From positions 2,622,001-2,686,000 of the forward strand of contig NZ_CP011270.1 of the NCBI RefSeq assembly GCF_001610835.1: 64,000 bases of DNA, read 5' to 3'. The notes beneath the pieces were generated by a model. It was not told where the DNA came from and made no database searches. It saw only the letters and a list, made by a program, of their open reading frames with translations. The position numbers and the translations under genes are program-made. The stretch is from Planctomyces sp. SH-PL14 (GTDB taxonomy: Bacteria > Planctomycetota > Planctomycetia > Planctomycetales > Planctomycetaceae). This document shows, in pieces, positions 1 to 64,000 of this stretch; the stretch's first letter is position 1, and each line of letters starts with the position of its first letter.

Positions 1-1775
1 CAGTGGTCCGTGACGGAGAGGAGCGTGTTGGCATCGGGCGGGAGATAGACGCGGACGACTTCGGCCTTCTTGTTGATGACGTGGTCGATGAACCCGGGGT
101 CCTGGTGCGAGAACCCGTTGTGGTCCTGCCGCCAGACGTGGCTCGACAGCAGGTAGTTCAGCGAGGCGATCGGCCGCCGCCACGGGATGTGGTTGCACAC
201 CTTGAGCCACTTGGCGTGCTGGTTGAACATCGAGTCGATGATGTGGATGAAGGCCTCATAGCACGAGAAGAACCCGTGCCGGCCGGTCAGGAGGTAGCCT
301 TCCAGCCACCCCTGGCACTGGTGCTCGCTGAGGACTTCCATGACACGCCCGTCCGGGCTGAGCTTGTCGTCCTCGGGATAGATCTCCGCCATGTAGCAGC
401 GGGTCGTGACGTCGAGGACGTCCTGCCAGCGGTTCGAGTTGCTCTCGTCCGGGCTGAACAGGCGGAAGTTTTCGCTCGGCAGGTTCCGTTGCATGACGTC
501 TTTGAGGAACTTGCCCATGACCCGCGTCGACTCGGCGTTCGTCGCGCCGGGCGAAGCCACCTCGACCGCGTAGTCGTGGAAGTCGGGCATCTTGAGGTCG
601 CGGAGCAGGAGCCCGCCGTTGGCGTGCGGGTTGTCGCTCATCCGCCGCTCTCCCTCGGGGGCGAGCGAGGCGAACTCCTCGCGGAACTTTCCGGACTCGT
701 CGAACAGCTCCTCGGGTCGGTAGCTCTTCATCCATTCTTCGAGGATCCGGATGTGCTCCGGCTTGTCCATCTCTCCCATCGGGACCTGGTGACTCCGCCA
801 GTAGTCCTCGCACTTCTTGCCGTCGATCGTCGCCGGGCAGGTCCACCCCTTGGGGGTCCGGAAGACGATCATCGGCCAGGCGGGGCGGGAGAGGTCGCCA
901 TCGGTCCGGGCCCGCTTCCAGATCGCCCGGATCTCGCGGGTCGCGGCATCGAGCGCCGCGGCGAGCTGCTGATGGACCGACTCGTGCTCATGTCCCTCGA
1001 CGAAGTAGGGCTTGTAGCCCATCCCCTCGAACAGCTTCTGCAGCTCCTCCTTGGGGATGCGGGCCAGGAAGCAGGGGTTGGCGATCTTGTACCCGTTGAG
1101 GTGCAGGATCGGCAGGACGGCGCCGTCCCGCGCCGGATTGAGGAACTTGTTGCCGTGCCACGCGGTCGCGAGTGGTCCCGTCTCCGCTTCACCGTCGCCG
1201 ACGATGCAGGAGACGATCAGATCCTTGTTGTCGAACGCGGCCCCGTAGGCGTGGCTCAGGGCGTAACCGAGCTCGCCCCCTTCGTGGATGCTGCCGGGGG
1301 TCTCGGGGGCGACGTGGCTCGGGATCCCGCCGGGGAAGCTGAACTGCTTGAACAGCCGCTTCATCCCGTCCGCGTCCTGGCCGATGTTCGGATAGAACTC
1401 GCTGTAGGTCCCTTCCAGGTAGGCGTGCGCCACGAGCGACGGCCCGCCGTGCCCCGGGCCGATGATGTAGATCATGTTCAGGTCATCCCGTTTGATGACC
1501 CGGTTGAGGTGGACGTAAAGCATGTTGAGCCCGGGGGAGGTCCCCCAGTGGCCCAGCAGGCGGGGCTTGATGTGCTCGCGCTTCAGCGGCTCGCGGAGGA
1601 GCGGGTTCCCCAGCAGATAGATCTGTCCGACCGAGAGATAGTTCGAGGCGCGCCAGTAGGCGTCGAGCCGCCGGAGGTCTTCCGCCGCGAGCGGGGCGTG
1701 CGACAGAGGAGCTCCGTCATGATCCGGGGGAGAGACTGCCGCGTCGCGGCGTGGAAGCGTTCCGGTCGTGGCCAT
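1..1775 (-). CDS. xfp: Xylulose-5-phosphate/fructose-6-phosphate phosphoketolase, C-terminus off the left edge
   Basis: ThDP-dependent enzyme that splits xylulose-5-P (or fructose-6-P) with phosphate into acetyl-P and glyceraldehyde-3-P (or erythrose-4-P) in the cytoplasm. Read on the minus strand, the ATG at 1775 opens a frame of about 591 residues that runs off the window; the family is usually about 790-800 aa, so roughly a quarter is missing. The N-terminus has the family pattern [15 protein letters not shown] followed by [12 protein letters not shown]. The ThDP motif GDGEAETG starts near residue 193, and [26 protein letters not shown]-type residues lie near the cut end. It diverges from the lactate dehydrogenase gene, so the two could share a control region and form a heterolactic-style branch (inference). 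The family assignment is very secure. Confidence 0.95.
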
Positions 1776-2332
1776 GATGATCCGTCAAGTGCGAGGGGGA
1801 GACGTGCCGAATCGCCCATCCATGCGGGAGGACGGCTCGCCTGCCGTGGCGTGCCGATCGAGATCAGTGAGTGGATGCCGGAGAGAGGAACGTTCGAGGT
1901 GTGGAAGAACTCTTCGAACCAGGATTGCGACGCACATCATACCTTCGCCGCGAGCGATTCAAGAGTGGACCGGGCAAATGTCGCGTTCGAACTCCGTCGG
2001 ATCACGTTTGTGTCATACGTTTCCGGCGGCGCGTTATCGCGTTCTTAACTCTTGCTGTTTGACTTCGCGCGGATTCGAGAGCAGGATGTCGTCGTGCCCT
2101 GGCGAATGCCGTGTTCGTTTTGCGCACTTGCTTGATCCATCGCGCGGAATCCTGTGTGGCGTTCCGGCAACATGTCTCTCCGCCAAGCGCTTCAGCTTCT
2201 GACCATGACCTGCGGGCCCTCCACGGCTGGCCCGCTTCGGGAAGGTTGGGCAAGACAGATCGTCCGGTTCATCGAGAGAGGTTCGATGTCGATTCGCCCG
2301 CCGGCGGTCGCTCGAGCCGCAGGAGGTGCCGC
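1776..2332. other. Divergent intergenic region between phosphoketolase and lactate dehydrogenase
   Basis: About 557 bases with no convincing gene. It must carry the promoters of both divergent genes, but I see no clear -35/-10 pair or operator. An AGGAGG Shine-Dalgarno sequence at 2321-2326 sits just before the lactate dehydrogenase ATG at 2333. The small open frames here have no recognisable product. Confidence 0.5.
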
Positions 2333-3271
2333 ATGAAAGTCGGAGTCGTGGGGGCCGGGTTCGTCGGCGCGACCGCGGCCTACGCCATGGTCATGCGCGG
2401 CGTCGGCCGGCAGATCGTCCTCGTCGACAAGAACCGCGACCGCGCCGCGGCCGAAGCGGACGACATCCGCCACGCCGTCCCCTTTGCCTCGCCGCTCAAC
2501 GTGATCGACGGCGACTACGCGGACCTCCGCCAGTGCCGGGTCGTGGTCCTGTGTGCGGGGGTGAACCAGAAGCCCGGCGAATCCCGGCTGGAACTACTGC
2601 GGCGGAACTCGGCGGTCTTTGCGGAGGTCGTCCCCAGCATCCTGCGGGCCGCCCCGGAGGCGATGCTCCTTGTCGCCACGAATCCGGTCGACGTCATGAC
2701 GCACATCGCCGCGCGGTTTGCGGCCGAGTCGGGAGTCCCCGCCTCGCGGGTCGTCGGCTCCGGAACGATGCTCGACACCGCCCGGTTCCGGACGCTCCTG
2801 GGGACGCACTGCGGCGTCGACTCGCACCACGTCCACGGCTACGTGGTCGGAGAGCACGGCGACACCGAGGTCCTGACCTGGTCGCTCGTGACCCTGGGGG
2901 GGATGCCGCTCGACGAGTTCCTGCGGCTCCGCGGACTGCGGATCAGCGAGGCGGACCGGCAGGAGATCGATCGCAAGGTCCGGCGGGCGGCGTACTCGAT
3001 CATCGCCGGCAAGGGGGCGACTTATTATGGGATCGGCAGCGCGCTGGCCCGGGCGGTCGAGGTCGCGCTCCACGACCAGCGGGCGATCCTGACCCTCTGC
3101 ACTCCGACGGCCGACGTGGCGGGGGTCGCGGACGTGACGGTCTCGCTCCCCCGGCTGTTCGGCGGCGCGGGGGTGCTCGAAACGTTTCCCCTGCCGCTCG
3201 ATCCTGGGGAGCAGGCCGCTCTCCACCGCAGCGCGGAGACGATCCGGGAGGCGATCACGGACCTCACCTGA
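2333..3271 (+). CDS. ldh: L-lactate dehydrogenase
   Basis: NAD-dependent interconversion of pyruvate and L-lactate in the cytoplasm. The product has 312 aa, normal for the family. The Rossmann motif [10 protein letters not shown] is at residues 7-16 and a nucleotide-binding acidic residue, D32, follows. The substrate loop has Q79 in NQKPGESR, which favours lactate over malate dehydrogenase (malate enzymes carry Arg there). D148 and R151 lie in [12 protein letters not shown], and the catalytic H175 is in GEHGDTE. I chose the ATG at 2333 because AGGAGG lies seven bases upstream and the Rossmann fold starts at once; a longer in-frame extension to 2111 has no homology signal. It diverges from the phosphoketolase gene, consistent with pyruvate reduction after the phosphoketolase route (inference). 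Confidence 0.92.
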
Positions 3272-3336
3272 TTCGTATATCGCCTGACACTGTCTATATA
3301 GCGAACGTTAGAACCTCCCTGATTCCTGAGCGGCGA

Positions 3337-3999
3337 ATGACGTTTCCCCAGTCGGTCCTGGATGCGGACAAAGTGATCGTCAGCGACTTTGACGGCACGA
3401 TGACCGAGCACGACTTCTATCTCCTGGCGATCGAGCGGCTGCTGCCCCCCGACTCGCCTGACTTCTGGAGCGAATACCGTGCGGGAACGATCACGCACTT
3501 CGAAGGGCTGGCCCGCTACTTCGCGGCGATCCGGGAGCCGGAGCGGCGGGTCCGGGAAATCATCCAGCAGATGAACATCGATCCCGGCCTCGGGGGGGCG
3601 ATCCGCCGGCTCCGCGAGGCGGGCTGGGAAGTGGTCGTCGCTTCGGCCGGCTGCGCGTGGTACATCCGCCAGCTTCTCGGGGAGATCGACGTGCCGGTCT
3701 TCGCCAATCCGGGGCGGTTCGTCGAAGGGGCCGGCCTCGTGATGGAGATGCCGGAACCGGGTCCCTTCCGCAGCGAGAACCTCGGCGTCGACAAGACCGC
3801 GATCGTCCAGTTCCTGCTCGACCGCCACAAGACCGTCGCCTACGCCGGCGACGGTTTCCCGGACGCTCCGCCGGCCCGGCTCGTCCCCGATTCGCTGCGG
3901 TTTGCCCGCGGCGACCTGGCGAGCGTTCTGACCCAGGAGGGGAAGCCGTTTCACCCGTACCGGCACTGGTCCGACATTGTTCCCCTCCTGTTGAAGTGA
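3337..3999 (+). CDS. HAD-superfamily phosphatase (MtnX/SerB-like, subclass IB)
   Basis: Predicted cytoplasmic phosphomonoesterase of 220 aa. The nucleophile motif DFDGTMT has D17 and D19. A middle IRRLREAGWEVVVASAG segment provides motif II (the Ser in ASAG), and YAGDGFPDAPPA near residue 170 supplies the motif IV acidic residues. The fold resembles the MtnX-type (2-hydroxy-3-keto-5-methylthiopentenyl-1-phosphate) and SerB-type phosphatases, but the substrate cannot be read from sequence. It starts 65 bases after the lactate dehydrogenase stop and ends 10 bases before the glycerol-1-phosphate dehydrogenase gene, so it is probably co-transcribed with the latter and may act on a glycerol phosphate or related ester (inference). 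The open frame continues far upstream in a shadow of the previous gene; the ATG at 3337 is the first sensible start. Confidence 0.8.
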   Translation: MTFPQSVLDADKVIVSDFDGTMTEHDFYLLAIERLLPPDSPDFWSEYRAGTITHFEGLARYFAAIREPERRVREIIQQMNIDPGLGGAIRRLREAGWEVVVASAGCAWYIRQLLGEIDVPVFANPGRFVEGAGLVMEMPEPGPFRSENLGVDKTAIVQFLLDRHKTVAYAGDGFPDAPPARLVPDSLRFARGDLASVLTQEGKPFHPYRHWSDIVPLLLK

Positions 4000-4009
4000 C
4001 TCCGCCCGC

Positions 4010-5059
4010 ATGCTCCGCGCCACGCAAATCGCCATTCCCACGCTGGTCCGCGTCAAAGAGGACGCGCTTGACCGGGTGGGGATGTACCTGGACCGCGCCC
4101 CCCTCCGCGGGGCGATCGTCTTCCACAGCCAGGGGCTGCTGGGGGAGCTCCAGGAGCGGCTGCGGCGAGGGCTGCGGGAGTCGGAGATCGCTGTCCACGG
4201 CTGGCATGAGTTGGCGGACAACGCCCTCGAAGTCGCGGCCCGGCACTTCGAGGACCTGCCGAAGCGGGCAGCGGTCGTCGTCGGCCTCGGAGGGGGGAAG
4301 GCGCTCGACGTCGCGAAGTACGTCGCCTTCCTCGCCCGGCTCCCGTACTACGCGGTCCCGACCTCGCTCTCGAACGACGGCTTCTGCAGCCCGCAGGCGA
4401 GCCTGACGATCCACGGCAAGCGGCGATCGGTCCCCGCCGCGATGCCGACCGGCGTCGTGGTCGACACCGCGGTCTGCCGGCAGGCGCCCCGGTCGCTGAC
4501 GCTCTCGGGAGCGGGGGACCTCGTCGCCAAGCTGACCGCCGTCCGCGACTGGAAGCTCGCCTTCCACGCCACCGGAGAGCCGGTGAACGATTTCGCGGCG
4601 CTCCTCTCCGACGGCGCCCTGCACGCGTACCGCAGCCACCCGGACTTCGACGCGGAGGGGATCCGGCTGCTGGCGACCGGTCTGATGCTGAACGGCATCG
4701 CGATGGAGATCGCCGGCTCCTCCCGACCCGCGAGCGGCAGCGAACATCTCATCTCGCACGCCCTCGACGGCCTCTCCGCGCGGCCCCGCCTGCACGGCCT
4801 GCAGGTGGGAGTGGCGGCCTATCTCGTCAGCCGGCTGCAGGAGCAGAACACTCACATCATCGACGAGATCTTTCAGCGGACCGGCTTCTGGGACGAGGTG
4901 GCCCGGGACCCGTTCGACCGCGAGGAGTGGAGCCGTGCCCTCCGGCAGGCGCCGGAGATCAAGGAGCACTTCCATACGGTCCTCTCGCAGCCGGAGAAGC
5001 AGGCTCTGGCCGAAGATTTCCTGTGGAATGACACGAGATTGGGGAATTGTTTGCGATGA
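4010..5059 (+). CDS. sn-glycerol-1-phosphate dehydrogenase (EgsA/AraM family)
   Basis: NAD(P)H-dependent reduction of dihydroxyacetone phosphate to sn-glycerol-1-phosphate, the stereoisomer used for archaeal ether lipids and, in Bacillus, for heptaprenylglyceryl phosphate. The product has 349 aa. Nucleotide-binding GGGKALD lies at residues 94-100 and the family block PTSLSNDGFCSPQASL at 117-132. Likely metal ligands are D170, H246 or H250 in SEHLISH, and H262 in RLHG. The gene follows the HAD phosphatase by 10 bases. Family membership is firm. The physiological role in this bacterium is not known, because no prenyltransferase (PcrB/GGGPS-like) gene is visible in the window. Confidence 0.9.
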   Translation: MLRATQIAIPTLVRVKEDALDRVGMYLDRAPLRGAIVFHSQGLLGELQERLRRGLRESEIAVHGWHELADNALEVAARHFEDLPKRAAVVVGLGGGKALDVAKYVAFLARLPYYAVPTSLSNDGFCSPQASLTIHGKRRSVPAAMPTGVVVDTAVCRQAPRSLTLSGAGDLVAKLTAVRDWKLAFHATGEPVNDFAALLSDGALHAYRSHPDFDAEGIRLLATGLMLNGIAMEIAGSSRPASGSEHLISHALDGLSARPRLHGLQVGVAAYLVSRLQEQNTHIIDEIFQRTGFWDEVARDPFDREEWSRALRQAPEIKEHFHTVLSQPEKQALAEDFLWNDTRLGNCLR

Positions 5060-5274
5060 CGGGATTTTCGTTGCGTTTCTGCTATCAATCGCACCACAGT
5101 GAAGACCGCGCGGGACGATGGCTAGACGTTTCCGCCGGCCCAATGATGAAGCCGCTCTTCATCCCGAGGAGGAGGTGCGCTTCGAGGCCGGCGCAGATTC
5201 CAGCCCCTCTTTCCACGCCGGCCACGGCTGAAAATCGCGGTATCAGAATCGGTGTGACGATCATTGAGGTCGCC

Positions 5275-6228
5275 ATGAATTCCCTTCGGGGCTGTTCGCT
5301 CTTCCTCTTTCTTCTGTGCGGCCTGGCGCTCGTCGCCCGGGCCGCCGAGCCCGACTCCGAGACGCTGGAAAAACTGGTCGTCGAGGCCGCCGACCGGTTT
5401 GAGAAGGCGTTCGCCGACCGGGACGCGAAGGCGATCGGGAAGCTGTTCACCGAAGAGGCGGAGTACGTCGACGCCAGCGGGCTCGTGCTGCATGGACGCG
5501 ACGCCATCACGGCCGAGTACGCCGCTCACTTCGAAGTCACGGCGCCGGGGGGGATCTCGATTGAGGTCGTCGCCATCCGACCGGTCGGCAAAGGGGTCCT
5601 GACCGAAGAAGGGGTCTCGACCTTCGAGTCCCCCGACGGCGGACCGACGACGCAGACCCGCTACACTGCCACGCACGTCCGCCAGGAGGATGGGACGTGG
5701 ATGATCGCCAGCCTGCGGGAGCTCGAGGACGCGGTCATGACCCCGCATGAGCGGCTCAAGACCCTCGGCTGGCTCGTCGGCTCGTGGCAGGAGGAAGACG
5801 AGTCCACGATCGTCCGGACGACCTGGAAGTGGTCGGACAACGAGAACTTTCTCCTGAGTGAGTTTTCCGCCCGCGACGGGGGGACCGTGGTGCTCGAAGG
5901 GACGCATCGCATCGGCTGGGATGCCGAACGGAAGCAGTTCCGTTCCTGGATCTTCGACTCGACCGGAAGGGCGGTCGACGGCTGGTGGACCGAAGCGGAC
6001 GACGGCGTCTGGCGGGTCCGGCTGAGCGGAGTCGATGCCGAAGGGGAGCGGATCCAGACCGCGGCGACGTATTTCCGCGACGGCGCGGACGCGATCGTGA
6101 TCGCTCAGGAGGATCGCAGCGAGGGGAGCCGGCAACTCGCCGGCAGCTCGCACCGGATCGTCCGACAGCCACCCGGCCCGCAGACCGCCGCGACGCCGGA
6201 ACAGAAGACATCAACCGATTCGAACTGA
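5275..6228 (+). CDS. Secreted SnoaL/NTF2-like protein, module 1
   Basis: The 317-aa product has a signal peptide of about 24 residues (hydrophobic LFLFLLCGLALVARA). An NTF2/SnoaL (DUF4440-like) cone domain covers about 31-150, with the usual FEKAFADRDAKAIGKLFTEE-type start. A second beta-rich domain begins with LGWLVGSWQEEDE near 160 and contains RIGWDAERKQFRSWIFDS. No enzyme activity can be assigned. It precedes the Gly-rich TPR gene by 66 bases, on the same strand. A paralogue with the same two-domain layout lies at 25806-26828, also followed by a Gly-rich TPR gene, so the pair behaves as a duplicated module. I chose the ATG at 5275 because it begins the signal peptide; the frame is open further upstream without signal. 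Confidence 0.8.
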   Translation: MNSLRGCSLFLFLLCGLALVARAAEPDSETLEKLVVEAADRFEKAFADRDAKAIGKLFTEEAEYVDASGLVLHGRDAITAEYAAHFEVTAPGGISIEVVAIRPVGKGVLTEEGVSTFESPDGGPTTQTRYTATHVRQEDGTWMIASLRELEDAVMTPHERLKTLGWLVGSWQEEDESTIVRTTWKWSDNENFLLSEFSARDGGTVVLEGTHRIGWDAERKQFRSWIFDSTGRAVDGWWTEADDGVWRVRLSGVDAEGERIQTAATYFRDGADAIVIAQEDRSEGSRQLAGSSHRIVRQPPGPQTAATPEQKTSTDSN

Positions 6229-6294
6229 CACCGTTCGAGTCGACGCACAGCAACGCGTGAACTCCGCTCAATTTCCCTGCCGGGAGATGGATTC

Positions 6295-8490
6295 ATGAAA
6301 CGTTCGGTTTGGCATTTCGCCCTCGTCGGCCTTCTCTCGGTCGCCTTCGCGTCCGGTCCCGCCTGGGGCCGCGGCTTCGGCGGTGGGGGTGGCGGCGGCT
6401 TTCGTGGCGGCGGCGGAGGCGGCGGAGGATTCCGCGGGGGCGGCGGTGGTGGCTTTGGCGGCGGGGGCGGGGGCGGTGGCTACCGCGGCGGCGGCGGCGG
6501 TTTCGGCGGTGGGGGGGGAATGCCCTCGGGAATGAATCGCGGGGGTGGTGGTGGCGGCGGCGGCGGTCTCTCGGGGAGCGGCTATCGCCCGGCTCCCGCC
6601 TCCCGGCCTTCGGCAGCGAGTCGACCCGCCACGAGGCCGTCGAGCCCCGGCGCCGGCAGTCGGCCGGCAACCGGATCAGGTGTCGCGGGACGCCCGGGGG
6701 CCGCGACCCGTCCCGGCACGGGGAGCGGTGCGGGCAACCGGCTTCCGACCAGCGGCGGATCGGGCCGCGTCCATCTTCCCGGCAGCGGCGGAGCGGGGGG
6801 CGGCAACGGCCTGCAGATCGGCTCGCGTCCGGAGATCAGTCCCGGCGGAGGAATCAGTCGCCCCGATCTCGGAGGGGGCTCGCGGCCGCAGTTGCCCGGC
6901 GGCGGCCTGAGCGGGAACCGTCCCGCGCCGCGGCCCGGCGAGGGCTTCGGCGGGGATCGCGGCAACATCGGCAACCTGCCTGGCATCGGTCAGTCACGGC
7001 CGGGGGCCGGCAACCGGCTTCCTGGCGCGGGGAACGCGGGCGTCCTTCCGGGACTGGGGGGCGCTGGCCTGGCCGGCGCGGGGCTCGCCGGGAATCGAGG
7101 GCCTGGCGCGGGCGCCATCGGTGACCGCGTCGGCGCGGGGAACCTCGGCACGGTCGCCGACCGGCGGCAGGATCTCTCGAGCCGCTTCGATCAGCTCCAG
7201 AACAACTGGGGCACCCGCGACGGGAACTTCAATCACTGGGACGGTCCGAACGGCGGCGGCGTCAACCACATCGGCTTCTGGGGGCCCAACGGCTACTGGG
7301 GTCACACCGGAGCCTGGGGTCCGAACGGCGGACACTGGGGACACTCGACCGGCATCGGCCGCTACGGGGCCTACGGATCGAGCCGCTACTTCGGCCCGGC
7401 GGGGCATTGGTCCCGCAACTGGGGGGGCTGGTACAACGGCTACGGCCCCGCCTGGGGGAACGGCCGCTGGAATTACCTGTGGGATAACTACCCCGTCGCG
7501 ATGGCCTTCGGCGCGACGATGTGGGGCCTGAACGCGGTCTCGTGGGCGTTCGGCGTCGGGACGTACTGGAACCCCTACTACGACACACCGGTCTATTACA
7601 ACAACCAGCCGATCGCCACCTACTCCGAGCCGATCTTCGGCGATCCGGTCTATCCCGCGGATCAGCCCGCGGCCGACACCGCCGCCGCGGAACCGGCGGC
7701 GGACGCCCCGGCGGACCCGCTGGTCCAGACGTTCGATCAGGCCCGGACCGCCTTCTACAACGAGAACTACGCGGACGCTCTCAAGCTGACGAACGAGGCG
7801 CTCTCCAAGGCCCCGCAGGACGCGGCGATCAACGAGTTCCGCAGCCTCGTCCTGTTCGCCCTCGGGCAGTACCGCGAGTCGGCGGCGACGATTCACGCCG
7901 TCCTCGCCGCCGGACCGGGGTGGAACTGGACGACCCTCATCAGCCTCTACCCGCGGCCCGAGGTCTACACGGAGCAGCTCCGCAAGCTGGAGATGCAGGC
8001 CAAGGCGAGTCCCGACGCGGCCGACCTCCGGTTCCTGCTCGCCTACCACTACCTGACGTGCGACCACAAGGACGCCGCCCTGGTCATGCTCCGCGAGGTG
8101 ACGCGGCTCCAGCCCAAGGACGAGCTGTCGGCCGAGCTCCTCAAGATGTACTCCCTCGCGACGGAGTCCGCAGACGCGGCTCCCTCCGGTCCGCCTCCCA
8201 AGCTCGACGAGCCGGCCTACCCGATCGCGAAGCTGGTGGGAGAATGGACCGCGCGGGATCCTTCGGGTGAGTTCAAGCTCGCTCTCGAAGAGGCGGGCGG
8301 GTTCACCTGGAGCTTCCGCAGCAAGGACAAGCCGGTCTCCGTCCGCGGGGCGTACGTCGTCCGCGGCGACAACCTCGTGATGCAGCCCGACTCCGGCGGA
8401 ACGATGCTCAGCACGATCAAGCTCCAGGACGACAAGACGCTGCTGTTCACGCCGATCGGCAACGCCCGGCCCCTGACGTTCACTCGCTAG
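6295..8490 (+). CDS. Secreted Gly-rich protein with TPR region, module 1
   Basis: 731 aa. After a signal peptide (residues 1-24, ending near AWG) comes a glycine-only type stretch with Arg/Phe spacers to about residue 100. A Gly/Pro/Arg/Ser-rich low-complexity region follows to about 280, then a Trp/Tyr/Asn/Gly-rich segment (NGYWGHTGAWGPNGGHWGH) to about 450. A helical TPR-like region with AFYNENYADALKLTNEAL spans roughly 475-620, and a small beta domain starting LVGEWTARDPSGEF ends the protein. Such proteins are likely cell-surface or periplasmic; the function is unknown. It shares the order signal-Gly-rich-TPR-beta domain with the paralogue at 23422-25761, and motifs such as TIHAVLA.GPGW.WTT and PDAADLRFLLAYHY are shared with small changes. 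It follows the SnoaL-like gene. Confidence 0.82.
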   Translation: MKRSVWHFALVGLLSVAFASGPAWGRGFGGGGGGGFRGGGGGGGGFRGGGGGGFGGGGGGGGYRGGGGGFGGGGGMPSGMNRGGGGGGGGGLSGSGYRPAPASRPSAASRPATRPSSPGAGSRPATGSGVAGRPGAATRPGTGSGAGNRLPTSGGSGRVHLPGSGGAGGGNGLQIGSRPEISPGGGISRPDLGGGSRPQLPGGGLSGNRPAPRPGEGFGGDRGNIGNLPGIGQSRPGAGNRLPGAGNAGVLPGLGGAGLAGAGLAGNRGPGAGAIGDRVGAGNLGTVADRRQDLSSRFDQLQNNWGTRDGNFNHWDGPNGGGVNHIGFWGPNGYWGHTGAWGPNGGHWGHSTGIGRYGAYGSSRYFGPAGHWSRNWGGWYNGYGPAWGNGRWNYLWDNYPVAMAFGATMWGLNAVSWAFGVGTYWNPYYDTPVYYNNQPIATYSEPIFGDPVYPADQPAADTAAAEPAADAPADPLVQTFDQARTAFYNENYADALKLTNEALSKAPQDAAINEFRSLVLFALGQYRESAATIHAVLAAGPGWNWTTLISLYPRPEVYTEQLRKLEMQAKASPDAADLRFLLAYHYLTCDHKDAALVMLREVTRLQPKDELSAELLKMYSLATESADAAPSGPPPKLDEPAYPIAKLVGEWTARDPSGEFKLALEEAGGFTWSFRSKDKPVSVRGAYVVRGDNLVMQPDSGGTMLSTIKLQDDKTLLFTPIGNARPLTFTR

Positions 8491-8595
8491 CAACCGCGGA
8501 CGCGCGGGCCGAGAATACCCGCGTGGCCCGCTCGACTTCCCGACGAAACACCAGTCGGACCCGCTCTCGATCAAAGTCTTCACAGGATTGGCAAC

Positions 8596-9846
8596 ATGAA
8601 TCGATGGTGCGAATGGCCCCTCGCGGGGCTCCTGGGCACGGCTCTGCTGACCGGCTCGCTCTCCGGATGCGGAGGGAGCGTGGAGGGGACACCGACCGCC
8701 CCGGAGGCGATCAAGGTCATGATCGGCCGTCCCACCGCGAAGGAGGTGACGGACTATCAGGACTTCACCGGCCGGATCGAGGCGGTCGCTTCGGTCGAGA
8801 TCCGGGCCCGCGTGGCGGGGTACCTGAAGAAGATCGACTTCGACCCCGCCATCGACCGCGGCGCGGAGGTCAAGGAGGGGGACCTGCTGTTCGAGATCGA
8901 CGAGCGGCCTTTCAAGATCGCCCTCCAGAACGCGGACGCGCAGCTGCTGCAGGCCCAGGCCAAGCTCAAGACCTCGACCGCCGAGCTCGAGCGGGTCCAG
9001 CGGCTCATCGACCGGGACGCCGCCACGCAGTCCGATCTCGACCGCACGACCGGCTCGAAGCTGCTGGCCGAGGCGGAGATCCAGTCGGCCAACGCCGCGA
9101 TCGACCAGGCCAAGCTCGACCTCGAGTTCTCGAAGATCACCTCTCCGCTGACGGGCCGCATCAGCCGGAACCTCGTCTCGGTGGGGGACCTCATCACCGC
9201 ATCGACCGGCAAGCTGACGACCGTGGTTTCGGTCGACCCCGTCTATGTCTACTTCGACATGGACGAGTCGACGCTGCAGCGGATCCAGACGGCGATGCGG
9301 GAAGGGAAGCTCAAGGGCCCCATGGAGGGAGAGATCCCGGTCCTGATGGGGCTCGGCTCCGAGGAGGGATATCCCTACCGCGGCCGGCTGGACTTCATCG
9401 AGAACCAGGTCGATCCCAACACCGGCACGATCCGGGTCCGCGGCGTCTTCGCCAACCCGAAGACCGAACGCGGACCGCGGCCCCTCGCGCCTGGCTATTT
9501 CGCCCGGGTCCGCCTTCCCCTCGGGGAGCCGCACCCGGCGGTCCTCGTCCCCGAACGGGCGATCGGCCGCGACCTGGGGCAGCCGTTCGTGTACGTCGTC
9601 GACGGCGAAAACCGCGTCGTGTTCCGGAAGGTGACGCTCGGCTCCCTGCAGGACGGACTGCGGGTCCTGACCGAGGGCCTCTCCGGTGGAGAACAGATCA
9701 TCGTCAACGGCCTCCAGCGGGTTCGGGCGGGAGTGAAGGTCGCGGACGCTACGCCCGCCGGCAACCCGGCCGCCCCCCCCGCCGAAACCCCGGCGGCGGC
9801 TCCGGAGTCGAAGCCGGCCGCGGAGTCCGCCAAGCCGTCGACCTGA
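8596..9846 (+). CDS. RND efflux periplasmic adaptor lipoprotein (AcrA/MexA type)
   Basis: Membrane-fusion protein of a tripartite efflux pump, 416 aa. The signal ends in the lipobox LSGC with C25 as the lipidation site. A lipoyl-like half (IEIRARVAGYLKKI...VKEGDLLFEID) lies near 65-105, followed by an alpha-hairpin of about 60 residues and the second lipoyl half with KITSPLTGRI near 180. A beta-barrel domain includes the NQVDPNTGTIRVRGVF signature. The C-terminal tail is Ala/Pro-rich. The adjoining gene 116 bases downstream is the matching inner-membrane pump. No outer-membrane factor is encoded beside them, so a TolC from elsewhere is presumably used. Substrates are probably small hydrophobic compounds (family knowledge). 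Confidence 0.93.
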   Translation: MNRWCEWPLAGLLGTALLTGSLSGCGGSVEGTPTAPEAIKVMIGRPTAKEVTDYQDFTGRIEAVASVEIRARVAGYLKKIDFDPAIDRGAEVKEGDLLFEIDERPFKIALQNADAQLLQAQAKLKTSTAELERVQRLIDRDAATQSDLDRTTGSKLLAEAEIQSANAAIDQAKLDLEFSKITSPLTGRISRNLVSVGDLITASTGKLTTVVSVDPVYVYFDMDESTLQRIQTAMREGKLKGPMEGEIPVLMGLGSEEGYPYRGRLDFIENQVDPNTGTIRVRGVFANPKTERGPRPLAPGYFARVRLPLGEPHPAVLVPERAIGRDLGQPFVYVVDGENRVVFRKVTLGSLQDGLRVLTEGLSGGEQIIVNGLQRVRAGVKVADATPAGNPAAPPAETPAAAPESKPAAESAKPST

Positions 9847-9961
9847 CTCCGCTCGCGTGACCGCCCAAGGGGAAACCCTCCGCGCCATGCGATCGTCCTG
9901 TTGATCCCTTCGCCCTTCCGTCCCCTTCGGTGTTCGCTCATTCGAGCAGGCAAGACCCCTC

Positions 9962-12900
9962 ATGGCGAAATTTTTCATCGAGCGCCCTGTCTTTGCGATC
10001 GTCATCTCGCTGGTGATCGTCTTCGCCGGCGGCGCGTCGCTGATGACGCTCCCGATCGCCCAGTACCCGGAGATCGCCCCCCCGAGCGTCGAAGTTTCGG
10101 CGACTTATCCCGGCGCCAACGCGACCGTCGTCCAGGAGACGGTCGCGGCTCCCATTGAGCAGGAGGTGAACGGTGTCGAGAACATGCTCTACATGTCCTC
10201 GCAGTCGACGAACGACGGCGGCTACAAGCTGACCGTGACGTTCAAGCTCGGCACGAACCTCGACATGGCCCAGGTCCTCGTCCAGAACCGGGTCTCGCTG
10301 GCCCTCCCCAAGCTCCCCGACGTCGTCAAGACGACCGGCGTGAGCACCAAGAAGAAGTCGCCCAGCATCCTGCTGGTGGTCAATCTCTTTTCGGACCTCG
10401 ACAAGACGACCGGCCAGCCCCTCTACGACCAGCTCTATCTCAGCAACTACGCCACGGTCTACATCAAGGACGAGCTGCTGCGGATCTCCGGCGTCGGCGA
10501 CGTCGGGTTCCTGGGCCAGCAGGATTACAGCATGCGGGTCTGGCTCGACCCGGAGAGGCTCGCCTCGCGGAATCTGACCGCCAACGACGTCATCGGGGCT
10601 CTTAAGGAGCAGAACGTCCAGGTCGCCGCCGGCCGCCTCGGACAGCCCCCGGTCCCGACCGGCGTCGACTTCCAGTACATCCTCTCCACGCTGGGGCGGC
10701 TGATCGAGCCGGAGCAGTTCGGCGACATCACGATCAAGACCGGCGAGGCGGGGCAGATCACGCGGCTGCGGGACGTGGCCCGGATCGAGCTGGGGGCCAA
10801 GAACCAGGACATGCAGTGCTCCCTCGACGGACAGCCGTCGGTCGGGATGTCGGTCTTCCAGCTCCCGGGCTCGAACGCCCTCGACGTCGCGAACGCGGTG
10901 CGGAGCAAGATGAAGGAGCTCGAGGCCAAGCTCCCCGGGTTCCAGGCGGGGGTCAAGTACGCGATCGTCTACGACACGACGCCGTTCATCGAACAGTCGG
11001 TCGACGAAGTGTTCCACGCCCTGCGGGACGCCATCGTCCTCGTGGCCATCGTGGTGCTGCTGTTCCTGCAGGACTGGAAGTCGATGATCCTGCCGATGAT
11101 CGACGTCCCGGTCTCGCTGATCGGGACGCTGGCGGTGATGGCGGCCCTCGGCTTCACGCTGAACAACCTGACGCTGTTCGGGCTCGTGCTGGCGATCGGG
11201 ATCGTGGTCGACGACGCGATCGTGGTCCTCGAGAACATCGAGGTCTGGCTGGCGAAGGGCTACGACGCCAAGACGGCGACGATCAACGCCATGAACGAGA
11301 TCACCGGGCCGATCATCGCGATCACGCTGGTGCTCAGCTCCGTGTTCCTGCCGAGCGCCTTCCTCGGCGGGATCAGCGGCCAGTTCTACCGGCAGTTCGC
11401 CCTGACGATCTCCGCCTCGATGCTGATCTCGGCGATCAACGCCATGACCATGACCCCCGCCCGCGCGGTGGCGATCTTCCAGTCCCGCGAGCACAAGCCG
11501 GGGGCGGAGGGGGGACATGAGCACGGCCACGGACTCGAAGCTCTGCCGTGGTGGGGTTACGTGATCCTGCTGGGCTGGCTCTCGAAGGTGCTCCTCTACC
11601 CGCTCGTCGCCGGCCGGCTGGAGGGAGCCTCCTCCTCCGTTCAGTGGGCCGTCGTCCTGCTGTTGGCGGCCCCGGGAGCGGTCCTCGGTTACTGGATCGC
11701 CGCCCCGGCCAACGCCGCCCTGGGGGCGTTCTTCCGCCTCTTCAACAAGGGGTTCGACTGGGTGACGCGGATCTACGGGCGGATCGTCGCCGGAATGCTC
11801 CGGGTCTCGGCGATCGTCGTCCTCGTCTACGGCGGCCTGCTCGCCGCCACCTACGTGGGGCTCGTCAAAACGCCGATCGGCTTCATCCCGAACCAGGACA
11901 AGGGGTACCTGATCGTCAACATCCAGCTCCCCGATTCCGCCTCGCTGGAGCGGACGGCGGAGGTCGTGAAGCGGGTCGAGAAGATCGCCCGCGAGACCCA
12001 CGGCGTGGCCCACACGATCGGGATTCCCGGCCAGTCGTTCGTCCTCAACGCCGTGAACTCGAACTTCGGCTCGATGTTCGTGATCCTCGACGACTTCGAC
12101 CACCGCCACGGACCGGAGACCTACTCCGCCAACGTGGGGCAGAAGATCCGCCGGCAGTGCTTCGACGAGATTCTCGACGCCCAGATTTCGGTGTTCGGCG
12201 CCCCGCCCGTGGACGGCCTCGGGAACGCCGGCGGCTTCAAGCTGATGATCCAGGACCTGAGCGGCGGCGAACTGGCCAACCTCCAGGAGCAGGCGGACCG
12301 CGTCGCCGCCAAGGGGAATGAGCAGCCGGGGCTCGTCGGCCTGTTCAACAGCTTCCGCTCGAACACGCCGCAGATGTACATCGACGTCAACCGGACGAAG
12401 TGCAAGGCGATGGGGGTTCCGCTCGACAACGTCTTCGCCGCCCTCTCGGTCTACCTCGGCGGGTACTACGTCAACGACTTCAACCAGTTCGGCCGGACCT
12501 GGCAGGTCAACCTGCAGGGGGACGCCAAGTTCCGGATGACGCCCGACGGCATCCGGGCCCTCAAGGTCCGCAACGGCCGCGGCGAGATGGTCCCGCTCGG
12601 GACGGTCGCCGACATCAAGGAGATCGGCGGGCCAGTCATGATCACGCGGTACAACACCCGGACCGCCGCCTCGATCAACGGGAGCTCGCTCCCGGGGGTC
12701 AGCACGGGACAGATCATCTCCCGCATGGACGCGGTCGCCAAACAGGAGCTGGCGGGGGACATGGCCTTCGAATGGACGGAGCTCACGTACCTGCAGCTCC
12801 TGGAAGGGAACGCCGCGATCTTCGCCTTCATCGGCGCGATCCTGCTCGTGTTCCAGGTTCTGGCGGCGCAGTACGAGAGCTGGTCGATGCCGATGGCGGT

Positions 12901-13405
12901 CCTGCTCGTCGTCCCGATGTGCCTCCTGAGCGCCGTGGCAGGGCTGTGGATGTTCCACCAGGACATCAACATTTTCGTCCAGGTCGGCTTCATCGTCCTC
13001 GTCGGTCTGGCGGCCAAGAACGCGATCCTGATCGTCGAGACCGCGCGGCAGCGGAAGTTCGCCGGAGAGTCGCGGTTCGAGGCGGCGGTCAATGCCAGCA
13101 AGAACCGCCTGCGGCCGATCATCATGACCTCGTTCGCCTTCATCCTCGGCGTCGTGCCGCTCGTGGTCTCGCACGGGGCGGGCTTCGAGATGCGGCGGAC
13201 GCTCGGCGTGGCGGTCTTCTTCGGCATGCTGGGGGTGACCGGGTTCGGGATCTTCCTGACGCCGGTCTTCTACTACATCATCGACTGGCTCTCGGACCGG
13301 AAGACTCCGGCCGGGGCCGCTCCGCATTCGCCTCCTTCGTCTCCCTCGTCCACTTCCACGGAGGCCGTTCCCGCGGCTCCGCACGCGGTCGGTCCGACCG
13401 CGTGA
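9962..13405 (+). CDS. RND multidrug efflux transporter (AcrB/MexB, HAE1 family)
   Basis: Inner-membrane proton-driven pump, 1147 aa against about 1030-1050 for AcrB. The N-terminus MAKFFIERPVFAIVISLVIV and TM4 IVVDDAIVVLENIE, with D417 and D418 as the proton relay, are typical. The late block VGLAAKNAILIVE is also present. The extra length lies mostly between TM6 and TM7: about residues 510-590 contain a GGHEHGHG stretch and two extra hydrophobic segments (WGYVILLGWLSKVLLYPLV and VQWAVVLLLAAPGAVLGYW), which AcrB lacks. It follows its adaptor gene in an evident operon. The C-terminus is a Pro/Ser/Thr-rich tail. Confidence 0.94.
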   Translation: MAKFFIERPVFAIVISLVIVFAGGASLMTLPIAQYPEIAPPSVEVSATYPGANATVVQETVAAPIEQEVNGVENMLYMSSQSTNDGGYKLTVTFKLGTNLDMAQVLVQNRVSLALPKLPDVVKTTGVSTKKKSPSILLVVNLFSDLDKTTGQPLYDQLYLSNYATVYIKDELLRISGVGDVGFLGQQDYSMRVWLDPERLASRNLTANDVIGALKEQNVQVAAGRLGQPPVPTGVDFQYILSTLGRLIEPEQFGDITIKTGEAGQITRLRDVARIELGAKNQDMQCSLDGQPSVGMSVFQLPGSNALDVANAVRSKMKELEAKLPGFQAGVKYAIVYDTTPFIEQSVDEVFHALRDAIVLVAIVVLLFLQDWKSMILPMIDVPVSLIGTLAVMAALGFTLNNLTLFGLVLAIGIVVDDAIVVLENIEVWLAKGYDAKTATINAMNEITGPIIAITLVLSSVFLPSAFLGGISGQFYRQFALTISASMLISAINAMTMTPARAVAIFQSREHKPGAEGGHEHGHGLEALPWWGYVILLGWLSKVLLYPLVAGRLEGASSSVQWAVVLLLAAPGAVLGYWIAAPANAALGAFFRLFNKGFDWVTRIYGRIVAGMLRVSAIVVLVYGGLLAATYVGLVKTPIGFIPNQDKGYLIVNIQLPDSASLERTAEVVKRVEKIARETHGVAHTIGIPGQSFVLNAVNSNFGSMFVILDDFDHRHGPETYSANVGQKIRRQCFDEILDAQISVFGAPPVDGLGNAGGFKLMIQDLSGGELANLQEQADRVAAKGNEQPGLVGLFNSFRSNTPQMYIDVNRTKCKAMGVPLDNVFAALSVYLGGYYVNDFNQFGRTWQVNLQGDAKFRMTPDGIRALKVRNGRGEMVPLGTVADIKEIGGPVMITRYNTRTAASINGSSLPGVSTGQIISRMDAVAKQELAGDMAFEWTELTYLQLLEGNAAIFAFIGAILLVFQVLAAQYESWSMPMAVLLVVPMCLLSAVAGLWMFHQDINIFVQVGFIVLVGLAAKNAILIVETARQRKFAGESRFEAAVNASKNRLRPIIMTSFAFILGVVPLVVSHGAGFEMRRTLGVAVFFGMLGVTGFGIFLTPVFYYIIDWLSDRKTPAGAAPHSPPSSPSSTSTEAVPAAPHAVGPTA

Positions 13406-13502
13406 GCGTCATTGTCCATCGCGATTTCCCGGTCGCGGCCCTCGCGGCCCGTGACCGTCCGTTTCTCGATTGCCGTCTGTTTCCCTGTTGAGGACCGTTG
13501 CC

Positions 13503-14147
13503 ATGTCGAACGTTCAAGATCTCGTCAGCCGCATCGATTCGGAATTCCAGGCGGTCGAGAAGCAGATCAAGGAATTCCAGAGCGAGCAGGTGCACGCCTA
13601 CGAGGGGCGGCAGGAGCGGCTGGAACAGTACCAGAAGGTCTGTGAGCAGCTCCGCGGCGTCTGGACGCCGCGGATCGAAGCCCTCGCCAAGCGCTTCGGG
13701 GACAAGGTCAAGGTGACCCCCAAGGTCACGCCGTCGCTCCGCGAGGCGAAGCTGGAAGTCAAGTCGCCCCTGGCCGATATCGTGCTGCGGTTCACCGCCG
13801 CGACCGACCACGAAGTCCGCAACCTGGTCCTCGACTACGACCTCCACATCCTGCCGATCCTGATGAAGTACGAGAAGCACTCGCAGATCGAGTTCCCGCT
13901 CTCGGCGGTCGATCCCGAGGCGATCGCGAAGTGGATCGACGACCGGATGGTCGACTTCGTCAAGACCTACCTCTCGATGCACCAGAACGAGTTCTACCTC
14001 AAGGGGCATCTCGTGACCGACCCGGTCAGCGGGACGCAGTTCCCCAAGTACGCCGCCGCCGCGTCGCTCGAATGCGAAGGCAAGACCTACTACTTCATCG
14101 GCGAAGAGACCCGCAAGGAGTTCGCCGCCAAGAAAGGACTCCCGTAA
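13503..14147 (+). CDS. Conserved hypothetical protein with a YHS-like C-terminus lacking cysteines
   Basis: 214-aa soluble protein of unknown function. The N-terminal third is strongly charged and helical, probably coiled coil (LVSRIDSEFQAVEKQIKEFQ). The middle is a mixed region with LVLDYDLHILPILMKYEKHSQIEFPL. The C-terminus HLVTDPVSGTQFPKYAA...CEGKTYYFIGEETRKEFAAKKG follows the outline of a YHS metal-binding domain (DPV.G....GKTYYF...E....F), but the usual paired cysteines are mostly replaced. The ATG at 13503 follows the pump gene by about 100 bases; upstream frame extension has no signal. It precedes PPK2 on the same strand. I do not recognise a named function. Confidence 0.7.
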   Translation: MSNVQDLVSRIDSEFQAVEKQIKEFQSEQVHAYEGRQERLEQYQKVCEQLRGVWTPRIEALAKRFGDKVKVTPKVTPSLREAKLEVKSPLADIVLRFTAATDHEVRNLVLDYDLHILPILMKYEKHSQIEFPLSAVDPEAIAKWIDDRMVDFVKTYLSMHQNEFYLKGHLVTDPVSGTQFPKYAAAASLECEGKTYYFIGEETRKEFAAKKGLP

Positions 14148-14234
14148 CCGCCGCGCGCGGCCCTCTCGACCGGCGCGACTTCCTTCCGTCCCGGCACCAC
14201 CGTGCCGGGGCCCATGCACCAGGACAGGCACCCT

Positions 14235-15140
14235 ATGAAGCCCAAGGAACTGCTCGAGCGGGCCCAGAAGCTGGCCGCTCACTACCGCGTCACCGAAGGC
14301 AAGAAGTTCCGGCTCAAGGATGTCGATCCGGACGACACCGCCTGGCTCAAGGAGGAGCAGAAGCCGCAGTCGAAGGAGGCCCTCGAGCACGGGATCGCCG
14401 CGCTCGCGGACTTTCAGGAGATGCTCTACGCCCAGGACCGCTGGTCGGTGCTCCTGATCTTTCAGGCAATGGACGCCGCCGGCAAGGACGGGGCGATCAA
14501 GCACGTCATGTCCGGCGTCAATCCGCAGGGCTGCCAGGTCGTCTCGTTCAAGGGCCCTACGAGCGAGGATCTGGACCACGACTACATGTGGCGGTGTGCG
14601 AAGCAGCTTCCGCAGCGGGGCTGCATCGGGATCTTCAACCGCTCCTACTACGAGGAGACGCTGGCGGTCCGGGTCAACCCGTCGTTCCTGGCGGCCCAGA
14701 AGCTTCCGCCGGAGCTGGTGACCAAGAAGATCTGGGACGAGCGGTTCGAGGACATCCGGAACTTCGAGAAGTACCTCACCCGCAACGGCACGGTGGTCCG
14801 CAAGTTCTTCCTCCACGTCTCGAAGGAGGAGCAGCTCAAGCGGTTCCTGAGCCGCCTCGACGAGCCGGAGAAGAACTGGAAGTTCTCGCCCACGGACGCC
14901 TCGTCGCGGAGCTCGTGGGGGGACTACATGGAGGCCTACGAGGAGACGATCCGGCACACCTCGACCGAGGACTCCCCGTGGTACGTCGTCCCCGCGGACA
15001 ACAAGTGGTTCACCCGGATCGTCGTCGCCTCCGTGGTGGTCGACACCCTTTCCTCGCTCGACCTCCACTTCCCGAAGGTCGACGCCGCCAAGCGGAAGGA
15101 ACTGGCCCAGGTCCGCGAGACGCTGCTGGCGAAGGGCTGA
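14235..15140 (+). CDS. ppk2: Polyphosphate kinase 2 family protein
   Basis: Predicted polyphosphate:nucleotide phosphotransferase of 301 aa, which uses polyphosphate to phosphorylate nucleoside mono- or diphosphates in the cytoplasm. The Walker A loop MDAAGKDG has D80 and K84. The downstream GIFNRSYYEE block carries the Walker B/lid residues (N and R in FNRSYYE) around residue 135, and a lid-like RFLSRLDEPEKNWKFSPTD follows. These are standard PPK2 marks; the NMP versus NDP preference cannot be decided by eye. I prefer the ATG at 14235, with AGGACAGG upstream, over an in-frame ATG at 14202 that adds residues without homology. Confidence 0.92.
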   Translation: MKPKELLERAQKLAAHYRVTEGKKFRLKDVDPDDTAWLKEEQKPQSKEALEHGIAALADFQEMLYAQDRWSVLLIFQAMDAAGKDGAIKHVMSGVNPQGCQVVSFKGPTSEDLDHDYMWRCAKQLPQRGCIGIFNRSYYEETLAVRVNPSFLAAQKLPPELVTKKIWDERFEDIRNFEKYLTRNGTVVRKFFLHVSKEEQLKRFLSRLDEPEKNWKFSPTDASSRSSWGDYMEAYEETIRHTSTEDSPWYVVPADNKWFTRIVVASVVVDTLSSLDLHFPKVDAAKRKELAQVRETLLAKG

Positions 15141-15172
15141 GCCACGAACGAACCGATCGGTGACGGAGAACG

Positions 15173-15679
15173 ATGAGCGACGAGAGACCGGAAACCCCGA
15201 CCAGCCCCCCCCGCTCCCGCTGGAACTGGAGCGTGGCGGCCCTTGCGCTGTGCGCCCTGATCGGCGTCTCGGTCGGGACCGGGAGCTACACCGTCCGGTA
15301 CGCCGAAGGGTTCTCGTACCTCAGCAGCGATCCGAAAGCCTGCGTCAACTGCCACATCATGCGGGACCAGTACGACGGATGGCAGAAGGCGAGCCATCAC
15401 GCCGTCGCGACCTGCAACGACTGCCACGTCCCCCACGGATTCGTCGCCAAGTATCTCGTCAAGGCCGAGAACGGCTTCTGGCACTCCAAGGGGTTCACGC
15501 TCCAGGACTTCCCCGAGCCGATCCGGATGCGGCCGGTCAGTTCGCGGATCCTGAACCACAACTGCGTCGCCTGCCACCAGGACCTGGTCGGCGGCATTCT
15601 GGCCCACGGCACCGCGGGGGACGACGTCAAAGGCTGCGTCCACTGCCACGCCAGCGTCGGCCACGGACCGCTTCGATAA
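15173..15679 (+). CDS. nrfH: Cytochrome c nitrite reductase small subunit (NrfH, NapC/NirT family)
   Basis: Membrane-anchored tetraheme quinol dehydrogenase, 168 aa. One N-terminal membrane helix lies at about residues 20-42 ([19 protein letters not shown]). Four CXXCH heme motifs start at residues 57 (CVNCH), 81 (CNDCH), 131 (CVACH) and 155 (CVHCH), the normal number for NrfH. It passes electrons from menaquinol to NrfA on the outer face of the membrane. The gene ends four bases before the nrfA ATG, so the two are one operon. Confidence is high from the motif count and the neighbour. Confidence 0.95.
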
Positions 15680-15683
15680 AAGG

Positions 15684-17150
15684 ATGAACAGCATGACCGC
15701 CGGTGAGACCCCGCCCCGCGCGAAATCCCCCCGCCGCTGGCTCTACATCGCGACCGTCGCGTTCTTTGCCGTCCTGACGTTCGGCATCGTCGCGCTCCTG
15801 ATGAACATCAACGAGCGGAAGCAGGAGGCGACGCAGCACTACCTGAAGCTCGTCGACCTGACCGAGGAGACGGTCGATCCCGCCGAGTGGGGAAAGAACT
15901 TTCCGCGGCAGTACGACGGCTACCGGCGGACGGCCGAGAACACCTCCCGCCGCCACGGCGGGAGCGAGGCGGTTTCCAAGCTCGACGAGGACCCCCGGCT
16001 GCGGCGGATCTTCGCCGGGTACGCGTTCAGCGTCGACTACCGCGAGCGCCGCGGCCACGCCTACATGCTGGAGGACCAGGACGAGACGGAACGCGTGAAG
16101 CAGTTCAAGCAGCCGGGGGCCTGTCTCCACTGCCACGCCTCGATCATCCCCGCCTACCGGGCGGCCGGCGACGGGGACGTCATGAAGGGCTTCGAGAAGG
16201 TCTGCGCCATGCCGCTCAAGGACGCGCGGGCTCTCGTCTCGCATCCGGTCGCCTGCATCGACTGCCACGATCCGCAGTCGATGCAGCTTCGCGTGACCCG
16301 CCCCGGCTTCCTCCGCGGGATCGCCGACCTCGCGGAGCATGTCGCCGAAGAGATGGCGACGCAGGCCGCGAACCCCGAAGACCAGCGCCAGCCGCTCCCG
16401 GTGCCGCACCTCACGAGCCTGCACCAGTGGGCCCGCCACAAGAACAAGGGGGACCGCCAGGAGGCATACGACGTCAACACCCTCGCCACCCGGCAGGAGA
16501 TGCGGAGCTTCGTCTGCGGGCAGTGCCACGTTGAATACTACTTCCGCGGCGAGGGGAAGGTCGTCACGTATCCGTGGCGGAAGGGGCTGCGGGTCGAGCA
16601 GATCGAGTCCTACTACGACGAGACCGGCTTCAAGGACTACACGCACGGCGAAACGGGGGCGCCGATTCTCAAGGCCCAGCATCCGGAGTTCGAACTCTGG
16701 AACCAAGGGGTCCACGCCCGCAGCGGCGTCTCGTGCGCCGACTGCCACATGCCTTATCGCCGCGAGGGGGCAATCAAGATCAGCGACCATCAGGTCCGAA
16801 GTCCGCTCCTCGAGATCTCCCGCGCGTGCCAGACCTGTCATCGCTACGACGAGAAGGAGATCCTGGCGCGGGCGAACGCGATCCAGGACCGGAACCAGGC
16901 GCTCCTCGTGCGGGCCGAGACTGCGCTTGTCGAGTTGTTCGACACCGTGAAGGGGGCCAAGGAGGAGGGGGTGGACGGGGCGCGTCTCGAGAGTGCTCTC
17001 AAGTGGCAGCGTCAGGCGCAGTGGCGGGTCGACTTCATCAACGCGGAGAACTCGATGGGGTTCCATGCGGCGCAGGAATCGGCCCGGATTCTCGCCGAGG
17101 CGCTCGACTTTGTCCGCCAGGGGCAGGTCGAACTCCTGAAGAGCAAGTGA
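15684..17150 (+). CDS. nrfA: Ammonia-forming cytochrome c nitrite reductase catalytic subunit (NrfA)
   Basis: Pentaheme enzyme that reduces nitrite to ammonium in the periplasm with six electrons. The product has 488 aa with an N-terminal membrane helix at about 18-40, perhaps an uncleaved anchor. Heme motifs start at C147 (CLHCH), C191 (CIDCH), C278 (CGQCH), C351 (CADCH) and C382 (CQTCH). In Escherichia coli the first site is CWSCK, so this protein belongs to the CXXCH variant of NrfA. The active-site region VEYYF after the third heme, and LKAQHPEFELW with the conserved K, Q and H, are present and match the calcium-site and substrate residues. An ATG at 15693 has better spacing to AAAAGG than 15684, so the true start may be nine bases later. 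Confidence 0.94.
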   Translation: MNSMTAGETPPRAKSPRRWLYIATVAFFAVLTFGIVALLMNINERKQEATQHYLKLVDLTEETVDPAEWGKNFPRQYDGYRRTAENTSRRHGGSEAVSKLDEDPRLRRIFAGYAFSVDYRERRGHAYMLEDQDETERVKQFKQPGACLHCHASIIPAYRAAGDGDVMKGFEKVCAMPLKDARALVSHPVACIDCHDPQSMQLRVTRPGFLRGIADLAEHVAEEMATQAANPEDQRQPLPVPHLTSLHQWARHKNKGDRQEAYDVNTLATRQEMRSFVCGQCHVEYYFRGEGKVVTYPWRKGLRVEQIESYYDETGFKDYTHGETGAPILKAQHPEFELWNQGVHARSGVSCADCHMPYRREGAIKISDHQVRSPLLEISRACQTCHRYDEKEILARANAIQDRNQALLVRAETALVELFDTVKGAKEEGVDGARLESALKWQRQAQWRVDFINAENSMGFHAAQESARILAEALDFVRQGQVELLKSK

Positions 17151-17173
17151 TCGCGGGACGCCTCGGAATGTCC

Positions 17174-17485
17174 TTGCCGGCACGGCTGTGCTCGCTCAAA
17201 CCCAACGTGCCACGGCAGCCTGGGGTCAAGGGGGCCACGCCCCCTTGCCGCCGGAGGCACTTCCATGAGGAACCGTGGTAAGCAACGGATGTCCGCTTTG
17301 TGGGACCGGCGTTAAGGACTCACCACTCGCTCTGGACTCCTCACGGGTTGGTGGGGGGCATCCGGCACGGTGTCCGCGTTTGGACACACACTCCTTCAGA
17401 CATCCCTCGACGGCCAGGCCTCCGGCGGGCAAAGGGGCGTTGCCCCTCTGCACTCCCCACCAGGGGTACCCCCTGGACCCCGGCT
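17174..17485 (-). repeat. Dispersed intergenic repeat, copy A
   Basis: About 310 bases that, reverse-complemented, match copies at 41817-42125 and 48615-48922 almost end to end by eye. Shared blocks include GCCGGAGGCCTGGCCGTCGA and ACCACGGTTCCTC, and one end is marked by the motif GCACGTTGGGTTTGA. It contains several short hairpins, e.g. GGGGCAACGCCCC and CAAGGGGGC/GCCCCCTTG. It begins 24 bases after the nrfA stop. No transposase frame spans it, and the small frames inside are not conserved in frame between copies. Its nature (REP/MITE-like element, structured RNA or 3' processing element) is unresolved. Confidence 0.85.
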
Positions 17486-17662
17486 GGGGCGAGACAGGGA
17501 TCGTCGATCACGCTGGACTGCGCCGCGCGTCGGAAGACTGCCCGTGAGTCCGTCGACTACACTGATCCCCGTCGCCCAACCCGGCGACCGCATCGACAGG
17601 GGACGAGTCCGCGCGTCGTTCGAGCAGATCCCGTTCCCGTGAGTGTGAGGGAGTCGCCCCGC

Positions 17663-20600
17663 ATGAAGTGGATCCTCTGCTTGTCCTTCCTGGCGGCCGC
17701 GCTCACCGGAGCTCTGCCGGAAGCCGAGGCCGCGCCGCCGCTGGACTTCAACCGCGATATCCGGCCGATCCTCGCCAACCACTGCTGGAACTGCCACGGG
17801 CCCGACGAAGCCTCCCGCGAAGCGGAGCTCCGCCTCGACCTCCGCGAGAGCGCCCTCGCCGCCACACCCTCCGGCCGCCGCGCGATCGTGGCCGGAGATG
17901 CCTCGGCCAGCGAGCTCGTCGCCCGCATCGAAGTGACCGACGACGCCCAGATGCCGCCCGCCTCGTTTCAGAAACCGCTCTCGCCGCGGCAGCGGGAACT
18001 CCTGAAACAGTGGATCGCCGAAGGGGCTCCCTATTCCGCGCACTGGGCCTTCGTCGCTCCCCAGCGACCGGCCCTGCCGGAGGTCGCGGACTCCCGGTGG
18101 CCGCGCAGTGAGATCGACCGGTTCGTTCTCCACCGGCTCGAGGCTGAGAAACTGTCCCCCGCGCCGGAGGCGGACCGCGGAACCTGGCTCCGGCGGGTCA
18201 CCCTCGACCTCACGGGGCTGCCGCCGACGCCGGACGAGCGGTCCCGGTTCCTGGCCGACTCGTCGCCCCACGCCTACGAGGCGGTCGTCGACCGGCTGCT
18301 CGAATCGCCGCGGCATGCCGAGCGGATGGCGATGCAGTGGCTCGACTCCGCCCGCTACGCCGATACGAACGGCTACAACAACGACGAAGTCCGCACCCTC
18401 TGGCCGTGGCGGGACTGGGTCATCGACGCCTTTGCCCGGAACCTGCCGTACGACCGGTTCCTGACCGAACAGCTCGCCGGCGACCTCCTGCCGGAAGCGA
18501 CCCTGAGCCAGAAGGTCGCCACGGGGTTCAGCCGGAACCACGTCCTGACGACCGAAGGGGGGATCGTCGAGGAGGAGTACCGCGTCGAGTATGTCGCCGA
18601 CCGGGTCCACACGACCGCCACGGTCTTCCTCGGGCTGACGATGCAGTGCGCCCGGTGCCACGATCACAAGTACGACCCGCTGACGCAGCGGGACTATTAC
18701 CGCTTCGCCGCCTTCTTCGACAACGTCCCGGACAAGGTCGTCCCTTACAGCCAGGGACGGATGGCGGAGCCGCTGCTGAAGGTCCCCACTCCCGCCCAGC
18801 AGGCCGAGATCGCACGCCTCGAAACGCGGCGCGAGGAACTGGGCCGGCAGCTCCGCGATCGCGCGGCGGCGGTCGATCCGGATCTGACGGCCTGGGAAGC
18901 GGCCCTGACTCCCGCCGAGATTGAGCAGGCGAGCCCGGTCGGACTCCTCGCGCACTTCCCGCTCGACGAGACGGAGGGGACCGCGATCGCCAACGGCGTC
19001 GCGGCGGGCGGCGGCGGAGTCCTCCAGGGGACGCTCAAGTCGACCGAGGGGAAACTCGGCCGGGCGGTCGAGTTCGACGGGACGCAGTTCATCGCGGCGG
19101 ACGAAGTCGGCCGGCTGGAGAGCGACAAGCCGTGCTCATTCGCGGCCTGGGTCTATCCCACGAGCGGCGAGGCGAGCACCGTCCTCTCCCGCATCGACGA
19201 GGGGAACGCCTACCGGGGCTACGACCTGATCCTGGAAGGGGGCAAGGTCGCCAGCCATTTCGTCCACCACTGGCCCGACCGGGCCTTCAAGGTGATCACG
19301 AAGCAGCCGCTGTCATTCAACGCGTGGCACCATGTCGTCGTGACCTACGACGGCTCGCGGCGGGCGGCGGGGATGCGGGTGTATGTCGACGGGCAGCCGC
19401 AGGAGATCGAGGCGACGACCGACAACACGCTCGACGGCCCGCTGGAGACCGACAAGCCGTTCCACATCGGCCGCCGCAACGGTTCCGCGCCGTTCCGGGG
19501 CCGGATCGACGACGTCCAGCTCTACTCGACCGTCCTGGCCCCCGAGGAAGCGGGCAGGCTGGCGACCGGCAGGACCCTCGCCGGGCTGAAAGGGATCCTG
19601 GCGACCGCCGCGGCCGAGCGGACGCCGGTGCAGCGCGAGCGGCTCAAGGCCTACTACCTCGATCAGGTCGACGCCGCGTCGCGGGGCTGGCGGACCGAGC
19701 TGGCCGAGATCCCGAAGCAGATCGCGGAAGTCGACAAGGCGATCCCGGTCACGATGGTGATGGCCGAGATGTCCCCCCGCCGGAAGACGCACCTGTTGAA
19801 GCGCGGGCAGTACGACCAGCCGGGTGAGGAAGTGCAGCCCGGGGTCGTCGATCTCTTTCCCGAGGTTCCGGCGGACGTCGCGAGCCGTCTCGATCTGGCC
19901 CGGTGGCTGACGCATCCGAAGCATCCGCTGACGGCCCGCGTCGCGGTGAACCGCTGGTGGGAGATGCTGCTCGGAACCGGGCTCGTCGAGACGGTCGAAG
20001 ACTTCGGGATCCAGGGCGCTCTGCCGACCCATCCGGAGCTTCTCGACTGGCTCGCGACGGAGCTGATCCGGCAGAACTGGAATACCCGGGCGCTGCTCAG
20101 GCAGATCGTCCTCTCGGCGACGTACCGCCAGTCCTCCCGGACGACTCCGGAACTCCTGGAACGCGATCCGCGGAATCGGCTGCTCGCCCGCGGGCCGCGG
20201 TATCGGCTTCCCGCCGAGACCGTCCGCGACAACGCGCTTGCGATCAGCGGCCTGCTGGTGGAGCGGGTCGGCGGACCGAGCGTGAAGCCGTACCAGCCGG
20301 AAGGACTCTGGGAAGACGTCTCGGTGGAGCGCCGGGACAAGTACGCCCCGGACCTGGGGGACGGCCTCTATCGCCGCAGCATGTACACCTTCTGGAAGCG
20401 GACCTGTCCGCCGCCGGGGATGTCCGCCTTCGATGCCCCGGACCGCGAGACGTGCGTCGTCCGCCGCTCCCGGACCAACACGCCCCTCCAGGCGCTCGTC
20501 CTGCTCAATGACCCGACCTATGTCGAGGCCGCGCGGAAACTCGCGGAGCGGACTCTCCTCGGTTCGGCGGACGATAACGCTCGGCTCGTCCGGCTGTTCG

Positions 20601-20824
20601 AGCTGGCGGTCTGTCGAACTCCGGACGCCCCGGAGACCGAACTGCTCCTGCGGGTGGAGAAGGAGGCCCGGGCGAAGTTCACCGCCGATCCGGACGCCGC
20701 GAAGAAGCTGCTTGCGGTGGGACACTCGCCGCTGCCGGAGAAGCTCGACCCGGCGGAGCTGGCCGCCTGGACGACCGTCGCCAGCCTGGTTCTGAACCTC
20801 GACGAGACGATCTCGAAGCCCTGA
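17663..20824 (+). CDS. Planctomycete cytochrome c protein: PSCyt1-DUF1549-LamG-DUF1553
   Basis: Secreted protein of 1053 aa. The signal peptide covers residues 1-23. A planctomycete cytochrome C domain (PSCyt1) has CWNCH at 41-45. DUF1549 follows at about 110-330 with [15 protein letters not shown] and a second CXXCH (CARCH) starting at 329. A coiled stretch precedes a concanavalin/LamG fold at about 430-580 ([14 protein letters not shown] ... FHIGRRNG). DUF1553 runs from about 735 ([22 protein letters not shown]) to the end. The exact role is unknown; in planctomycetes such genes are numerous and nearly always paired with a DUF1501 gene, as here. The ATG at 17663 starts the signal peptide. 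Gene spacing to the next is 64 bases. Confidence 0.92.
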
Positions 20825-20888
20825 TCGACAGGCTGTCACTGCTTCACCCGCCCTGCCCGCCGTCCCGCCTGAACTCCGAGGCCGCCCG

Positions 20889-22328
20889 ATGAATCCCGTC
20901 GCCGAATACCTGCAGCAACTGACCCGCCGTACCCTCCTCAAAGGGGCCGGGGCCGCAGCCGGGACCGCGGCCCTCGCCGGTCTGCTGGCCCGCGAGACCC
21001 GGGCCGAGGGACTGCGGGGAATCGTGCCGACGCAGCTGGCGCCGAAGGCCAAGCGGATCATCTACCTGTTCCAGTCCGGCGGGCCGTCGCACCTGGAGCT
21101 CCTCGACTACAAGCCCCGGCTCAAGGAGCTCCACGGGACGGAGCTTCCCGACTCCATCCGCCAGGGACAGCGGCTGACCGGCATGACCTCCGGCCAGAAG
21201 AGCTTTCCCGTCATCGCCCCGAAGTTCCCGTTCCAGCAGGCAGGCGAGGGGGGGACGTGGCTCAGCTCGCTCCTGCCGCACACGGCGAAGGTCCTCGGCG
21301 ACATCTGCCTCGTCCGCTCGGTCCACACGGAAGCGATCAACCACGACCCGGCCATCACGTTCATCCAGACCGGCTCGCAGCAGCCGGGGCGGCCGTCCCT
21401 CGGCGCCTGGCTGAGCTACGGCCTCGGGTGCGAGGCGGAGAACCTGCCGGCCTTTATCGTCCTGATTTCGCACGGGTCCGGGAAGGACTCCAACCAGGGG
21501 CTCTTGGAGCGGCTGTGGGGGAGCGGGTTCCTGCCGTCGAGCCATCAGGGGGTGAAGCTCCGGAGCAGCGGCGACCCGGTCCTGTACCTTTCGGACCCGC
21601 CGGGGATCGACCGCGACCTGCGGCGGTCGATGCTGGACGGACTGGCGAAGCTCAACGAGCGGCAGCTCGAGCGGACAGGCGACCCCGAGGTCGCGACCCG
21701 CATCGCGCAGTACGAGATGGCGCTCCGGATGCAGGCCTCCGTCCCCGACCTGACTGATCTTTCGCAGGAGACGGCCGGCACCTTCGAGCTTTACGGCGAG
21801 GAGGCGAAGACGCCCGGGACCTTCGCCGCGAACTGCCTGCTGGCCCGCCGGCTCCTGGAGCGGGGCGTCCGCTGCGTGCAGCTCTACCACCGCGGATGGG
21901 ACCAGCACGGCGGCCTCCCGACGAACATCCCCAAGCAGGCGCGCGACGTCGACCAGCCGCAGGCGGCCCTGATCTCCGACCTCAAGGAGCGGGGGATGCT
22001 CGACGACACGCTCGTCGTCTGGGGGGGCGAGTTCGGCCGGACCGTGTACGGCCAGGGGGGCCTGCAGGACGACTACGGCCGGGACCATCACGGCCGCTGC
22101 TTCTCGGTCTGGCTGGCCGGGGGCGGGATCCGGCCCGGCCACGTCCACGGCGAGACCGACGACTTCGGCTACAACATCACCCGCGATCCGGTCCACATCC
22201 ACGATCTGAACGCGACGATCCTGCACGCGCTCGGCTATGACCACAAGCGGCTGACCTATCGCTTCCAGGGCCGGGACTACCGCCTCACCGACGTCCACGG
22301 CGAGGTCGTGACCCCGATCCTCTCCTGA
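20889..22328 (+). CDS. DUF1501 protein, Tat-exported sulfatase-like
   Basis: 479 aa. The N-terminus carries a twin-arginine signal ([25 protein letters not shown] at residues 13-14). The body is a DUF1501 domain of the alkaline-phosphatase/sulfatase-like superfamily: [16 protein letters not shown] near 60, [17 protein letters not shown] near 145, [13 protein letters not shown] and [18 protein letters not shown] near 380-410. It is the usual partner of the preceding cytochrome-type gene, forming a two-gene operon whose biochemical role is not established. The Tat signal and co-occurrence suggest a folded, metal-containing exported enzyme (inference). Confidence 0.93.
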
Positions 22329-22388
22329 CTCCCGGGAACGCGGCCCGCCGACGCTGCCGTTCCCGCGTGCCCGTTCCGGGCTCCGCGG

Positions 22389-23174
22389 TCATCCGCGTGG
22401 CGTCGATTCGCCCTCGTGCTCGTCGGCGCCGATGACCACCCGTCGCACGTTGCGGGCGAGGTCGAGGATGGTCTCCCAGTTGGCGGCAAAGTCCTGGGAG
22501 TGGGCGAGATGGTTCCTCAGCGATTCGAGGCCGGAGACGAACTGCTCCACCCCCCGCCGCGAGTGAAAGCGGGTCAGCCCCCTCAGCTCTTCGTCGCAGG
22601 CGATGATCTTTCCCTTGTCGGACAGCTGCAGGCAGTCGAGCAGGTCCCTCGCGTCGTTCCGCCGGGTCCGCTCCTCCTGCAGCTCCTTCGCCTTCTGGAG
22701 TCGTCCGGGAGAGAGATAGCGCTGCCACTCGGCGCCGGGAAACGTGTCGCGGATGATCTCCGTCACGCGCAGGTCCATCACCGTCACCAGTCCGAAGAGC
22801 CACATCCGCATGGCGGCGTTCTGGGTGTCGTGGCGGTAAATGACCCCTCCCAACTGCCCCAGGCTCCGGACGAACACCGGTTCCTGCTCGTCGAGCCGCT
22901 GAATCACGACGTGCAGCGGCGCGGAGGACTCGATCACCATCGACGGTTCGAAGGTCCGGTAGGCCGGCGGGGAGACCGGCGGGTCGTCGCGATGCATCCA
23001 CCGCACGACCTCCCCCTGGAACCGGATCCCCACCACGTCCTGCCGCCGCTCGGTCATGGCTGTCCGGATCGATTCGCCGGGCGTCGTGTCATCGAACGAA
23101 AGCAGCGGCTCCGCCACGTCCGCGGCGGTAAAGGCCTCCAGGAAGAGTCGAAGAGCGGGAGTAGTGTCGGTCAC
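22389..23174 (-). CDS. Hypothetical protein with CBS-like N-terminus and HEPN-like C-terminus
   Basis: 261 aa with a GTG start at 23174. The N-terminal part reads like CBS repeats (AEPLLSFDDTTPGESIRTAMTERRQDVVGIRFQGEVVRWM, and a second block with IQRLDEQEPVFVRSLGQLGGVI). The rest is helical and charged, and ends in FVSGLESLRNHLAHSQDF, where R-N-H-L-A-H fits the R-x4-H motif of HEPN ribonuclease-type domains (Swt1-type or similar). It may be a regulated HEPN protein acting on RNA, with the CBS pair as ligand sensor (inference). It is a single gene, convergent with the DUF1501 gene (60 bases between stops), with no antitoxin-like neighbour. No name can be given. Confidence 0.65.
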   Translation of the reverse strand: MTDTTPALRLFLEAFTAADVAEPLLSFDDTTPGESIRTAMTERRQDVVGIRFQGEVVRWMHRDDPPVSPPAYRTFEPSMVIESSAPLHVVIQRLDEQEPVFVRSLGQLGGVIYRHDTQNAAMRMWLFGLVTVMDLRVTEIIRDTFPGAEWQRYLSPGRLQKAKELQEERTRRNDARDLLDCLQLSDKGKIIACDEELRGLTRFHSRRGVEQFVSGLESLRNHLAHSQDFAANWETILDLARNVRRVVIGADEHEGESTPRG

Positions 23175-23354
23175 GATCGGGGGTGTCGTTCCTGGGGTGG
23201 GGACGGCGGACTCCGCCGACGTGCCGGACGGGTCGAGGCCGGCGCTCCGGAGCGGCGCCGCGGGAAGACCATCCGGTCGCTGCTTGCGGCGCGGAGCCCT
23301 TCCGTTGCCTTGGGCTCGCGACCGGAACGTCGCTGAGGGCGAGGTTTCCGTGAA

Positions 23355-23416
23355 CGAAAAAGGCTCGTCGCCGGGCCGGCGTCGCCGAGGCGACCGCGGC
23401 CGATGCGACGAGCCTT
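23355..23416 (-). terminator. Rho-independent terminator of the module 2 genes
   Basis: On the minus strand a 12-base stem (AAGGCTCGTCGC / GCGACGAGCCTT, arms at 23405-23416 and 23360-23371) with a GC-rich loop of about 33 bases is followed by a run of T. It starts six bases after the stop of the Gly-rich gene, the right place for an intrinsic terminator. It is the clearest terminator in the window. Confidence 0.85.
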
Positions 23417-23421
23417 CTAGC

Positions 23422-25761
23422 TCACTTGGTGAAATCGAGCCCCTTGTCTCCAGCCGGTGCGCCGACCTGCTGGAAGTGGAAGCCGCCGTTCTTGGGCGAG
23501 GTGACTTCCGCCACCATCACGCCCCCCGCATCGGGCTGCAGCACGAGCGAATTCCCCTCGGTCGCATAGACCCCTTCGATGGCGGTCGACTTTCCCTTGC
23601 CGGTGAAGGTCCACTTGAACTCGCTCTTGTCGTTCAGACTCAGCTCGAAGGAGGAACCTCCCTGTCCCTTGGCCTTCCAGACTCCGACGAGGTCCTGTTT
23701 GGGGACCGCGGGAGCCGCGGCCGGCCCGGCGGGCTTCGGCGGCGCGGTTTCCGGAGTGGAGGGTGCCGCGGCGGGGCCGCCGAGCATGGTGAGGAGCTGC
23801 TGGGCGACGGTGTCCTGAGGCTGCAGCAGCGTGACTTCCTTGAGCTGCGCCGTCGCGGCGGGGATCGAGTTGCAGGTGATGTAGTGATAGGCCAGGAGGA
23901 AGCGGAGATCCGCGGCCTTCGGCTTCTCGAGGACGGCCGCTTCCAGCGCGCGGAGCTGCGCGGTGTAGACGTCCGCCGCCGGATACATCCGGATGAAGGT
24001 CGTCCAGTCCCAGCCGGGGCCGACCGCCAGGACGGCGTGAATCGTCGCCGCGGCGTCGGAATACTTGCCCAGGGCGAAGAGACTCAGCGCCTTGAACTCA
24101 TGCAGCGCAGCGTCATTCGGCGCGAGGGCCAGGGCCGCATTGACCTTCTCCAGCGCCTTCGGGTAGTCGCTGTCGTAGAAGGCCTGCCGCGCTTCGTCGT
24201 AGGCCTTCTCCAGCGGGCTGGTTTCGGCAGCGGCTTCGGGAGCCGCGCCGGCCGGGGCCGTGGCCGGCACCGGTTCGGACGACGTGGCGGGAACCGCCTG
24301 TTCCGCCGGATAGCTGACCTGCTCGTACGTCGCGAGCGGCTGGGAGTAGTCGTAGTACCCGCCCCCTCCGTAGCTGCCGGCGTCGCTGTAGTACGGGTTG
24401 GAGTAGCCGCCGCCGTAGCCGAACCAGTACCCGAGCCGGTTGACCCCCCAGGCGGTCACCCCCAGTGCCGTGTACACCGGGTGCTCGTTCCACATGTGGT
24501 CCCAGTAGTTGTCCCAGTGGTCATGCCAGTGGTCGTGGTTCATGTCGTGGGCGTTGTCCCAGTAGTTCTCGGACCAGTCGTCCCACCGATCACCGGCGTT
24601 GTCCGCCCAGTCGTTGCGGATGTCCTGCCAGTTCTCGCCCCGGTTGCTGATGCGGTCCTGAAGGTTGTCCGCCCGGTCCTGCCGATTCGCCATCCGGTCG
24701 TTCATCCAGTCCTGGCGCGAGCCCGGCCCGTCGTTCCAGTTCGGACGATTCCCGCCAGGTCCCCCGCCCAGTCCCGGAAGGAGCGTGGGCCGCAGTCCCG
24801 ATCCAGGCCCGCCGACGCCACCAACGCCGCCAATTCCACCGGGACGGCCGACGCCACCGACGCCGCCGACTCCCCCAACGCCGCCGGGACGTCCAACGCC
24901 ACCGGGGCCGCCAACGCCACCGACTCCCCCAACGCCGCCAGGACCACCGACGCCGCCAACGCCACCGGGGCGTCCGACTCCACCAGGGCCTCCAACGCCG
25001 CCGACGCCACCAACGCCGCCAGGACGGCCAACCCCGCCGACGCCTCCGACCCCGCCGGGGCCGCCCGGGCGTCCAACGCCACCGACGCCGCCCGCACCGC
25101 CGACGCCCCCAACGCCACCGGGCCCACCGATGCCAGGACGGCCAGCGCCACCGACGCCCCCAACACCGCCGACGCCGCCGACTCCCCCAACGCCGCCGGG
25201 GCGTCCGACCCCACCAGCGCCTCCAACACCGCCGGGATTAATCGGCGGACGATTGCCGATGCCCAGACCGGGATTCACGGGCGGTCGATTGCCGCCGGGA
25301 CCGCCCGGCCGGTTCCCTCCCGCGACGCTCCCCGGCGGGCGAGCCGAGTTTCCTGGCCGGGTCGAGCCGTTGGGAAGCCGAACGTTTCCGGGCTGCGCTC
25401 CCCCGCCTCCGGGACGAGACGCTCCCACGCTCGGACCGGACGGCCGGGCGCTCGGTCCGGAGGGGCGCGCACTTGGGCCGGAGGGCCGCGCACTCGGCCC
25501 AGACGGGCGGCTCGGCATCCCGCCCCCGGGCCGCCCCCCGCCCCCAACGGGACCGGAGGGGCGACTCATGGACGGGGCACGACCGCCCCCGCCTCCACCG
25601 AATCCACCGCCGCCTCCCCCGCCGCGAAAGCCACCACCACCACCTCCGCCGCCTCGTCCACCCCCGCCGCCGCCGAATCCACGGGCCCAAAGCTCCGCGA
25701 CTCCCAGCAGCAGGCACACGAGGGCGAGCGCAATCACCCGTGAGCGAGTTTGAGCAATCAT
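23422..25761 (-). CDS. Secreted Gly-rich protein with GVGG repeats and TPR region, module 2
   Basis: 779 aa. Signal peptide (MIAQTRSRVIALALVCLLLG...), then a glycine tract, a Pro/Ser/Gly/Arg region, and a collagen-like repetitive block of GVGGVGG and GRPGGVGG units at about residues 175-325. An Asn/Trp/Asp-rich segment with NRQDRADNLQDRISNRGENW follows. A TPR-like helical region (AFYDSDYPKALEKVNAALAL) spans about 525-680, and a terminal beta domain starts with LVGVWKAKGQGGSSFEL. It is paralogous to the 6295-8490 protein in domain order and in motifs such as AATIHAVLAVGPGWDWTTFI. It follows the SnoaL-like gene by 44 bases and ends at a strong terminator. Probably a surface or periplasmic protein of unknown role. 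Confidence 0.82.
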   Translation of the reverse strand: MIAQTRSRVIALALVCLLLGVAELWARGFGGGGGGRGGGGGGGGFRGGGGGGGFGGGGGGRAPSMSRPSGPVGGGGRPGGGMPSRPSGPSARPSGPSARPSGPSARPSGPSVGASRPGGGGAQPGNVRLPNGSTRPGNSARPPGSVAGGNRPGGPGGNRPPVNPGLGIGNRPPINPGGVGGAGGVGRPGGVGGVGGVGGVGGVGGAGRPGIGGPGGVGGVGGAGGVGGVGRPGGPGGVGGVGGVGRPGGVGGVGGVGGPGGVGRPGGVGGVGGPGGVGGVGGVGGPGGVGRPGGVGGVGGVGGVGRPGGIGGVGGVGGPGSGLRPTLLPGLGGGPGGNRPNWNDGPGSRQDWMNDRMANRQDRADNLQDRISNRGENWQDIRNDWADNAGDRWDDWSENYWDNAHDMNHDHWHDHWDNYWDHMWNEHPVYTALGVTAWGVNRLGYWFGYGGGYSNPYYSDAGSYGGGGYYDYSQPLATYEQVSYPAEQAVPATSSEPVPATAPAGAAPEAAAETSPLEKAYDEARQAFYDSDYPKALEKVNAALALAPNDAALHEFKALSLFALGKYSDAAATIHAVLAVGPGWDWTTFIRMYPAADVYTAQLRALEAAVLEKPKAADLRFLLAYHYITCNSIPAATAQLKEVTLLQPQDTVAQQLLTMLGGPAAAPSTPETAPPKPAGPAAAPAVPKQDLVGVWKAKGQGGSSFELSLNDKSEFKWTFTGKGKSTAIEGVYATEGNSLVLQPDAGGVMVAEVTSPKNGGFHFQQVGAPAGDKGLDFTK
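24795..25240 (-). repeat. Minisatellite coding for GVGG/GRPGG repeats
   Basis: Within the module 2 Gly-rich gene the minus strand carries dozens of tandem 9-base-class units (GGCGTTGGCGGC-like) that encode GVGG, GGPGG and GRPGG. The repeat count is easily altered by slippage, so copy number probably varies between strains. The paralogue at 6295-8490 lacks this block. Confidence 0.85.
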
Positions 25762-25805
25762 GGGGGAACTCCTCGGTATTTCGATGGGGGCGGCTCAGCG
25801 GCCCC

Positions 25806-26828
25806 TTAGGGGACGACCGGCGCAGCGGGGGCGTTGCTTGCAACAGGCGACGGCGGACGACGAACCATCGTGAACTCCAGGTCCGCCTGTGCTTCTCCAC
25901 CGGTCAGCCGATTGGAGACGAGAACGTGGATCCGGTCCTGGCCCGGGACAAGCGTGCGGGTCTCGGACTTGTTCGTGCCGTCGGAACTTACGCCGGTCGT
26001 CGTCACGACCCAGGCGTCGTCCGACTGCACCCAGCTCGACGCACCGAAGCCTCCGCGGGAATCAAAGACCCAGCTCCGGAACTGCTTCTTCTGCGGATCC
26101 CAACCGATCCGCTGGGTCCCCTTCAGCAGGACCTCGGCTCCTCGGACGACCTGGAACTCCTGGAGCAGGAAGTTGCGCCCCTCGTCCCAGCGGAATGTCG
26201 TCTGCACGACTTCCGTGGCGTCTTCGTCGATCCAGTCCCCGACGAGCCATTCCAGGTTTCGCAGGTACTCGTAGTTGCTGACGACCGTCTTCTCGATCGA
26301 GCGGGCCGAGATCATCCGCCACACCCCATCCTTCTTCTGGTGGACAACGAGGTAGCGACCCCGGGAGGTCAGCGTCTCCCCATCCGGGTAGAACTCCGTC
26401 GCCCCCTCTTCAATGGCGATGTCCGGCGTGATCAGTCGCAGGGAGGTCATGTCGAGACCGATCTCGGCCGTCGGCTCGGCCTCGAACTCCGCCGCGAAGG
26501 CCTCCTGGATCGCCTCCGCTCCCACGGTCATCGTCCCGTCCGCTTCTTCGAGCCGCGCCCCGGCGTCAAAGAGCGCGGTGATCGCCGCGGCATCCTTGGC
26601 GTTGTACGCGTCGACAAAACTGACCGCCGCGTCCTGAATCGCCTTCTCGTCTGGCGAAGGGGTGTCGTCTGCCGCCTCGGGGACGGCCTTCGCAGCGGGC
26701 GAGCCGGCCGCCTCCGCAGCGCCCTGGCCACCCTTCCTGGCGGTGGAGGCCGCGTCCTCGGCCGAACAGAACTCACGACTCAGAAAGACGGCGAAGGCGA
26801 TCAACGCCAGACGCAACACGACAGACAT
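25806..26828 (-). CDS. Secreted SnoaL/NTF2-like protein, module 2
   Basis: 340 aa with a signal peptide (residues 1-23, VVLRLALIAFAVFLSREFCSA) and an Ala/Gly-rich linker to about 55. An NTF2/SnoaL-like domain covers about 60-185 (AVSFVDAYNAKDAAAITALFDAGA), and a beta-rich domain starts with LEWLVGDWIDEDA. It shares RIGWDPQKKQFRSWVFDSRGG with the module 1 protein (RIGWDAERKQFRSWIFDSTGR), so the two are clear paralogues. I chose the ATG at 26828; the frame continues 37 residues upstream without a signal-like sequence. It is the first gene of a two-gene operon with the Gly-rich TPR gene. No function is known. Confidence 0.8.
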   Translation of the reverse strand: MSVVLRLALIAFAVFLSREFCSAEDAASTARKGGQGAAEAAGSPAAKAVPEAADDTPSPDEKAIQDAAVSFVDAYNAKDAAAITALFDAGARLEEADGTMTVGAEAIQEAFAAEFEAEPTAEIGLDMTSLRLITPDIAIEEGATEFYPDGETLTSRGRYLVVHQKKDGVWRMISARSIEKTVVSNYEYLRNLEWLVGDWIDEDATEVVQTTFRWDEGRNFLLQEFQVVRGAEVLLKGTQRIGWDPQKKQFRSWVFDSRGGFGASSWVQSDDAWVVTTTGVSSDGTNKSETRTLVPGQDRIHVLVSNRLTGGEAQADLEFTMVRRPPSPVASNAPAAPVVP

Positions 26829-27138
26829 GATGTGGCTCCCCGAGAATGGACTCCCGTTCTCCGAGGGAGTCCAGCGATCGTTCGCGGAATGGACGGTGCA
26901 CCGCGCGGCCATGACGTTTGTCCCACCCGAGCCGATCAAACGACGGCCGCATTTTCACGAGTCCGAAGCCGGTTGTCGACCGATCGACCTTGAAGTCCGA
27001 TTCGGCAATGGACCCTTGCCGGACTGCGCCTCACCCGTTCGATCGGTGAACGCCGATGCCTTGGTCCGTTTGACCCGATCGAGACGAATCGCCCGCCCGG
27101 TCGCGAGGCGACGCGGGGGGACGTTCGTGGGGCGGCCG
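26829..27138. other. Intergenic region without recognised feature
   Basis: About 310 bases between the module 2 SnoaL-like gene and the aspartase stop. It must hold the promoter for the minus-strand module 2 operon and the end of the aspartase transcript. I see no clear terminator or operator. Confidence 0.4.
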
Positions 27139-29010
27139 TCACTCGGTCGGCAGCTGGCGGGGATCGGTCATGCTCGCCGGGCTCAGCAGGTCGTCGAGCT
27201 GCTCTCTGCTGAGCCATCCTTTCTCCAGGACCAGGTCGTAGACGCTGCCGCCGGTCCTCAGCGCTTCCTTGGCGATCGACGCCGACTTCTCATAGCCGAT
27301 CACCGGGTTGAGCGCCGTCACGAGGCCGATGCTGTTCTGGACGAACTGCCGGCAGCGGTCCTCGTTGGCCGTGATTCCAGAGATGCACCGGGCGGCGAGC
27401 GTCACGCACGCATTCTTCAGGATCATGAGACCGTGCAGGAGGTCGTAGGCGATGATCGGCTCGGCCATATTGAGCTCCAGCTCGCTCGCTTCCGACGCCA
27501 TCGAGATCGTCACGTCGTAGCCGATGATCTGGAAGCAGATCTGACTGACCAGCTCCGGGATCACCGGATTGACCTTCCCCGGCATGATCGAAGATCCGGG
27601 CTGCATCGGCGGCAGGTTGATTTCGTTCAGTCCGCACCGGGGACCGGAGGAGAGCCACCGCAGATCGTTGCAGATCTTGGAGACCTGGACGGCGGCCCGC
27701 TTCATCGTGGCGGCCATCTGCGCAAAGGCGCCGGAGTCCTGCGTCGCTTCCACCAGGTTCAAGGCCTTCCGGAGCGGAAGCCCGGAGGTCTCCACGAGGC
27801 GCTTCGTCACCAGGTCGGCGTAGCCCGGAGGGCTGCAGATCCCCGTGCCGATCGCCGTGGCCCCCATGTTGATCTCGTGCAGCTCGTCGGCCGACCGCCC
27901 GAGGGCCGCCATCGCGGACTGGACCATGACGGCGTAGGCCCCGAACTCCTGGCCGAGCGTCATCGGGACGGCGTCCTGGTTCTCCGTCCGCCCCATCTTG
28001 AGGACGTGAGCGAACTCCCGCTCCTTGCCCTGCAGCTGGATCCGCAACTCGTCCATCGCGGCGAGCGTGTCCTTCAGCGAATAGATCACCGCCAGCTTGA
28101 TCGCCGTGGGGTAGGCGTCGTTCGTCGACTGCGAGCAGTTGACGTGGTCGTTCGGGTGGAGATGCCGGTACTCCCCCTTGGAATGGCCCAGGATCTCGAG
28201 GGCCCGATTCGCGATCACCTCGTTGGCGTTCATGTTCGTGCTGGTCCCCGCGCCCCCCTGCATCATGTCGACGACGAAATGCGAGTGGAGCCTGCCGGCC
28301 AGGATCTCGTCGCACGCCTTGACGATCGCGTCCGCGCTCTCGCGGGGAATGCACCGGAGCTCGGCGTTCGCCTGGGCGGCCGCCTTCTTCACGCAGGCGA
28401 GCCCGTTGACGAAGTGGGCGAACGTCCGCAGCGGAACGCCGGAGATGGCGAAGTTCTCCAGAGCCCGAACCGTCTGGACTCCGTAGTAGACGTTGTTCGG
28501 GATCTCGCGCTCGCCGAGCGAGTCGTGCTCGGTTCGATACGACGTCACCTCCGGCGCGAGCGCCTTCTGGGCGGCGATTGCATCGGAGGCGATCCGCAGG
28601 CGGTCCGAGATCCGCTGGGCGACCCGCGCGACGAGCCGGTAGTAAACATCCGGCCGGGCCGCCTTGAGCTCATTCATGACGGCCCGGCGGATCACGATGA
28701 CCGACGTGCCGGTCCCGCGGGCGTAGGCGCTGGTGGAGTGCGCCCCATCATCGAGGAGCAGGCCCTCGGCGATCAGAGCGCCGGCCGTCAGGGTCGCGAG
28801 GTGTGTCTGCGAACCGTGCAGTCCGCGAACGATATCGACGGTTCCCGACTCGACGATCCCGAACCACTCGCGAGGCATCGACTCATGAAACAGGCAGGCT
28901 CCCCCTTCAAATGGGGTCGAGGTCCCTTTCTGCATCAGCGCGACCAGTTCGGAGGCCGGAATGCCCATGGCGACCGCCGCGGGCTCGATGCGGTCCAGGA
29001 GAGTCTTCAT
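27139..29010 (-). CDS. aspA: Aspartate ammonia-lyase with N-terminal cNMP-binding-like domain
   Basis: 623 aa, about 150 more than the usual 470-480 aa aspartase. Residues 1 to about 150 look like a cyclic-nucleotide-binding (CRP/cNMP effector) domain: FEGGACLFHESMPREWFGIVESGTVDIVRG and LATLTAGALIAEGLLLDDG. The canonical Arg of the phosphate cassette (PRSA) is replaced by HSTSA, so binding of cAMP is uncertain. From about 160 (TEHDSLGEREIPNNVYYGVQT) a full aspartase/fumarase fold follows, with NMNANEVIANRALE, NCSQSTNDAYPTAIKLA and the signature GSSIMPGKVNPVIPE from residue 472, which supplies the catalytic serine. It converts aspartate to fumarate and ammonia. It ends a likely operon with the Dcu transporter 11 bases upstream. 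The ATG at 29010 starts the cNMP-like domain. Confidence 0.9.
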   Translation of the reverse strand: MKTLLDRIEPAAVAMGIPASELVALMQKGTSTPFEGGACLFHESMPREWFGIVESGTVDIVRGLHGSQTHLATLTAGALIAEGLLLDDGAHSTSAYARGTGTSVIVIRRAVMNELKAARPDVYYRLVARVAQRISDRLRIASDAIAAQKALAPEVTSYRTEHDSLGEREIPNNVYYGVQTVRALENFAISGVPLRTFAHFVNGLACVKKAAAQANAELRCIPRESADAIVKACDEILAGRLHSHFVVDMMQGGAGTSTNMNANEVIANRALEILGHSKGEYRHLHPNDHVNCSQSTNDAYPTAIKLAVIYSLKDTLAAMDELRIQLQGKEREFAHVLKMGRTENQDAVPMTLGQEFGAYAVMVQSAMAALGRSADELHEINMGATAIGTGICSPPGYADLVTKRLVETSGLPLRKALNLVEATQDSGAFAQMAATMKRAAVQVSKICNDLRWLSSGPRCGLNEINLPPMQPGSSIMPGKVNPVIPELVSQICFQIIGYDVTISMASEASELELNMAEPIIAYDLLHGLMILKNACVTLAARCISGITANEDRCRQFVQNSIGLVTALNPVIGYEKSASIAKEALRTGGSVYDLVLEKGWLSREQLDDLLSPASMTDPRQLPTE

Positions 29011-29021
29011 TTCGGCGCACC

Positions 29022-30347
29022 TCAGAAAAAGAGCTTTGCGATGACGAGGCCGGTCGAGACGGCGACGACCGTGGCGACGAGACCGGGCAACAGGAACGAG
29101 TGGTTGATCACATACTTCCCGATCCGCGTGGTTCCGCTGCGGTCGAAATTGACCGCGGCGATCAGCGTTCCGTAGGTCGGGATGAAGAAGTACCCGTTGA
29201 CGGCCGGAAACATCGCGGTCAGCGCGGCGGGGGCGATGCCGAGCGTCACTCCCAGCGGCATGAGCGTCTGCGTCGTAGCGGCCTGGCTGTAGAGCAGCAT
29301 GGATGTCGCGAACAGCCCCGTCGAGAACAGGGCCGGATAGGCCTCGGCCATCCGCGAGAGTCCTCCGATGATGACCTCGCGGTTGGCGCCGATGAACGTG
29401 TCCCCCAGCCAGGCGAGTCCGAGAATCCCGATCACCGCCGTCAGCCCGGCCTGGCAGGTCTTGGTCCGGACGATCTGATCGGCCCGGGCTGTGGTGAGCG
29501 AGATCATGACGGCGGCGACCGTGAACATCACGATGGCGATCGTCATCGGCATCGAGACCGCCGTCCGCGCGTCGGCCGGGCCGACGGTTCGGAGGGCCGG
29601 GAACAGTCCGCAGCCGACGACGACGCCGACCCCCGCCAGAAAGAGGCCGGCCGACGCTCCGGCCCCACGTGGTAGAGCGGCCGGCGCTTCGTCGTCCCTC
29701 GTTCCTTTCGAATCTTCCACCTCTCCCGCCGCCACGCGTCGCAGGTACTCCGGGTCCTGGTCCAGTTCGACGCCGACGCGCGTCTGAACGAGGGCCGCGA
29801 CGACGACTCCGAGCAACGTCGACGGGACGCAGATCAGGAGGATCGAGGGGAGGCCGATCCCGTGGGAGCCGAGAATCGCAATCAGCGCCGCCGTCGCGGC
29901 CGACACCGGGCTGGCGGTGATCGCCTGCTGGGAGGCGATGGTGGCGACCGCGATCGGTCGCTCCGGCCGGACCCGGCCCTTCATGGCGACTTCGTAGATG
30001 ACCGGCAGGAGCGGGTAGAAGACGTGCCCGGTGCCGGAGAGAAACGTGAAGAGGTACGCAACCAGGGGGGCGACGATCGTGACGTGGCGCGGACTGCGGC
30101 GGATGATCCGGGAGGCGACCTGAACGAGGTAGTCGATGCCTCCGGCCGCTTCCATGGCCGAAGCCGCCATGATGACCGTCAGGATGATCAGCAGGACCTC
30201 GCCCGGAATGCTCCCCGGCTTCTCGCCGAACAGGAAGACGAGCACCGCCAGGCCGACGCCCCCCCACAGTCCCATTCCAACTCCGCCCGCCCGCGCCCCG
30301 ATGGCGATGGCGGCGAGGAGGACGAGCAGTTCGAGCGTCAACGTCAT
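29022..30347 (-). CDS. Anaerobic C4-dicarboxylate antiporter (DcuA/DcuB family)
   Basis: Inner-membrane exchanger of aspartate, fumarate, malate and succinate, 441 aa with about ten to twelve hydrophobic segments. Family blocks are visible: IPGEVLLIILTVIMAASAMEAAGGIDYLV near 55, GTGHVFYPLLPVIYEVAMK near 110, IASQQAITASPVSAATAAL near 140, and FIPTYGTLIAAVNFDRSGTTRIGKYVINHSF at the C-terminus. The gene lies 11 bases before the aspartase, so imported aspartate would be deaminated to fumarate and a dicarboxylate exported. The DcuA/DcuB subtype cannot be settled by eye. Confidence 0.93.
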   Translation of the reverse strand: MTLTLELLVLLAAIAIGARAGGVGMGLWGGVGLAVLVFLFGEKPGSIPGEVLLIILTVIMAASAMEAAGGIDYLVQVASRIIRRSPRHVTIVAPLVAYLFTFLSGTGHVFYPLLPVIYEVAMKGRVRPERPIAVATIASQQAITASPVSAATAALIAILGSHGIGLPSILLICVPSTLLGVVVAALVQTRVGVELDQDPEYLRRVAAGEVEDSKGTRDDEAPAALPRGAGASAGLFLAGVGVVVGCGLFPALRTVGPADARTAVSMPMTIAIVMFTVAAVMISLTTARADQIVRTKTCQAGLTAVIGILGLAWLGDTFIGANREVIIGGLSRMAEAYPALFSTGLFATSMLLYSQAATTQTLMPLGVTLGIAPAALTAMFPAVNGYFFIPTYGTLIAAVNFDRSGTTRIGKYVINHSFLLPGLVATVVAVSTGLVIAKLFF

Positions 30348-30612
30348 CCCGGTCGCTCCGCGGCGGTGCAGCCCAGTACGGCATGCTACATCAGGAGAGG
30401 ACGTCCCCTTCGTCCGTCGGCCGGTCTCTCCCAGGTGCCGCCGCAGTATGCGGGTCGCAATTCGGAAAAATCAACGAGGGTCCGCATCGATTGCGAGCGG
30501 CCGGCGGATGCGGTGGCGGATGCGCGGGCCAACGTTCCGGATCCACCCGGCCGAGGGGCGAGCCGGCTCGGGAACGCAGCCCGTTGAAGGACGCTCCACG
30601 GGGCCGACGGGC

Positions 30613-31977
30613 TCACGGGAGGTTGTACTGCACGGTCGCCTGGATGCGGTGGGAGTCGCCGAAGTTCCCGTTGCGGACTTCGTTCGAGCCGTAGAGGTAC
30701 TCGACCCCGAGACTGGTGTTGTCGATCGGCGTCCAGATGAGGTTCGCCGCCACGTAGTTCGAGAACTGCGACGTGTCCGGCGGGTCGGTCTCTTCACGAC
30801 GCCGGAGGGCGAAGCTGTAGACCCCCGTGCTGCTCAGGGTCTCGGTCCAGGCGTGCGTCACCGCGAAGCATCCGCCGACGAACTGGACGGTGTCGACCGT
30901 TGTGGGCGAACCGAGTCTCAGGTCGGATCCGCCGCGGTACCGGCCGAGGCCGTCTCCGAAGACGAACTCACCGATGATCTTGTCCTGCTTCGTCGGATAG
31001 AGAATGCCGATGAAATTGAACGCGTAGCCGAATCGATCCTGCTGCGGGCCAATGTCCGGTTGATAGGCAACGTCGCGAAAGAGGGCCGCGACAAACCACT
31101 CGTAGGATTCGCTCTTGTACTTGAGATGGGTCGCAAAATCGGGGATGGGCTGCGCGGGGACGCCCGGAATGGCGAAGATCACATTGTCGTCGACCGCCGT
31201 CGTGGGATTCTCGATGGAGGCGGCCCACTTGAGATTGTCGCTGAGCGTTTCCGTCCACCGGAACTGCGCCTGCCGCTGCACGATGAACGCGATCGGACTT
31301 TCAAAATCGAGTGTCCTGGGGATCGCGTTCGGATCCGTGAACACGGTCCACGTCTGGCCGGCGAGGAGCGGACCGACTTCCGTGTAGGCGTGCCGGATCC
31401 GGAGTTGATTCCCGTCGGTGAAGAAGTCGGTCTCCACGTACCCGCGGACCGTTCCCCAGTCGCTCGGCGCGCGGACGTCGAGGTTGAGCCGGGTCGCCTT
31501 GGCCTGCATCAGCGTGTTCTGGCCGTCGCGCCCGTCGACGGGAATCGTCGTGGGGACCCAGCGATCGCGGACGCCGGCCGGTTTGAAGTCGTGGATGAAG
31601 TCCGCTTTGACGAAGCCGCCGAACTTCCACCAGATCTCCGTCCCCGGGATCTTACTCGCCCTGGGGAACTCCGCGGAGTCGGCCTTCGAGGCAATCCAGT
31701 GGCCCTGGCTCGTCTCGCTGACGCTCAGTGCCGGACCGAGCTCCGGGGGGGCAGGGGAGGGGGAGGGGGAGGGCGGGGGATCGGGAACGGTCGGACTGAA
31801 CTCGTCTTCCGCGGGAGGCGACGGCGGCTGCGTGGGGGCGGTCTCCTGGAAGATCGCGTCGACCCGGAAGCGGTCTTCCTCACGAGGTCCCACGGCCTCC
31901 TGGCCGCAGGCCGGCGGCACGAAGAGGCCTGCGAGAACAAGCCCAATGGCGATGCGGCGGATTCCGGCCATGGCCAT
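30613..31977 (-). CDS. DcaP-family outer-membrane porin
   Basis: Predicted trimeric beta-barrel, 454 aa. Signal peptide (about residues 1-25, ending near CGQ), a Pro/Ser-rich linker to about 85, then alternating amphipathic strands typical of a barrel. Family signatures are WWKFGGFVKADFIHDFKPAG, RDRWVPTTIPV, RLNLDVRAPSDWGTVRGYVETDFF and LRIRHAYTEVGPLLAGQTWTVF. DcaP proteins of Acinetobacter take up dicarboxylates, which fits the Dcu transporter and aspartase downstream on the same strand (265-base gap). An ATG six bases downstream (31971) is an equally possible start. Substrate assignment is inference. Confidence 0.85.
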   Translation of the reverse strand: MAMAGIRRIAIGLVLAGLFVPPACGQEAVGPREEDRFRVDAIFQETAPTQPPSPPAEDEFSPTVPDPPPSPSPSPAPPELGPALSVSETSQGHWIASKADSAEFPRASKIPGTEIWWKFGGFVKADFIHDFKPAGVRDRWVPTTIPVDGRDGQNTLMQAKATRLNLDVRAPSDWGTVRGYVETDFFTDGNQLRIRHAYTEVGPLLAGQTWTVFTDPNAIPRTLDFESPIAFIVQRQAQFRWTETLSDNLKWAASIENPTTAVDDNVIFAIPGVPAQPIPDFATHLKYKSESYEWFVAALFRDVAYQPDIGPQQDRFGYAFNFIGILYPTKQDKIIGEFVFGDGLGRYRGGSDLRLGSPTTVDTVQFVGGCFAVTHAWTETLSSTGVYSFALRRREETDPPDTSQFSNYVAANLIWTPIDNTSLGVEYLYGSNEVRNGNFGDSHRIQATVQYNLP

Positions 31978-32471
31978 CTTGTTCGCGAACGCTCAGGCAG
32001 TGAGAGAATGAGGGTCGTGAATCAGGCGAGGGAAATGGCTTGAGGCTAGAAGTCCTCCCGGTCGGCGGCAATCTCAGAACCGGTTCGATGTCCCCCTTCC
32101 GCAAGTTCTGCCGAACGGGGTGCTCCGTGGCACGACAGAGAGTCCGGCGGAGGGCGTCCGGGACGAGCGGCGAGTCGCTTCCGGGGCCGCCCGGGGACGC
32201 CTGGAGGTCGACACAAGGCCTGACTTCCATGGCGGAGCGGCCGCGATCCCGCGCGGGTTTGCCGTCGCTCGATGAGCGGCGAGGGCTCCGGGAGGTGGTG
32301 TGGCGATCACTTGCATGTCTTCCGGCGGGGCGCAAACTGGGAGTCGTCGCCTGCAGGCCGATCGGCGCCGGAACGGGTTGGGTCGACATGCTTCCGTGCC
32401 CAGGGGCCGGCGAACGGGGTCCGCAGGTGGTCTGCCTGTCCACACATTGCTTTCTGCCGGGAGAGCGCATC
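31978..32471. other. Divergent intergenic region, porin / beta-CASP hydrolase
   Basis: About 494 bases between two divergent genes. It should contain both promoters. A purine-rich GGGAGAG (32459-32465) precedes the hydrolase ATG. I see no coding frame or RNA gene I can support here. Confidence 0.4.
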
Positions 32472-33863
32472 ATGAAGGTCAAGCTGGTCGGTGCATCGGG
32501 TGGGGAAGTCACGGGGTCGTGCTATGTGATCCGCGCCAACGGAGCCACGGTGCTCCTTGATGCCGGAATGTTTCAAGGGGGGCGCCAGAGCGAGGCCAAG
32601 AACCGGCTCCCCCCCGGCGTCCGACCGGAAACGATCGACGCCCTCCTGCTGACGCACGCGCATCTCGACCACACGGGGCGCGTGCCGCTCCTGATCAAGC
32701 ATGGATTCCGGGGCCCGATCTATGCGACCAGCGCGACGATCGACCTCGGCGAAATCATCCTCAGCGACTCCGCCCGCCTCCAGCAGCAGGATGCGGAGCG
32801 TCAGACCCGCCGCGGAGCGCCGGACGCCCCGCCCGTCGAGCCGCTCTATGCTCCGGAAGACGTGGAGCCGTTCCGCAGCCAGACCCGGACCGTCGCCCTG
32901 AACAAGCCGGTCAAGGTCGCCCCGGGGATCACGGCCCGCTGGATCGAGGCGGGACACATGCTCGGGTCGGGGAGCATCGAGCTGACCGTCGAGGAAGAGG
33001 GGAAGAAGAAGGTCGTCGTGTTCTCCGGCGACATCGGCCCCGTGACGATGCCGCTCCTCAACCAGTTTCAGACGTTCGAGCGGGCCGACGCCGTGTTTCT
33101 CGAATCGACCTACGGGGATCGGGACCATCGCCCCTATGCCGAGACGCTCGCCGACTTCGAACGGATCGTCAAAGAGGTCTCCGGGACCGGCGGCAAGATC
33201 CTGATTCCGACGTTCGCGATCGGCCGCTCGCAGCAGATGCTGTATCACCTGGCGGTGATGTTCCTGCGGAAGGACATCCCCGGTTTTCCGGTGTACCTCG
33301 ACAGCCCGATGGCGATCAACGCCAGCGGGGTCTACACGAAGTATCCCGACCTGCACGACGAGGAACTCGTCGCCTGGAAGAAGAAGGGGCTCCTCCCGCT
33401 GAATCCCGCCTACTTTCACACGAGCACGACCTCGGTCGAATCGAAGCGGCTGAACGACCTGCGGGGGCCGTGCGCGATCCTGGCGGGAGCCGGCATGTGC
33501 AACGCCGGCCGGATTCAGCACCATCTCAAGTTCAACCTCCCCAATCCGAAGACCCACGTCCTGATCGTCGGTTATCAGGGGTACGGATCGCTGGGACGGA
33601 AGCTGGTCGAAAAGCAGAAGACGGTCACGATCCTCGGCGAGAAGGTCCCGGTGAGGGCCAAGATTCACACGCTCAACGGCTTCAGCGGCCACGCCGGCCA
33701 GACCGATCTGCTCAAGTGGTTTTCGACGCTGGCCCCCTCGAAGCCCCACGTGATCCTGACGCACGGCGAAGACCGGAGCCGGACGGGTCTCGCCCAGGCG
33801 ATCCAGACCCGCTTCAAGCTGACGGCGACGCTCCCCAATCAAGGGGACGTCATCGAGATCTGA
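32472..33863 (+). CDS. MBL-fold beta-CASP ribonuclease-like metallo-hydrolase
   Basis: 463 aa, cytoplasmic. The metallo-beta-lactamase zinc motif HAHLDHTG (H62, H64, D66, H67) and EAGHMLGSGSIEL with a metal-binding His are present. FSGDIG follows, with the beta-CASP region ESTYGDRDH and IPTFAIGRSQQMLY around 215-260. The C-terminus has the RNA-specificity motif AGAGMCNAGRIQHHLKFNL and LNGFSGHAGQTDLLKW, as in CPSF-type and archaeal aCPSF-like nucleases. It is probably an RNA-processing or decay hydrolase, but target and cleavage mode are unknown. The in-frame extension upstream has no homology; 32472 has a good ribosome-binding site. Confidence 0.92.
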   Translation: MKVKLVGASGGEVTGSCYVIRANGATVLLDAGMFQGGRQSEAKNRLPPGVRPETIDALLLTHAHLDHTGRVPLLIKHGFRGPIYATSATIDLGEIILSDSARLQQQDAERQTRRGAPDAPPVEPLYAPEDVEPFRSQTRTVALNKPVKVAPGITARWIEAGHMLGSGSIELTVEEEGKKKVVVFSGDIGPVTMPLLNQFQTFERADAVFLESTYGDRDHRPYAETLADFERIVKEVSGTGGKILIPTFAIGRSQQMLYHLAVMFLRKDIPGFPVYLDSPMAINASGVYTKYPDLHDEELVAWKKKGLLPLNPAYFHTSTTSVESKRLNDLRGPCAILAGAGMCNAGRIQHHLKFNLPNPKTHVLIVGYQGYGSLGRKLVEKQKTVTILGEKVPVRAKIHTLNGFSGHAGQTDLLKWFSTLAPSKPHVILTHGEDRSRTGLAQAIQTRFKLTATLPNQGDVIEI

Positions 33864-33989
33864 CTGCTCCCCGAGTCCCTTCGCTGGGGGCGGCCCGGAC
33901 CGGACCGTATTCTTCACGCAGTCGGAGCGGACCTGTCCCGGTCTGTGCGGCCCGGGCGGTCCTCGATCACTTCTGGAACACGGCCTCTC

Positions 33990-35666
33990 ATGAATTGGAT
34001 TTTTCAGCTCTATCAGACCAACCCGACGGCTCAGGCGATCGCAATTCTGGCGTTCGTCTGCGTCGCCGGGATGAGCCTGGGGGGAATCGGCTTTCGCGGG
34101 ATCCGGCTGGGGACCTCCGGCGTCCTGTTCGCCGCGCTCTTCGTGGGGCACTTCAGCAAGCCGATCGATCACAAGACGCTCGAGTTCGTGAAGGAGTTCG
34201 GCCTGATCCTGTTTGTGTTCTGCATCGGACTGCAGCTGGGGCCGGGCTTCTTCGCTTCGCTGCGGGACTCGGGGCTGCGTCTGAATCTCCTCGCGGCTTC
34301 GATCGTCGTCCTGGGAGCCCTGCTGTCGGTCGGGGTCGGGTGGCTGCTCGGCGTGGACAGCGCGGCGGTGCTGGGGGTGTTCTCGGGGGCGACGACCAAT
34401 ACGCCGTCGCTCGGGGCGGCGCAGCAGACCCTCTCGTCGTTCCCCAATGTCTCCGCCGACCGGGCCGCCCTTCCGGCGCTCGCCTACGCGGTGACGTATC
34501 CGATGGGGATCGTGGGGATCATCGGGACGCTGCTCCTCCTCCGCTCCCTGTTTCGAGTCGACGTCGATGCGGAGGTCGCGGCTCTCCGCGCCGCGCGGCC
34601 CGAAGGACAGCATCCGCTCAAACGTCAGACGCTGATCGTGGAGAACCCGAACCTGGCGGGAGTCCCCATCGGCGACGTGCCGGCCCTCATCGAATCGGGA
34701 GTCGTCGTGACCCGCGTCCGGCACGCCTCGGACGGGACCGTCTCGGTGGCGACGCGGACGACCCCTCTGAACATCGGCGACGCCATCGACGTCGTCGGAT
34801 CGCCGCTCGGCCTGAGCCGGTTTCAGCAGGTTGTGGGCGGGATCCATCCCGACAGCCCCTTCCCGGCCGACGGGCCCCTCCAGCAGACGAAGATCGTCGT
34901 GACGAGGAAAGAGGTTCCCGGACGGACCGTCCGCGACCTGCAGCAGGAATCCCTGCGGCATGTCGTGATCACAACCATCCTGCGGGGCGAGGTGGAAGTG
35001 GTCGCCACTCCCGACATCGCCCTCCGCTTCGGGGACGTGCTGCAGGTGGTGGGGCCGCAGGCGGACATCGAGCATGCCGAGAAAGTCCTCGGGAACTCGG
35101 TCCAGGCTCTCAATGAAACGCACTTCGTTCCGCTGTTCGCCGGCATTGGAGTCGGCATCCTGCTGGGGACGTTTCCGATTCCGATTCCGGGTTTCCCGCA
35201 GCCTCTCAAGCTCGGACTCGCCGCGGGGCCGCTGATCGTTGCCATCCTGGTCGGCCGGCTCGGACGGATCGGGGGACTGGTCTGGCATATGCCCCGCAAC
35301 GCGAATCTGGCGTTCCGCGAACTGGGGATCTCCCTCTTCTTCGCCAGCGTCGGCCTGCTGGCGGGCCCCACCTTCTTCTCGGCGGTCCTGAGCGCCACGG
35401 GGGTGCTGTGGCTGGTCTCCGGCCTTTGCGTGACGGTGATCCCGCTGCTGGTCGCGGGAGTCGTCGCGCGAAAAGTCTTCGGGATGAACTACGTGGAACT
35501 GTCCGGCCTGCTCGCGGGGAGCATGACCGATCCTCCCGCCCTCGCCTTTGCGGGGAGCGTCTGCCGCTCGGAGTCCCCCGCCGTCGCGTATGCTGCCGTC
35601 TATCCGCTGACGATGCTGCTCCGAATCATGTCGGCCCAGGTCCTGGCGGTGACGTTGTGCGGATGA
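33990..35666 (+). CDS. Aspartate:alanine exchanger family transporter (YidE/YbjL/AspT-like)
   Basis: 558 aa integral membrane protein. Two membrane halves flank a pair of cytoplasmic RCK_C (TrkA-C) domains at about 200-375, visible as LNIGDAIDVVGSPLGLSRF and LRFGDVLQVVGPQADIEHAEK. Conserved segments in both halves include GLILFVFCIGLQLGPGFF and ELGISLFFASVGLLAGPTFF, and FSGATTNTPSLGAAQQTL / GSMTDPPALAFAG mark the duplicated motif. AAE-family members exchange aspartate for alanine or move other carboxylates; the substrate is inferred only. The following SulP gene starts 34 bases later. Confidence 0.9.
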   Translation: MNWIFQLYQTNPTAQAIAILAFVCVAGMSLGGIGFRGIRLGTSGVLFAALFVGHFSKPIDHKTLEFVKEFGLILFVFCIGLQLGPGFFASLRDSGLRLNLLAASIVVLGALLSVGVGWLLGVDSAAVLGVFSGATTNTPSLGAAQQTLSSFPNVSADRAALPALAYAVTYPMGIVGIIGTLLLLRSLFRVDVDAEVAALRAARPEGQHPLKRQTLIVENPNLAGVPIGDVPALIESGVVVTRVRHASDGTVSVATRTTPLNIGDAIDVVGSPLGLSRFQQVVGGIHPDSPFPADGPLQQTKIVVTRKEVPGRTVRDLQQESLRHVVITTILRGEVEVVATPDIALRFGDVLQVVGPQADIEHAEKVLGNSVQALNETHFVPLFAGIGVGILLGTFPIPIPGFPQPLKLGLAAGPLIVAILVGRLGRIGGLVWHMPRNANLAFRELGISLFFASVGLLAGPTFFSAVLSATGVLWLVSGLCVTVIPLLVAGVVARKVFGMNYVELSGLLAGSMTDPPALAFAGSVCRSESPAVAYAAVYPLTMLLRIMSAQVLAVTLCG

Positions 35667-35699
35667 CCCTCCCTTCCGGAAGAGCCGACCGGGAACTCC

Positions 35700-37502
35700 G
35701 TGGAACCCCAACCGATGTCGGTCGACAACAAAGTCCCTGAGCGTCGATCGGACGCGAACCCGTCCGGCGTCCACGCCTCGGCGAAGGGAACGCTGGTCGA
35801 TCGCATTCGTCGCGTTCTTCCGGGCATCGACGTTCTGCGTCAGTACGATCTCTCGAATGGGCGGTCCGACCTCGTCGCCGCGATCGTCGTCGCCCTGGTG
35901 CTCATCCCTTCGGCGCTGGCCTACGCGGAGCTGGCCCGCTGTCCCCCGGCGGCCGGCCTTTACGCGGCCGTCGCGGGGATGGTGACGTTTGCGTTCTTCA
36001 CCCGTTCGCGGCATCTGATCGTCGGCCCGGACGCGGCGATCTCGCTGCTCGTCGGCGCGGCGATCGGCCCGCTCGTCGGAGAGGATCCGGGAAAGGCGGT
36101 GGCCCTGGCCGGCATCCTCTCGCTCCTGACCGCGGGGGTCCTGTTCCTCATGGCGCGACTGCGTCTCGGGATCGCGGCCGACTTTCTGTCGAGTCCGGCG
36201 CTGCTTGGCTTCATGAACGGGGCCGCGATCGTCATCGTCGGAAGCCAGATCGGCAAGCTCTTCGGGATTCCCCTCACGGAGTCGAACACGCTGCTGCGGT
36301 TCTGGGAGTGGATCTCGAATATCGGCAGCGTGCATGGGCCGACCATCGTGATGGGGCTGATCTGCATCGCTGCCCTGGCCTTCTGCCGCCGCGCTCTCCC
36401 GCGCGTCCCCGGTGCGATCGTTGTCTTCCTGATCGCCGTCTCGGCCGGGCGGGTCCTGGACTTCACGCTGTTGGGCATGCAGGTGATCGGCGCTGTCGAT
36501 CTCCGCCTTCCGATCGCGGTCCGGCCTGGGCTGAACCCCTCCGAAGCCGCACCGCTCTTTACGGCGGCGATCGGCATCGCGCTGCTCGTCTTCTCCGAAG
36601 GTGTCGTGCTCGGACGGACGGTCGCGAGAAAGCATGGATACCAGATTGATCCGGATCACGAACTGATTGCCTTCAGCGCGGCGAACGCCGCGGCAGGCCT
36701 CGTGGGAAGCTTCGCGATCGGCTCGAGCCAGACCCGGACGCTGCTCAACGATGCCACCGGCGGGCGGACTCAGGTGGTCAGCTTCCTCGCGTCAGCGATC
36801 GTGATGGTGACGGCGATCCTGCTCATGCCCTGGATTGCCACAATGCCGTCCGTGGCGATCGCCGCGATCCTGATCTTCACCGGCGTGACGCTCGTGGACT
36901 TCCCGCTGTATGGGCGGCTCTGGCGGATGCACCGCTTCAGCATGGTGGTCGCGGCGGCGACGACGGCGGGCGTCGTCGTCATCGGCGTGCTGCCGGGGAT
37001 CCTCCTGGGGATCTTTCTCTCGCTCCTCGGGGTTCTGGCCTCGATCATCCGCCCGCAGGACGCCCTGCTCGGATGCGTACCCGGCTCCACAACGCTGCAT
37101 GACGTCGGAGACGACGAAGCGGCCGAAACGATTCCGGGCCTCGTGGTCTACCGGTTCTACGGGCCGGTGATTTTCGCCAACATCCGGTTCTTTGTGGAGC
37201 GGGTCGAGTGGTTCCTCTCCCAGGAGGAGACGCCGGTTCGAGAGGTGATCCTCGACGCCCGGGCCATCCCCGGCATCGACGTGACGGCGGCCGAGCAGCT
37301 CGCGGATTTCGTGACGGCGCTCCGAAAGCGGCAGATCGAAGTCGTCATCGTGAAGGCGCACCTGCCGCTCCGCGAGTCGCTCTCGCACTTCAGCCCGGGC
37401 TTCGAGGCCTGCCCCCGCTTCAGCCAACTGTCCGACGCCGTGGCGGCTTTCCAGGAGAGGCAGGATGGCAATCGCCACCCACCGGAGTCACCCGACAGTT
37501 GA
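35700..37502 (+). CDS. SulP-family anion transporter with STAS domain
   Basis: 600 aa. Ten or more hydrophobic segments from about residue 45 (YDLSNGRSDLVAAIVVALVLIPSALAYAELARCPPAAGLYAA) form the SulP core. A C-terminal STAS domain at about 480-590 contains VREVILDARAIPGIDVTAAEQLADFVTAL. It moves inorganic anions (sulfate, bicarbonate) or dicarboxylates by proton or sodium coupling; the substrate is unknown. The GTG at 35700 and the ATG at 35715 are both possible starts; neither has a strong Shine-Dalgarno sequence. It follows the aspartate-type exchanger closely and probably shares its transcript. Confidence 0.92.
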   Translation: MEPQPMSVDNKVPERRSDANPSGVHASAKGTLVDRIRRVLPGIDVLRQYDLSNGRSDLVAAIVVALVLIPSALAYAELARCPPAAGLYAAVAGMVTFAFFTRSRHLIVGPDAAISLLVGAAIGPLVGEDPGKAVALAGILSLLTAGVLFLMARLRLGIAADFLSSPALLGFMNGAAIVIVGSQIGKLFGIPLTESNTLLRFWEWISNIGSVHGPTIVMGLICIAALAFCRRALPRVPGAIVVFLIAVSAGRVLDFTLLGMQVIGAVDLRLPIAVRPGLNPSEAAPLFTAAIGIALLVFSEGVVLGRTVARKHGYQIDPDHELIAFSAANAAAGLVGSFAIGSSQTRTLLNDATGGRTQVVSFLASAIVMVTAILLMPWIATMPSVAIAAILIFTGVTLVDFPLYGRLWRMHRFSMVVAAATTAGVVVIGVLPGILLGIFLSLLGVLASIIRPQDALLGCVPGSTTLHDVGDDEAAETIPGLVVYRFYGPVIFANIRFFVERVEWFLSQEETPVREVILDARAIPGIDVTAAEQLADFVTALRKRQIEVVIVKAHLPLRESLSHFSPGFEACPRFSQLSDAVAAFQERQDGNRHPPESPDS

Positions 37503-37666
37503 TTCCAAGTCCCCAAGCCAGGTGTTCGATGCGGTTGGCTCTCGCCCTTGCGATGACCTTCTGACACGATCACGTGGTCGGGGATGAAGGCGAGTCTCCC
37601 GGAGCTCGGAGGCCCGCGTCGTTCCGCTCGCTTCGACGTACCTGCCTCCGGACATCAGGACACCCA

Positions 37667-38671
37667 TCAGAAGTCGTACCAGATCCCACCGCCGCTCACA
37701 CGTTCCCTCCGGCCGACAAACTCCCACTGCATCGCCGGACCCTCGTAATGCTGAACGCCGATCCGCCACAGATGATTGGACCGCCGTCCACGCCACTGCC
37801 ACCCGGCAGTCATGTTCACGCTCGTGATCCAGTCCTCGTCCTGCCGCGTGTGCCAGTTCACGGCCGCAAAGGGCGCCCCGCCCAGCCCTGTCGGCCCTTG
37901 AGGGCTGTACTGGAGGCCGTACTGGAACTCGAGCGGCCGCGCGTCCCCATCCGTCCCCGCATAGGCGATCTCCGCATAGACCTGAATCGCCTCGGTCACA
38001 TCAATGAACGTGCCGGCAATCGCGGAGTCGCGGACATAGTTGATCCGCTGGTAGGTCGGGTTCGCCAGGAGGAACTCGTCGCCGGCATGTGAGCTCAAGT
38101 GGTAGTAGCCCGCCTTGAACGCAACGGGACCCTCCCGCCAGACGCTCAGCAGTCCAAACCGATAGTCCGACGCGTCCAGCGGAGCCGAGGGTTCCAGGAT
38201 CTGCAGTCGGGCCATGACGGCGCCTTCCATCTGCAGTTCCCATCCCTCCGGCCGAACGGGGTCCAGCGTTCCGTGACGGAGAAGGGCCACTCGTCCGCCG
38301 AGAACCGCCTCCCATCGCCAGATCCTGTCCGGGCCGATCAGGGAGGCGACGCCGAACCGCGGCTCTTTCTCCCCCGCCAGATACGACGGGTACATCACTC
38401 CGTCGGGAAGCAGCTGCCATTCTTCGACACGGAGTGCAGCTGAGCCCGGAACGCCGATCGCCGCGTCGGAGTCGGACACGTCCGGTGCCTCCGCGAAGGC
38501 CGGCGTGATGAGGGGGGGAAAGTCCCCCTCGGAGCTGAAGTCCGTTGGGGCGGGGTTCAGGCGTCTTTCCGCGGCGTCGCTGGTGAGGTCCGACTCCGCA
38601 ACGGCGATCTGTACGAGCGCCAGCAGGATCGCAGCAGCCCCCAGAAGGCATCGAGTGCTCTGCGCCGTCAC
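37667..38671 (-). CDS. DUF1207 outer-membrane-associated protein
   Basis: 334 aa of unknown function. I chose the GTG at 38671 because a strong GGGGGGAG lies five bases upstream and the signal peptide (CLLGAAAILLALVQIAVA) begins directly after; an ATG at 38773 would add 34 residues without homology. The DUF1207 core has EEWQLLPDGVMYPSYLAGEKEPRFG near 85-115, then GVASLIGPDRIWRWEAVLGGRVALLRHG and many beta strands (FKAGYYHLSSHAGDEFLLANPTYQRINYVRD) as in a barrel-type protein. It lies downstream of two glycosyltransferase genes on the same strand, with a 123-base gap. Confidence 0.85.
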   Translation of the reverse strand: MTAQSTRCLLGAAAILLALVQIAVAESDLTSDAAERRLNPAPTDFSSEGDFPPLITPAFAEAPDVSDSDAAIGVPGSAALRVEEWQLLPDGVMYPSYLAGEKEPRFGVASLIGPDRIWRWEAVLGGRVALLRHGTLDPVRPEGWELQMEGAVMARLQILEPSAPLDASDYRFGLLSVWREGPVAFKAGYYHLSSHAGDEFLLANPTYQRINYVRDSAIAGTFIDVTEAIQVYAEIAYAGTDGDARPLEFQYGLQYSPQGPTGLGGAPFAAVNWHTRQDEDWITSVNMTAGWQWRGRRSNHLWRIGVQHYEGPAMQWEFVGRRERVSGGGIWYDF

Positions 38672-38794
38672 CGAACTCCCCCCTGATGGCAAACTGGGAA
38701 CCTGTCTTCGCAGGAAATCGTCTGCTTGGACACCGTCCGATGGAAACGTCTCCAACCTTGAGGTTTTGATCAAGGCCAGTTCCGACGCGGACCC

Positions 38795-39631
38795 TCAAGC
38801 CGCCTCCCTGTCGAGTGAACTCTCTCCGAAGGGCTGGTCGTCGATCGAGAGGCTGTGGTTCCCTCGGGACGCCGGCCCTCGTTCCGCGGGTCGGCTCCCG
38901 CACCGGATGCGAACCATCTCGGTCAGGGCCCGGGCGTAGGTCAACCAGTTCACTTTGGAGCCTCGCTGTTCCGACCAGCACTCCAGGGGAAAGTCGTACG
39001 CCACTCCTTCCAGTCCGTGATGGAGGGACTTCAGTCGCAGAAGAAGCTCCACGTCGAACAGCCAGCGGGAGTGGAACGGCTCCTTGAGCGATTCGATGAG
39101 CTCCGCCGTCACCCGGAACAGCTTCGCGCCGCACTGGGTGTCCCGGGTCGGCAGTCCCGTCATGGCGTGAATCGTCCAGGCCGCGATCGATCCCAGCCGC
39201 CGCCGCATCGGATCGCGCCGGATGCGGTGTCCCAGGAGCGGCAGACGGACTCCGATCACGACATGGGTCTCCGGGTCGCGCGCCAGGACCGCTTCCATCA
39301 GGGGGACCTGCCGCAACGGGGCGGCGAGGTCCGCGTCCCAGTATCCGACGAATCGGGCTCCCGCGTTGATCGCCGCCAGCAGGCCTTGCCTGACCGCTTC
39401 GGCTTTGCCGCAATTCTGTCCGAGGCTTCCCACGGAGCAGGAGCCCGGGTGGTTCCGTCGAAACTGCTGCAGGAGCGGCAGCGTCGCGTCGGTGCTTCCG
39501 TCGTTCACGAACAAAACCTGCGACGTCGACTGGCCGCGGAGGAACGTGCCGAACGCCGAAAGGCGCAGCCGCCGTTCTTCGTTGAAGCAGGGGATGACCA
39601 GAAGCGTCTGGGGGGCGGTGGTGAGGGCCAC
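38795..39631 (-). CDS. Family 2 glycosyltransferase (dolichyl/undecaprenyl-phosphate sugar synthase-like)
   Basis: 278 aa, GT-A fold. IPCFNEERRLRLSAF near residue 12 and FVNDGSTDATLPLL near 40 bind the nucleotide sugar. YWDADLAAPLRQV (D-x-D type) near 98 binds metal, and GVRLPLLGHRIRRDPMRRRLGS and TRDTQCGAKLF complete the ALG5/DPM-like pattern. It probably makes a lipid-phosphate sugar for the membrane glycosyltransferase encoded 37 bases upstream (39669-41111), the same two-gene logic seen in ArnT-type pathways (inference). It is cytoplasmic or membrane-associated; no membrane helix is evident. Confidence 0.85.
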   Translation of the reverse strand: MALTTAPQTLLVIPCFNEERRLRLSAFGTFLRGQSTSQVLFVNDGSTDATLPLLQQFRRNHPGSCSVGSLGQNCGKAEAVRQGLLAAINAGARFVGYWDADLAAPLRQVPLMEAVLARDPETHVVIGVRLPLLGHRIRRDPMRRRLGSIAAWTIHAMTGLPTRDTQCGAKLFRVTAELIESLKEPFHSRWLFDVELLLRLKSLHHGLEGVAYDFPLECWSEQRGSKVNWLTYARALTEMVRIRCGSRPAERGPASRGNHSLSIDDQPFGESSLDREAA

Positions 39632-39668
39632 GAGGTTGTCCTCTCGGGGGGATCGCGTGTCGGCTCGT

Positions 39669-41111
39669 TCACGGCAACGAGGCGTATTTCGGAGGGGTGA
39701 CTTCCATCAGCACCGCGTCGCGCTGCTCGACAATCGGTCTGGCCCTCCCGGACCGGCGTGCCGCGTCGGCCGACTCGCGCGGCATGACCAGCAGAGTTCC
39801 GGGGGTCATGAGCGCCGCTTCCTGGTCGGCCGCGGTGTCCGCTCGCTCGGCCTGACCGCGGGTGTAGAAGCGGCTGGAGAACTGAAAGCAGTTGGCGAAG
39901 ACGAGCGGCTGGCCGGGGTGCCGATGGGCCGCCGCTTCGACGAGGCTGCGAGCGGAGCGTCCGTCGAACAGGTTCGGGCCCCACACGAAGCAGAGCGGAG
40001 AGACGGCGATTCCTCCCATGAGCAGCAGCGCCGGAGTCGCCCGCCTCCCCCAGTGCGCGGCGGACTCGCTCCATCGCCCGACGAGGAGCGCGAACGGGGG
40101 AATCGCGGTCAGCGTGTAGGTCCAGAGGATGTTGGAGGCGATCGTGAAGAAGAGCAGCGGAGTGAGGGTCCAGCACCAAAGCCAGAGGTCGACCTGCGGC
40201 GTCGCCCGGCTCTCGGCGGAGCGGAGCCGCCGGGAGCCTTCCTCCAGCATGACCGGGAACCAGAAGCAGGTGGCGGCGGCCCAGTACAGCCAGATGGTCC
40301 CTCGCGGAACGCTGTGGGCATGCCCGAAGCGGTCTCCGTTCCAGTTCGGCTCCAGGAACCGCTGGATGTGCTCGCCGATGACGAAGTATTGAATGAAGCC
40401 GGGATGGGCAAGCTCCGCCGGGATGTACCATGCCAGGGCAATCGCCGTGGCGAGCAGGAGGCCGCGGCCGCTCCAGAGCCTGCGGATCACATGGGCCGCG
40501 TCCCCGCACAGCAGGGCGTAGGCTGTCAGCGGCATCCCGATCAGCGCCAGGGTCGCCGGCCCCTTGCAGAGGGAGGCGACGCCGATGGCGGTCCAGAAGG
40601 ACCACCGGCCGGTCGAGTCGTGCGGCGTTTGAAGCGTCTGCCACGCCGCGAGCATGGCGACCGTGACGACCAGCATCTGCGTCGCGTCGGTCATCACGGT
40701 CCCGGCGCAGACGATCCAGATCGGCGAGCTGACCAGCGAGGCGACCAGCATCCATCGTCCGCCGCGTCCGATCTCGAACTGCCGCGCCCATCCGAAGAGC
40801 AGGCCGGCCGTGGCGAGGGAGACCAGCAGCGACGGGAGCCGCAGGCAGAACTCGTTGTGGCCGAGAAACCGCCAGGAGAGAGCGGCGAGCCAGGTTGCCA
40901 GGGGAGGCTTTGCGAGGAACGGCTCATCGGCCGACAGGTGCGGCATCAGCCAGTAGCCCCCTTCGGCCGTGACGCGGGCGAGTTCGCCGTAGCGGGCTTC
41001 GGTCTGGTCGGCGAGGGGTTGCGTCGCCATCAGCCAGACGCGGCAGACGAGGGCGAGGACGATCGCTGCCTGAAGCAGCGGAATCTCGTAGCGGGAACGG
41101 GTGCGATCCAT
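39669..41111 (-). CDS. Membrane glycosyltransferase of the ArnT/PMT (GT39/GT83) class
   Basis: 480 aa polytopic protein. The N-terminal membrane helix is followed by DQTEARYGELARVTAEGGYWLMPHLSADEPFLAKPPLATWL, the acidic first-loop motif of ArnT/PMT enzymes that use polyprenyl-phosphate sugars outside the inner membrane. About ten hydrophobic segments follow, and the C-terminal soluble part has QPLVFANCFQFSSRFYTRGQAERA. It forms an operon with the family 2 glycosyltransferase downstream. The acceptor (protein, lipid A or other) cannot be told. Confidence 0.85.
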   Translation of the reverse strand: MDRTRSRYEIPLLQAAIVLALVCRVWLMATQPLADQTEARYGELARVTAEGGYWLMPHLSADEPFLAKPPLATWLAALSWRFLGHNEFCLRLPSLLVSLATAGLLFGWARQFEIGRGGRWMLVASLVSSPIWIVCAGTVMTDATQMLVVTVAMLAAWQTLQTPHDSTGRWSFWTAIGVASLCKGPATLALIGMPLTAYALLCGDAAHVIRRLWSGRGLLLATAIALAWYIPAELAHPGFIQYFVIGEHIQRFLEPNWNGDRFGHAHSVPRGTIWLYWAAATCFWFPVMLEEGSRRLRSAESRATPQVDLWLWCWTLTPLLFFTIASNILWTYTLTAIPPFALLVGRWSESAAHWGRRATPALLLMGGIAVSPLCFVWGPNLFDGRSARSLVEAAAHRHPGQPLVFANCFQFSSRFYTRGQAERADTAADQEAALMTPGTLLVMPRESADAARRSGRARPIVEQRDAVLMEVTPPKYASLP

Positions 41112-41397
41112 CGCGAGGTTTCAGAAGACGGTCGCCCGGCAGGAGTCACCGGGCGTCGGCGAACACTAGCCCGTTCGGGAAAGTTCGTTCGAGGGGAGTC
41201 GCGGAAGATAAGCAGTTACTCATCGTCCAAGCGTCTGATTGACCTGACGCGATTGTCATGTCTCGTCCTACAGTCCGCGCCGAGAGTTGCCGGGGAGTCG
41301 TGATCGTCGCGCTCCCCAGGATGCCTCGCCCCGCCGACAGGATGCCGGGCGGGATGGCGCAACACTCGTTCTCCCTTTGTTCTTGTGCGAGCGCGTC

Positions 41398-41697
41398 ATG
41401 GTTGATCGCCTGCGATCCCGCTTTTCCGTGTCGGGGCTGACCGCCGTCGAGGGAGCGCGATGTGTGGACGATCTGACCTTGGAGCTGGCGAGCCGGACCT
41501 GGCATCATCGGCCGGTGATCGTGCTGGATTCCGCGGAGCAGCGGGTCATTGTGGAGCTGGAGTGCGACTTCGACAGTTTCGATGTTCCCGACAGTCTGGT
41601 GCAGATTCAGTTGCGTGAGTTACGGGACTCGCTTCGTCGGACGCGGTGGGGAGGTCGGCGGTTGCGGATTGAGACGGAGGATGTGTGGGTGCTGTGA
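41398..41697 (+). CDS. Small hypothetical protein
   Basis: 99 aa, no signal peptide or membrane helix. The sequence reads MVDRLRSRFSVSGLTAVEG, then SRTWHHRPVIVLDSAEQRVIVELECDFDSFDVPDSLVQIQ and ends with an Arg-rich stretch and VWVL. The composition looks coding (third-position GC, no low complexity), but I recognise no family. It is flanked by the divergent glycosyltransferase gene on the left and the dispersed repeat copy B on the right. A longer frame to 41287 exists without support. Confidence 0.5.
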   Translation: MVDRLRSRFSVSGLTAVEGARCVDDLTLELASRTWHHRPVIVLDSAEQRVIVELECDFDSFDVPDSLVQIQLRELRDSLRRTRWGGRRLRIETEDVWVL

Positions 41698-41816
41698 GGA
41701 GGGAGGGGGAGGAGGCTTAAGGCGGAAGGTAGAGGGGACAGCCGACGTCGCCTTGTGTGGTCGGAGCGCGTGTCAGGCGGACGGGGGGCGATGTGCAGCC
41801 CGATAGAATTCGCCCA

Positions 41817-42125
41817 CCGGGTCCAGGGGCACCCTGGTGGGGGATGCAAGGGGGCAACGCCCTCTTGCCCGCCGGAGGCCTGGCCGTCGAGAGATGTCGG
41901 AAGGAGGGCGTATCCAAACGCGGGCGCCGTGCCGTATGCCCCCACATCAACCCGCGGGGATTCCAAGGCGAGCGGGGAGTCCTCGACGCCGGTTTCATAA
42001 AGGGGACGTCCGTTGCTTACCACGGTTCCTCATGGAAGAGGCCTCCGGCGGCAAGGGGGTGAGACCCCCTTGACCCCGGCTGCCGTGGCACGTTGGGTTT
42101 GACGCAGCAACGCTGTGCCGGCAAA
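41817..42125 (+). repeat. Dispersed intergenic repeat, copy B
   Basis: About 309 bases, in the same orientation as copy C and opposite to copy A. It holds the shared blocks GCCGGAGGCCTGGCCGTCGA, ACCACGGTTCCTCATGGAAG and CGTTGGGTTTGA, and the hairpins near both ends. It lies between two convergent genes: the small hypothetical ends 120 bases before it and the TolC-like gene ends 26 bases after it. The bases 41698-41816 left of it show nothing else. Confidence 0.85.
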
Positions 42126-42150
42126 AGCGTCCTGCACGAAGTCCACGGGT

Positions 42151-43734
42151 CTACAGTGCGCCCGGCCGCTCCGACGGAGAGACCAACAACGACTCCAGCG
42201 GCAGACCCGTCGCCGCCGTCACCCCGGCCGCCGCCTGCGAAATCTCATTCAGCGAGTCAAGCAGCGCCCGGCGGTTCTGGATCAAACTGTTCCGCGACTG
42301 GAACACCCGCAGGATGTCCACCTCCCCCGCCACGAACTGCTCCTCCAGCTTCTGAAGCTCCACCGGAAGCTGGCCCGACGCTGAGTCGTCACTGAACGTC
42401 GTCAGCAGCCGGAACGCCCGGTTGTAACGGTCGATCGCCGCTTCGGCTTCGAGACCGGCCCGACGCTCAAGCTGCCGCCAGGCCATCACCCGCTGCTGCA
42501 ACTCCGCCTCGCGAAGCCGCAACAGCGGCGTCCCGGTGTTCCAGACGGGAATGTCCATCTGGGCGCGAAAACCCCAGAAGGTGGTCCCGACATCGTTCCG
42601 CTGGTAGTAGGGACCGAGCTGCACGTCGGGAACACGGGCCGCATCGGCGAGATCGGTCCCGGCCCGCGCGACATCGACATCCGACCGCGCGGCAAGGACA
42701 TCCGGCCGGCCCGCCCCCTGCGCGACGGACAGCGGAGCGGCAATCGACGGGCCGGTCGGAACGTCGATCGTCTCCGCGGCGCCGTCTTCATTCCCGCCGC
42801 CGCCGCCGCCGCCGCCCCAGGCGACGCCGAACAGCGGTCGCCACGGATAGCCTTCGAGGCCATTGGCGAGCGGAATTTGAAGCGTCGGGGAAAGCCCCAG
42901 GTGCCGCCGCAGGTCGAGGAGGGCCGTCGCGGCGGTCGCTTTCGCCAGGACCAGTTGCTGCTGCGTCGACCGGGCATCGAGCCGGACGATGGCGACGTCC
43001 GCTCCCGTCGCGTCTCCCGCTTCCAGCCGCTTTTCGAGAATCCGCAGCAGCTCCTGATTGTTGTCCGCCGTGGCCTGCGCCAGGTCCCTGAGGCCGGCCT
43101 GATAGAGGGCCGTGAAGTACAGCCGCTCCGCCTGGGCGATCGTGTTCAACTCGGCCTGCAGGATCGTCCAGCGGATGCTGTTCAGCTGGGCACAGGCGAT
43201 GTCCTCGCGATACCGCTGCTGATGGGCGAGCTGGATCTGCTGCATGACGAGGACGTAGTGGTTCGTCGTCCCCGGCGGGCCGATCCGCCGGTCCTGGTAC
43301 GGAGTCGCCTGGATCTGGACGTACGGATTGAACGGATACGTCTCCGCCACCCCCACGGCCCCCCGCCCCACGCGCTCCGTCTGCCGCTGGGTGATGAGAT
43401 CGGGGTTCTGCGCGAGCGCCGTCGTGATGGCGTCGAACACCGTCAGTCCCGGCGCGGCATCGACGACCGTTGCGGGCGGACTGGTCGCCTCAGCGGCGAC
43501 GGCGACGGTTTCGTTCGTCGACTCGACCCCGTCGACCTGCTCGATCTCCGCCGCGGAGGACTCGTCCACCTCGTCGTCGATCCCGCGCCGCTCATCGGCA
43601 GAAGCGATCCGCACCTCCTCCGCGGGAGCGGAGAGGGCCGCCGACCTGGGGGCGGTCCGGCAGCCGGCAAACGGGCTCAGCAACAGGAGAGTCGGTATCC
43701 ATACCGGACGGAACTGGCGCACGGTGATCCCCAA
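42151..43734 (-). CDS. TolC/CusC-family outer-membrane efflux lipoprotein
   Basis: 527 aa. The lipobox PFAGC gives C25 as the lipid site. After a low-complexity linker the OEP fold starts near 90 (LTVFDAITTALAQNPDLITQRQTERV), with two long helical hairpins carrying ALYQAGLRDLAQATADNNQEL and the second repeat GRPDVLAARSDVDVARAGTDLADAARVPDVQLGPYYQRND. It is the outer-membrane channel of the divergent metal-type pump genes (adaptor at 44187, pump at 45531). A poly-Gly tract (GGGGGGG) near residue 310 is low-complexity. Metal specificity is unknown. Confidence 0.88.
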   Translation of the reverse strand: MGITVRQFRPVWIPTLLLLSPFAGCRTAPRSAALSAPAEEVRIASADERRGIDDEVDESSAAEIEQVDGVESTNETVAVAAEATSPPATVVDAAPGLTVFDAITTALAQNPDLITQRQTERVGRGAVGVAETYPFNPYVQIQATPYQDRRIGPPGTTNHYVLVMQQIQLAHQQRYREDIACAQLNSIRWTILQAELNTIAQAERLYFTALYQAGLRDLAQATADNNQELLRILEKRLEAGDATGADVAIVRLDARSTQQQLVLAKATAATALLDLRRHLGLSPTLQIPLANGLEGYPWRPLFGVAWGGGGGGGGNEDGAAETIDVPTGPSIAAPLSVAQGAGRPDVLAARSDVDVARAGTDLADAARVPDVQLGPYYQRNDVGTTFWGFRAQMDIPVWNTGTPLLRLREAELQQRVMAWRQLERRAGLEAEAAIDRYNRAFRLLTTFSDDSASGQLPVELQKLEEQFVAGEVDILRVFQSRNSLIQNRRALLDSLNEISQAAAGVTAATGLPLESLLVSPSERPGAL

Positions 43735-44186
43735 CGGTGCGAGAAGGTCAGGCGTGAATCGCGCGGCGGGCGATCAGCGAAGGTCGCCAGCGATTCGCGT
43801 CGTCACCGCAGGTCTTCCGGACCGCAACGCGGGACGCCTTCTTAAGGTCGTCCGGCGAACGTTCGCACGCTGATCGTCTTGGCCCATTTGCCCGCCGATC
43901 CGGCCCCGATGGCAACGTCGTGACGATTGTGTCGAACGGTGCGATTGGCCCAGGTCGGACATCCGCTTCCCGCCCCGCGAGTTCGTCAGTCGAACTGCGC
44001 GAGATAAGAAAAAGCTCATCTTGCCGCCGTTTCCCGCGCCATCGCGGCAGGAACATTGGCGACCCTCCTGACCGCCGGTACCGTCGATCGTTCGTCAGCG
44101 AACAGTCGTCACAACAGACGGACGACGTTCGAACCGATCGGGCTTCCGAGCCCCGCCCCGCTCCCTTTGACGCCCCCGCCCTTTTG
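43735..44186. other. Divergent control region of the metal-type efflux genes
   Basis: About 452 bases between tolC-like (minus) and adaptor (plus) starts. It must hold both promoters; binding sites for the OmpR-type regulator encoded at 49051 would be expected here, but I cannot point to a convincing direct repeat. Frames in this stretch are not supported as genes. Confidence 0.4.
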
Positions 44187-45461
44187 ATGCCTCACCGATC
44201 GATGCGCGGAACGCCCACCTCACTCCTTGTTATCGGCCTCCTGCTCGCCGGTTGCGAACGAAAATCGGCCCCTCCGCCGACCCCCGTGGCACCGGCCAAG
44301 ATCGCGGCGGTCGTCTCGGAAGAGTCGCTGAACCGGATCACCCTGACGTCCGACGCGGTGAAGCGGCTCGCGATCGAGACGGCGAAGATCGAGACCCGCT
44401 CGCTGCCGCGGTTCCGCCCCTACGGCGCGGAATGCACGCTTCCCGGCGGCGCGCTGCTGATCGTCCCCGCGCCGGTCGCCGGAACGGTCCGGACACCGGC
44501 CGGCCGGGGGGCCTTCCCGCAGCCCGGCGCCTGGGTGGCGATCAACGAACCGCTCTTCGAGCTCCTGCCGCTCCTGTCCCCCGAGCGGGCCGTCCTGACC
44601 CCCGCCGAGCGGGTCCAGATGGCCCAGACCCGCAACACGATCGCCCAGTCGCGGATCGACGCCGACGGACTCGTCCGGCAGGCGGAGGTCCAGGTCGACG
44701 CGGCCAAGATCGCCCTCGCCCGGGCGGAGCGGCTGGAGAAGGACAAGGTGGGAACGGTCCGGGCGGTCGACGACGCGCAGGCCCAGCTCTCCCTGGCCCA
44801 GAAAGGTCTTGAAGCGGCCCAGGCTCGGAAGACGCTCCTCGACGAAGCCTCGCTGGAAGGAGCGGAGGCGGGAAGCCTGGCCCCGCTGGCGATCACCGCT
44901 CCGATGGCGGGCCAGATCCGGACGACCCACGTGGGACCGGGCGAAGTGGTCTCGGCCGGAAACCCGCTGTTCGAGATCCTCAACGACAAGGTCCTGTGGC
45001 TCAAGGTCCCGGTCTATGCCGGCGATCTGCCGACGCTCGACACCTCCGCTCCGATCGCGGTCACCGATCTCGCGGCCCGCTACTCGGCGGATCATCTCAT
45101 CGCCAAGCCGATCCAATCGCCGCCGACGGCGACGCCCCTCGCCTCGGCGGTCGACCTCTACTACGAGGTGGCCAATCCCGAAGGAGCGCTTCGCCCCGGC
45201 CAGCGGCTGACGGCCCAGCTCCCGGTGAAGGGGGCGACCGATCAGGCGACCGTCCCCTGGTCGGCGGTGATCATCGATATCTACGGCGGCCAGTGGATCT
45301 ATGAGCGGCTCGACGAACACCACTTCGTCCGCCGCCGCGTCGAAGTCGCCTGGGTCAAGGACGGACTCGCGATTCTGACGCGCGGCCCCGCTCCGGGGAC
45401 GACGGTGGTCACGGCCGGCGCGGCCGAGATCTCCGGTGCCGAGTTCGGTTTCGCCAAGTGA
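44187..45461 (+). CDS. RND efflux adaptor lipoprotein, CusB/CzcB-like
   Basis: 424 aa with lipobox LLAGC (C23). A lipoyl-type half, IVPAPVAGTVRTPAGRGAFPQPGAWVAINEPLFELLPLL, lies near 90-125. An alpha-hairpin follows (VDAAKIALARAERLEKDKVGTVRAVDDAQAQLSLAQKGLEAA), then the second half ITAPMAGQIRTTHVGPGEVVSAGNPLFEI and the beta barrel (KVLWLKVPVYAGDLPTL). It links the TolC-like channel to the pump encoded 69 bases downstream in a heavy-metal-type tripartite system. An in-frame ATG at 44202 is an alternative start. Confidence 0.9.
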   Translation: MPHRSMRGTPTSLLVIGLLLAGCERKSAPPPTPVAPAKIAAVVSEESLNRITLTSDAVKRLAIETAKIETRSLPRFRPYGAECTLPGGALLIVPAPVAGTVRTPAGRGAFPQPGAWVAINEPLFELLPLLSPERAVLTPAERVQMAQTRNTIAQSRIDADGLVRQAEVQVDAAKIALARAERLEKDKVGTVRAVDDAQAQLSLAQKGLEAAQARKTLLDEASLEGAEAGSLAPLAITAPMAGQIRTTHVGPGEVVSAGNPLFEILNDKVLWLKVPVYAGDLPTLDTSAPIAVTDLAARYSADHLIAKPIQSPPTATPLASAVDLYYEVANPEGALRPGQRLTAQLPVKGATDQATVPWSAVIIDIYGGQWIYERLDEHHFVRRRVEVAWVKDGLAILTRGPAPGTTVVTAGAAEISGAEFGFAK

Positions 45462-45530
45462 TCCGGGGAGTCGCCGCGGAACACCGCGTCCACTTCCCCC
45501 GCCGACATTCTCCGTAAGGTGCTGTTCCCG

Positions 45531-48500
45531 ATGGCCTGGCTCGTCTCCGCCGCCTTGCGACTCCGCGTCGTCGTCGTCGCTCTCTCGATCCTGCTGATGG
45601 TCGTCGGGATCCGACTGGCGCCGGACCTCCCGCTCGACGTCTTCCCCGAGTTCGCGCCCCCCTACGTCGAGATCCAGACGGAAGCCCCGGGACTCTCGGC
45701 CGAGGAGGTCGAGAACCTCGTGACGTTCCCGCTCGAGAACGCCCTCATCGGGACGCCGGGCCTCAAGACCGTCCGCTCGAAGTCGGTGCTGGGGCTCTCC
45801 TCGATCCGCCTCATCCTCCAGGACAATGTGGACCTGTACCGCTCGCGGCAGCTCGTCCAGGAGCGGCTGGCGGTCGAGGCCCCGCGGCTCCCCGCCGTCT
45901 CCCGTCCGCCGGTCATCATGCAGCCGCTGTCGTCGCTGAGCCGGATGATGAAGATCGGCATGACGTCGAAGACCCTCTCGCAGCAGGAGCTCAGCGAGCT
46001 GGCGGTCTGGACGATTCGGCCGCGGCTGATGGCGATCCCGGGCGTGGCCAACGTCGCCATCTGGGGACAGCGGGACAAGCAGTTCCAGATCGTCGTCGAT
46101 CCCGACCGGCTGCGGTCCCACGAAGTGACGCTCGACTCCGTGCTCAAGTCCGCCGCCGAGGCGACCTCTCTCGATGCCGGGGGCTTCGTCGACACCCCCA
46201 ACCAGCGGCTGGCGGTCCGTCAGGTGACTCCGGTCCGGACGGTCGAGGACCTCGCCAAGACGGTCGTCGCCTTCCGGAACGGGGCCCCTCTCCACATCGG
46301 CGACGTGGCGGCGGTCCAGACCGGGACGGCCCCGCCAATCGGCGACGCGATCATCAACGACGTCCCCGGAATCCTGCTGATCGTCGAAAAGCAGCCCGCC
46401 GCGAATCTGCTGGCCGTCACCCGCGAAGTCGACCGGGCGATCGAGACCCTCCGGCCCGGGCTGGCCGATGTCGAGATCGACGCCTCGATCTTCCGCCCGG
46501 CCACGTTCGTGGAACGGTCGATCGACAACCTGACGCACGTCCTCGTCCTGGGGTGCGGGCTCGTCATCGTGGTCCTGATGGCGTTCCTGTTCGATCTGCG
46601 GACGGCCCTCATCAGCCTGACCGCCATCCCGCTCTCGCTCATCGCGGCGGTCCTGGTCCTGTACGCGTGGGGGCTGACGATCAACACGATGGTCATCGCC
46701 GGCCTCGTGATCGCGCTTGGCGAGGTCGTCGACGACGCGATCATCGACGTCGAGAACATCGTCCGCCGGCTGGGGACGAACCGCACGTTGCCGAATCCCC
46801 AGTCGACCTTCCAGGTCGTCCTCGATGCATCGCTGGAGGTCCGCAGCGCGGTGGTGTACGCGACGGCGATCGTGATTCTCGTCTTCGTTCCGATTTTCTT
46901 CCTCGAAGGACTCCCCGGGGCCTTCTTCCGGCCGCTGGCGATCGGCTACGTCCTCTCAATCCTCGCCTCTCTTCTCGTGGCGGTGATCGTCACTCCCGCC
47001 CTCTCGCTGCTGCTGTTCTCCCGAGCCCGTGCGCACAGCCACGACCCGCCGCTCACCCGGTGGCTCAAGGTCCCTTACCGGGCGATGCTGCCGTGGGTCA
47101 TTCATCGTCCGAAGCTGGCGGTCGCCTTCCTGGTCGTGATGCTGGCCGGCACGTTCGTCGGCCTCAGCCGGCTCGGTCAGGAGTTTCTGCCGAACTTTCA
47201 GGAGACCGATTTCCTGATGCACTTCGTCGAGCGGCCGGGGACGTCGATCGAGGCGATGGACCGGATCACGGTTGAGGCGAGCCGCGAACTGCGGGCGATC
47301 CCGGGGGTGCTGAACTTCGGGAGCCATATCGGCCGGGCGGAAGTCGCCGACGAAGTGGTCGGCCCGAACTTCACGGAGTTGTGGATCAGCATTGATCCGA
47401 AGGTCGACTACGACTCGACGCTGCACCGCATCCAGACCGCCGTCGACGGCTATCCGGGCCTGTACCGGGACGTGCAGACGTACCTGCGGGAGCGGGTCAA
47501 GGAGGTGCTGACGGGGGCCAGCTCCAGCATCGTGGTGCGGATCTTCGGTCCCGAGCTGGCCGGGCTGCGGGAGAAGGGGAAAGAGGTCGGGGCGGTGATG
47601 GCGAAGATTCCGGGGGTCACGAACCTCAAGGTCGAGTCGCAGGTGCTGGTCCCGCAGATCGAGGTCCGCCTCCGGCCCGAGGCGGCCGAGCGGTTCGGGC
47701 TGACTCCCGGCCAGATCCGCCGCGCGGTGACGACGATCCTCCGCGGTTCGAAGGTGGGGGAAGTCTATGGCGGTCAGCGGAAGTTCGATGTCGTGGTGTG
47801 GGGGACCGATGTGGCCCGGACCGATATCGCGTCGCTGAACGAGGTCAGGGTCGACACGCCGACGGGGGGGCAGGTGCCGCTTCGCGACGTGGCGGATATT
47901 GAGGTCGTTCCGGCGCCGAACGAAGTGAAGCGGGAGGGGGGCTCGCGGCGGATCGACGTGACCTGCGATGCGGCGGGGCGGGACCTGGGCTCGGTGGCCC
48001 GGGATATCGAGCAGGCGGTGTCGGCGATGCACTTCGAGCATGGTTATCACCCCGAGATCCTGGGGGAGTACACGGCCCGGCAGGATTCGGAGCGGCGGCT
48101 GATCGCTTTCGGTGCGGCGGCGCTGGCTGGGATTCTGCTGATCCTTTACATCGATTTTCAGTCGGTGCGTCTGACGGCGCTTGTGTGTCTGACGATCCCG
48201 TTCGCCCTGATCGGCGGGGTGGCGGCGGTGTGGATTTCGGGGGGGCGGTTGTCGCTGGGGTCGCTGGTTGGGTTCGTGACGGTGCTGGGGATTGCGGCCC
48301 GGAACGGGATCATGCTGGTCAGTCATTACCGGCATCTGGAGGAGGTGGAGGGTGAGCCGTTTGGACCGGGGCTGGTTCTGCGGGGGGCGGAGGAGCGGCT
48401 GGCGCCGATTCTGATGACGGTGCTGGCGACGGCGCTGGCGCTGGTGCCGTTGGCGGTTGCCGGCAATAAGCCGGGTCATGAGATTGAGTATCCGTTGGCG

Positions 48501-48605
48501 GTAGTGATTCTGGGTGGTCTGGCGACTTCGACGTTGCTCAACATTGTTTTGTTGCCGCCGATTTATCTGGCGTATGGGAGTTCGAAGTCGGGCGTAAAGA
48601 AGTGA
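45531..48605 (+). CDS. Heavy-metal RND efflux pump, CusA/CzcA family
   Basis: 1024 aa inner-membrane proton antiporter. Typical blocks: [35 protein letters not shown] near 28-65, [22 protein letters not shown] near 185, TM4 [19 protein letters not shown] near 395-415, and the C-terminal [21 protein letters not shown]. The acidic TM4 cluster supports proton coupling. The substrate may be a divalent or monovalent metal, since the regulator pair behind it resembles Cus-type systems (inference). I prefer the ATG at 45531 with AAGGTG about nine bases upstream over the GTG at 45519. Repeat copy C starts ten bases after the stop. Confidence 0.93.
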
Positions 48606-48614
48606 CCCATTTCA

Positions 48615-48922
48615 CCGGGGTCCAGGGGGCACCCTGGTGGGGAGTGCAGAGGGGCAACGCCCCTTTGCCCGCCGGAGGCCTGGCCGTCGAGAGATGTCTG
48701 AAGCATGTCGTATCCAAACGCGGACAGCGCGTTGGATGCCCCCTCACCAACCCGCGGAGATTGCAGAGCGAGCGGTGAGTCCTCCACGCCGGTGCCACAA
48801 AGCGGACGTCCGTTGCGTACCACGGTTCCTCGTGGAAGCGCCTCCGGGGTCAAGGGGGCGAGGCCCCCTTGACCCCGGCAGCCGTAGCACGTTGGGCTTG
48901 AGCAATCAGCGCTGTGCCGGCG
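48615..48922 (+). repeat. Dispersed intergenic repeat, copy C
   Basis: About 308 bases, same orientation as copy B. The shared blocks and hairpins are present (e.g. GAGGGGCAACGCCCC and CAAGGGGGCGAGGCCCCCTTG). It starts directly behind the CzcA-like stop and lies between the pump gene and the two-component system. The following 48923-49050 has no recognised feature apart from the ribosome-binding area of the regulator. Confidence 0.85.
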
Positions 48923-49050
48923 GGCCGGATTAAATTTGGCTTATCTGCCGCCTTCGAAACAGGCGAGCCGAAATCCCCTCCCACTACCATCCCCGGGTTT
49001 GCGACCGGTTTCCCCACCGGCCAGACTCGGTCCTCTGGGACGAGGATACG

Positions 49051-49728
49051 ATGTCCAACGTACTGATCGTCGAAGACCATCGCACCCTCCGCTCCAGCCT
49101 CGAACAAGGCCTCCGCGAAGAAGGTCACACCATCTTCGCCGTGTCCAGCGCCACCGAAGGACTCCTCCTCACCCGCACCGAACCCCTCGACGCCATCATC
49201 CTCGACCTCCAACTGACCGACGGAGACGGCCTGACCCTGCTGCGGGAAATCCGCAAAAGCGGCCGCGCCACGCCGGTCCTGATCGTCAGCGCGAGAGACT
49301 CCGTCGAAGACCGCATCCTCGGACTCGACACCGGCGCCGACGACTACCTCGTCAAACCGTTCGCGTTCGGCGAACTCCTCGCCCGCCTCCGCTCGCTCCT
49401 CCGCCGCGGCGCCGTCGCCTCCGAAGCAGTCCTCCGCCACGACGACCTCCAGATCGACCTCATGACGCGCAAAGTCACCCGCCAGGGCGAGGAAATCTCG
49501 CTCACGCGGCGACTGCTCGAACTGCTCGAATACCTCCTTCGCCACAAGAACCAGGTCGTCACCCGCGAGATGCTCGCGCGCGACGTCTGGAAGGCCTCCA
49601 CCGCCACCTGGACGAACGTGATCGAAGTCCAGATCCGCGAACTGCGGATCAAGATCGAACGCCCCGGCTGGTCGCGGATCCTGCACACGATTCGAGGGGA
49701 AGGCTACCGCCTGGGAGACCCGCCGTGA
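49051..49728 (+). CDS. OmpR-family response regulator
   Basis: 225 aa. The receiver domain has the acidic pair E8-D9, phosphoacceptor D52 in IILDLQL, S80 and K102 in LVKPF. The winged-helix DNA-binding domain covers about 125-225 (ISLTRRLLELLEYLLRHKNQVVTREMLARDVW ... GEGYRLG). It overlaps the histidine kinase start (GTGA). Position next to the metal-type efflux genes suggests it controls them, as CusR/CzcR do (inference). Confidence 0.95.
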   Translation: MSNVLIVEDHRTLRSSLEQGLREEGHTIFAVSSATEGLLLTRTEPLDAIILDLQLTDGDGLTLLREIRKSGRATPVLIVSARDSVEDRILGLDTGADDYLVKPFAFGELLARLRSLLRRGAVASEAVLRHDDLQIDLMTRKVTRQGEEISLTRRLLELLEYLLRHKNQVVTREMLARDVWKASTATWTNVIEVQIRELRIKIERPGWSRILHTIRGEGYRLGDPP

Positions 49729-51116
49729 CCGGCTGGAGCATCCGCTGGCGACTGACCCTCTCGAACGCCGCCGTCCTGGCCGGCCTCTTCGCCGTGTTCT
49801 GCGGCGTGATGCTGTACCTCGTCCACGGACATCTGCAACGAGAAGAAGACGCGTGGCTCTCCGAGGAAATCCACGAGCTCCGCCAGGACGTCAAACTCGC
49901 CCGTGATCGCGAGCACCTCCAGGAAACCTTCGACACCCGGTACGCCATCCACTCGGACGTCCACTTCCGTGTCACCGCTCCGGATGCAGCCGTCATCCAG
50001 AGCCGCTTCCTCCGCGACACGGCCCTCCCCCGGCCCGGTCACCTCGACGAGACCGAGCCGCCGCAGTTCGAGGACGTCGATCTCCCCGGCCTCGGACAGT
50101 TCCGGCTCCTCAGCCTGACGGCCCGGGATAGCCAGGACCGTCCGCTCCTGTTGCAGGTCGCCTCCGCCAAGGCCGAGATGAGCCAGGACTTTCAGTGGTA
50201 CCTCGGGACCGTCGTCGCCGCGGTTCCGATCGCCCTCCTCGTCGCCATCGCGGCTGGCTACGGCCTGGCGTGCCACGCGCTGGCGCCGGTCGAACAGATG
50301 GTCGCCACGGCGGAACGGATCTCCGCGGAGCGGCTCGATGAGCGGCTGACGATCCGGAACCCGCGCGATGAACTGGGACGGCTCGGCCTGACGCTCAACG
50401 CGATGTTCGACCGGCTGCACCGCGCGATCGATCAGATGCGGCGCTTCACGTCGGATGCGGCCCACGAGCTGCGGTCGCCGATCGCCGCGCTGCGGACGAA
50501 GGCGGAAGTCATCCTGCGGGCTCCTCGGGAGGCCGAGGTCTACCGCCTCGCGATGGAACAGACCGCCGACGAAGCCGCGCGCCTGACCGAGCTGGTCCAT
50601 CAGCTCCTGACCTTGAGCCGTTACGACGCCGGGCAGTTCCCGCCGCTGGAAGATCGCGTGCGGGTGGACCTCCTGGTGGCGGACGTGGTTGAGCAGTTCC
50701 GCAGCCGGACCACCGACTGGCGGCACACGCTCGTGGTTCAGCCGCTCCCTCCCTGGAGCCTGGTGGGGGACGACATCCTGCTGAGCCAGCTGTTCTTCAA
50801 CCTGCTCGACAACGCCACGAAGTACACGCCGCCGGGAGGGACGATCTGCGTCCGCGGACGGGAGGCGGGCCAGGAACTGGTCGTGGAGGTCGAGGACGAC
50901 GGGATCGGGATTCCCGAAGAGCTCCAGGGGCGAGTCTTCGATCGGTTCTTTCGCGTGGACTCGTCCCAGAACGACGATCGCTCGGGCGTGGGCCTCGGTC
51001 TCGCCATCTGCCGCGCCGTCGTCGAAACCCATCGCGGCCGGATCGCGGTCCGCAGCGCCCCCGGGAAAGGCAGCTGCTTCGGGGTGACACTGCCCGGCGC
51101 GCCGGCGGCAAGCTGA
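49725..51116 (+). CDS. Sensor histidine kinase (CusS/heavy-metal sensor type)
   Basis: 463 aa, GTG start overlapping the regulator stop by three bases. A membrane helix near 12-33, a periplasmic sensor loop of about 130 residues, and a second helix near 162-185 are followed by a HAMP segment (ALAPVEQMVATAERISAERLDERL). The phosphorylation box FTSDAAHELRSPIAALR has H247. The ATPase part has NLLDNATKYTPPGG (N box), VEDDGIGIPEELQGRVFDRFFRVD and GVGLGLAICRAVVETHRG. The periplasmic loop has no obvious metal-binding cluster. Partner of the preceding regulator. Confidence 0.95.
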   Translation: MTGWSIRWRLTLSNAAVLAGLFAVFCGVMLYLVHGHLQREEDAWLSEEIHELRQDVKLARDREHLQETFDTRYAIHSDVHFRVTAPDAAVIQSRFLRDTALPRPGHLDETEPPQFEDVDLPGLGQFRLLSLTARDSQDRPLLLQVASAKAEMSQDFQWYLGTVVAAVPIALLVAIAAGYGLACHALAPVEQMVATAERISAERLDERLTIRNPRDELGRLGLTLNAMFDRLHRAIDQMRRFTSDAAHELRSPIAALRTKAEVILRAPREAEVYRLAMEQTADEAARLTELVHQLLTLSRYDAGQFPPLEDRVRVDLLVADVVEQFRSRTTDWRHTLVVQPLPPWSLVGDDILLSQLFFNLLDNATKYTPPGGTICVRGREAGQELVVEVEDDGIGIPEELQGRVFDRFFRVDSSQNDDRSGVGLGLAICRAVVETHRGRIAVRSAPGKGSCFGVTLPGAPAAS

Positions 51117-51415
51117 AGCGATTCCGGCGGAAGAATGTCTGTCGCCGGGCATCGGTCAAACGGCACGGCGAGCCGTCGACGGCTCATTGCCCCGCCTGAC
51201 CTCGCGGCGGGGTACCAGTCGCAGAACGGCGAAATACCTGCCGCGCGTGGCGATCATCTGCGCTCCCGGTCCCCGGCCGATTCGACTGACGACGTTCGAT
51301 TGCTGGGACCTGCTCGAAAAACATCAGGGACATCTATTGGAATGAGAGTTGCCCTCGGCGCATCTGGCGATGCGGGTGCCAGCGGTGTGGCCCGTCGTGA
51401 GATTCCACCTCGGGC
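51117..51415. other. Intergenic region before the chelatase-type operon
   Basis: 299 bases with no gene I can support. It probably carries the promoter for the lipoprotein/DUF1559/CobN-like operon. No Fur-like or other operator was recognised by eye. Confidence 0.4.
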
Positions 51416-51703
51416 ATGATGACGAGAACTGTGCGGACACTTCTTCTGGCTGTCGTTGTTGGCTTCCTGCCCCTCTCCTTCCTGAGCCTGTCGGGATGCA
51501 GCGAGTCCCCACCCTACCCCCAGGCGCAGGTGGCGAGCCCCGAAGGGCGAAAGGGGACGTGCATCGCCTGCAGCCGCGAGATCCCCTCGGTCGGTGCAGA
51601 CAACCTCGTCACCGTCGGCGGGATCCAGTTCATCGTCTGCGGCCCGGAGTGCCGGGAGAAGACGGCGAAGGGGACTGGCGCGGACCACGGCCACGAACAC
51701 TGA
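51416..51703 (+). CDS. Small lipoprotein with Cys pairs and His tail
   Basis: 95 aa. A lipoprotein signal ends in LSLSGC with C28 as the lipid site. The mature part carries GTCIACSREI and FIVCGPECREK, two Cys pairs of the kind that hold a metal (YHS/TRASH-like zinc or copper site), and ends in a His/Glu-rich DHGHEH. It is a likely metal-binding periplasmic protein; function unknown. It precedes the DUF1559 gene by 145 bases on the same strand and may be the first gene of the chelatase-type operon. An ATG three bases downstream is equally possible. Confidence 0.7.
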   Translation: MMTRTVRTLLLAVVVGFLPLSFLSLSGCSESPPYPQAQVASPEGRKGTCIACSREIPSVGADNLVTVGGIQFIVCGPECREKTAKGTGADHGHEH

Positions 51704-51848
51704 TTCGGATTGGCCGAGCGTCGGGACGCAGTCACGTCGGTACGGAACCCACTCAGTCCGTCATGACAGCCTGCTTGTGATCCTGCGGGACCACGCGTCT
51801 CTCCGCAGAAATGAACGAATCGAACTCGATCCGATTGAGGAGAGGACA

Positions 51849-52805
51849 TTGATCAACAGAACGAGAGGCGGATTCACTCTGATCGAGCTTTTGGTCGTCA
51901 TCGCGATCATCGCGGTGCTGGTCTCGATCCTGCTCCCCGCCGTGCAGCAGGCCCGCGCCGCCGCCCGGGCCGCGCAGTGCCGCAACAACATGAAGCAGCT
52001 CGGTCTCGCGCTCCACGGCTACGCCGAGACCTACGGGATGTTTCCCCCCGGCCACATGGACACCTACACCGACGGGATCTCGGCCGGGGCCCGCCATCAC
52101 TTCGGCTGGCTGACCTCCCTGCTCCCCTATGTCGACCAGGGAGCGCTCTACGCCAAGATCCGCTTCGAGAACGTCACCGCCTTCTCCCCCAACGTCCACA
52201 TCAATCCGGAGTTCTATCCGGTCGGGACGTTCGAGATCGCGACCTTCCTCTGCCCCAGCGATCCGGTGCGGCGTGCCAATCCCGACATGGCTCCCGCCAA
52301 CTACCTCTCGAGCCAGGGGAACCTCTGCAACTGCCGCGACACGGTCTGCGACGGCCTGTTCGGCCACAGCTCCTACACCCGGCTGTCGTGGATCAAGGAC
52401 GGCCTGTCGCAGACGATCGCCGCCGGCGAGACCCTCAAGAGCGACATGAACCCCGCGACGGTCGACGACAACTACATCTTCACCAACTCCGCCGGGGCGA
52501 GTGCCCAGGATCTGGGGACCTGTCAGGGGGTCGCCCCCACCGCCTCGGACCGGGGGACGGTCTGGATCGGCGGGCAGCCGCAGTTCAACATCATGGCCAC
52601 GATCAACACCCCCAATCACCGGTTCTTCGACTGCATTGCTCCCAACTACGGCTGCACGAACTTCGCCGCCCGGAGCGCCCACACCGGAGGGGCCAACCTG
52701 GTGCTGGCGGACGGTTCCGTTCACTTCATTTCCGAGAACATCGAGCTCACGGTCTACCGCGCCCTCGGAAGTCGCGCCGGGTCTGAGAAAGTCGGGGAGT
52801 TCTGA
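51849..52805 (+). CDS. DUF1559 prepilin-like protein, TTG start
   Basis: 318 aa. The prepilin-type N-terminus GGFTLIELLVVIAIIAVLVSILLPAVQQARAAA lies at residues 7-40, with the E used by type II pseudopilins. The body is DUF1559, with QCRNNMKQLGLALHGYAETYGMFPPG near 45-65 and the C-terminal RSAHTGGANLVLADGSVHFI motif. There is no ATG in the right place; a TTG at 51849 is preceded by GAGGAGAGG and is the best start. It ends two bases before the TTG of the CobN-like gene. These proteins are numerous in planctomycetes and their role is unknown, but being coupled to a chelatase-like gene is unusual. Confidence 0.88.
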   Translation: MINRTRGGFTLIELLVVIAIIAVLVSILLPAVQQARAAARAAQCRNNMKQLGLALHGYAETYGMFPPGHMDTYTDGISAGARHHFGWLTSLLPYVDQGALYAKIRFENVTAFSPNVHINPEFYPVGTFEIATFLCPSDPVRRANPDMAPANYLSSQGNLCNCRDTVCDGLFGHSSYTRLSWIKDGLSQTIAAGETLKSDMNPATVDDNYIFTNSAGASAQDLGTCQGVAPTASDRGTVWIGGQPQFNIMATINTPNHRFFDCIAPNYGCTNFAARSAHTGGANLVLADGSVHFISENIELTVYRALGSRAGSEKVGEF

Positions 52806-52807
52806 TC

Positions 52808-55800
52808 TTGGGCACTTTCCGATCGGCCATGGCAACACTCCGCGGCCTCCTGTTCGTTCTTACGCTGGCCGCCTCATGGACGGGGTGGGCCAGCCACGCC
52901 GTCGCGCAGGAAGCCCTGAACGCCAAGCCGGCGCCGGAGGCGCCCGCAGCGACGGCCGCCGCGGACATCGGCTTCATCGGCCTGCATGGCGGCATCTACG
53001 AGCAGCTGCAGAAGCACGCGGCGGGGCTCAACCTGCGGCTGGTCTACTTTGAAGATGGCGAGATCGCGCGGCGGTCCGCCGATCTGGGGCAGGTCCGCGT
53101 CCTGTACGTCCAGCATGTCCGTGAAGAGGACCGGGACGCCTATCAGGCGGCGATCCGGCAGGGACGGACAAAGAACCCCGCCCTCGCGATCTACGTCTTC
53201 CCGGCGAACTCCTTCGAGTTCCTCAAAGGGCTCGCCCCCGCCGGCGCGGTGGAGCAGGACGCCGAGGCGCAGAAGTACTACGGCTCCTCGGGCGAGAACC
53301 TGCGGCGGCTGCTCGTGTATACGGCCGCCAAACGGCTCGGACGGGACCTGAAGATCGAACCGGCCGAGATCGTCGAGCAGGAGGGGTTCTATCACCCTGG
53401 TCACAGTGACTTCTTCCCGACGTCCGCGGCGTTCGAAACCTGGCGTCGCGGCCGCCCCGGGGCACCCGCCGAGGGGCCGCGGCTCCTGATCGCCGTCCAC
53501 GCGACGCACCTCGCGTTTCAGCAGCCCCGCGTTGTCGACGCGTTGATCCGGGAGTGCGAGCGGCAGGGGGCGATCGCCGCCGCGATCATCGACGGCCGTT
53601 CGCCCCGGTACGCCGAACAGGCGGAAGCCTTCGCGCCGCAGGCGGTCATCCACACCTGCCACAGCGGCGACCCGCTTCCGCTGCGGCTCAAGCTGAACGT
53701 CCCGCACCTCCACTCGATCTTCCTCCGCAAGCAGTCGATCGATCAGTGGCAGTCGAGCCTCGAAGGGCTCGCGTCGAGTGAGCTGGCATTCCACATCATC
53801 GGGCAGGAGCTGATCGGCGCGATCGAGCCGCAGGTCGCCGCCGGGACCACGCAGGGGATGGGGAGCGCCGAGGCGTTCCAGCCGATCCCCGACCGGGTCG
53901 AGCATCTCGTCTCCCGGGCGCTGTCGTTCGCCCGCCTGGCCCAGACTCCTCCCGCGAAGAAGAAGGTCGCCGTCATCTATTACGACCGCGAGATGGGGAA
54001 AGGGGAGCTGATGCGCGGCAGCTCGACGGGGATGCACATGAACGCCCCGCGGAGCCTCATCAACGTCCTTGAGGCGATGTCCCGGCACGGCTACGACATC
54101 CAGCCGGTTCCCCGCCACGAAGACGAGCTCCTCGGCTGGATGATGGAGCGGGGCCGGCAGGTCGGGGTCTGGGCTCCGGCCGAGCTCGACCGGCTGGTCC
54201 GGACCGGCCATCCGGTCCTCGTCCCCGAGGCGAAGTACCGGGAGTGGTACCAGCGAAAGGTTCCCGCCGATCGTCGCGAGCAGCTCGAGGCGAAGTGGGG
54301 CCCGCCGCCCGGGCGGTTCATGGTCTGGGAGAACGGCGGCCAGAAGCACATCGTCATTCCCCGGATCGAGCTGAACAACGTCGTGCTGCTCCCCCAGCCG
54401 CTCCGCGGAGAGCTGCATGGCCGCGAGGAGGCAAGCGCCCAGACGCACGACAAGGTGACGACTCCGCCGCACAACTACCTGGCGACCTACTTCTGGCTGG
54501 AGCAGGAGTTCGGCGCGAACGCCCTGATCCACTTCGGGACCCACGGGTCGGAGTTCGCCCTCCCCGGGAAGCCGAACGGCCTCGCCCGCCGCGACTGGTG
54601 CGACGTGATCATGGGATCGATGCCGAACTTCAATCCCTGGATCATCGAGAACATGGTGGAGTCCTCGCCGGTCCGCCGGCGGGTCTACGGCACGCTGCTG
54701 AGCCACCTGCCGCCGCCGATCGTCGATGCTGGCCTCAGCGACGAGCTCGAGAACCTGCACGAGACGGTCGACAAGTGGACGACCCTCGAAGAGGGGGCCC
54801 TGAAGCAGAAGTTCCGCGAAGAGATCTCGCGGCAGGTCCGGGCCTGCCACCTCGACACCGACCTCAAGCTCGTGGGGCCCGACGATCGGCTGCTCGAGCC
54901 GCATGAGATCGAGGCGGTCTCGAAGTACCTCCACGCGATCCAGGAGGAGACGACCCCCACAAGCCTGCACGTCTACGGCGAGCGGCCCCGCGCCGACCTG
55001 CTGATTCCGTACATGGTCACGATCCTCCGGGCCCCGTTCCTGCGGGAGCTGGGCCGGCTGCAGCACGACCATCAGCACGAAACCGGCATCGACCATGATC
55101 ACGACCACGACCATGCCGTCCGCCCCGCCGCCGAGAAGATCCTGACCCTCGTGCTCCGGCAGGGGGTCGCGCCGCTCGATGCGGTCAACCTGACGCTCGG
55201 AACGGAGCTCAAGGAGCTTCCGGAGGTCCTCGAGAAGGGATTGAAACTCGTCGTCGCGCTCAACGCGGACTTCGACAAAACGACCGACGAGATCGACAAC
55301 CTGCTGAAGGGACTCGACGGCCGGTTCGTCCCGCCCGGGCCGGGGAACAGCCCGATCCGGAACCCGAGCGCGGTCCCGACCGGCCGGAACATGTACCTCC
55401 TCAACCCCGAGGAAGTCCCGACCCCGCCGTCGTGGGAGCTGGGGCGAAAGCTCGCCGACGATCTCATCACCCGGCACCAGTCGCAGACCGGCGAGTTCCC
55501 GACCAAGATCGGCTTCGACCTCCGGAGCAGCGCCACCTTCCGGGACTACGGCGTGATGGAGGCTCAGATCCTGCACCTGATCGGCGTCGAGCCGGTCTGG
55601 GACGAGCGGAACCTGGTCAACGACGTCCGCCTCGTCCCCCGCGAGACGCTCGGGCGGCCGCGGGTCGACGTCTTCGTCGCCAGCGGGGGCTGGTACGAGT
55701 CGAACCTCCCGTCGCGGCTCAACCTGTGGGACAAGGCGATCCGGCTCGCCGCCCAGTCGGACGAGCCGGACAACCCGCTGTTCCGCAACACCGCCCGGCT

Positions 55801-57061
55801 CAAGGAGACGCTTGCCGGGCAGGGGATCGCCCCCGACCGGGCCGCGCTCCTGTCGCAGGCCCGGATCTTCGGCCGCGCCCCGGGAAGGGAATCGGGGGGC
55901 TTCCTTGCCTACCGGGTCGCCCGCTCAGGGGACTGGAACAGCCGGGACGACATCGCCGCCGCCTACCTGGCCGAGAGCAAGCACGTCTTCACCGAGGGGG
56001 CCTGGGGCGAGCCGGCCGCGCCCCTCTACGACGCCGCCATCCAGGGGACGCACACCGTCGTCCGGAGCTGGTCCGACCACATGACCGGTCCGCTCGCCAG
56101 CCGCTATACGTGGCTGCACGGGGGGAGCCTCAGCCTCGCGGTCGAGGCCCTGACCGGGAAGCGTCCGGAGTACGTCTTCTCCGACGTCCGCGATCCCGAC
56201 AAGGCGGGGATCGTCAATGCTGAGGAGGCCCTGCGGCGGGAGTTCCGCGTCCGCCTCTTCAACCGGAAATGGCTCGAAGGGATGATGAAGGAGGGGTACT
56301 CCGGCGCGGACCACATCCGGTTCCTGACCTCGAACAGTTTCGGCTGGGAAGTGATGCGGCCCGGCAGTGTCGGGACCGACAACTGGAACGAGATGAAGCG
56401 GGTGCTGGTCGACGACAAACTGAATCTCAACCTCCGGGAGTGGATGGAGCGGAACAACCCGTATGCCTTCCAGGACACGCTCGCCACGATGCTCGAGGCG
56501 ACCCGCAAGGGGTACTGGGAGGCGGATCCGCAAACGGTGCAGGAGGTCGCCGTCGCCTATGCGGAGAGCGTCGCCCGCCACGGTCTGTCGGGCCACATGA
56601 CGAGCGGCGGCAACCGGCCGCTCGATACCCTGGTCCGGGGTGAGCTCGCCAAGGTCACGTCACCGGGGGGGGCTCAGCTCCTCGAAGGCTACGTCCGCGG
56701 AATCGAAGCCCAGACGCAGGCGTCTCCGTCGGAACTCGCTCAGGCGACCGCCCCCGCCCCGGGCGCCGCGCCCGGGGCAGCAATGCCCGCCCCCGCTGCG
56801 GCGCCGGCCTCGGCACCCCCTGCGGCTGGCTCGGCTCCGAATGCGGCCGCACCTCCACCACCGGCACAGGCCGGAGCGTCTCCTCCTGCGACCGTTCCCG
56901 TGGAAGGTCAGCGGCTGCAGGCTTCGGCTCCCCCGGCCAGTACCGACAAGCAGGCGGGGGCTTCGGGGACTCCCCTGTGGGACTCGACTCCCTGGTTCAT
57001 CGCGGGAGCAGCAACGCTCCTCGTTCTGGCCGGCTTTGTGTTTCGGCGAGGCGCCCCGTGA
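52808..57061 (+). CDS. Secreted, membrane-anchored CobN/ChlH-like chelatase (HmuS-like)
   Basis: 1417 aa. Signal peptide (about residues 8-34, ending near AVAQ), then a CobN/BchH-type chelatase body from about 50 to 1290. Recognisable are HFGTHGSEFALPGK with H575 and H579, NPWIIENMVESSPVRRRVYGT, GGWYESNLPSRLNLWDKAI, and YTWLHGGSLSLAVEALTGK. A His/Asp-rich insertion lies at about 752-770. A Pro/Ala-rich linker and one C-terminal membrane helix (WFIAGAATLLVLAGFVF) anchor it, so the catalytic part faces the periplasm. Cytoplasmic CobN and BchH lack such signals; secreted CobN-like proteins with ExbB-like and DUF2149 partners are known from Bacteroidota heme-use loci (HmuS), where they remove iron from heme. 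The substrate here (heme, cobalamin, chlorin) is not known. TTG 52808 has GGGGAG upstream; ATG 52829 is the alternative. Confidence 0.88.
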   Translation: MGTFRSAMATLRGLLFVLTLAASWTGWASHAVAQEALNAKPAPEAPAATAAADIGFIGLHGGIYEQLQKHAAGLNLRLVYFEDGEIARRSADLGQVRVLYVQHVREEDRDAYQAAIRQGRTKNPALAIYVFPANSFEFLKGLAPAGAVEQDAEAQKYYGSSGENLRRLLVYTAAKRLGRDLKIEPAEIVEQEGFYHPGHSDFFPTSAAFETWRRGRPGAPAEGPRLLIAVHATHLAFQQPRVVDALIRECERQGAIAAAIIDGRSPRYAEQAEAFAPQAVIHTCHSGDPLPLRLKLNVPHLHSIFLRKQSIDQWQSSLEGLASSELAFHIIGQELIGAIEPQVAAGTTQGMGSAEAFQPIPDRVEHLVSRALSFARLAQTPPAKKKVAVIYYDREMGKGELMRGSSTGMHMNAPRSLINVLEAMSRHGYDIQPVPRHEDELLGWMMERGRQVGVWAPAELDRLVRTGHPVLVPEAKYREWYQRKVPADRREQLEAKWGPPPGRFMVWENGGQKHIVIPRIELNNVVLLPQPLRGELHGREEASAQTHDKVTTPPHNYLATYFWLEQEFGANALIHFGTHGSEFALPGKPNGLARRDWCDVIMGSMPNFNPWIIENMVESSPVRRRVYGTLLSHLPPPIVDAGLSDELENLHETVDKWTTLEEGALKQKFREEISRQVRACHLDTDLKLVGPDDRLLEPHEIEAVSKYLHAIQEETTPTSLHVYGERPRADLLIPYMVTILRAPFLRELGRLQHDHQHETGIDHDHDHDHAVRPAAEKILTLVLRQGVAPLDAVNLTLGTELKELPEVLEKGLKLVVALNADFDKTTDEIDNLLKGLDGRFVPPGPGNSPIRNPSAVPTGRNMYLLNPEEVPTPPSWELGRKLADDLITRHQSQTGEFPTKIGFDLRSSATFRDYGVMEAQILHLIGVEPVWDERNLVNDVRLVPRETLGRPRVDVFVASGGWYESNLPSRLNLWDKAIRLAAQSDEPDNPLFRNTARLKETLAGQGIAPDRAALLSQARIFGRAPGRESGGFLAYRVARSGDWNSRDDIAAAYLAESKHVFTEGAWGEPAAPLYDAAIQGTHTVVRSWSDHMTGPLASRYTWLHGGSLSLAVEALTGKRPEYVFSDVRDPDKAGIVNAEEALRREFRVRLFNRKWLEGMMKEGYSGADHIRFLTSNSFGWEVMRPGSVGTDNWNEMKRVLVDDKLNLNLREWMERNNPYAFQDTLATMLEATRKGYWEADPQTVQEVAVAYAESVARHGLSGHMTSGGNRPLDTLVRGELAKVTSPGGAQLLEGYVRGIEAQTQASPSELAQATAPAPGAAPGAAMPAPAAAPASAPPAAGSAPNAAAPPPPAQAGASPPATVPVEGQRLQASAPPASTDKQAGASGTPLWDSTPWFIAGAATLLVLAGFVFRRGAP

Positions 57062-57765
57062 CCGACCGCATCGTCGACATCCTGTTCCAGATCTCCACGG
57101 GACTTCTCGCACCGACCCTGGTCGTGCTGCTGATCCTGATGGGGGGGATCCTGCTGCTCCTCGGCGGGATCACCCGCGAGTTCCTCGACCGCCGCGTGCA
57201 TCTCCAGACCTGGCGGGCGTTCCTCGCGAGGGCCCGTTCGACCGGCGCGTGGGACGAGGGGTTCTATGACCTGCGGCTCGTCGGCTACCCCGCCCGGTTT
57301 CAGGCCCGCACGCGGGACGCGCGGCACAACCCGCTCGTGGCCCGCAAGTGTCTCGAGGACCTCGAGCTCGACATGGCGCGGCGGATGGCGTGGCTGACGT
57401 TTGCCATCCGGGTCGGCCCGATGCTGGGGCTCGTCGGCACGCTGGTCCCCCTCGGCCCGGCCCTGATGGGACTGGCCGCGGGTGACATCCAGTCGTTGTC
57501 GGGCAACCTCGTGATCGCCTTCACGACCACCGTCTTCGGAATCCTGGTCGGCGGGGGCGCGTTCACCGGCAACCTGATCCGCCGGGCCTGGTACGAACAG
57601 GACCTCAGCGACCTCGAGTACCTCGCCGACCTCCGCGAGCACGGCGCACGCCTCGGCAGCAACGGCGAAGGCCACCCGACCAGCCTCCCGCTCGGCCCCG
57701 CCTCCGTGGGAGCAGGCCCCCGTGCGGGCCACGAAGCCCCGCGGGCCGGAGGCCGTCATGCGTAA
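57058..57765 (+). CDS. MotA/TolQ/ExbB-like membrane protein (HmuU-like)
   Basis: 235 aa, GTG start overlapping the chelatase stop (GTGA). Membrane segments lie at about 12-38 (LLAPTLVVLLILMGGILLLLGGI), 115-135 and 150-175. The proton-channel signature RVGPMLGLVGTLVPLGPALMGLAAGD ... LVIAFTTTVFGILVGGGAF matches MotA/TolQ/ExbB proteins. It probably converts proton motive force into work on the periplasmic chelatase (inference from family and gene order). The C-terminal 30 residues are Gly/Pro-rich and unlike the family. Confidence 0.9.
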   Translation: MTDRIVDILFQISTGLLAPTLVVLLILMGGILLLLGGITREFLDRRVHLQTWRAFLARARSTGAWDEGFYDLRLVGYPARFQARTRDARHNPLVARKCLEDLELDMARRMAWLTFAIRVGPMLGLVGTLVPLGPALMGLAAGDIQSLSGNLVIAFTTTVFGILVGGGAFTGNLIRRAWYEQDLSDLEYLADLREHGARLGSNGEGHPTSLPLGPASVGAGPRAGHEAPRAGGRHA

Positions 57766-58078
57766 CAAGCCGCGCCGCTGGGACTCGGGGGACGACGATC
57801 CGCTGGCGGGTCTCGTGAACCTGTTCGACGTCTGGATGGTGTTTTCGATCGCGCTCCTCATCGCCATGATCGGCGCCGCCCGCTCGCAGACCTCGGCAGC
57901 GTCGGGGCCAAAGCCCGATCCCGCCACAGCCGCGTCGCCGACGCTCGAGCAGTTGATCGACACGCAGCGGAAGTTGCCCTCCTACCGAGTCAGCGAAGAC
58001 AAGCTCTCCGGCCAGGGCCAACGCCTCGGCACCGCCTACCGGCTTCAGTCCGGCGAAGTCGTCTACGTCCCGGATTGA
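57758..58078 (+). CDS. DUF2149 protein (HmuV-like)
   Basis: 106 aa. The opening RRWDSGDDDPLAGLVNLFDVWMVFSIALLIAMI has one membrane helix at about 24-42, and the soluble tail holds PTLEQLIDTQRKLPSYRVSEDKLSGQGQRLGTAYRLQSGEVVYVPD, a clear DUF2149 pattern. The layout (short N-terminus, one helix, periplasmic tail) is like ExbD/TolR, so it may be the partner of the ExbB-like protein. Its start overlaps the preceding gene by eight bases, which supports translational coupling. Third gene of the chelatase/ExbB/DUF2149 core. Confidence 0.9.
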   Translation: MRNKPRRWDSGDDDPLAGLVNLFDVWMVFSIALLIAMIGAARSQTSAASGPKPDPATAASPTLEQLIDTQRKLPSYRVSEDKLSGQGQRLGTAYRLQSGEVVYVPD

Positions 58079-58215
58079 CGCCGCCGCCGCCATCCCACGT
58101 TGAAGCCGGAACCACGCCTCGGCGCTGTGCCGGGGCCGGCGCGAAATGGAAACGGTTTCTTCCTCTCCAGGTCGAACATCCGTGTTCGCCGCGAAGCGGG
58201 ACCGACTTCCCGGCG

Positions 58216-58629
58216 TCACGCGCCCTCGAACCAGCCGATGGCGCGGCAGAGTTGGAACTGGGCGATGTTGTAGTCGATCACGGCGTTGAGGTACGTCTGG
58301 CGCGACGTCGCCAGAGCCTGGGACGCCTGCAGGACCTCGATCGGAAGTCCCTGGACGTTCTCGATCCGCTGCAGGTTGAGGGCGTAGGACTTCTCGGCCG
58401 CCTGAATCGCGGCGCGCGCCCGTTCGACGCTGCGCTCCCGCTGCGAGGCCTGGCTGTGCGCCTCGGAGACTTCACGGGCGATGCGGTCGAGGAGCGCGAC
58501 CTGCCGCCATTGCGCCTGGCGGACGAGCGACGACGCTTCGTCGCGGGCCGCCCGCTCGCTGTAGCCGAGGTTGCGGATCTCCCAGTCGGCGACCGCATCG
58601 GCATCCAGACGGTCGTCGGTATTGCGAAT
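58216..58629 (-). pseudogene. TolC-family outer-membrane factor, C-terminal remnant
   Basis: On the minus strand the frame from 58629 to a TGA at 58216-58218 encodes LDADAVADWEIRNLGYSERAA near the start, then the helical run ERARAAIQAAEKSYALNLQRIENVQGLPIEVLQASQAL and a final YLNAVIDYNIAQFQLCRAIGW. This is the last third of a TolC-like protein. A stop codon (58630-58632) closes the frame upstream, and no N-terminal part follows. It is a truncated relic of a czcC/tolC gene that once stood by the adaptor and pump pieces downstream. Confidence 0.8.
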
Positions 58630-58791
58630 TCAGATGCCCCGTGCAGCCTGACGAGAGTTGTTGGCAGGCAAAGCACCGCGGCTCCGGTGTTCACATAACA
58701 ATTGCAAGAGTGCCAATGGACTGTCGTGCATGCGGTGATAAGATGAGAGGGAATTGCGAGTTCGGGGTCCCTTTCCATCGATCACCGTCGA

Positions 58792-59268
58792 ATGTCCCGC
58801 GTCGTTGCCCTCCTGCTGATTCCGCTTTGCCTGATGGGGCAGCCGATGCCTCACGTGCACGCGGGGGCCGCCGGGAAGGGCGATCACGATGGCCGGAACC
58901 ATCTCCACATGGGTCACGGTCGTGCGGGGCACGGTCACGCGGGTCACGGTCACCACCATTCGCACGGCGGCGGACACCGGCATCGACACGATCGCCCTCA
59001 TCACCATCACGATGATGAGGCCCGGCTCCCGGGATGCTCGGAGCTTCCGGATCATGACGCTGACGCCGTGTTCCTCGGCGATCTCTCGCCTGGCGGCCCC
59101 TTGAAGCGCGTGGCTGTGCCGCAATGGGATCTGGCCGTCGACATGGCCTGGGCTCCGCTGGTGCCGGTCTTTGCGGTCGAGCGCCTTTGCTGCCGTTACA
59201 TCGCCGATCCGCCTGATCCGTCGGGCGGGACGCCGATCTATCTCCAGACCGCTTCTCTGCGGATCTAA
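58792..59268 (+). CDS. His-rich secreted metal-binding protein
   Basis: 158 aa. The N-terminus MSRVVALLLIPLCLMGQPMPHVHAG looks like a signal peptide. A run of His/Gly/Asp from about 25 to 80 (e.g. HGHHHSHGGGHRHRHDRPHHHHDD) can bind nickel, zinc or copper. The rest, with LKRVAVPQWDLAVDMAWAPL and CCRYIADPPDPSGG, has no known fold. Proteins of this type accompany czc-like genes in planctomycetes, which fits the remnants on both sides. The gene itself looks intact. Confidence 0.7.
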   Translation: MSRVVALLLIPLCLMGQPMPHVHAGAAGKGDHDGRNHLHMGHGRAGHGHAGHGHHHSHGGGHRHRHDRPHHHHDDEARLPGCSELPDHDADAVFLGDLSPGGPLKRVAVPQWDLAVDMAWAPLVPVFAVERLCCRYIADPPDPSGGTPIYLQTASLRI

Positions 59269-59479
59269 CCGCGGGCTGTCGCCGTGCGATGTCATCGCAC
59301 CCGCGCGACGTTCTTTTCGGTCGACAAGGCCGTTCCCTTCGCCGCTCGAGGCGAATGGGAGCGCTGGCCGCTTTCCACGACCACCTGCGCCCCTCATCGG
59401 ACCGAACACCGGTCGGCGTTTCTCATGAACCGGCGGTGACACGCCGCCACTGAGATTTCGTTTGAGCGAAAGGCTCGCC

Positions 59480-59915
59480 ATGAAACCCTCCAGAGTGCTC
59501 CTGTGGCTCGTCCTCCTGGGCGTCCCCATCGGCGCGGCCGTGGTCACGCGCCACACCTGGCTACCGCTCCTGCAGAAACGGACCCCTCCGCCTCACACGG
59601 CCGACGACGGCGAAAGGCCGAAGGAGAAGCCGCGGATCCTGGAGCTGAGTCCGCAGGCCCGTCAGAACCTCGGTCTCGTGGCGAGGCCGGCGAAGCTTCA
59701 GTCGTACTGGCGGACCGTCCAGATCCCCGGCGAGATCGCGGACCGCGCGGGGGTCTCGGACCGGGGCCTCGTCGAGGATGCGATCGTCGACGTCGAGAAC
59801 ATCTTCCGCCGCCTGAAGGAGAACAACGCGTCGCCGACGCCAAGGCCGGCGCTCCTCGTGGTCTACGAGGCGAGCCGCGAGATCCGCAGCGCCATCGTGT
59901 TCGGGACGACGCCCG
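59480..59915 (+). pseudogene. In-frame fusion of an efflux adaptor N-terminus to an internal CzcA piece
   Basis: From the ATG at 59480 the frame begins as a metal-efflux adaptor: membrane anchor VLLWLVLLGVPIGAAVV, then LELSPQARQNLGLVARPAKL and TVQIPGEIADRAGVSDRG. At about 59765 it switches, without leaving the frame, to VEDAIVDVENIFRRLKENN and LLVVYEASREIRSAIVFGT, which corresponds to the TM4-TM5 part of CzcA (compare [16 protein letters not shown] and [17 protein letters not shown] in the intact pump at 45531). The rest of the adaptor and pump is missing. A deletion of several kilobases is the simplest explanation. Confidence 0.85.
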
Positions 59916-60084
59916 GCAACGCCCGCAACATGCACTTTGACGGACGTCGAGTCGAGCTGCGGTTTGGCGAGATCGGATTCGCCCAGTGCCTCTGCCAGAT
60001 CTTCTGTTCACACCAGCGATCGTATCGTCACTGGATGCTGCGCCACGTCCCGAATCGCACGAGTTCCGCACGCGCGGCCCACGC

Positions 60085-60856
60085 GGCATCAGGTGTTCGC
60101 CGGTCTCGACGCCCACAACGATGGAAAGCTGACGCTAGCTGAGTCACTGGGGATCCATCCTCCGGACAAGCAAGCCGGCCAGAGGCCGGCGTTTCGAAGG
60201 CTGGGCTGCGATGGGGACGGATTGCTGGCGCGCCGCGAGTGGACTGACGAGATCTCTGGAGAGCTCCCCGCCGACTGGGAGTTCCGCGTTCGGGACGACG
60301 ATGGTGACGGAGACCTGGCGTTCGGAGAGTTCACGAGCGTCATTTAAGAGAAGTGGCGGAACCTCGAAGCCCGCAAGTTCCGACTGGCGGCTGGAACCGC
60401 GACGGTCGGATTTCGCTGGACGAGTTCCGCGGCCTGCCAGGGCGGGTTCCGCTCCCGGAACGCGCCGATTCCCGATCCGGTCCGGGACGAATTGGAGCAG
60501 TCTTGAAGGGACCGTTGGTCCACCTGGGAGTCAGCGCGGAGATGTCGACCGGCGCGGTGGGAAAAGTCCCGCCGAAAGATCTGGCCAGGAAATTCGCCTC
60601 CCTCCCCCGTGCGGCGTGGGATCGGGATGGAGACGGGAGGGTCTCCGCAGAGGATTGCCGCAAGTTCCTGGCGATTGCCTATGACATTCGCGACGAGCCG
60701 GGACGGTTGATCCGCCAAGACAATGGCCGGATCGTAAACTATCACGCCATCCAGGAGTGGGATCGGGACCAGAGCGGGACTCTGTCTCGTTCCGAGTTCG
60801 TCACGAACCACTGGAGTAAGAAGGAGAGCGAGTCGATCTTCGCAAAGGGAGATTCA
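60085..60856 (+). pseudogene. Frameshifted and IS-interrupted EF-hand protein gene
   Basis: Two frames carry calcium-binding loops: first DAHNDGKLTLAE, CDGDGLLARREW and DDDGDGDLAFGEF (to a stop at 60345-60347), then, in another frame, NRDGRISLDEF, DRDGDGRVSAEDC and DRDQSGTLSRSEF to about 60850. The shared EF-hand spacing (D-x-D-x-DG pattern and E/D at position 12) shows one original multi-EF-hand protein, split by a frameshift near 60347 and cut by the left inverted repeat of the insertion sequence at 60857. No continuation is clear behind the element. Confidence 0.75.
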
Positions 60857-61766
60857 GAGCCTATCCCAGAACCGTTTCGTGAATTGGCCCGCTCTGTGCA
60901 TTTCGAGAGGTATCGACTCTCGAACGTGCATGGAGGTGCGCCCGTGGCTGTCAGTGACGCGTCAAAGTTTCACCAGATCTCCGATTCGCTCTGGGAACGG
61001 ATCGAGCCCACGCTCCCGGTTTACAAACCGAATTGTCGAGGGGACGTCCACGTCTGCCTCTACGCCGTGTTGTGACAGGCATCCTGTACGTGCTGCGGAC
61101 GGGTTGCCAATGGAAGGCAATGCCCCAGGAGTTCGGCTCCGGCAGCGCCATTCACGCCTACTTCCAGGAGTGGGTCAGGCGCGGCCTGTTCCGCAGACTG
61201 TGGCGGACCGCGCTTGAGGAATACGATGACCTGAAAGGGATCGACTGGGAGTGGCAGAGTCTGGATGGGGCGATGACCAAAGCGCCGCTCGGGGGGGAAA
61301 AAGACGGGGAAGAACCCCACAGATCGCGGGAAACTGGGGGTCAAACGCTCGGTGCTGACTGATGGCCGGGGTGTGCCGGTGGGAGTGGCCGTGGCCGGCG
61401 CCAACGTGCACGATCAGAAGTTGGTGGTCGAGACGTTCCAAAGCCTTCCCGTTCGCCGTCCCCCGGGACGACGTCGTCGTCAGCATCTGTGCGCGGACAA
61501 GGGCTACGACGCGCAGGCCATCCGCCAGACGGCGGCCCGTCGCGGATACGTCGTCCATATCCCTCGGAAGGGGACCGAGCCTCCGCGTCCTGTGCGGCGA
61601 CGGGGTCGGGCGCGACGGTGGGTGGTGGAACGTCTGCACTCGTGGACGAACCGCGCCCGACGCCTGCTGACCCGGTGGGAAAAGACAGCGGTCAACTACC
61701 TCGCATTTCTCCACCTGCAGTTCGCCATCACCGCTTGGAGGACGGCCGGGGTTCTCGGATAGGCTC
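60857..61766 (+). mobile_element. IS5-family insertion sequence (IS427-like group), 910 bp
   Basis: Terminal inverted repeats: left GAGCCTATCCCAGAACC (60857-60873) and right, as the complement, GAGCCTATCCGAGAACC (61750-61766), differing at one position. A transposase frame set fills the interior, and its stop overlaps the right repeat. Flanking bases TCA and TTA do not form an exact target duplication. Size and ends fit the IS427 group of IS5. It interrupts the EF-hand gene. Confidence 0.85.
60944..61762 (+). pseudogene. IS5-family transposase, two frame breaks
   Basis: A GTG at 60944 behind GGAGGTG starts VAVSDASKFHQISDSLWERIEPTLPVYKP. At about 61045 the match moves to another frame (RGRPRLPLRRVVTGILYVLRTGCQWKAMPQEFG, to LDGAMTKAPLGGEK). 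Near 61300, in a G8A5 run, it moves back (the GKNP-type stretch, then LTDGRGVPVGVAVAGANVHDQKLV, ADKGYDAQAI and RRWVVERLHSWTNR). The DDE-type acidic residues are the D of SLDGA, the D of ADKGYD and the E of VVERLHSW. The second break might be a programmed frameshift as in some IS427 members; the first is more likely decay. The copy is probably inactive. Confidence 0.8.
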
Positions 61767-62641
61767 TTAGAGGTGAAAAGATCACTTGTGCAAGGGATCG
61801 CGGAGTGGCCGGCGGAGAGTTCGAGGGGGAGGCGAACAGGGGAGTCATACGTGACGTGGCCTCTGCCGTGAACAGGAGAATGTAGAGGAGTCGCAGCGGG
61901 CGAGAGGGGTACCAATGAACGCGGACTGTTCCGGTTGTTGCCATAAATGGTCCCCTGCGATGAGCCGGGGGTCACGTCTTCATAAAAATTCGAATTGGCT
62001 GAAGGCTCCACCTGCGGAACCCTGGGGATTGATACCACCGAGAAGTGCTCCTCGGAGTGACGGTCGTCGCAGGTCGAATACGACGGGTACTCACGTCAAG
62101 TAGTTCAAAACGACTGTTGGCAGGGCGGCCCTTGTCGCTCCCCGGTGCGGCCGGTGGCTGTCTCGTGTGATTCCATGCGCCAATTCATCGGTGGTGGGAG
62201 ACTCAGGCCAGGTTATCTCTTCATCAGAGTCTCTCCGGCTTCCCTTGCAACACCAAAGGCGGGTCGTCACCATCCTGTCGTGGCCAGAGGGTGACTGGGC
62301 GAGGGGCCTCGAGACTAACGGGGCGTTAAAAGGGAAGGGGCCGCCATGAGGCAGTTCGTTCTGAACGTCTTCGCAATGGTGTCTAGATCGCATTTCTCGA
62401 CCGCGACGACGCAGACGTCGATCCATCCGGAGAAGGCGAGGGGTCTCACTCCTTTCGGCCCTACAAAATGCGTGATGGGTGGCGCCGATGCTGAACTACG
62501 AGAGCGAGATGAAGCAGACGCCCTTCATTTTCAGTAGGTTCAGATGCGAGGAATCCTCTGTAAGTGCTCGTTCGTTTGGCCTCAGGCATTAACAAGTGTA
62601 TAAATATGTGCGTCGGTGTGATAATTGGCCGATCGTATCAA
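61767..62641. other. Gene-poor stretch behind the insertion sequence
   Basis: About 875 bases without a gene I can support. Short frames on both strands show no domain or coding-type composition. From about 62560 the sequence becomes clearly more AT-rich than the rest of the window. It may be debris of the interrupted EF-hand locus. Confidence 0.4.
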
Positions 62642-63334
62642 ATGATTTTGGAGTCATTGCATGCCAAAGCGAAGTGCGCTTTTTCTATACTCTTGGTCGC
62701 CTACGATTATGCCATCGATGTGCAGGTCGATCCTTGGCAATTCGCGGTGCAGGTTTCCGAACTTCGAAGTCTGGGATTGTCGTTAAGCGATCTCCGATGG
62801 TTGGTTTTGAAGGGATTCGCCATTCATGGTCAGGAATGCACACTTCCCGGCGATTCGACTCGCTCGTTTCGCATTCTGCCGTATGCCTCGCTCGTTTTCT
62901 CTGAAGGGATATGCGTGGCATTGAGTTCCCACGGTGCATCGGAACTGCGCAGGCATTGCGATGAATCAATGCGATCGGAGACTTCTTTCTCAGTATCAGA
63001 TTCAGCTGCGGCCGCGCAGTCCGTGTTACAAACTCCCTCCGCCGCACCTCGGACGGTGCCGATCTGGAAGAAGGAGATCCGGGAGCTCTGGTACCGCGAT
63101 CAATTGATCAAGCGTTTTCGCGTTCCTGCCGACTCTCAGGAGCGCATCCTGGATGCGTTTCAGGAAGATAAGTGGCCAGAGTGGATTGACGATCCGCTTC
63201 CACCGAAGAATGGGGCCGATTCGCGTCGGAGACTACGCGAGGCAATCAAGTCGCTGAACCGCAACCGAGCGGCCACGGCATTGAGATTCCATAGTAATGG
63301 AGATGGGATCCGAATTCATTGGGAATGCGAATAG
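62642..63334 (+). CDS. Planctomycete conserved hypothetical protein
   Basis: 230 aa. The N-terminus ESLHAKAKCAFSILLVAYDYAIDVQVDPWQFAVQVSELRSLGLSLSDLRWLVLKGFAIHGQE looks like a helical winged-helix-type domain. A Ser/Ala linker follows near 120-140, then a second domain, PIWKKEIRELWYRDQLIKRFRVPADSQERILDAFQEDKWPEWIDDPLPPKNGADSRRRLREAIKSLNRNR. This arrangement recalls a widespread planctomycete family of unknown function, probably DNA-binding or regulatory (inference). I chose the ATG at 62642 because the homologous-looking part starts there; the frame is open 26 codons upstream. Base composition is lower in GC than the left part of the window. Confidence 0.7.
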   Translation: MILESLHAKAKCAFSILLVAYDYAIDVQVDPWQFAVQVSELRSLGLSLSDLRWLVLKGFAIHGQECTLPGDSTRSFRILPYASLVFSEGICVALSSHGASELRRHCDESMRSETSFSVSDSAAAAQSVLQTPSAAPRTVPIWKKEIRELWYRDQLIKRFRVPADSQERILDAFQEDKWPEWIDDPLPPKNGADSRRRLREAIKSLNRNRAATALRFHSNGDGIRIHWECE

Positions 63335-63386
63335 CTTGCGTCCGAAGAGCCTTACGTTCTGATTGCCCAGGCGATTGGATCAATCG

Positions 63387-63419
63387 CCCCGGGAGTGCCC
63401 CGGGAGTGCCCCGGGAGTG
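63387..63419. repeat. Three tandem 11-base units
   Basis: The unit CCCCGGGAGTG occurs three times in direct, exact tandem (63387-63397, 63398-63408, 63409-63419). It lies in the intergenic stretch between the conserved hypothetical and the last gene. Each unit holds the palindrome CCCGGG. The role is unknown; it may be slippage or a binding-site array. Confidence 0.8.
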
Positions 63420-63616
63420 CATGTTGGCAACTCTCTCCACAGGTGCCAATGTGGCGTATGAGGAGGTCGAGCTACGGCCGCCCGGTGAGTCGTAGAACTC
63501 TTGCTATCCATCAAGACCAATATTCCAAAGCACGGCGGCGATAAGGCGCACGGTCAGAAAAATAGTAGGGATCTGAGGACTGTCCGTGACGTTTTCTCCG
63601 GAAAGCAGAGCCAATT

Positions 63617-64000
63617 ATGAAGCAGTGTTTCTCGCAATACATGCTCACATCCCTTCTGTTCCTCTTGATTGCACGCCTCCAGGCTGCGGACTCCCAGTCG
63701 TCGGCGGATTCCGGCTCCAAGCCGACTTATCTCGATCGCAATGCCTACGAAGACAGTTTTGCTTATTACGGGCCACAGGGATTGTGGAAGAAGTTTCAGA
63801 AGAGCGAGACGCTGCAGGCGGGACGTGACACCTGGTTCTTCTGGACGGGGGGGGATGGCCCAGGAGGAACCCAGAACTTTTACCGGGCTCTGAGTGTCTA
63901 CTCGTCGAGTCTCTCTCTTCAAGGCAAGATTCAGTTCTACACAGTGGCCCAGATGTCGCATCGGGATCGCTGGCAGAAGCTGGGGTTGATTAATGAACCG
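63617..64000 (+). CDS. Secreted protein, C-terminus off the right edge
   Basis: 128 residues are visible without a stop. The N-terminus (MKQCFSQYMLTSLLFLLIARLQAADS) is a signal peptide. The mature part has PTYLDRNAYEDSFAYYGPQGLWKKF, then GRDTWFFWTGGDGPGGTQNFYRALSVYSS and RDRWQKLGLINEP. The GRDTWFFWTGG and LGLINEP segments recall secreted planctomycete proteins with c-type-cytochrome-like parts, but no heme motif lies in the visible piece. Purine-rich GGAAAG precedes the ATG. Function not assigned. Confidence 0.65.
   Translation, partial: MKQCFSQYMLTSLLFLLIARLQAADSQSSADSGSKPTYLDRNAYEDSFAYYGPQGLWKKFQKSETLQAGRDTWFFWTGGDGPGGTQNFYRALSVYSSSLSLQGKIQFYTVAQMSHRDRWQKLGLINEP

Follow-up and report, generated by a model that had tools for sequence, protein, structure and literature searches.

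Does the short open frame that begins at position 59480, in which the N-terminus of a periplasmic adaptor runs directly into the interior of a metal-efflux pump, encode a new small protein, or is it left over from the decay of an efflux operon? The window analysed here is a stretch of 64,000 nucleotides (genome bases 2622001-2686000) from Planctomyces sp. SH-PL14. We consider it very probable that the locus is a decayed CusA/CzcA-type operon in which a chimeric frame has arisen by chance. The ancestral order of such a metal-efflux operon would have been His-rich protein, adaptor and pump, and the following features now occupy the locus (window coordinates).

58185-58638, minus strand: ectopic duplicate of the 3' part of a TolC/OEP outer-membrane channel gene, together with 31 bp from downstream of it; a residual frame spans 58216-58629
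58792-59268, plus strand: intact 158-aa His-rich protein with a signal-like N-terminus (by eye), native to the operon type
59480-60142, plus strand: whole chimeric open frame, 220 codons from the ATG at 59480, stop codon at 60140-60142
59480-59767, plus strand: first 96 codons of an RND periplasmic adaptor with its N-terminal membrane anchor (identity to intact adaptor N-termini; hydropathy)
59768-59909, plus strand: CzcA-type pump piece, second half of TM4, loop and start of TM5 (identity to intact pumps; ACR_tran)
59905-60057, minus strand: scrap from inside an IS4/5-type (DUF4096) transposase gene, 10 bp of which are deleted; the chimeric frame reads it in antisense
60090-60856, plus strand: remains of an EF-hand gene, split by a frameshift into 60090-60347 and 60353-60856 and truncated by an IS element
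60856-61770, plus strand: IS4/5-type insertion sequence of 915 bp with terminal inverted repeats GAGCCTATCC/GGATAGGCTC and DUF4096 and DDE domains

The chimeric frame and its joints

The adaptor and pump parts meet at 59767/59768, two to three bases from the junction near 59765 given by the first-pass annotation, and the frame is continuous across this joint. Residues 1-96 are adaptor, with approximately 40-50% identity to intact adaptor N-termini (top rows among the family genomes); this part, of which the first 96 residues alone survive, retrieved no Pfam adaptor-domain match at E 0.1. Residues 97-143 (47 codons) are the pump piece, which reaches 89% amino acid identity to intact CzcA-type pumps over its 47 residues and matches Pfam ACR_tran with an E-value of 1.3e-5, albeit at 23.6 bits and thus under the cut-off of 28. 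The chimeric frame matched none of the NCBIfam models at E 0.001. The parents of both fused parts are CusA/CzcA-family heavy-metal RND operons, for whose pumps the NCBIfam model is TIGR00914; the pump of an intact relative, L049, passes this model (719.7 against a cut-off of 701.45).

What we take to be TM4 contributes its second half to the pump piece, and TM5, beyond the loop, just its beginning; neither helix is whole. The earlier description of an adaptor N-terminus joined in frame to the TM4-TM5 part of a pump is therefore right about the join, but overstates the pump part, which is limited to the second half of TM4 and the start of TM5. The single membrane anchor that had been expected is retained and comes from the adaptor: its N-terminal anchor is the most hydrophobic stretch of the frame (19-residue mean up to 2.08), and the best 19-residue mean in the pump piece is 0.95. 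The fused adaptor and pump parts contain zero stops and zero frameshifts. The proposed 145-residue peptide ending near 59915 did not hold up, as the frame runs on through antisense IS debris, beginning at about 59909, to 60142; its last ~75 codons consist of this debris and of unplaced sequence. A promoter scan for the chimeric frame found 0 sites, where the chance expectation was also just 0.1.

The second joint lies where the pump match (to two paralogs from the same genome) ends, at 59909, and the transposase match starts, at 59905, with GACGA common to both. The rest of the pump is missing from the locus, and a broken transposase scrap, joined via these 5 bp, stands where it would be. The scrap is 79% identical (129/163, with a 10-bp gap) to copies at 712596 and 2714089, and a DUF4096 domain was found in its parent frame.

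The proposed deletion behind the adaptor-pump joint

In 12 related loci carrying both genes, the adaptor comes first and the pump next, and the two points joined here lie 2562-2703 bp apart, as opposed to 0 at this locus. Because of this spacing, the adaptor-pump fusion is attributed to one collinear deletion of ~2.6 kb, which would have taken the adaptor from residue 97 on together with the first ~490 residues of the pump; the prior chance of the frame being retained is one in three, and its retention would be fortuitous. The earlier proposal of a collapsed adaptor-pump operon with an in-frame deletion that left the His-rich gene intact is supported. In two paralogous operons of the same genome, the joined points are 2389 and 2412 bp apart. 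Comparison by eye with 14 loci revealed no direct repeat at the deletion joint. The joins themselves, their parent sequences and the intact operons elsewhere are directly shown; we infer that these events were deletions and illegitimate joins within this lineage, and the same applies to their order.

Eleven of the 12 related loci have an unbroken pump frame. In the remaining one, L056 (G051:C13, 1435-5902), the pump is split into two frames (614 and 593 aa), which may reflect a further loss under way or a draft error.

That the adaptor-pump joint itself is an assembly error appears extremely unlikely: the genome is a single contig of 8.44 Mb, and no long repeat was seen at the joint.

A functional CzcCBA or CusCBA pump has 12 TM helices and porter domains, and a complete periplasmic adaptor has hairpin, lipoyl and barrel domains. 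Compared with intact CusA/CzcA operons, both adaptor and pump are incomplete here: the first 96 residues are all that is left of the adaptor, and 47 residues of the pump, with no other piece of the same pump near the locus. The operon has no outer-membrane channel of its own either, since the 137-aa channel tail present here is a copy from another RND operon. As expected for a relic, the locus lacks sequence that intact, collinear relatives retain.

We also considered that the C-terminus of the pump might survive beyond the IS element. A search with the L049 pump turned up nothing more of this pump around the locus or over the following ~14 kb; elsewhere in the window it matched separate RND pumps, one at 45-48 kb and one at 10-13 kb. 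The latter is an RND-pump-like stretch (10430-13276) that aligns with the L049 pump as two pieces of 29% and 22% identity.

Genes and debris around the fusion

The His-rich frame upstream of the fusion is open and encodes 21 His residues, in agreement with the first-pass annotation, which had called the protein intact. It has no match in Pfam or NCBIfam. The gene was matched in 24 of the 170 family genomes, the window's own included. Among the matches listed, and by hand comparison, 19 of the 25 His-rich rows from other genomes lie upstream of an adaptor or pump match on the same strand, with 12 of these just upstream of an adaptor match and seven at 3-5 kb upstream of a pump match; no such neighbour is among the matches listed for the other six. 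Judged from this gene order, the His-rich protein belongs to this type of metal-pump operon; at the locus it is intact. It is a recurring partner of these pumps and has here outlived its own.

A TolC C-terminal fragment is present as had been annotated, since the minus-strand frame at 58216-58629 aligns with the C-terminal half of the OEP model in Pfam (E 4.1e-10), but this fragment does not come from the same operon type. The region 58185-58638 is 96% identical (435/454 bp) to G000:C1:5125364-5125817, with flanks that do not match, and the 137-aa fragment is 97% identical to the product of the intact 585-aa channel gene at 5.125 Mb. This 96% copy rules out, as the source of the fragment, a TolC gene native to the operon type. 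The 5.125-Mb channel gene adjoins an adaptor and an RND pump that form a different RND operon: this pump fits the heavy-metal family poorly (TIGR00914, 332.5 bits against the cut-off of 701.45), and a multidrug RND model scores best, yet still at 491.2 against a cut-off of 1250. Intact relatives of the channel gene occur in at least 96 of the 170 family genomes, the window's own included. What stands upstream of the wrecked operon is a tail copy of this unrelated TolC gene.

Fragment and donor differ at 13 codons, of which nine are synonymous and four change an amino acid (dN/dS 0.17). At each of the four changed sites, the residue of the fragment is found in 0 of 29 relatives. The donor residue is the commonest at three of them, one of the four is Gly in 29/29 relatives, and at the fourth site 16 relatives have Q and 13 have the R of the donor. 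To us the fragment looks like a dead copy. An alternative is that the 5.125-Mb channel gene was once present here as a complete copy, adopted by the operon as its own divergently oriented channel, and that a later deletion left just the tail. The relative L052 has two channel-like genes (by eye) divergent from its His-rich gene, and with nine of 13 codon differences synonymous and a dN/dS of 0.17, some of the divergence may have arisen while the sequence was still constrained. Nevertheless, the match is limited to 454 bp with differing neighbouring bases, the two L052 genes have no match to the fragment at E 0.01, and all four amino acid changes fall on the side of the fragment; we therefore regard a former complete copy as unlikely.

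Downstream of the chimeric frame, the first piece of the EF-hand relic scores 25.3 bits with EF-hand_1, marginally under the cut-off of 25.4. The 915-bp IS element that truncates it has three other full-length copies in the genome, which are 95-97% identical. The mobile-element debris behind the fusion would have been added to the wrecked operon. The locus thus holds one complete IS4/IS5-type element (Pfam DUF4096) and one scrap; the scrap, which contributes to the tail of the chimeric frame, derives from a different element than the complete IS. Further along the window, G+C content is 0.49-0.58 at 62500-64000, compared to 0.68-0.73 at 56.5-58.5 kb, and this low G+C may mark foreign DNA past the IS element.

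Relic or new gene

The first-pass annotation had named an intact short gene with the same fusion in several species as the finding that would make this a real protein rather than a relic. Such a gene was sought in a family sample of 170 genomes in 58 genera and in a class sample of 397 genomes drawn evenly, some of which are shared with the family set. Apart from the locus itself, no short adaptor-pump fusion is among the matches listed from either sample; both samples were covered by junction-centred searches, and the matches from the class genomes have E-values up to 1e-18. The matches listed for the family genomes remain informative because a true fusion should outrank matches to a single part. 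Additionally, a scan of named genomes, which may omit records of the window's own genome, retrieved one distant pump (L060) and zero fusions. A conserved small fusion gene was accordingly discarded as a candidate at both the family and the class level, as far as the matches listed extend.

Rows that cross the joint belong, with one exception, to pump frames at least about 1000 aa long (for example, G294, query 11-84 in a 1141-aa frame, and G146, query 14-83 in a 1067-aa frame), and these are pumps into which the alignment was extended. The exception, a 211-aa frame in G337 (query 30-84), is an 81-residue pump relic with no adaptor match within 7.2 kb. This CzcA-type relic (L136, G337:C549, 3949-4191) belongs to a different family of the class and has no other pump piece in the same 7.2 kb. 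Its left end corresponds to pump residue 487, three residues off the joint described here (490); the near coincidence of the two break points is possibly due to chance or to a recurrent break point.

Both fused parts are little changed. In the pump piece, one of 28 invariant columns is changed, at the third codon after the joint, and 14 of 17 relatives, when left out in turn, have no such change; the median dN is 0.106 to relatives versus 0.105 among relatives. For this comparison, 17 of 21 distinct pieces were retained, all with at least 72% identity and one of them the paralog at 7.83 Mb of the same genome; L003, L005, L006 and L060 were dropped, and dN/dS was computable for 11/17 and 89/136 pairs. 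In the adaptor core, one of 17 invariant columns is changed, compared to none in 20 of 23 relatives, and the median dN of 0.214 is the third highest of 24, on the fast side yet within range (31 loci queried, 23 distinct complete cores kept; 13/23 and 182/253 pairs computable). Both comparisons were made with relatives that do not include a second species of the same genus. So little decay fits a recent loss of the operon, and would also fit retained selection.

The chimeric frame could therefore be read as a new small membrane-anchored protein, for instance one that interferes with paralogous adaptors or pumps. It is open for 220 codons, its two operon-derived parts are little decayed, and it retains the N-terminal anchor. 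We would like to note, however, that TM4 and TM5 are both incomplete, that the final ~75 codons derive from antisense IS debris and unplaced sequence, and that no such short fusion is among the matches listed from the 170 family and 397 class genomes; a new protein is thus very unlikely. Slightly less probable still would be a new gene, made by the in-frame deletion and kept by selection, for a small inner-membrane protein that carries an adaptor head and the ion-relay half-helix of a pump and assembles with, or disturbs, the two intact paralogous systems. Under the preferred reading of a decayed operon, the chimeric frame would most likely make no useful protein. An in-frame chimera of this kind, with a tail from a foreign operon nearby, could nevertheless be mistaken for a gene.

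An inactivated HME-RND locus has been described in Cupriavidus metallidurans CH34, where nimA of nimBAC is interrupted by ISRme3 (PMC6266692, PMC7019866). The loci are similar in that a metal pump was lost, a mobile element was involved and other intact pumps are present in the genome. Unlike the insertion in nimBAC, the present locus has a large internal deletion, a replaced 3' part of the pump and imported debris. Loss of a heavy-metal pump with involvement of a mobile element is already known (PMC6266692, PMC7019866). The present locus is an ordinary relic. It matters little by itself, yet offers a clear worked example of how an efflux operon breaks down.

The first-pass annotation had also suggested that redundancy with an intact system at 42-48.6 kb of the window may have made the loss tolerable. 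Related intact operons do exist, but that system does not offer the closest pump: over the aligned part, the 46-kb pump shares 36% identity with the L049 pump, which is of the locus type, and it scores 642.6 with TIGR00914, against the cut-off of 701.45. Identity to the L049 pump is 54% for the pump at 5.15 Mb and 53% for the one at 7.83 Mb, each accompanied by an intact adaptor in its operon, and 39% and 37% for another two pumps, located at 8.26 and 0.297 Mb. As judged by pump similarity, the operons at 5.15 and 7.83 Mb are likelier backups, and these two related intact operons could cover the loss.

The locus-type pump (L049:7939-11373 and related pumps) matches ACR_tran in two stretches, the better one from residue 226, and when it is aligned with the 46-kb pump the alignment is interrupted from residue 135 to residue 229. 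This suggests that the L049-type pump carries an inserted or divergent segment near residues 135-229. Within the window, a DUF1559 protein, which would point to a planctomycete, is encoded at 51.6-52.8 kb, and CobN/magnesium-chelatase-like, MotA/ExbB-like and DUF2149 proteins are encoded in a row at 52808-58078, just upstream of the wrecked operon.
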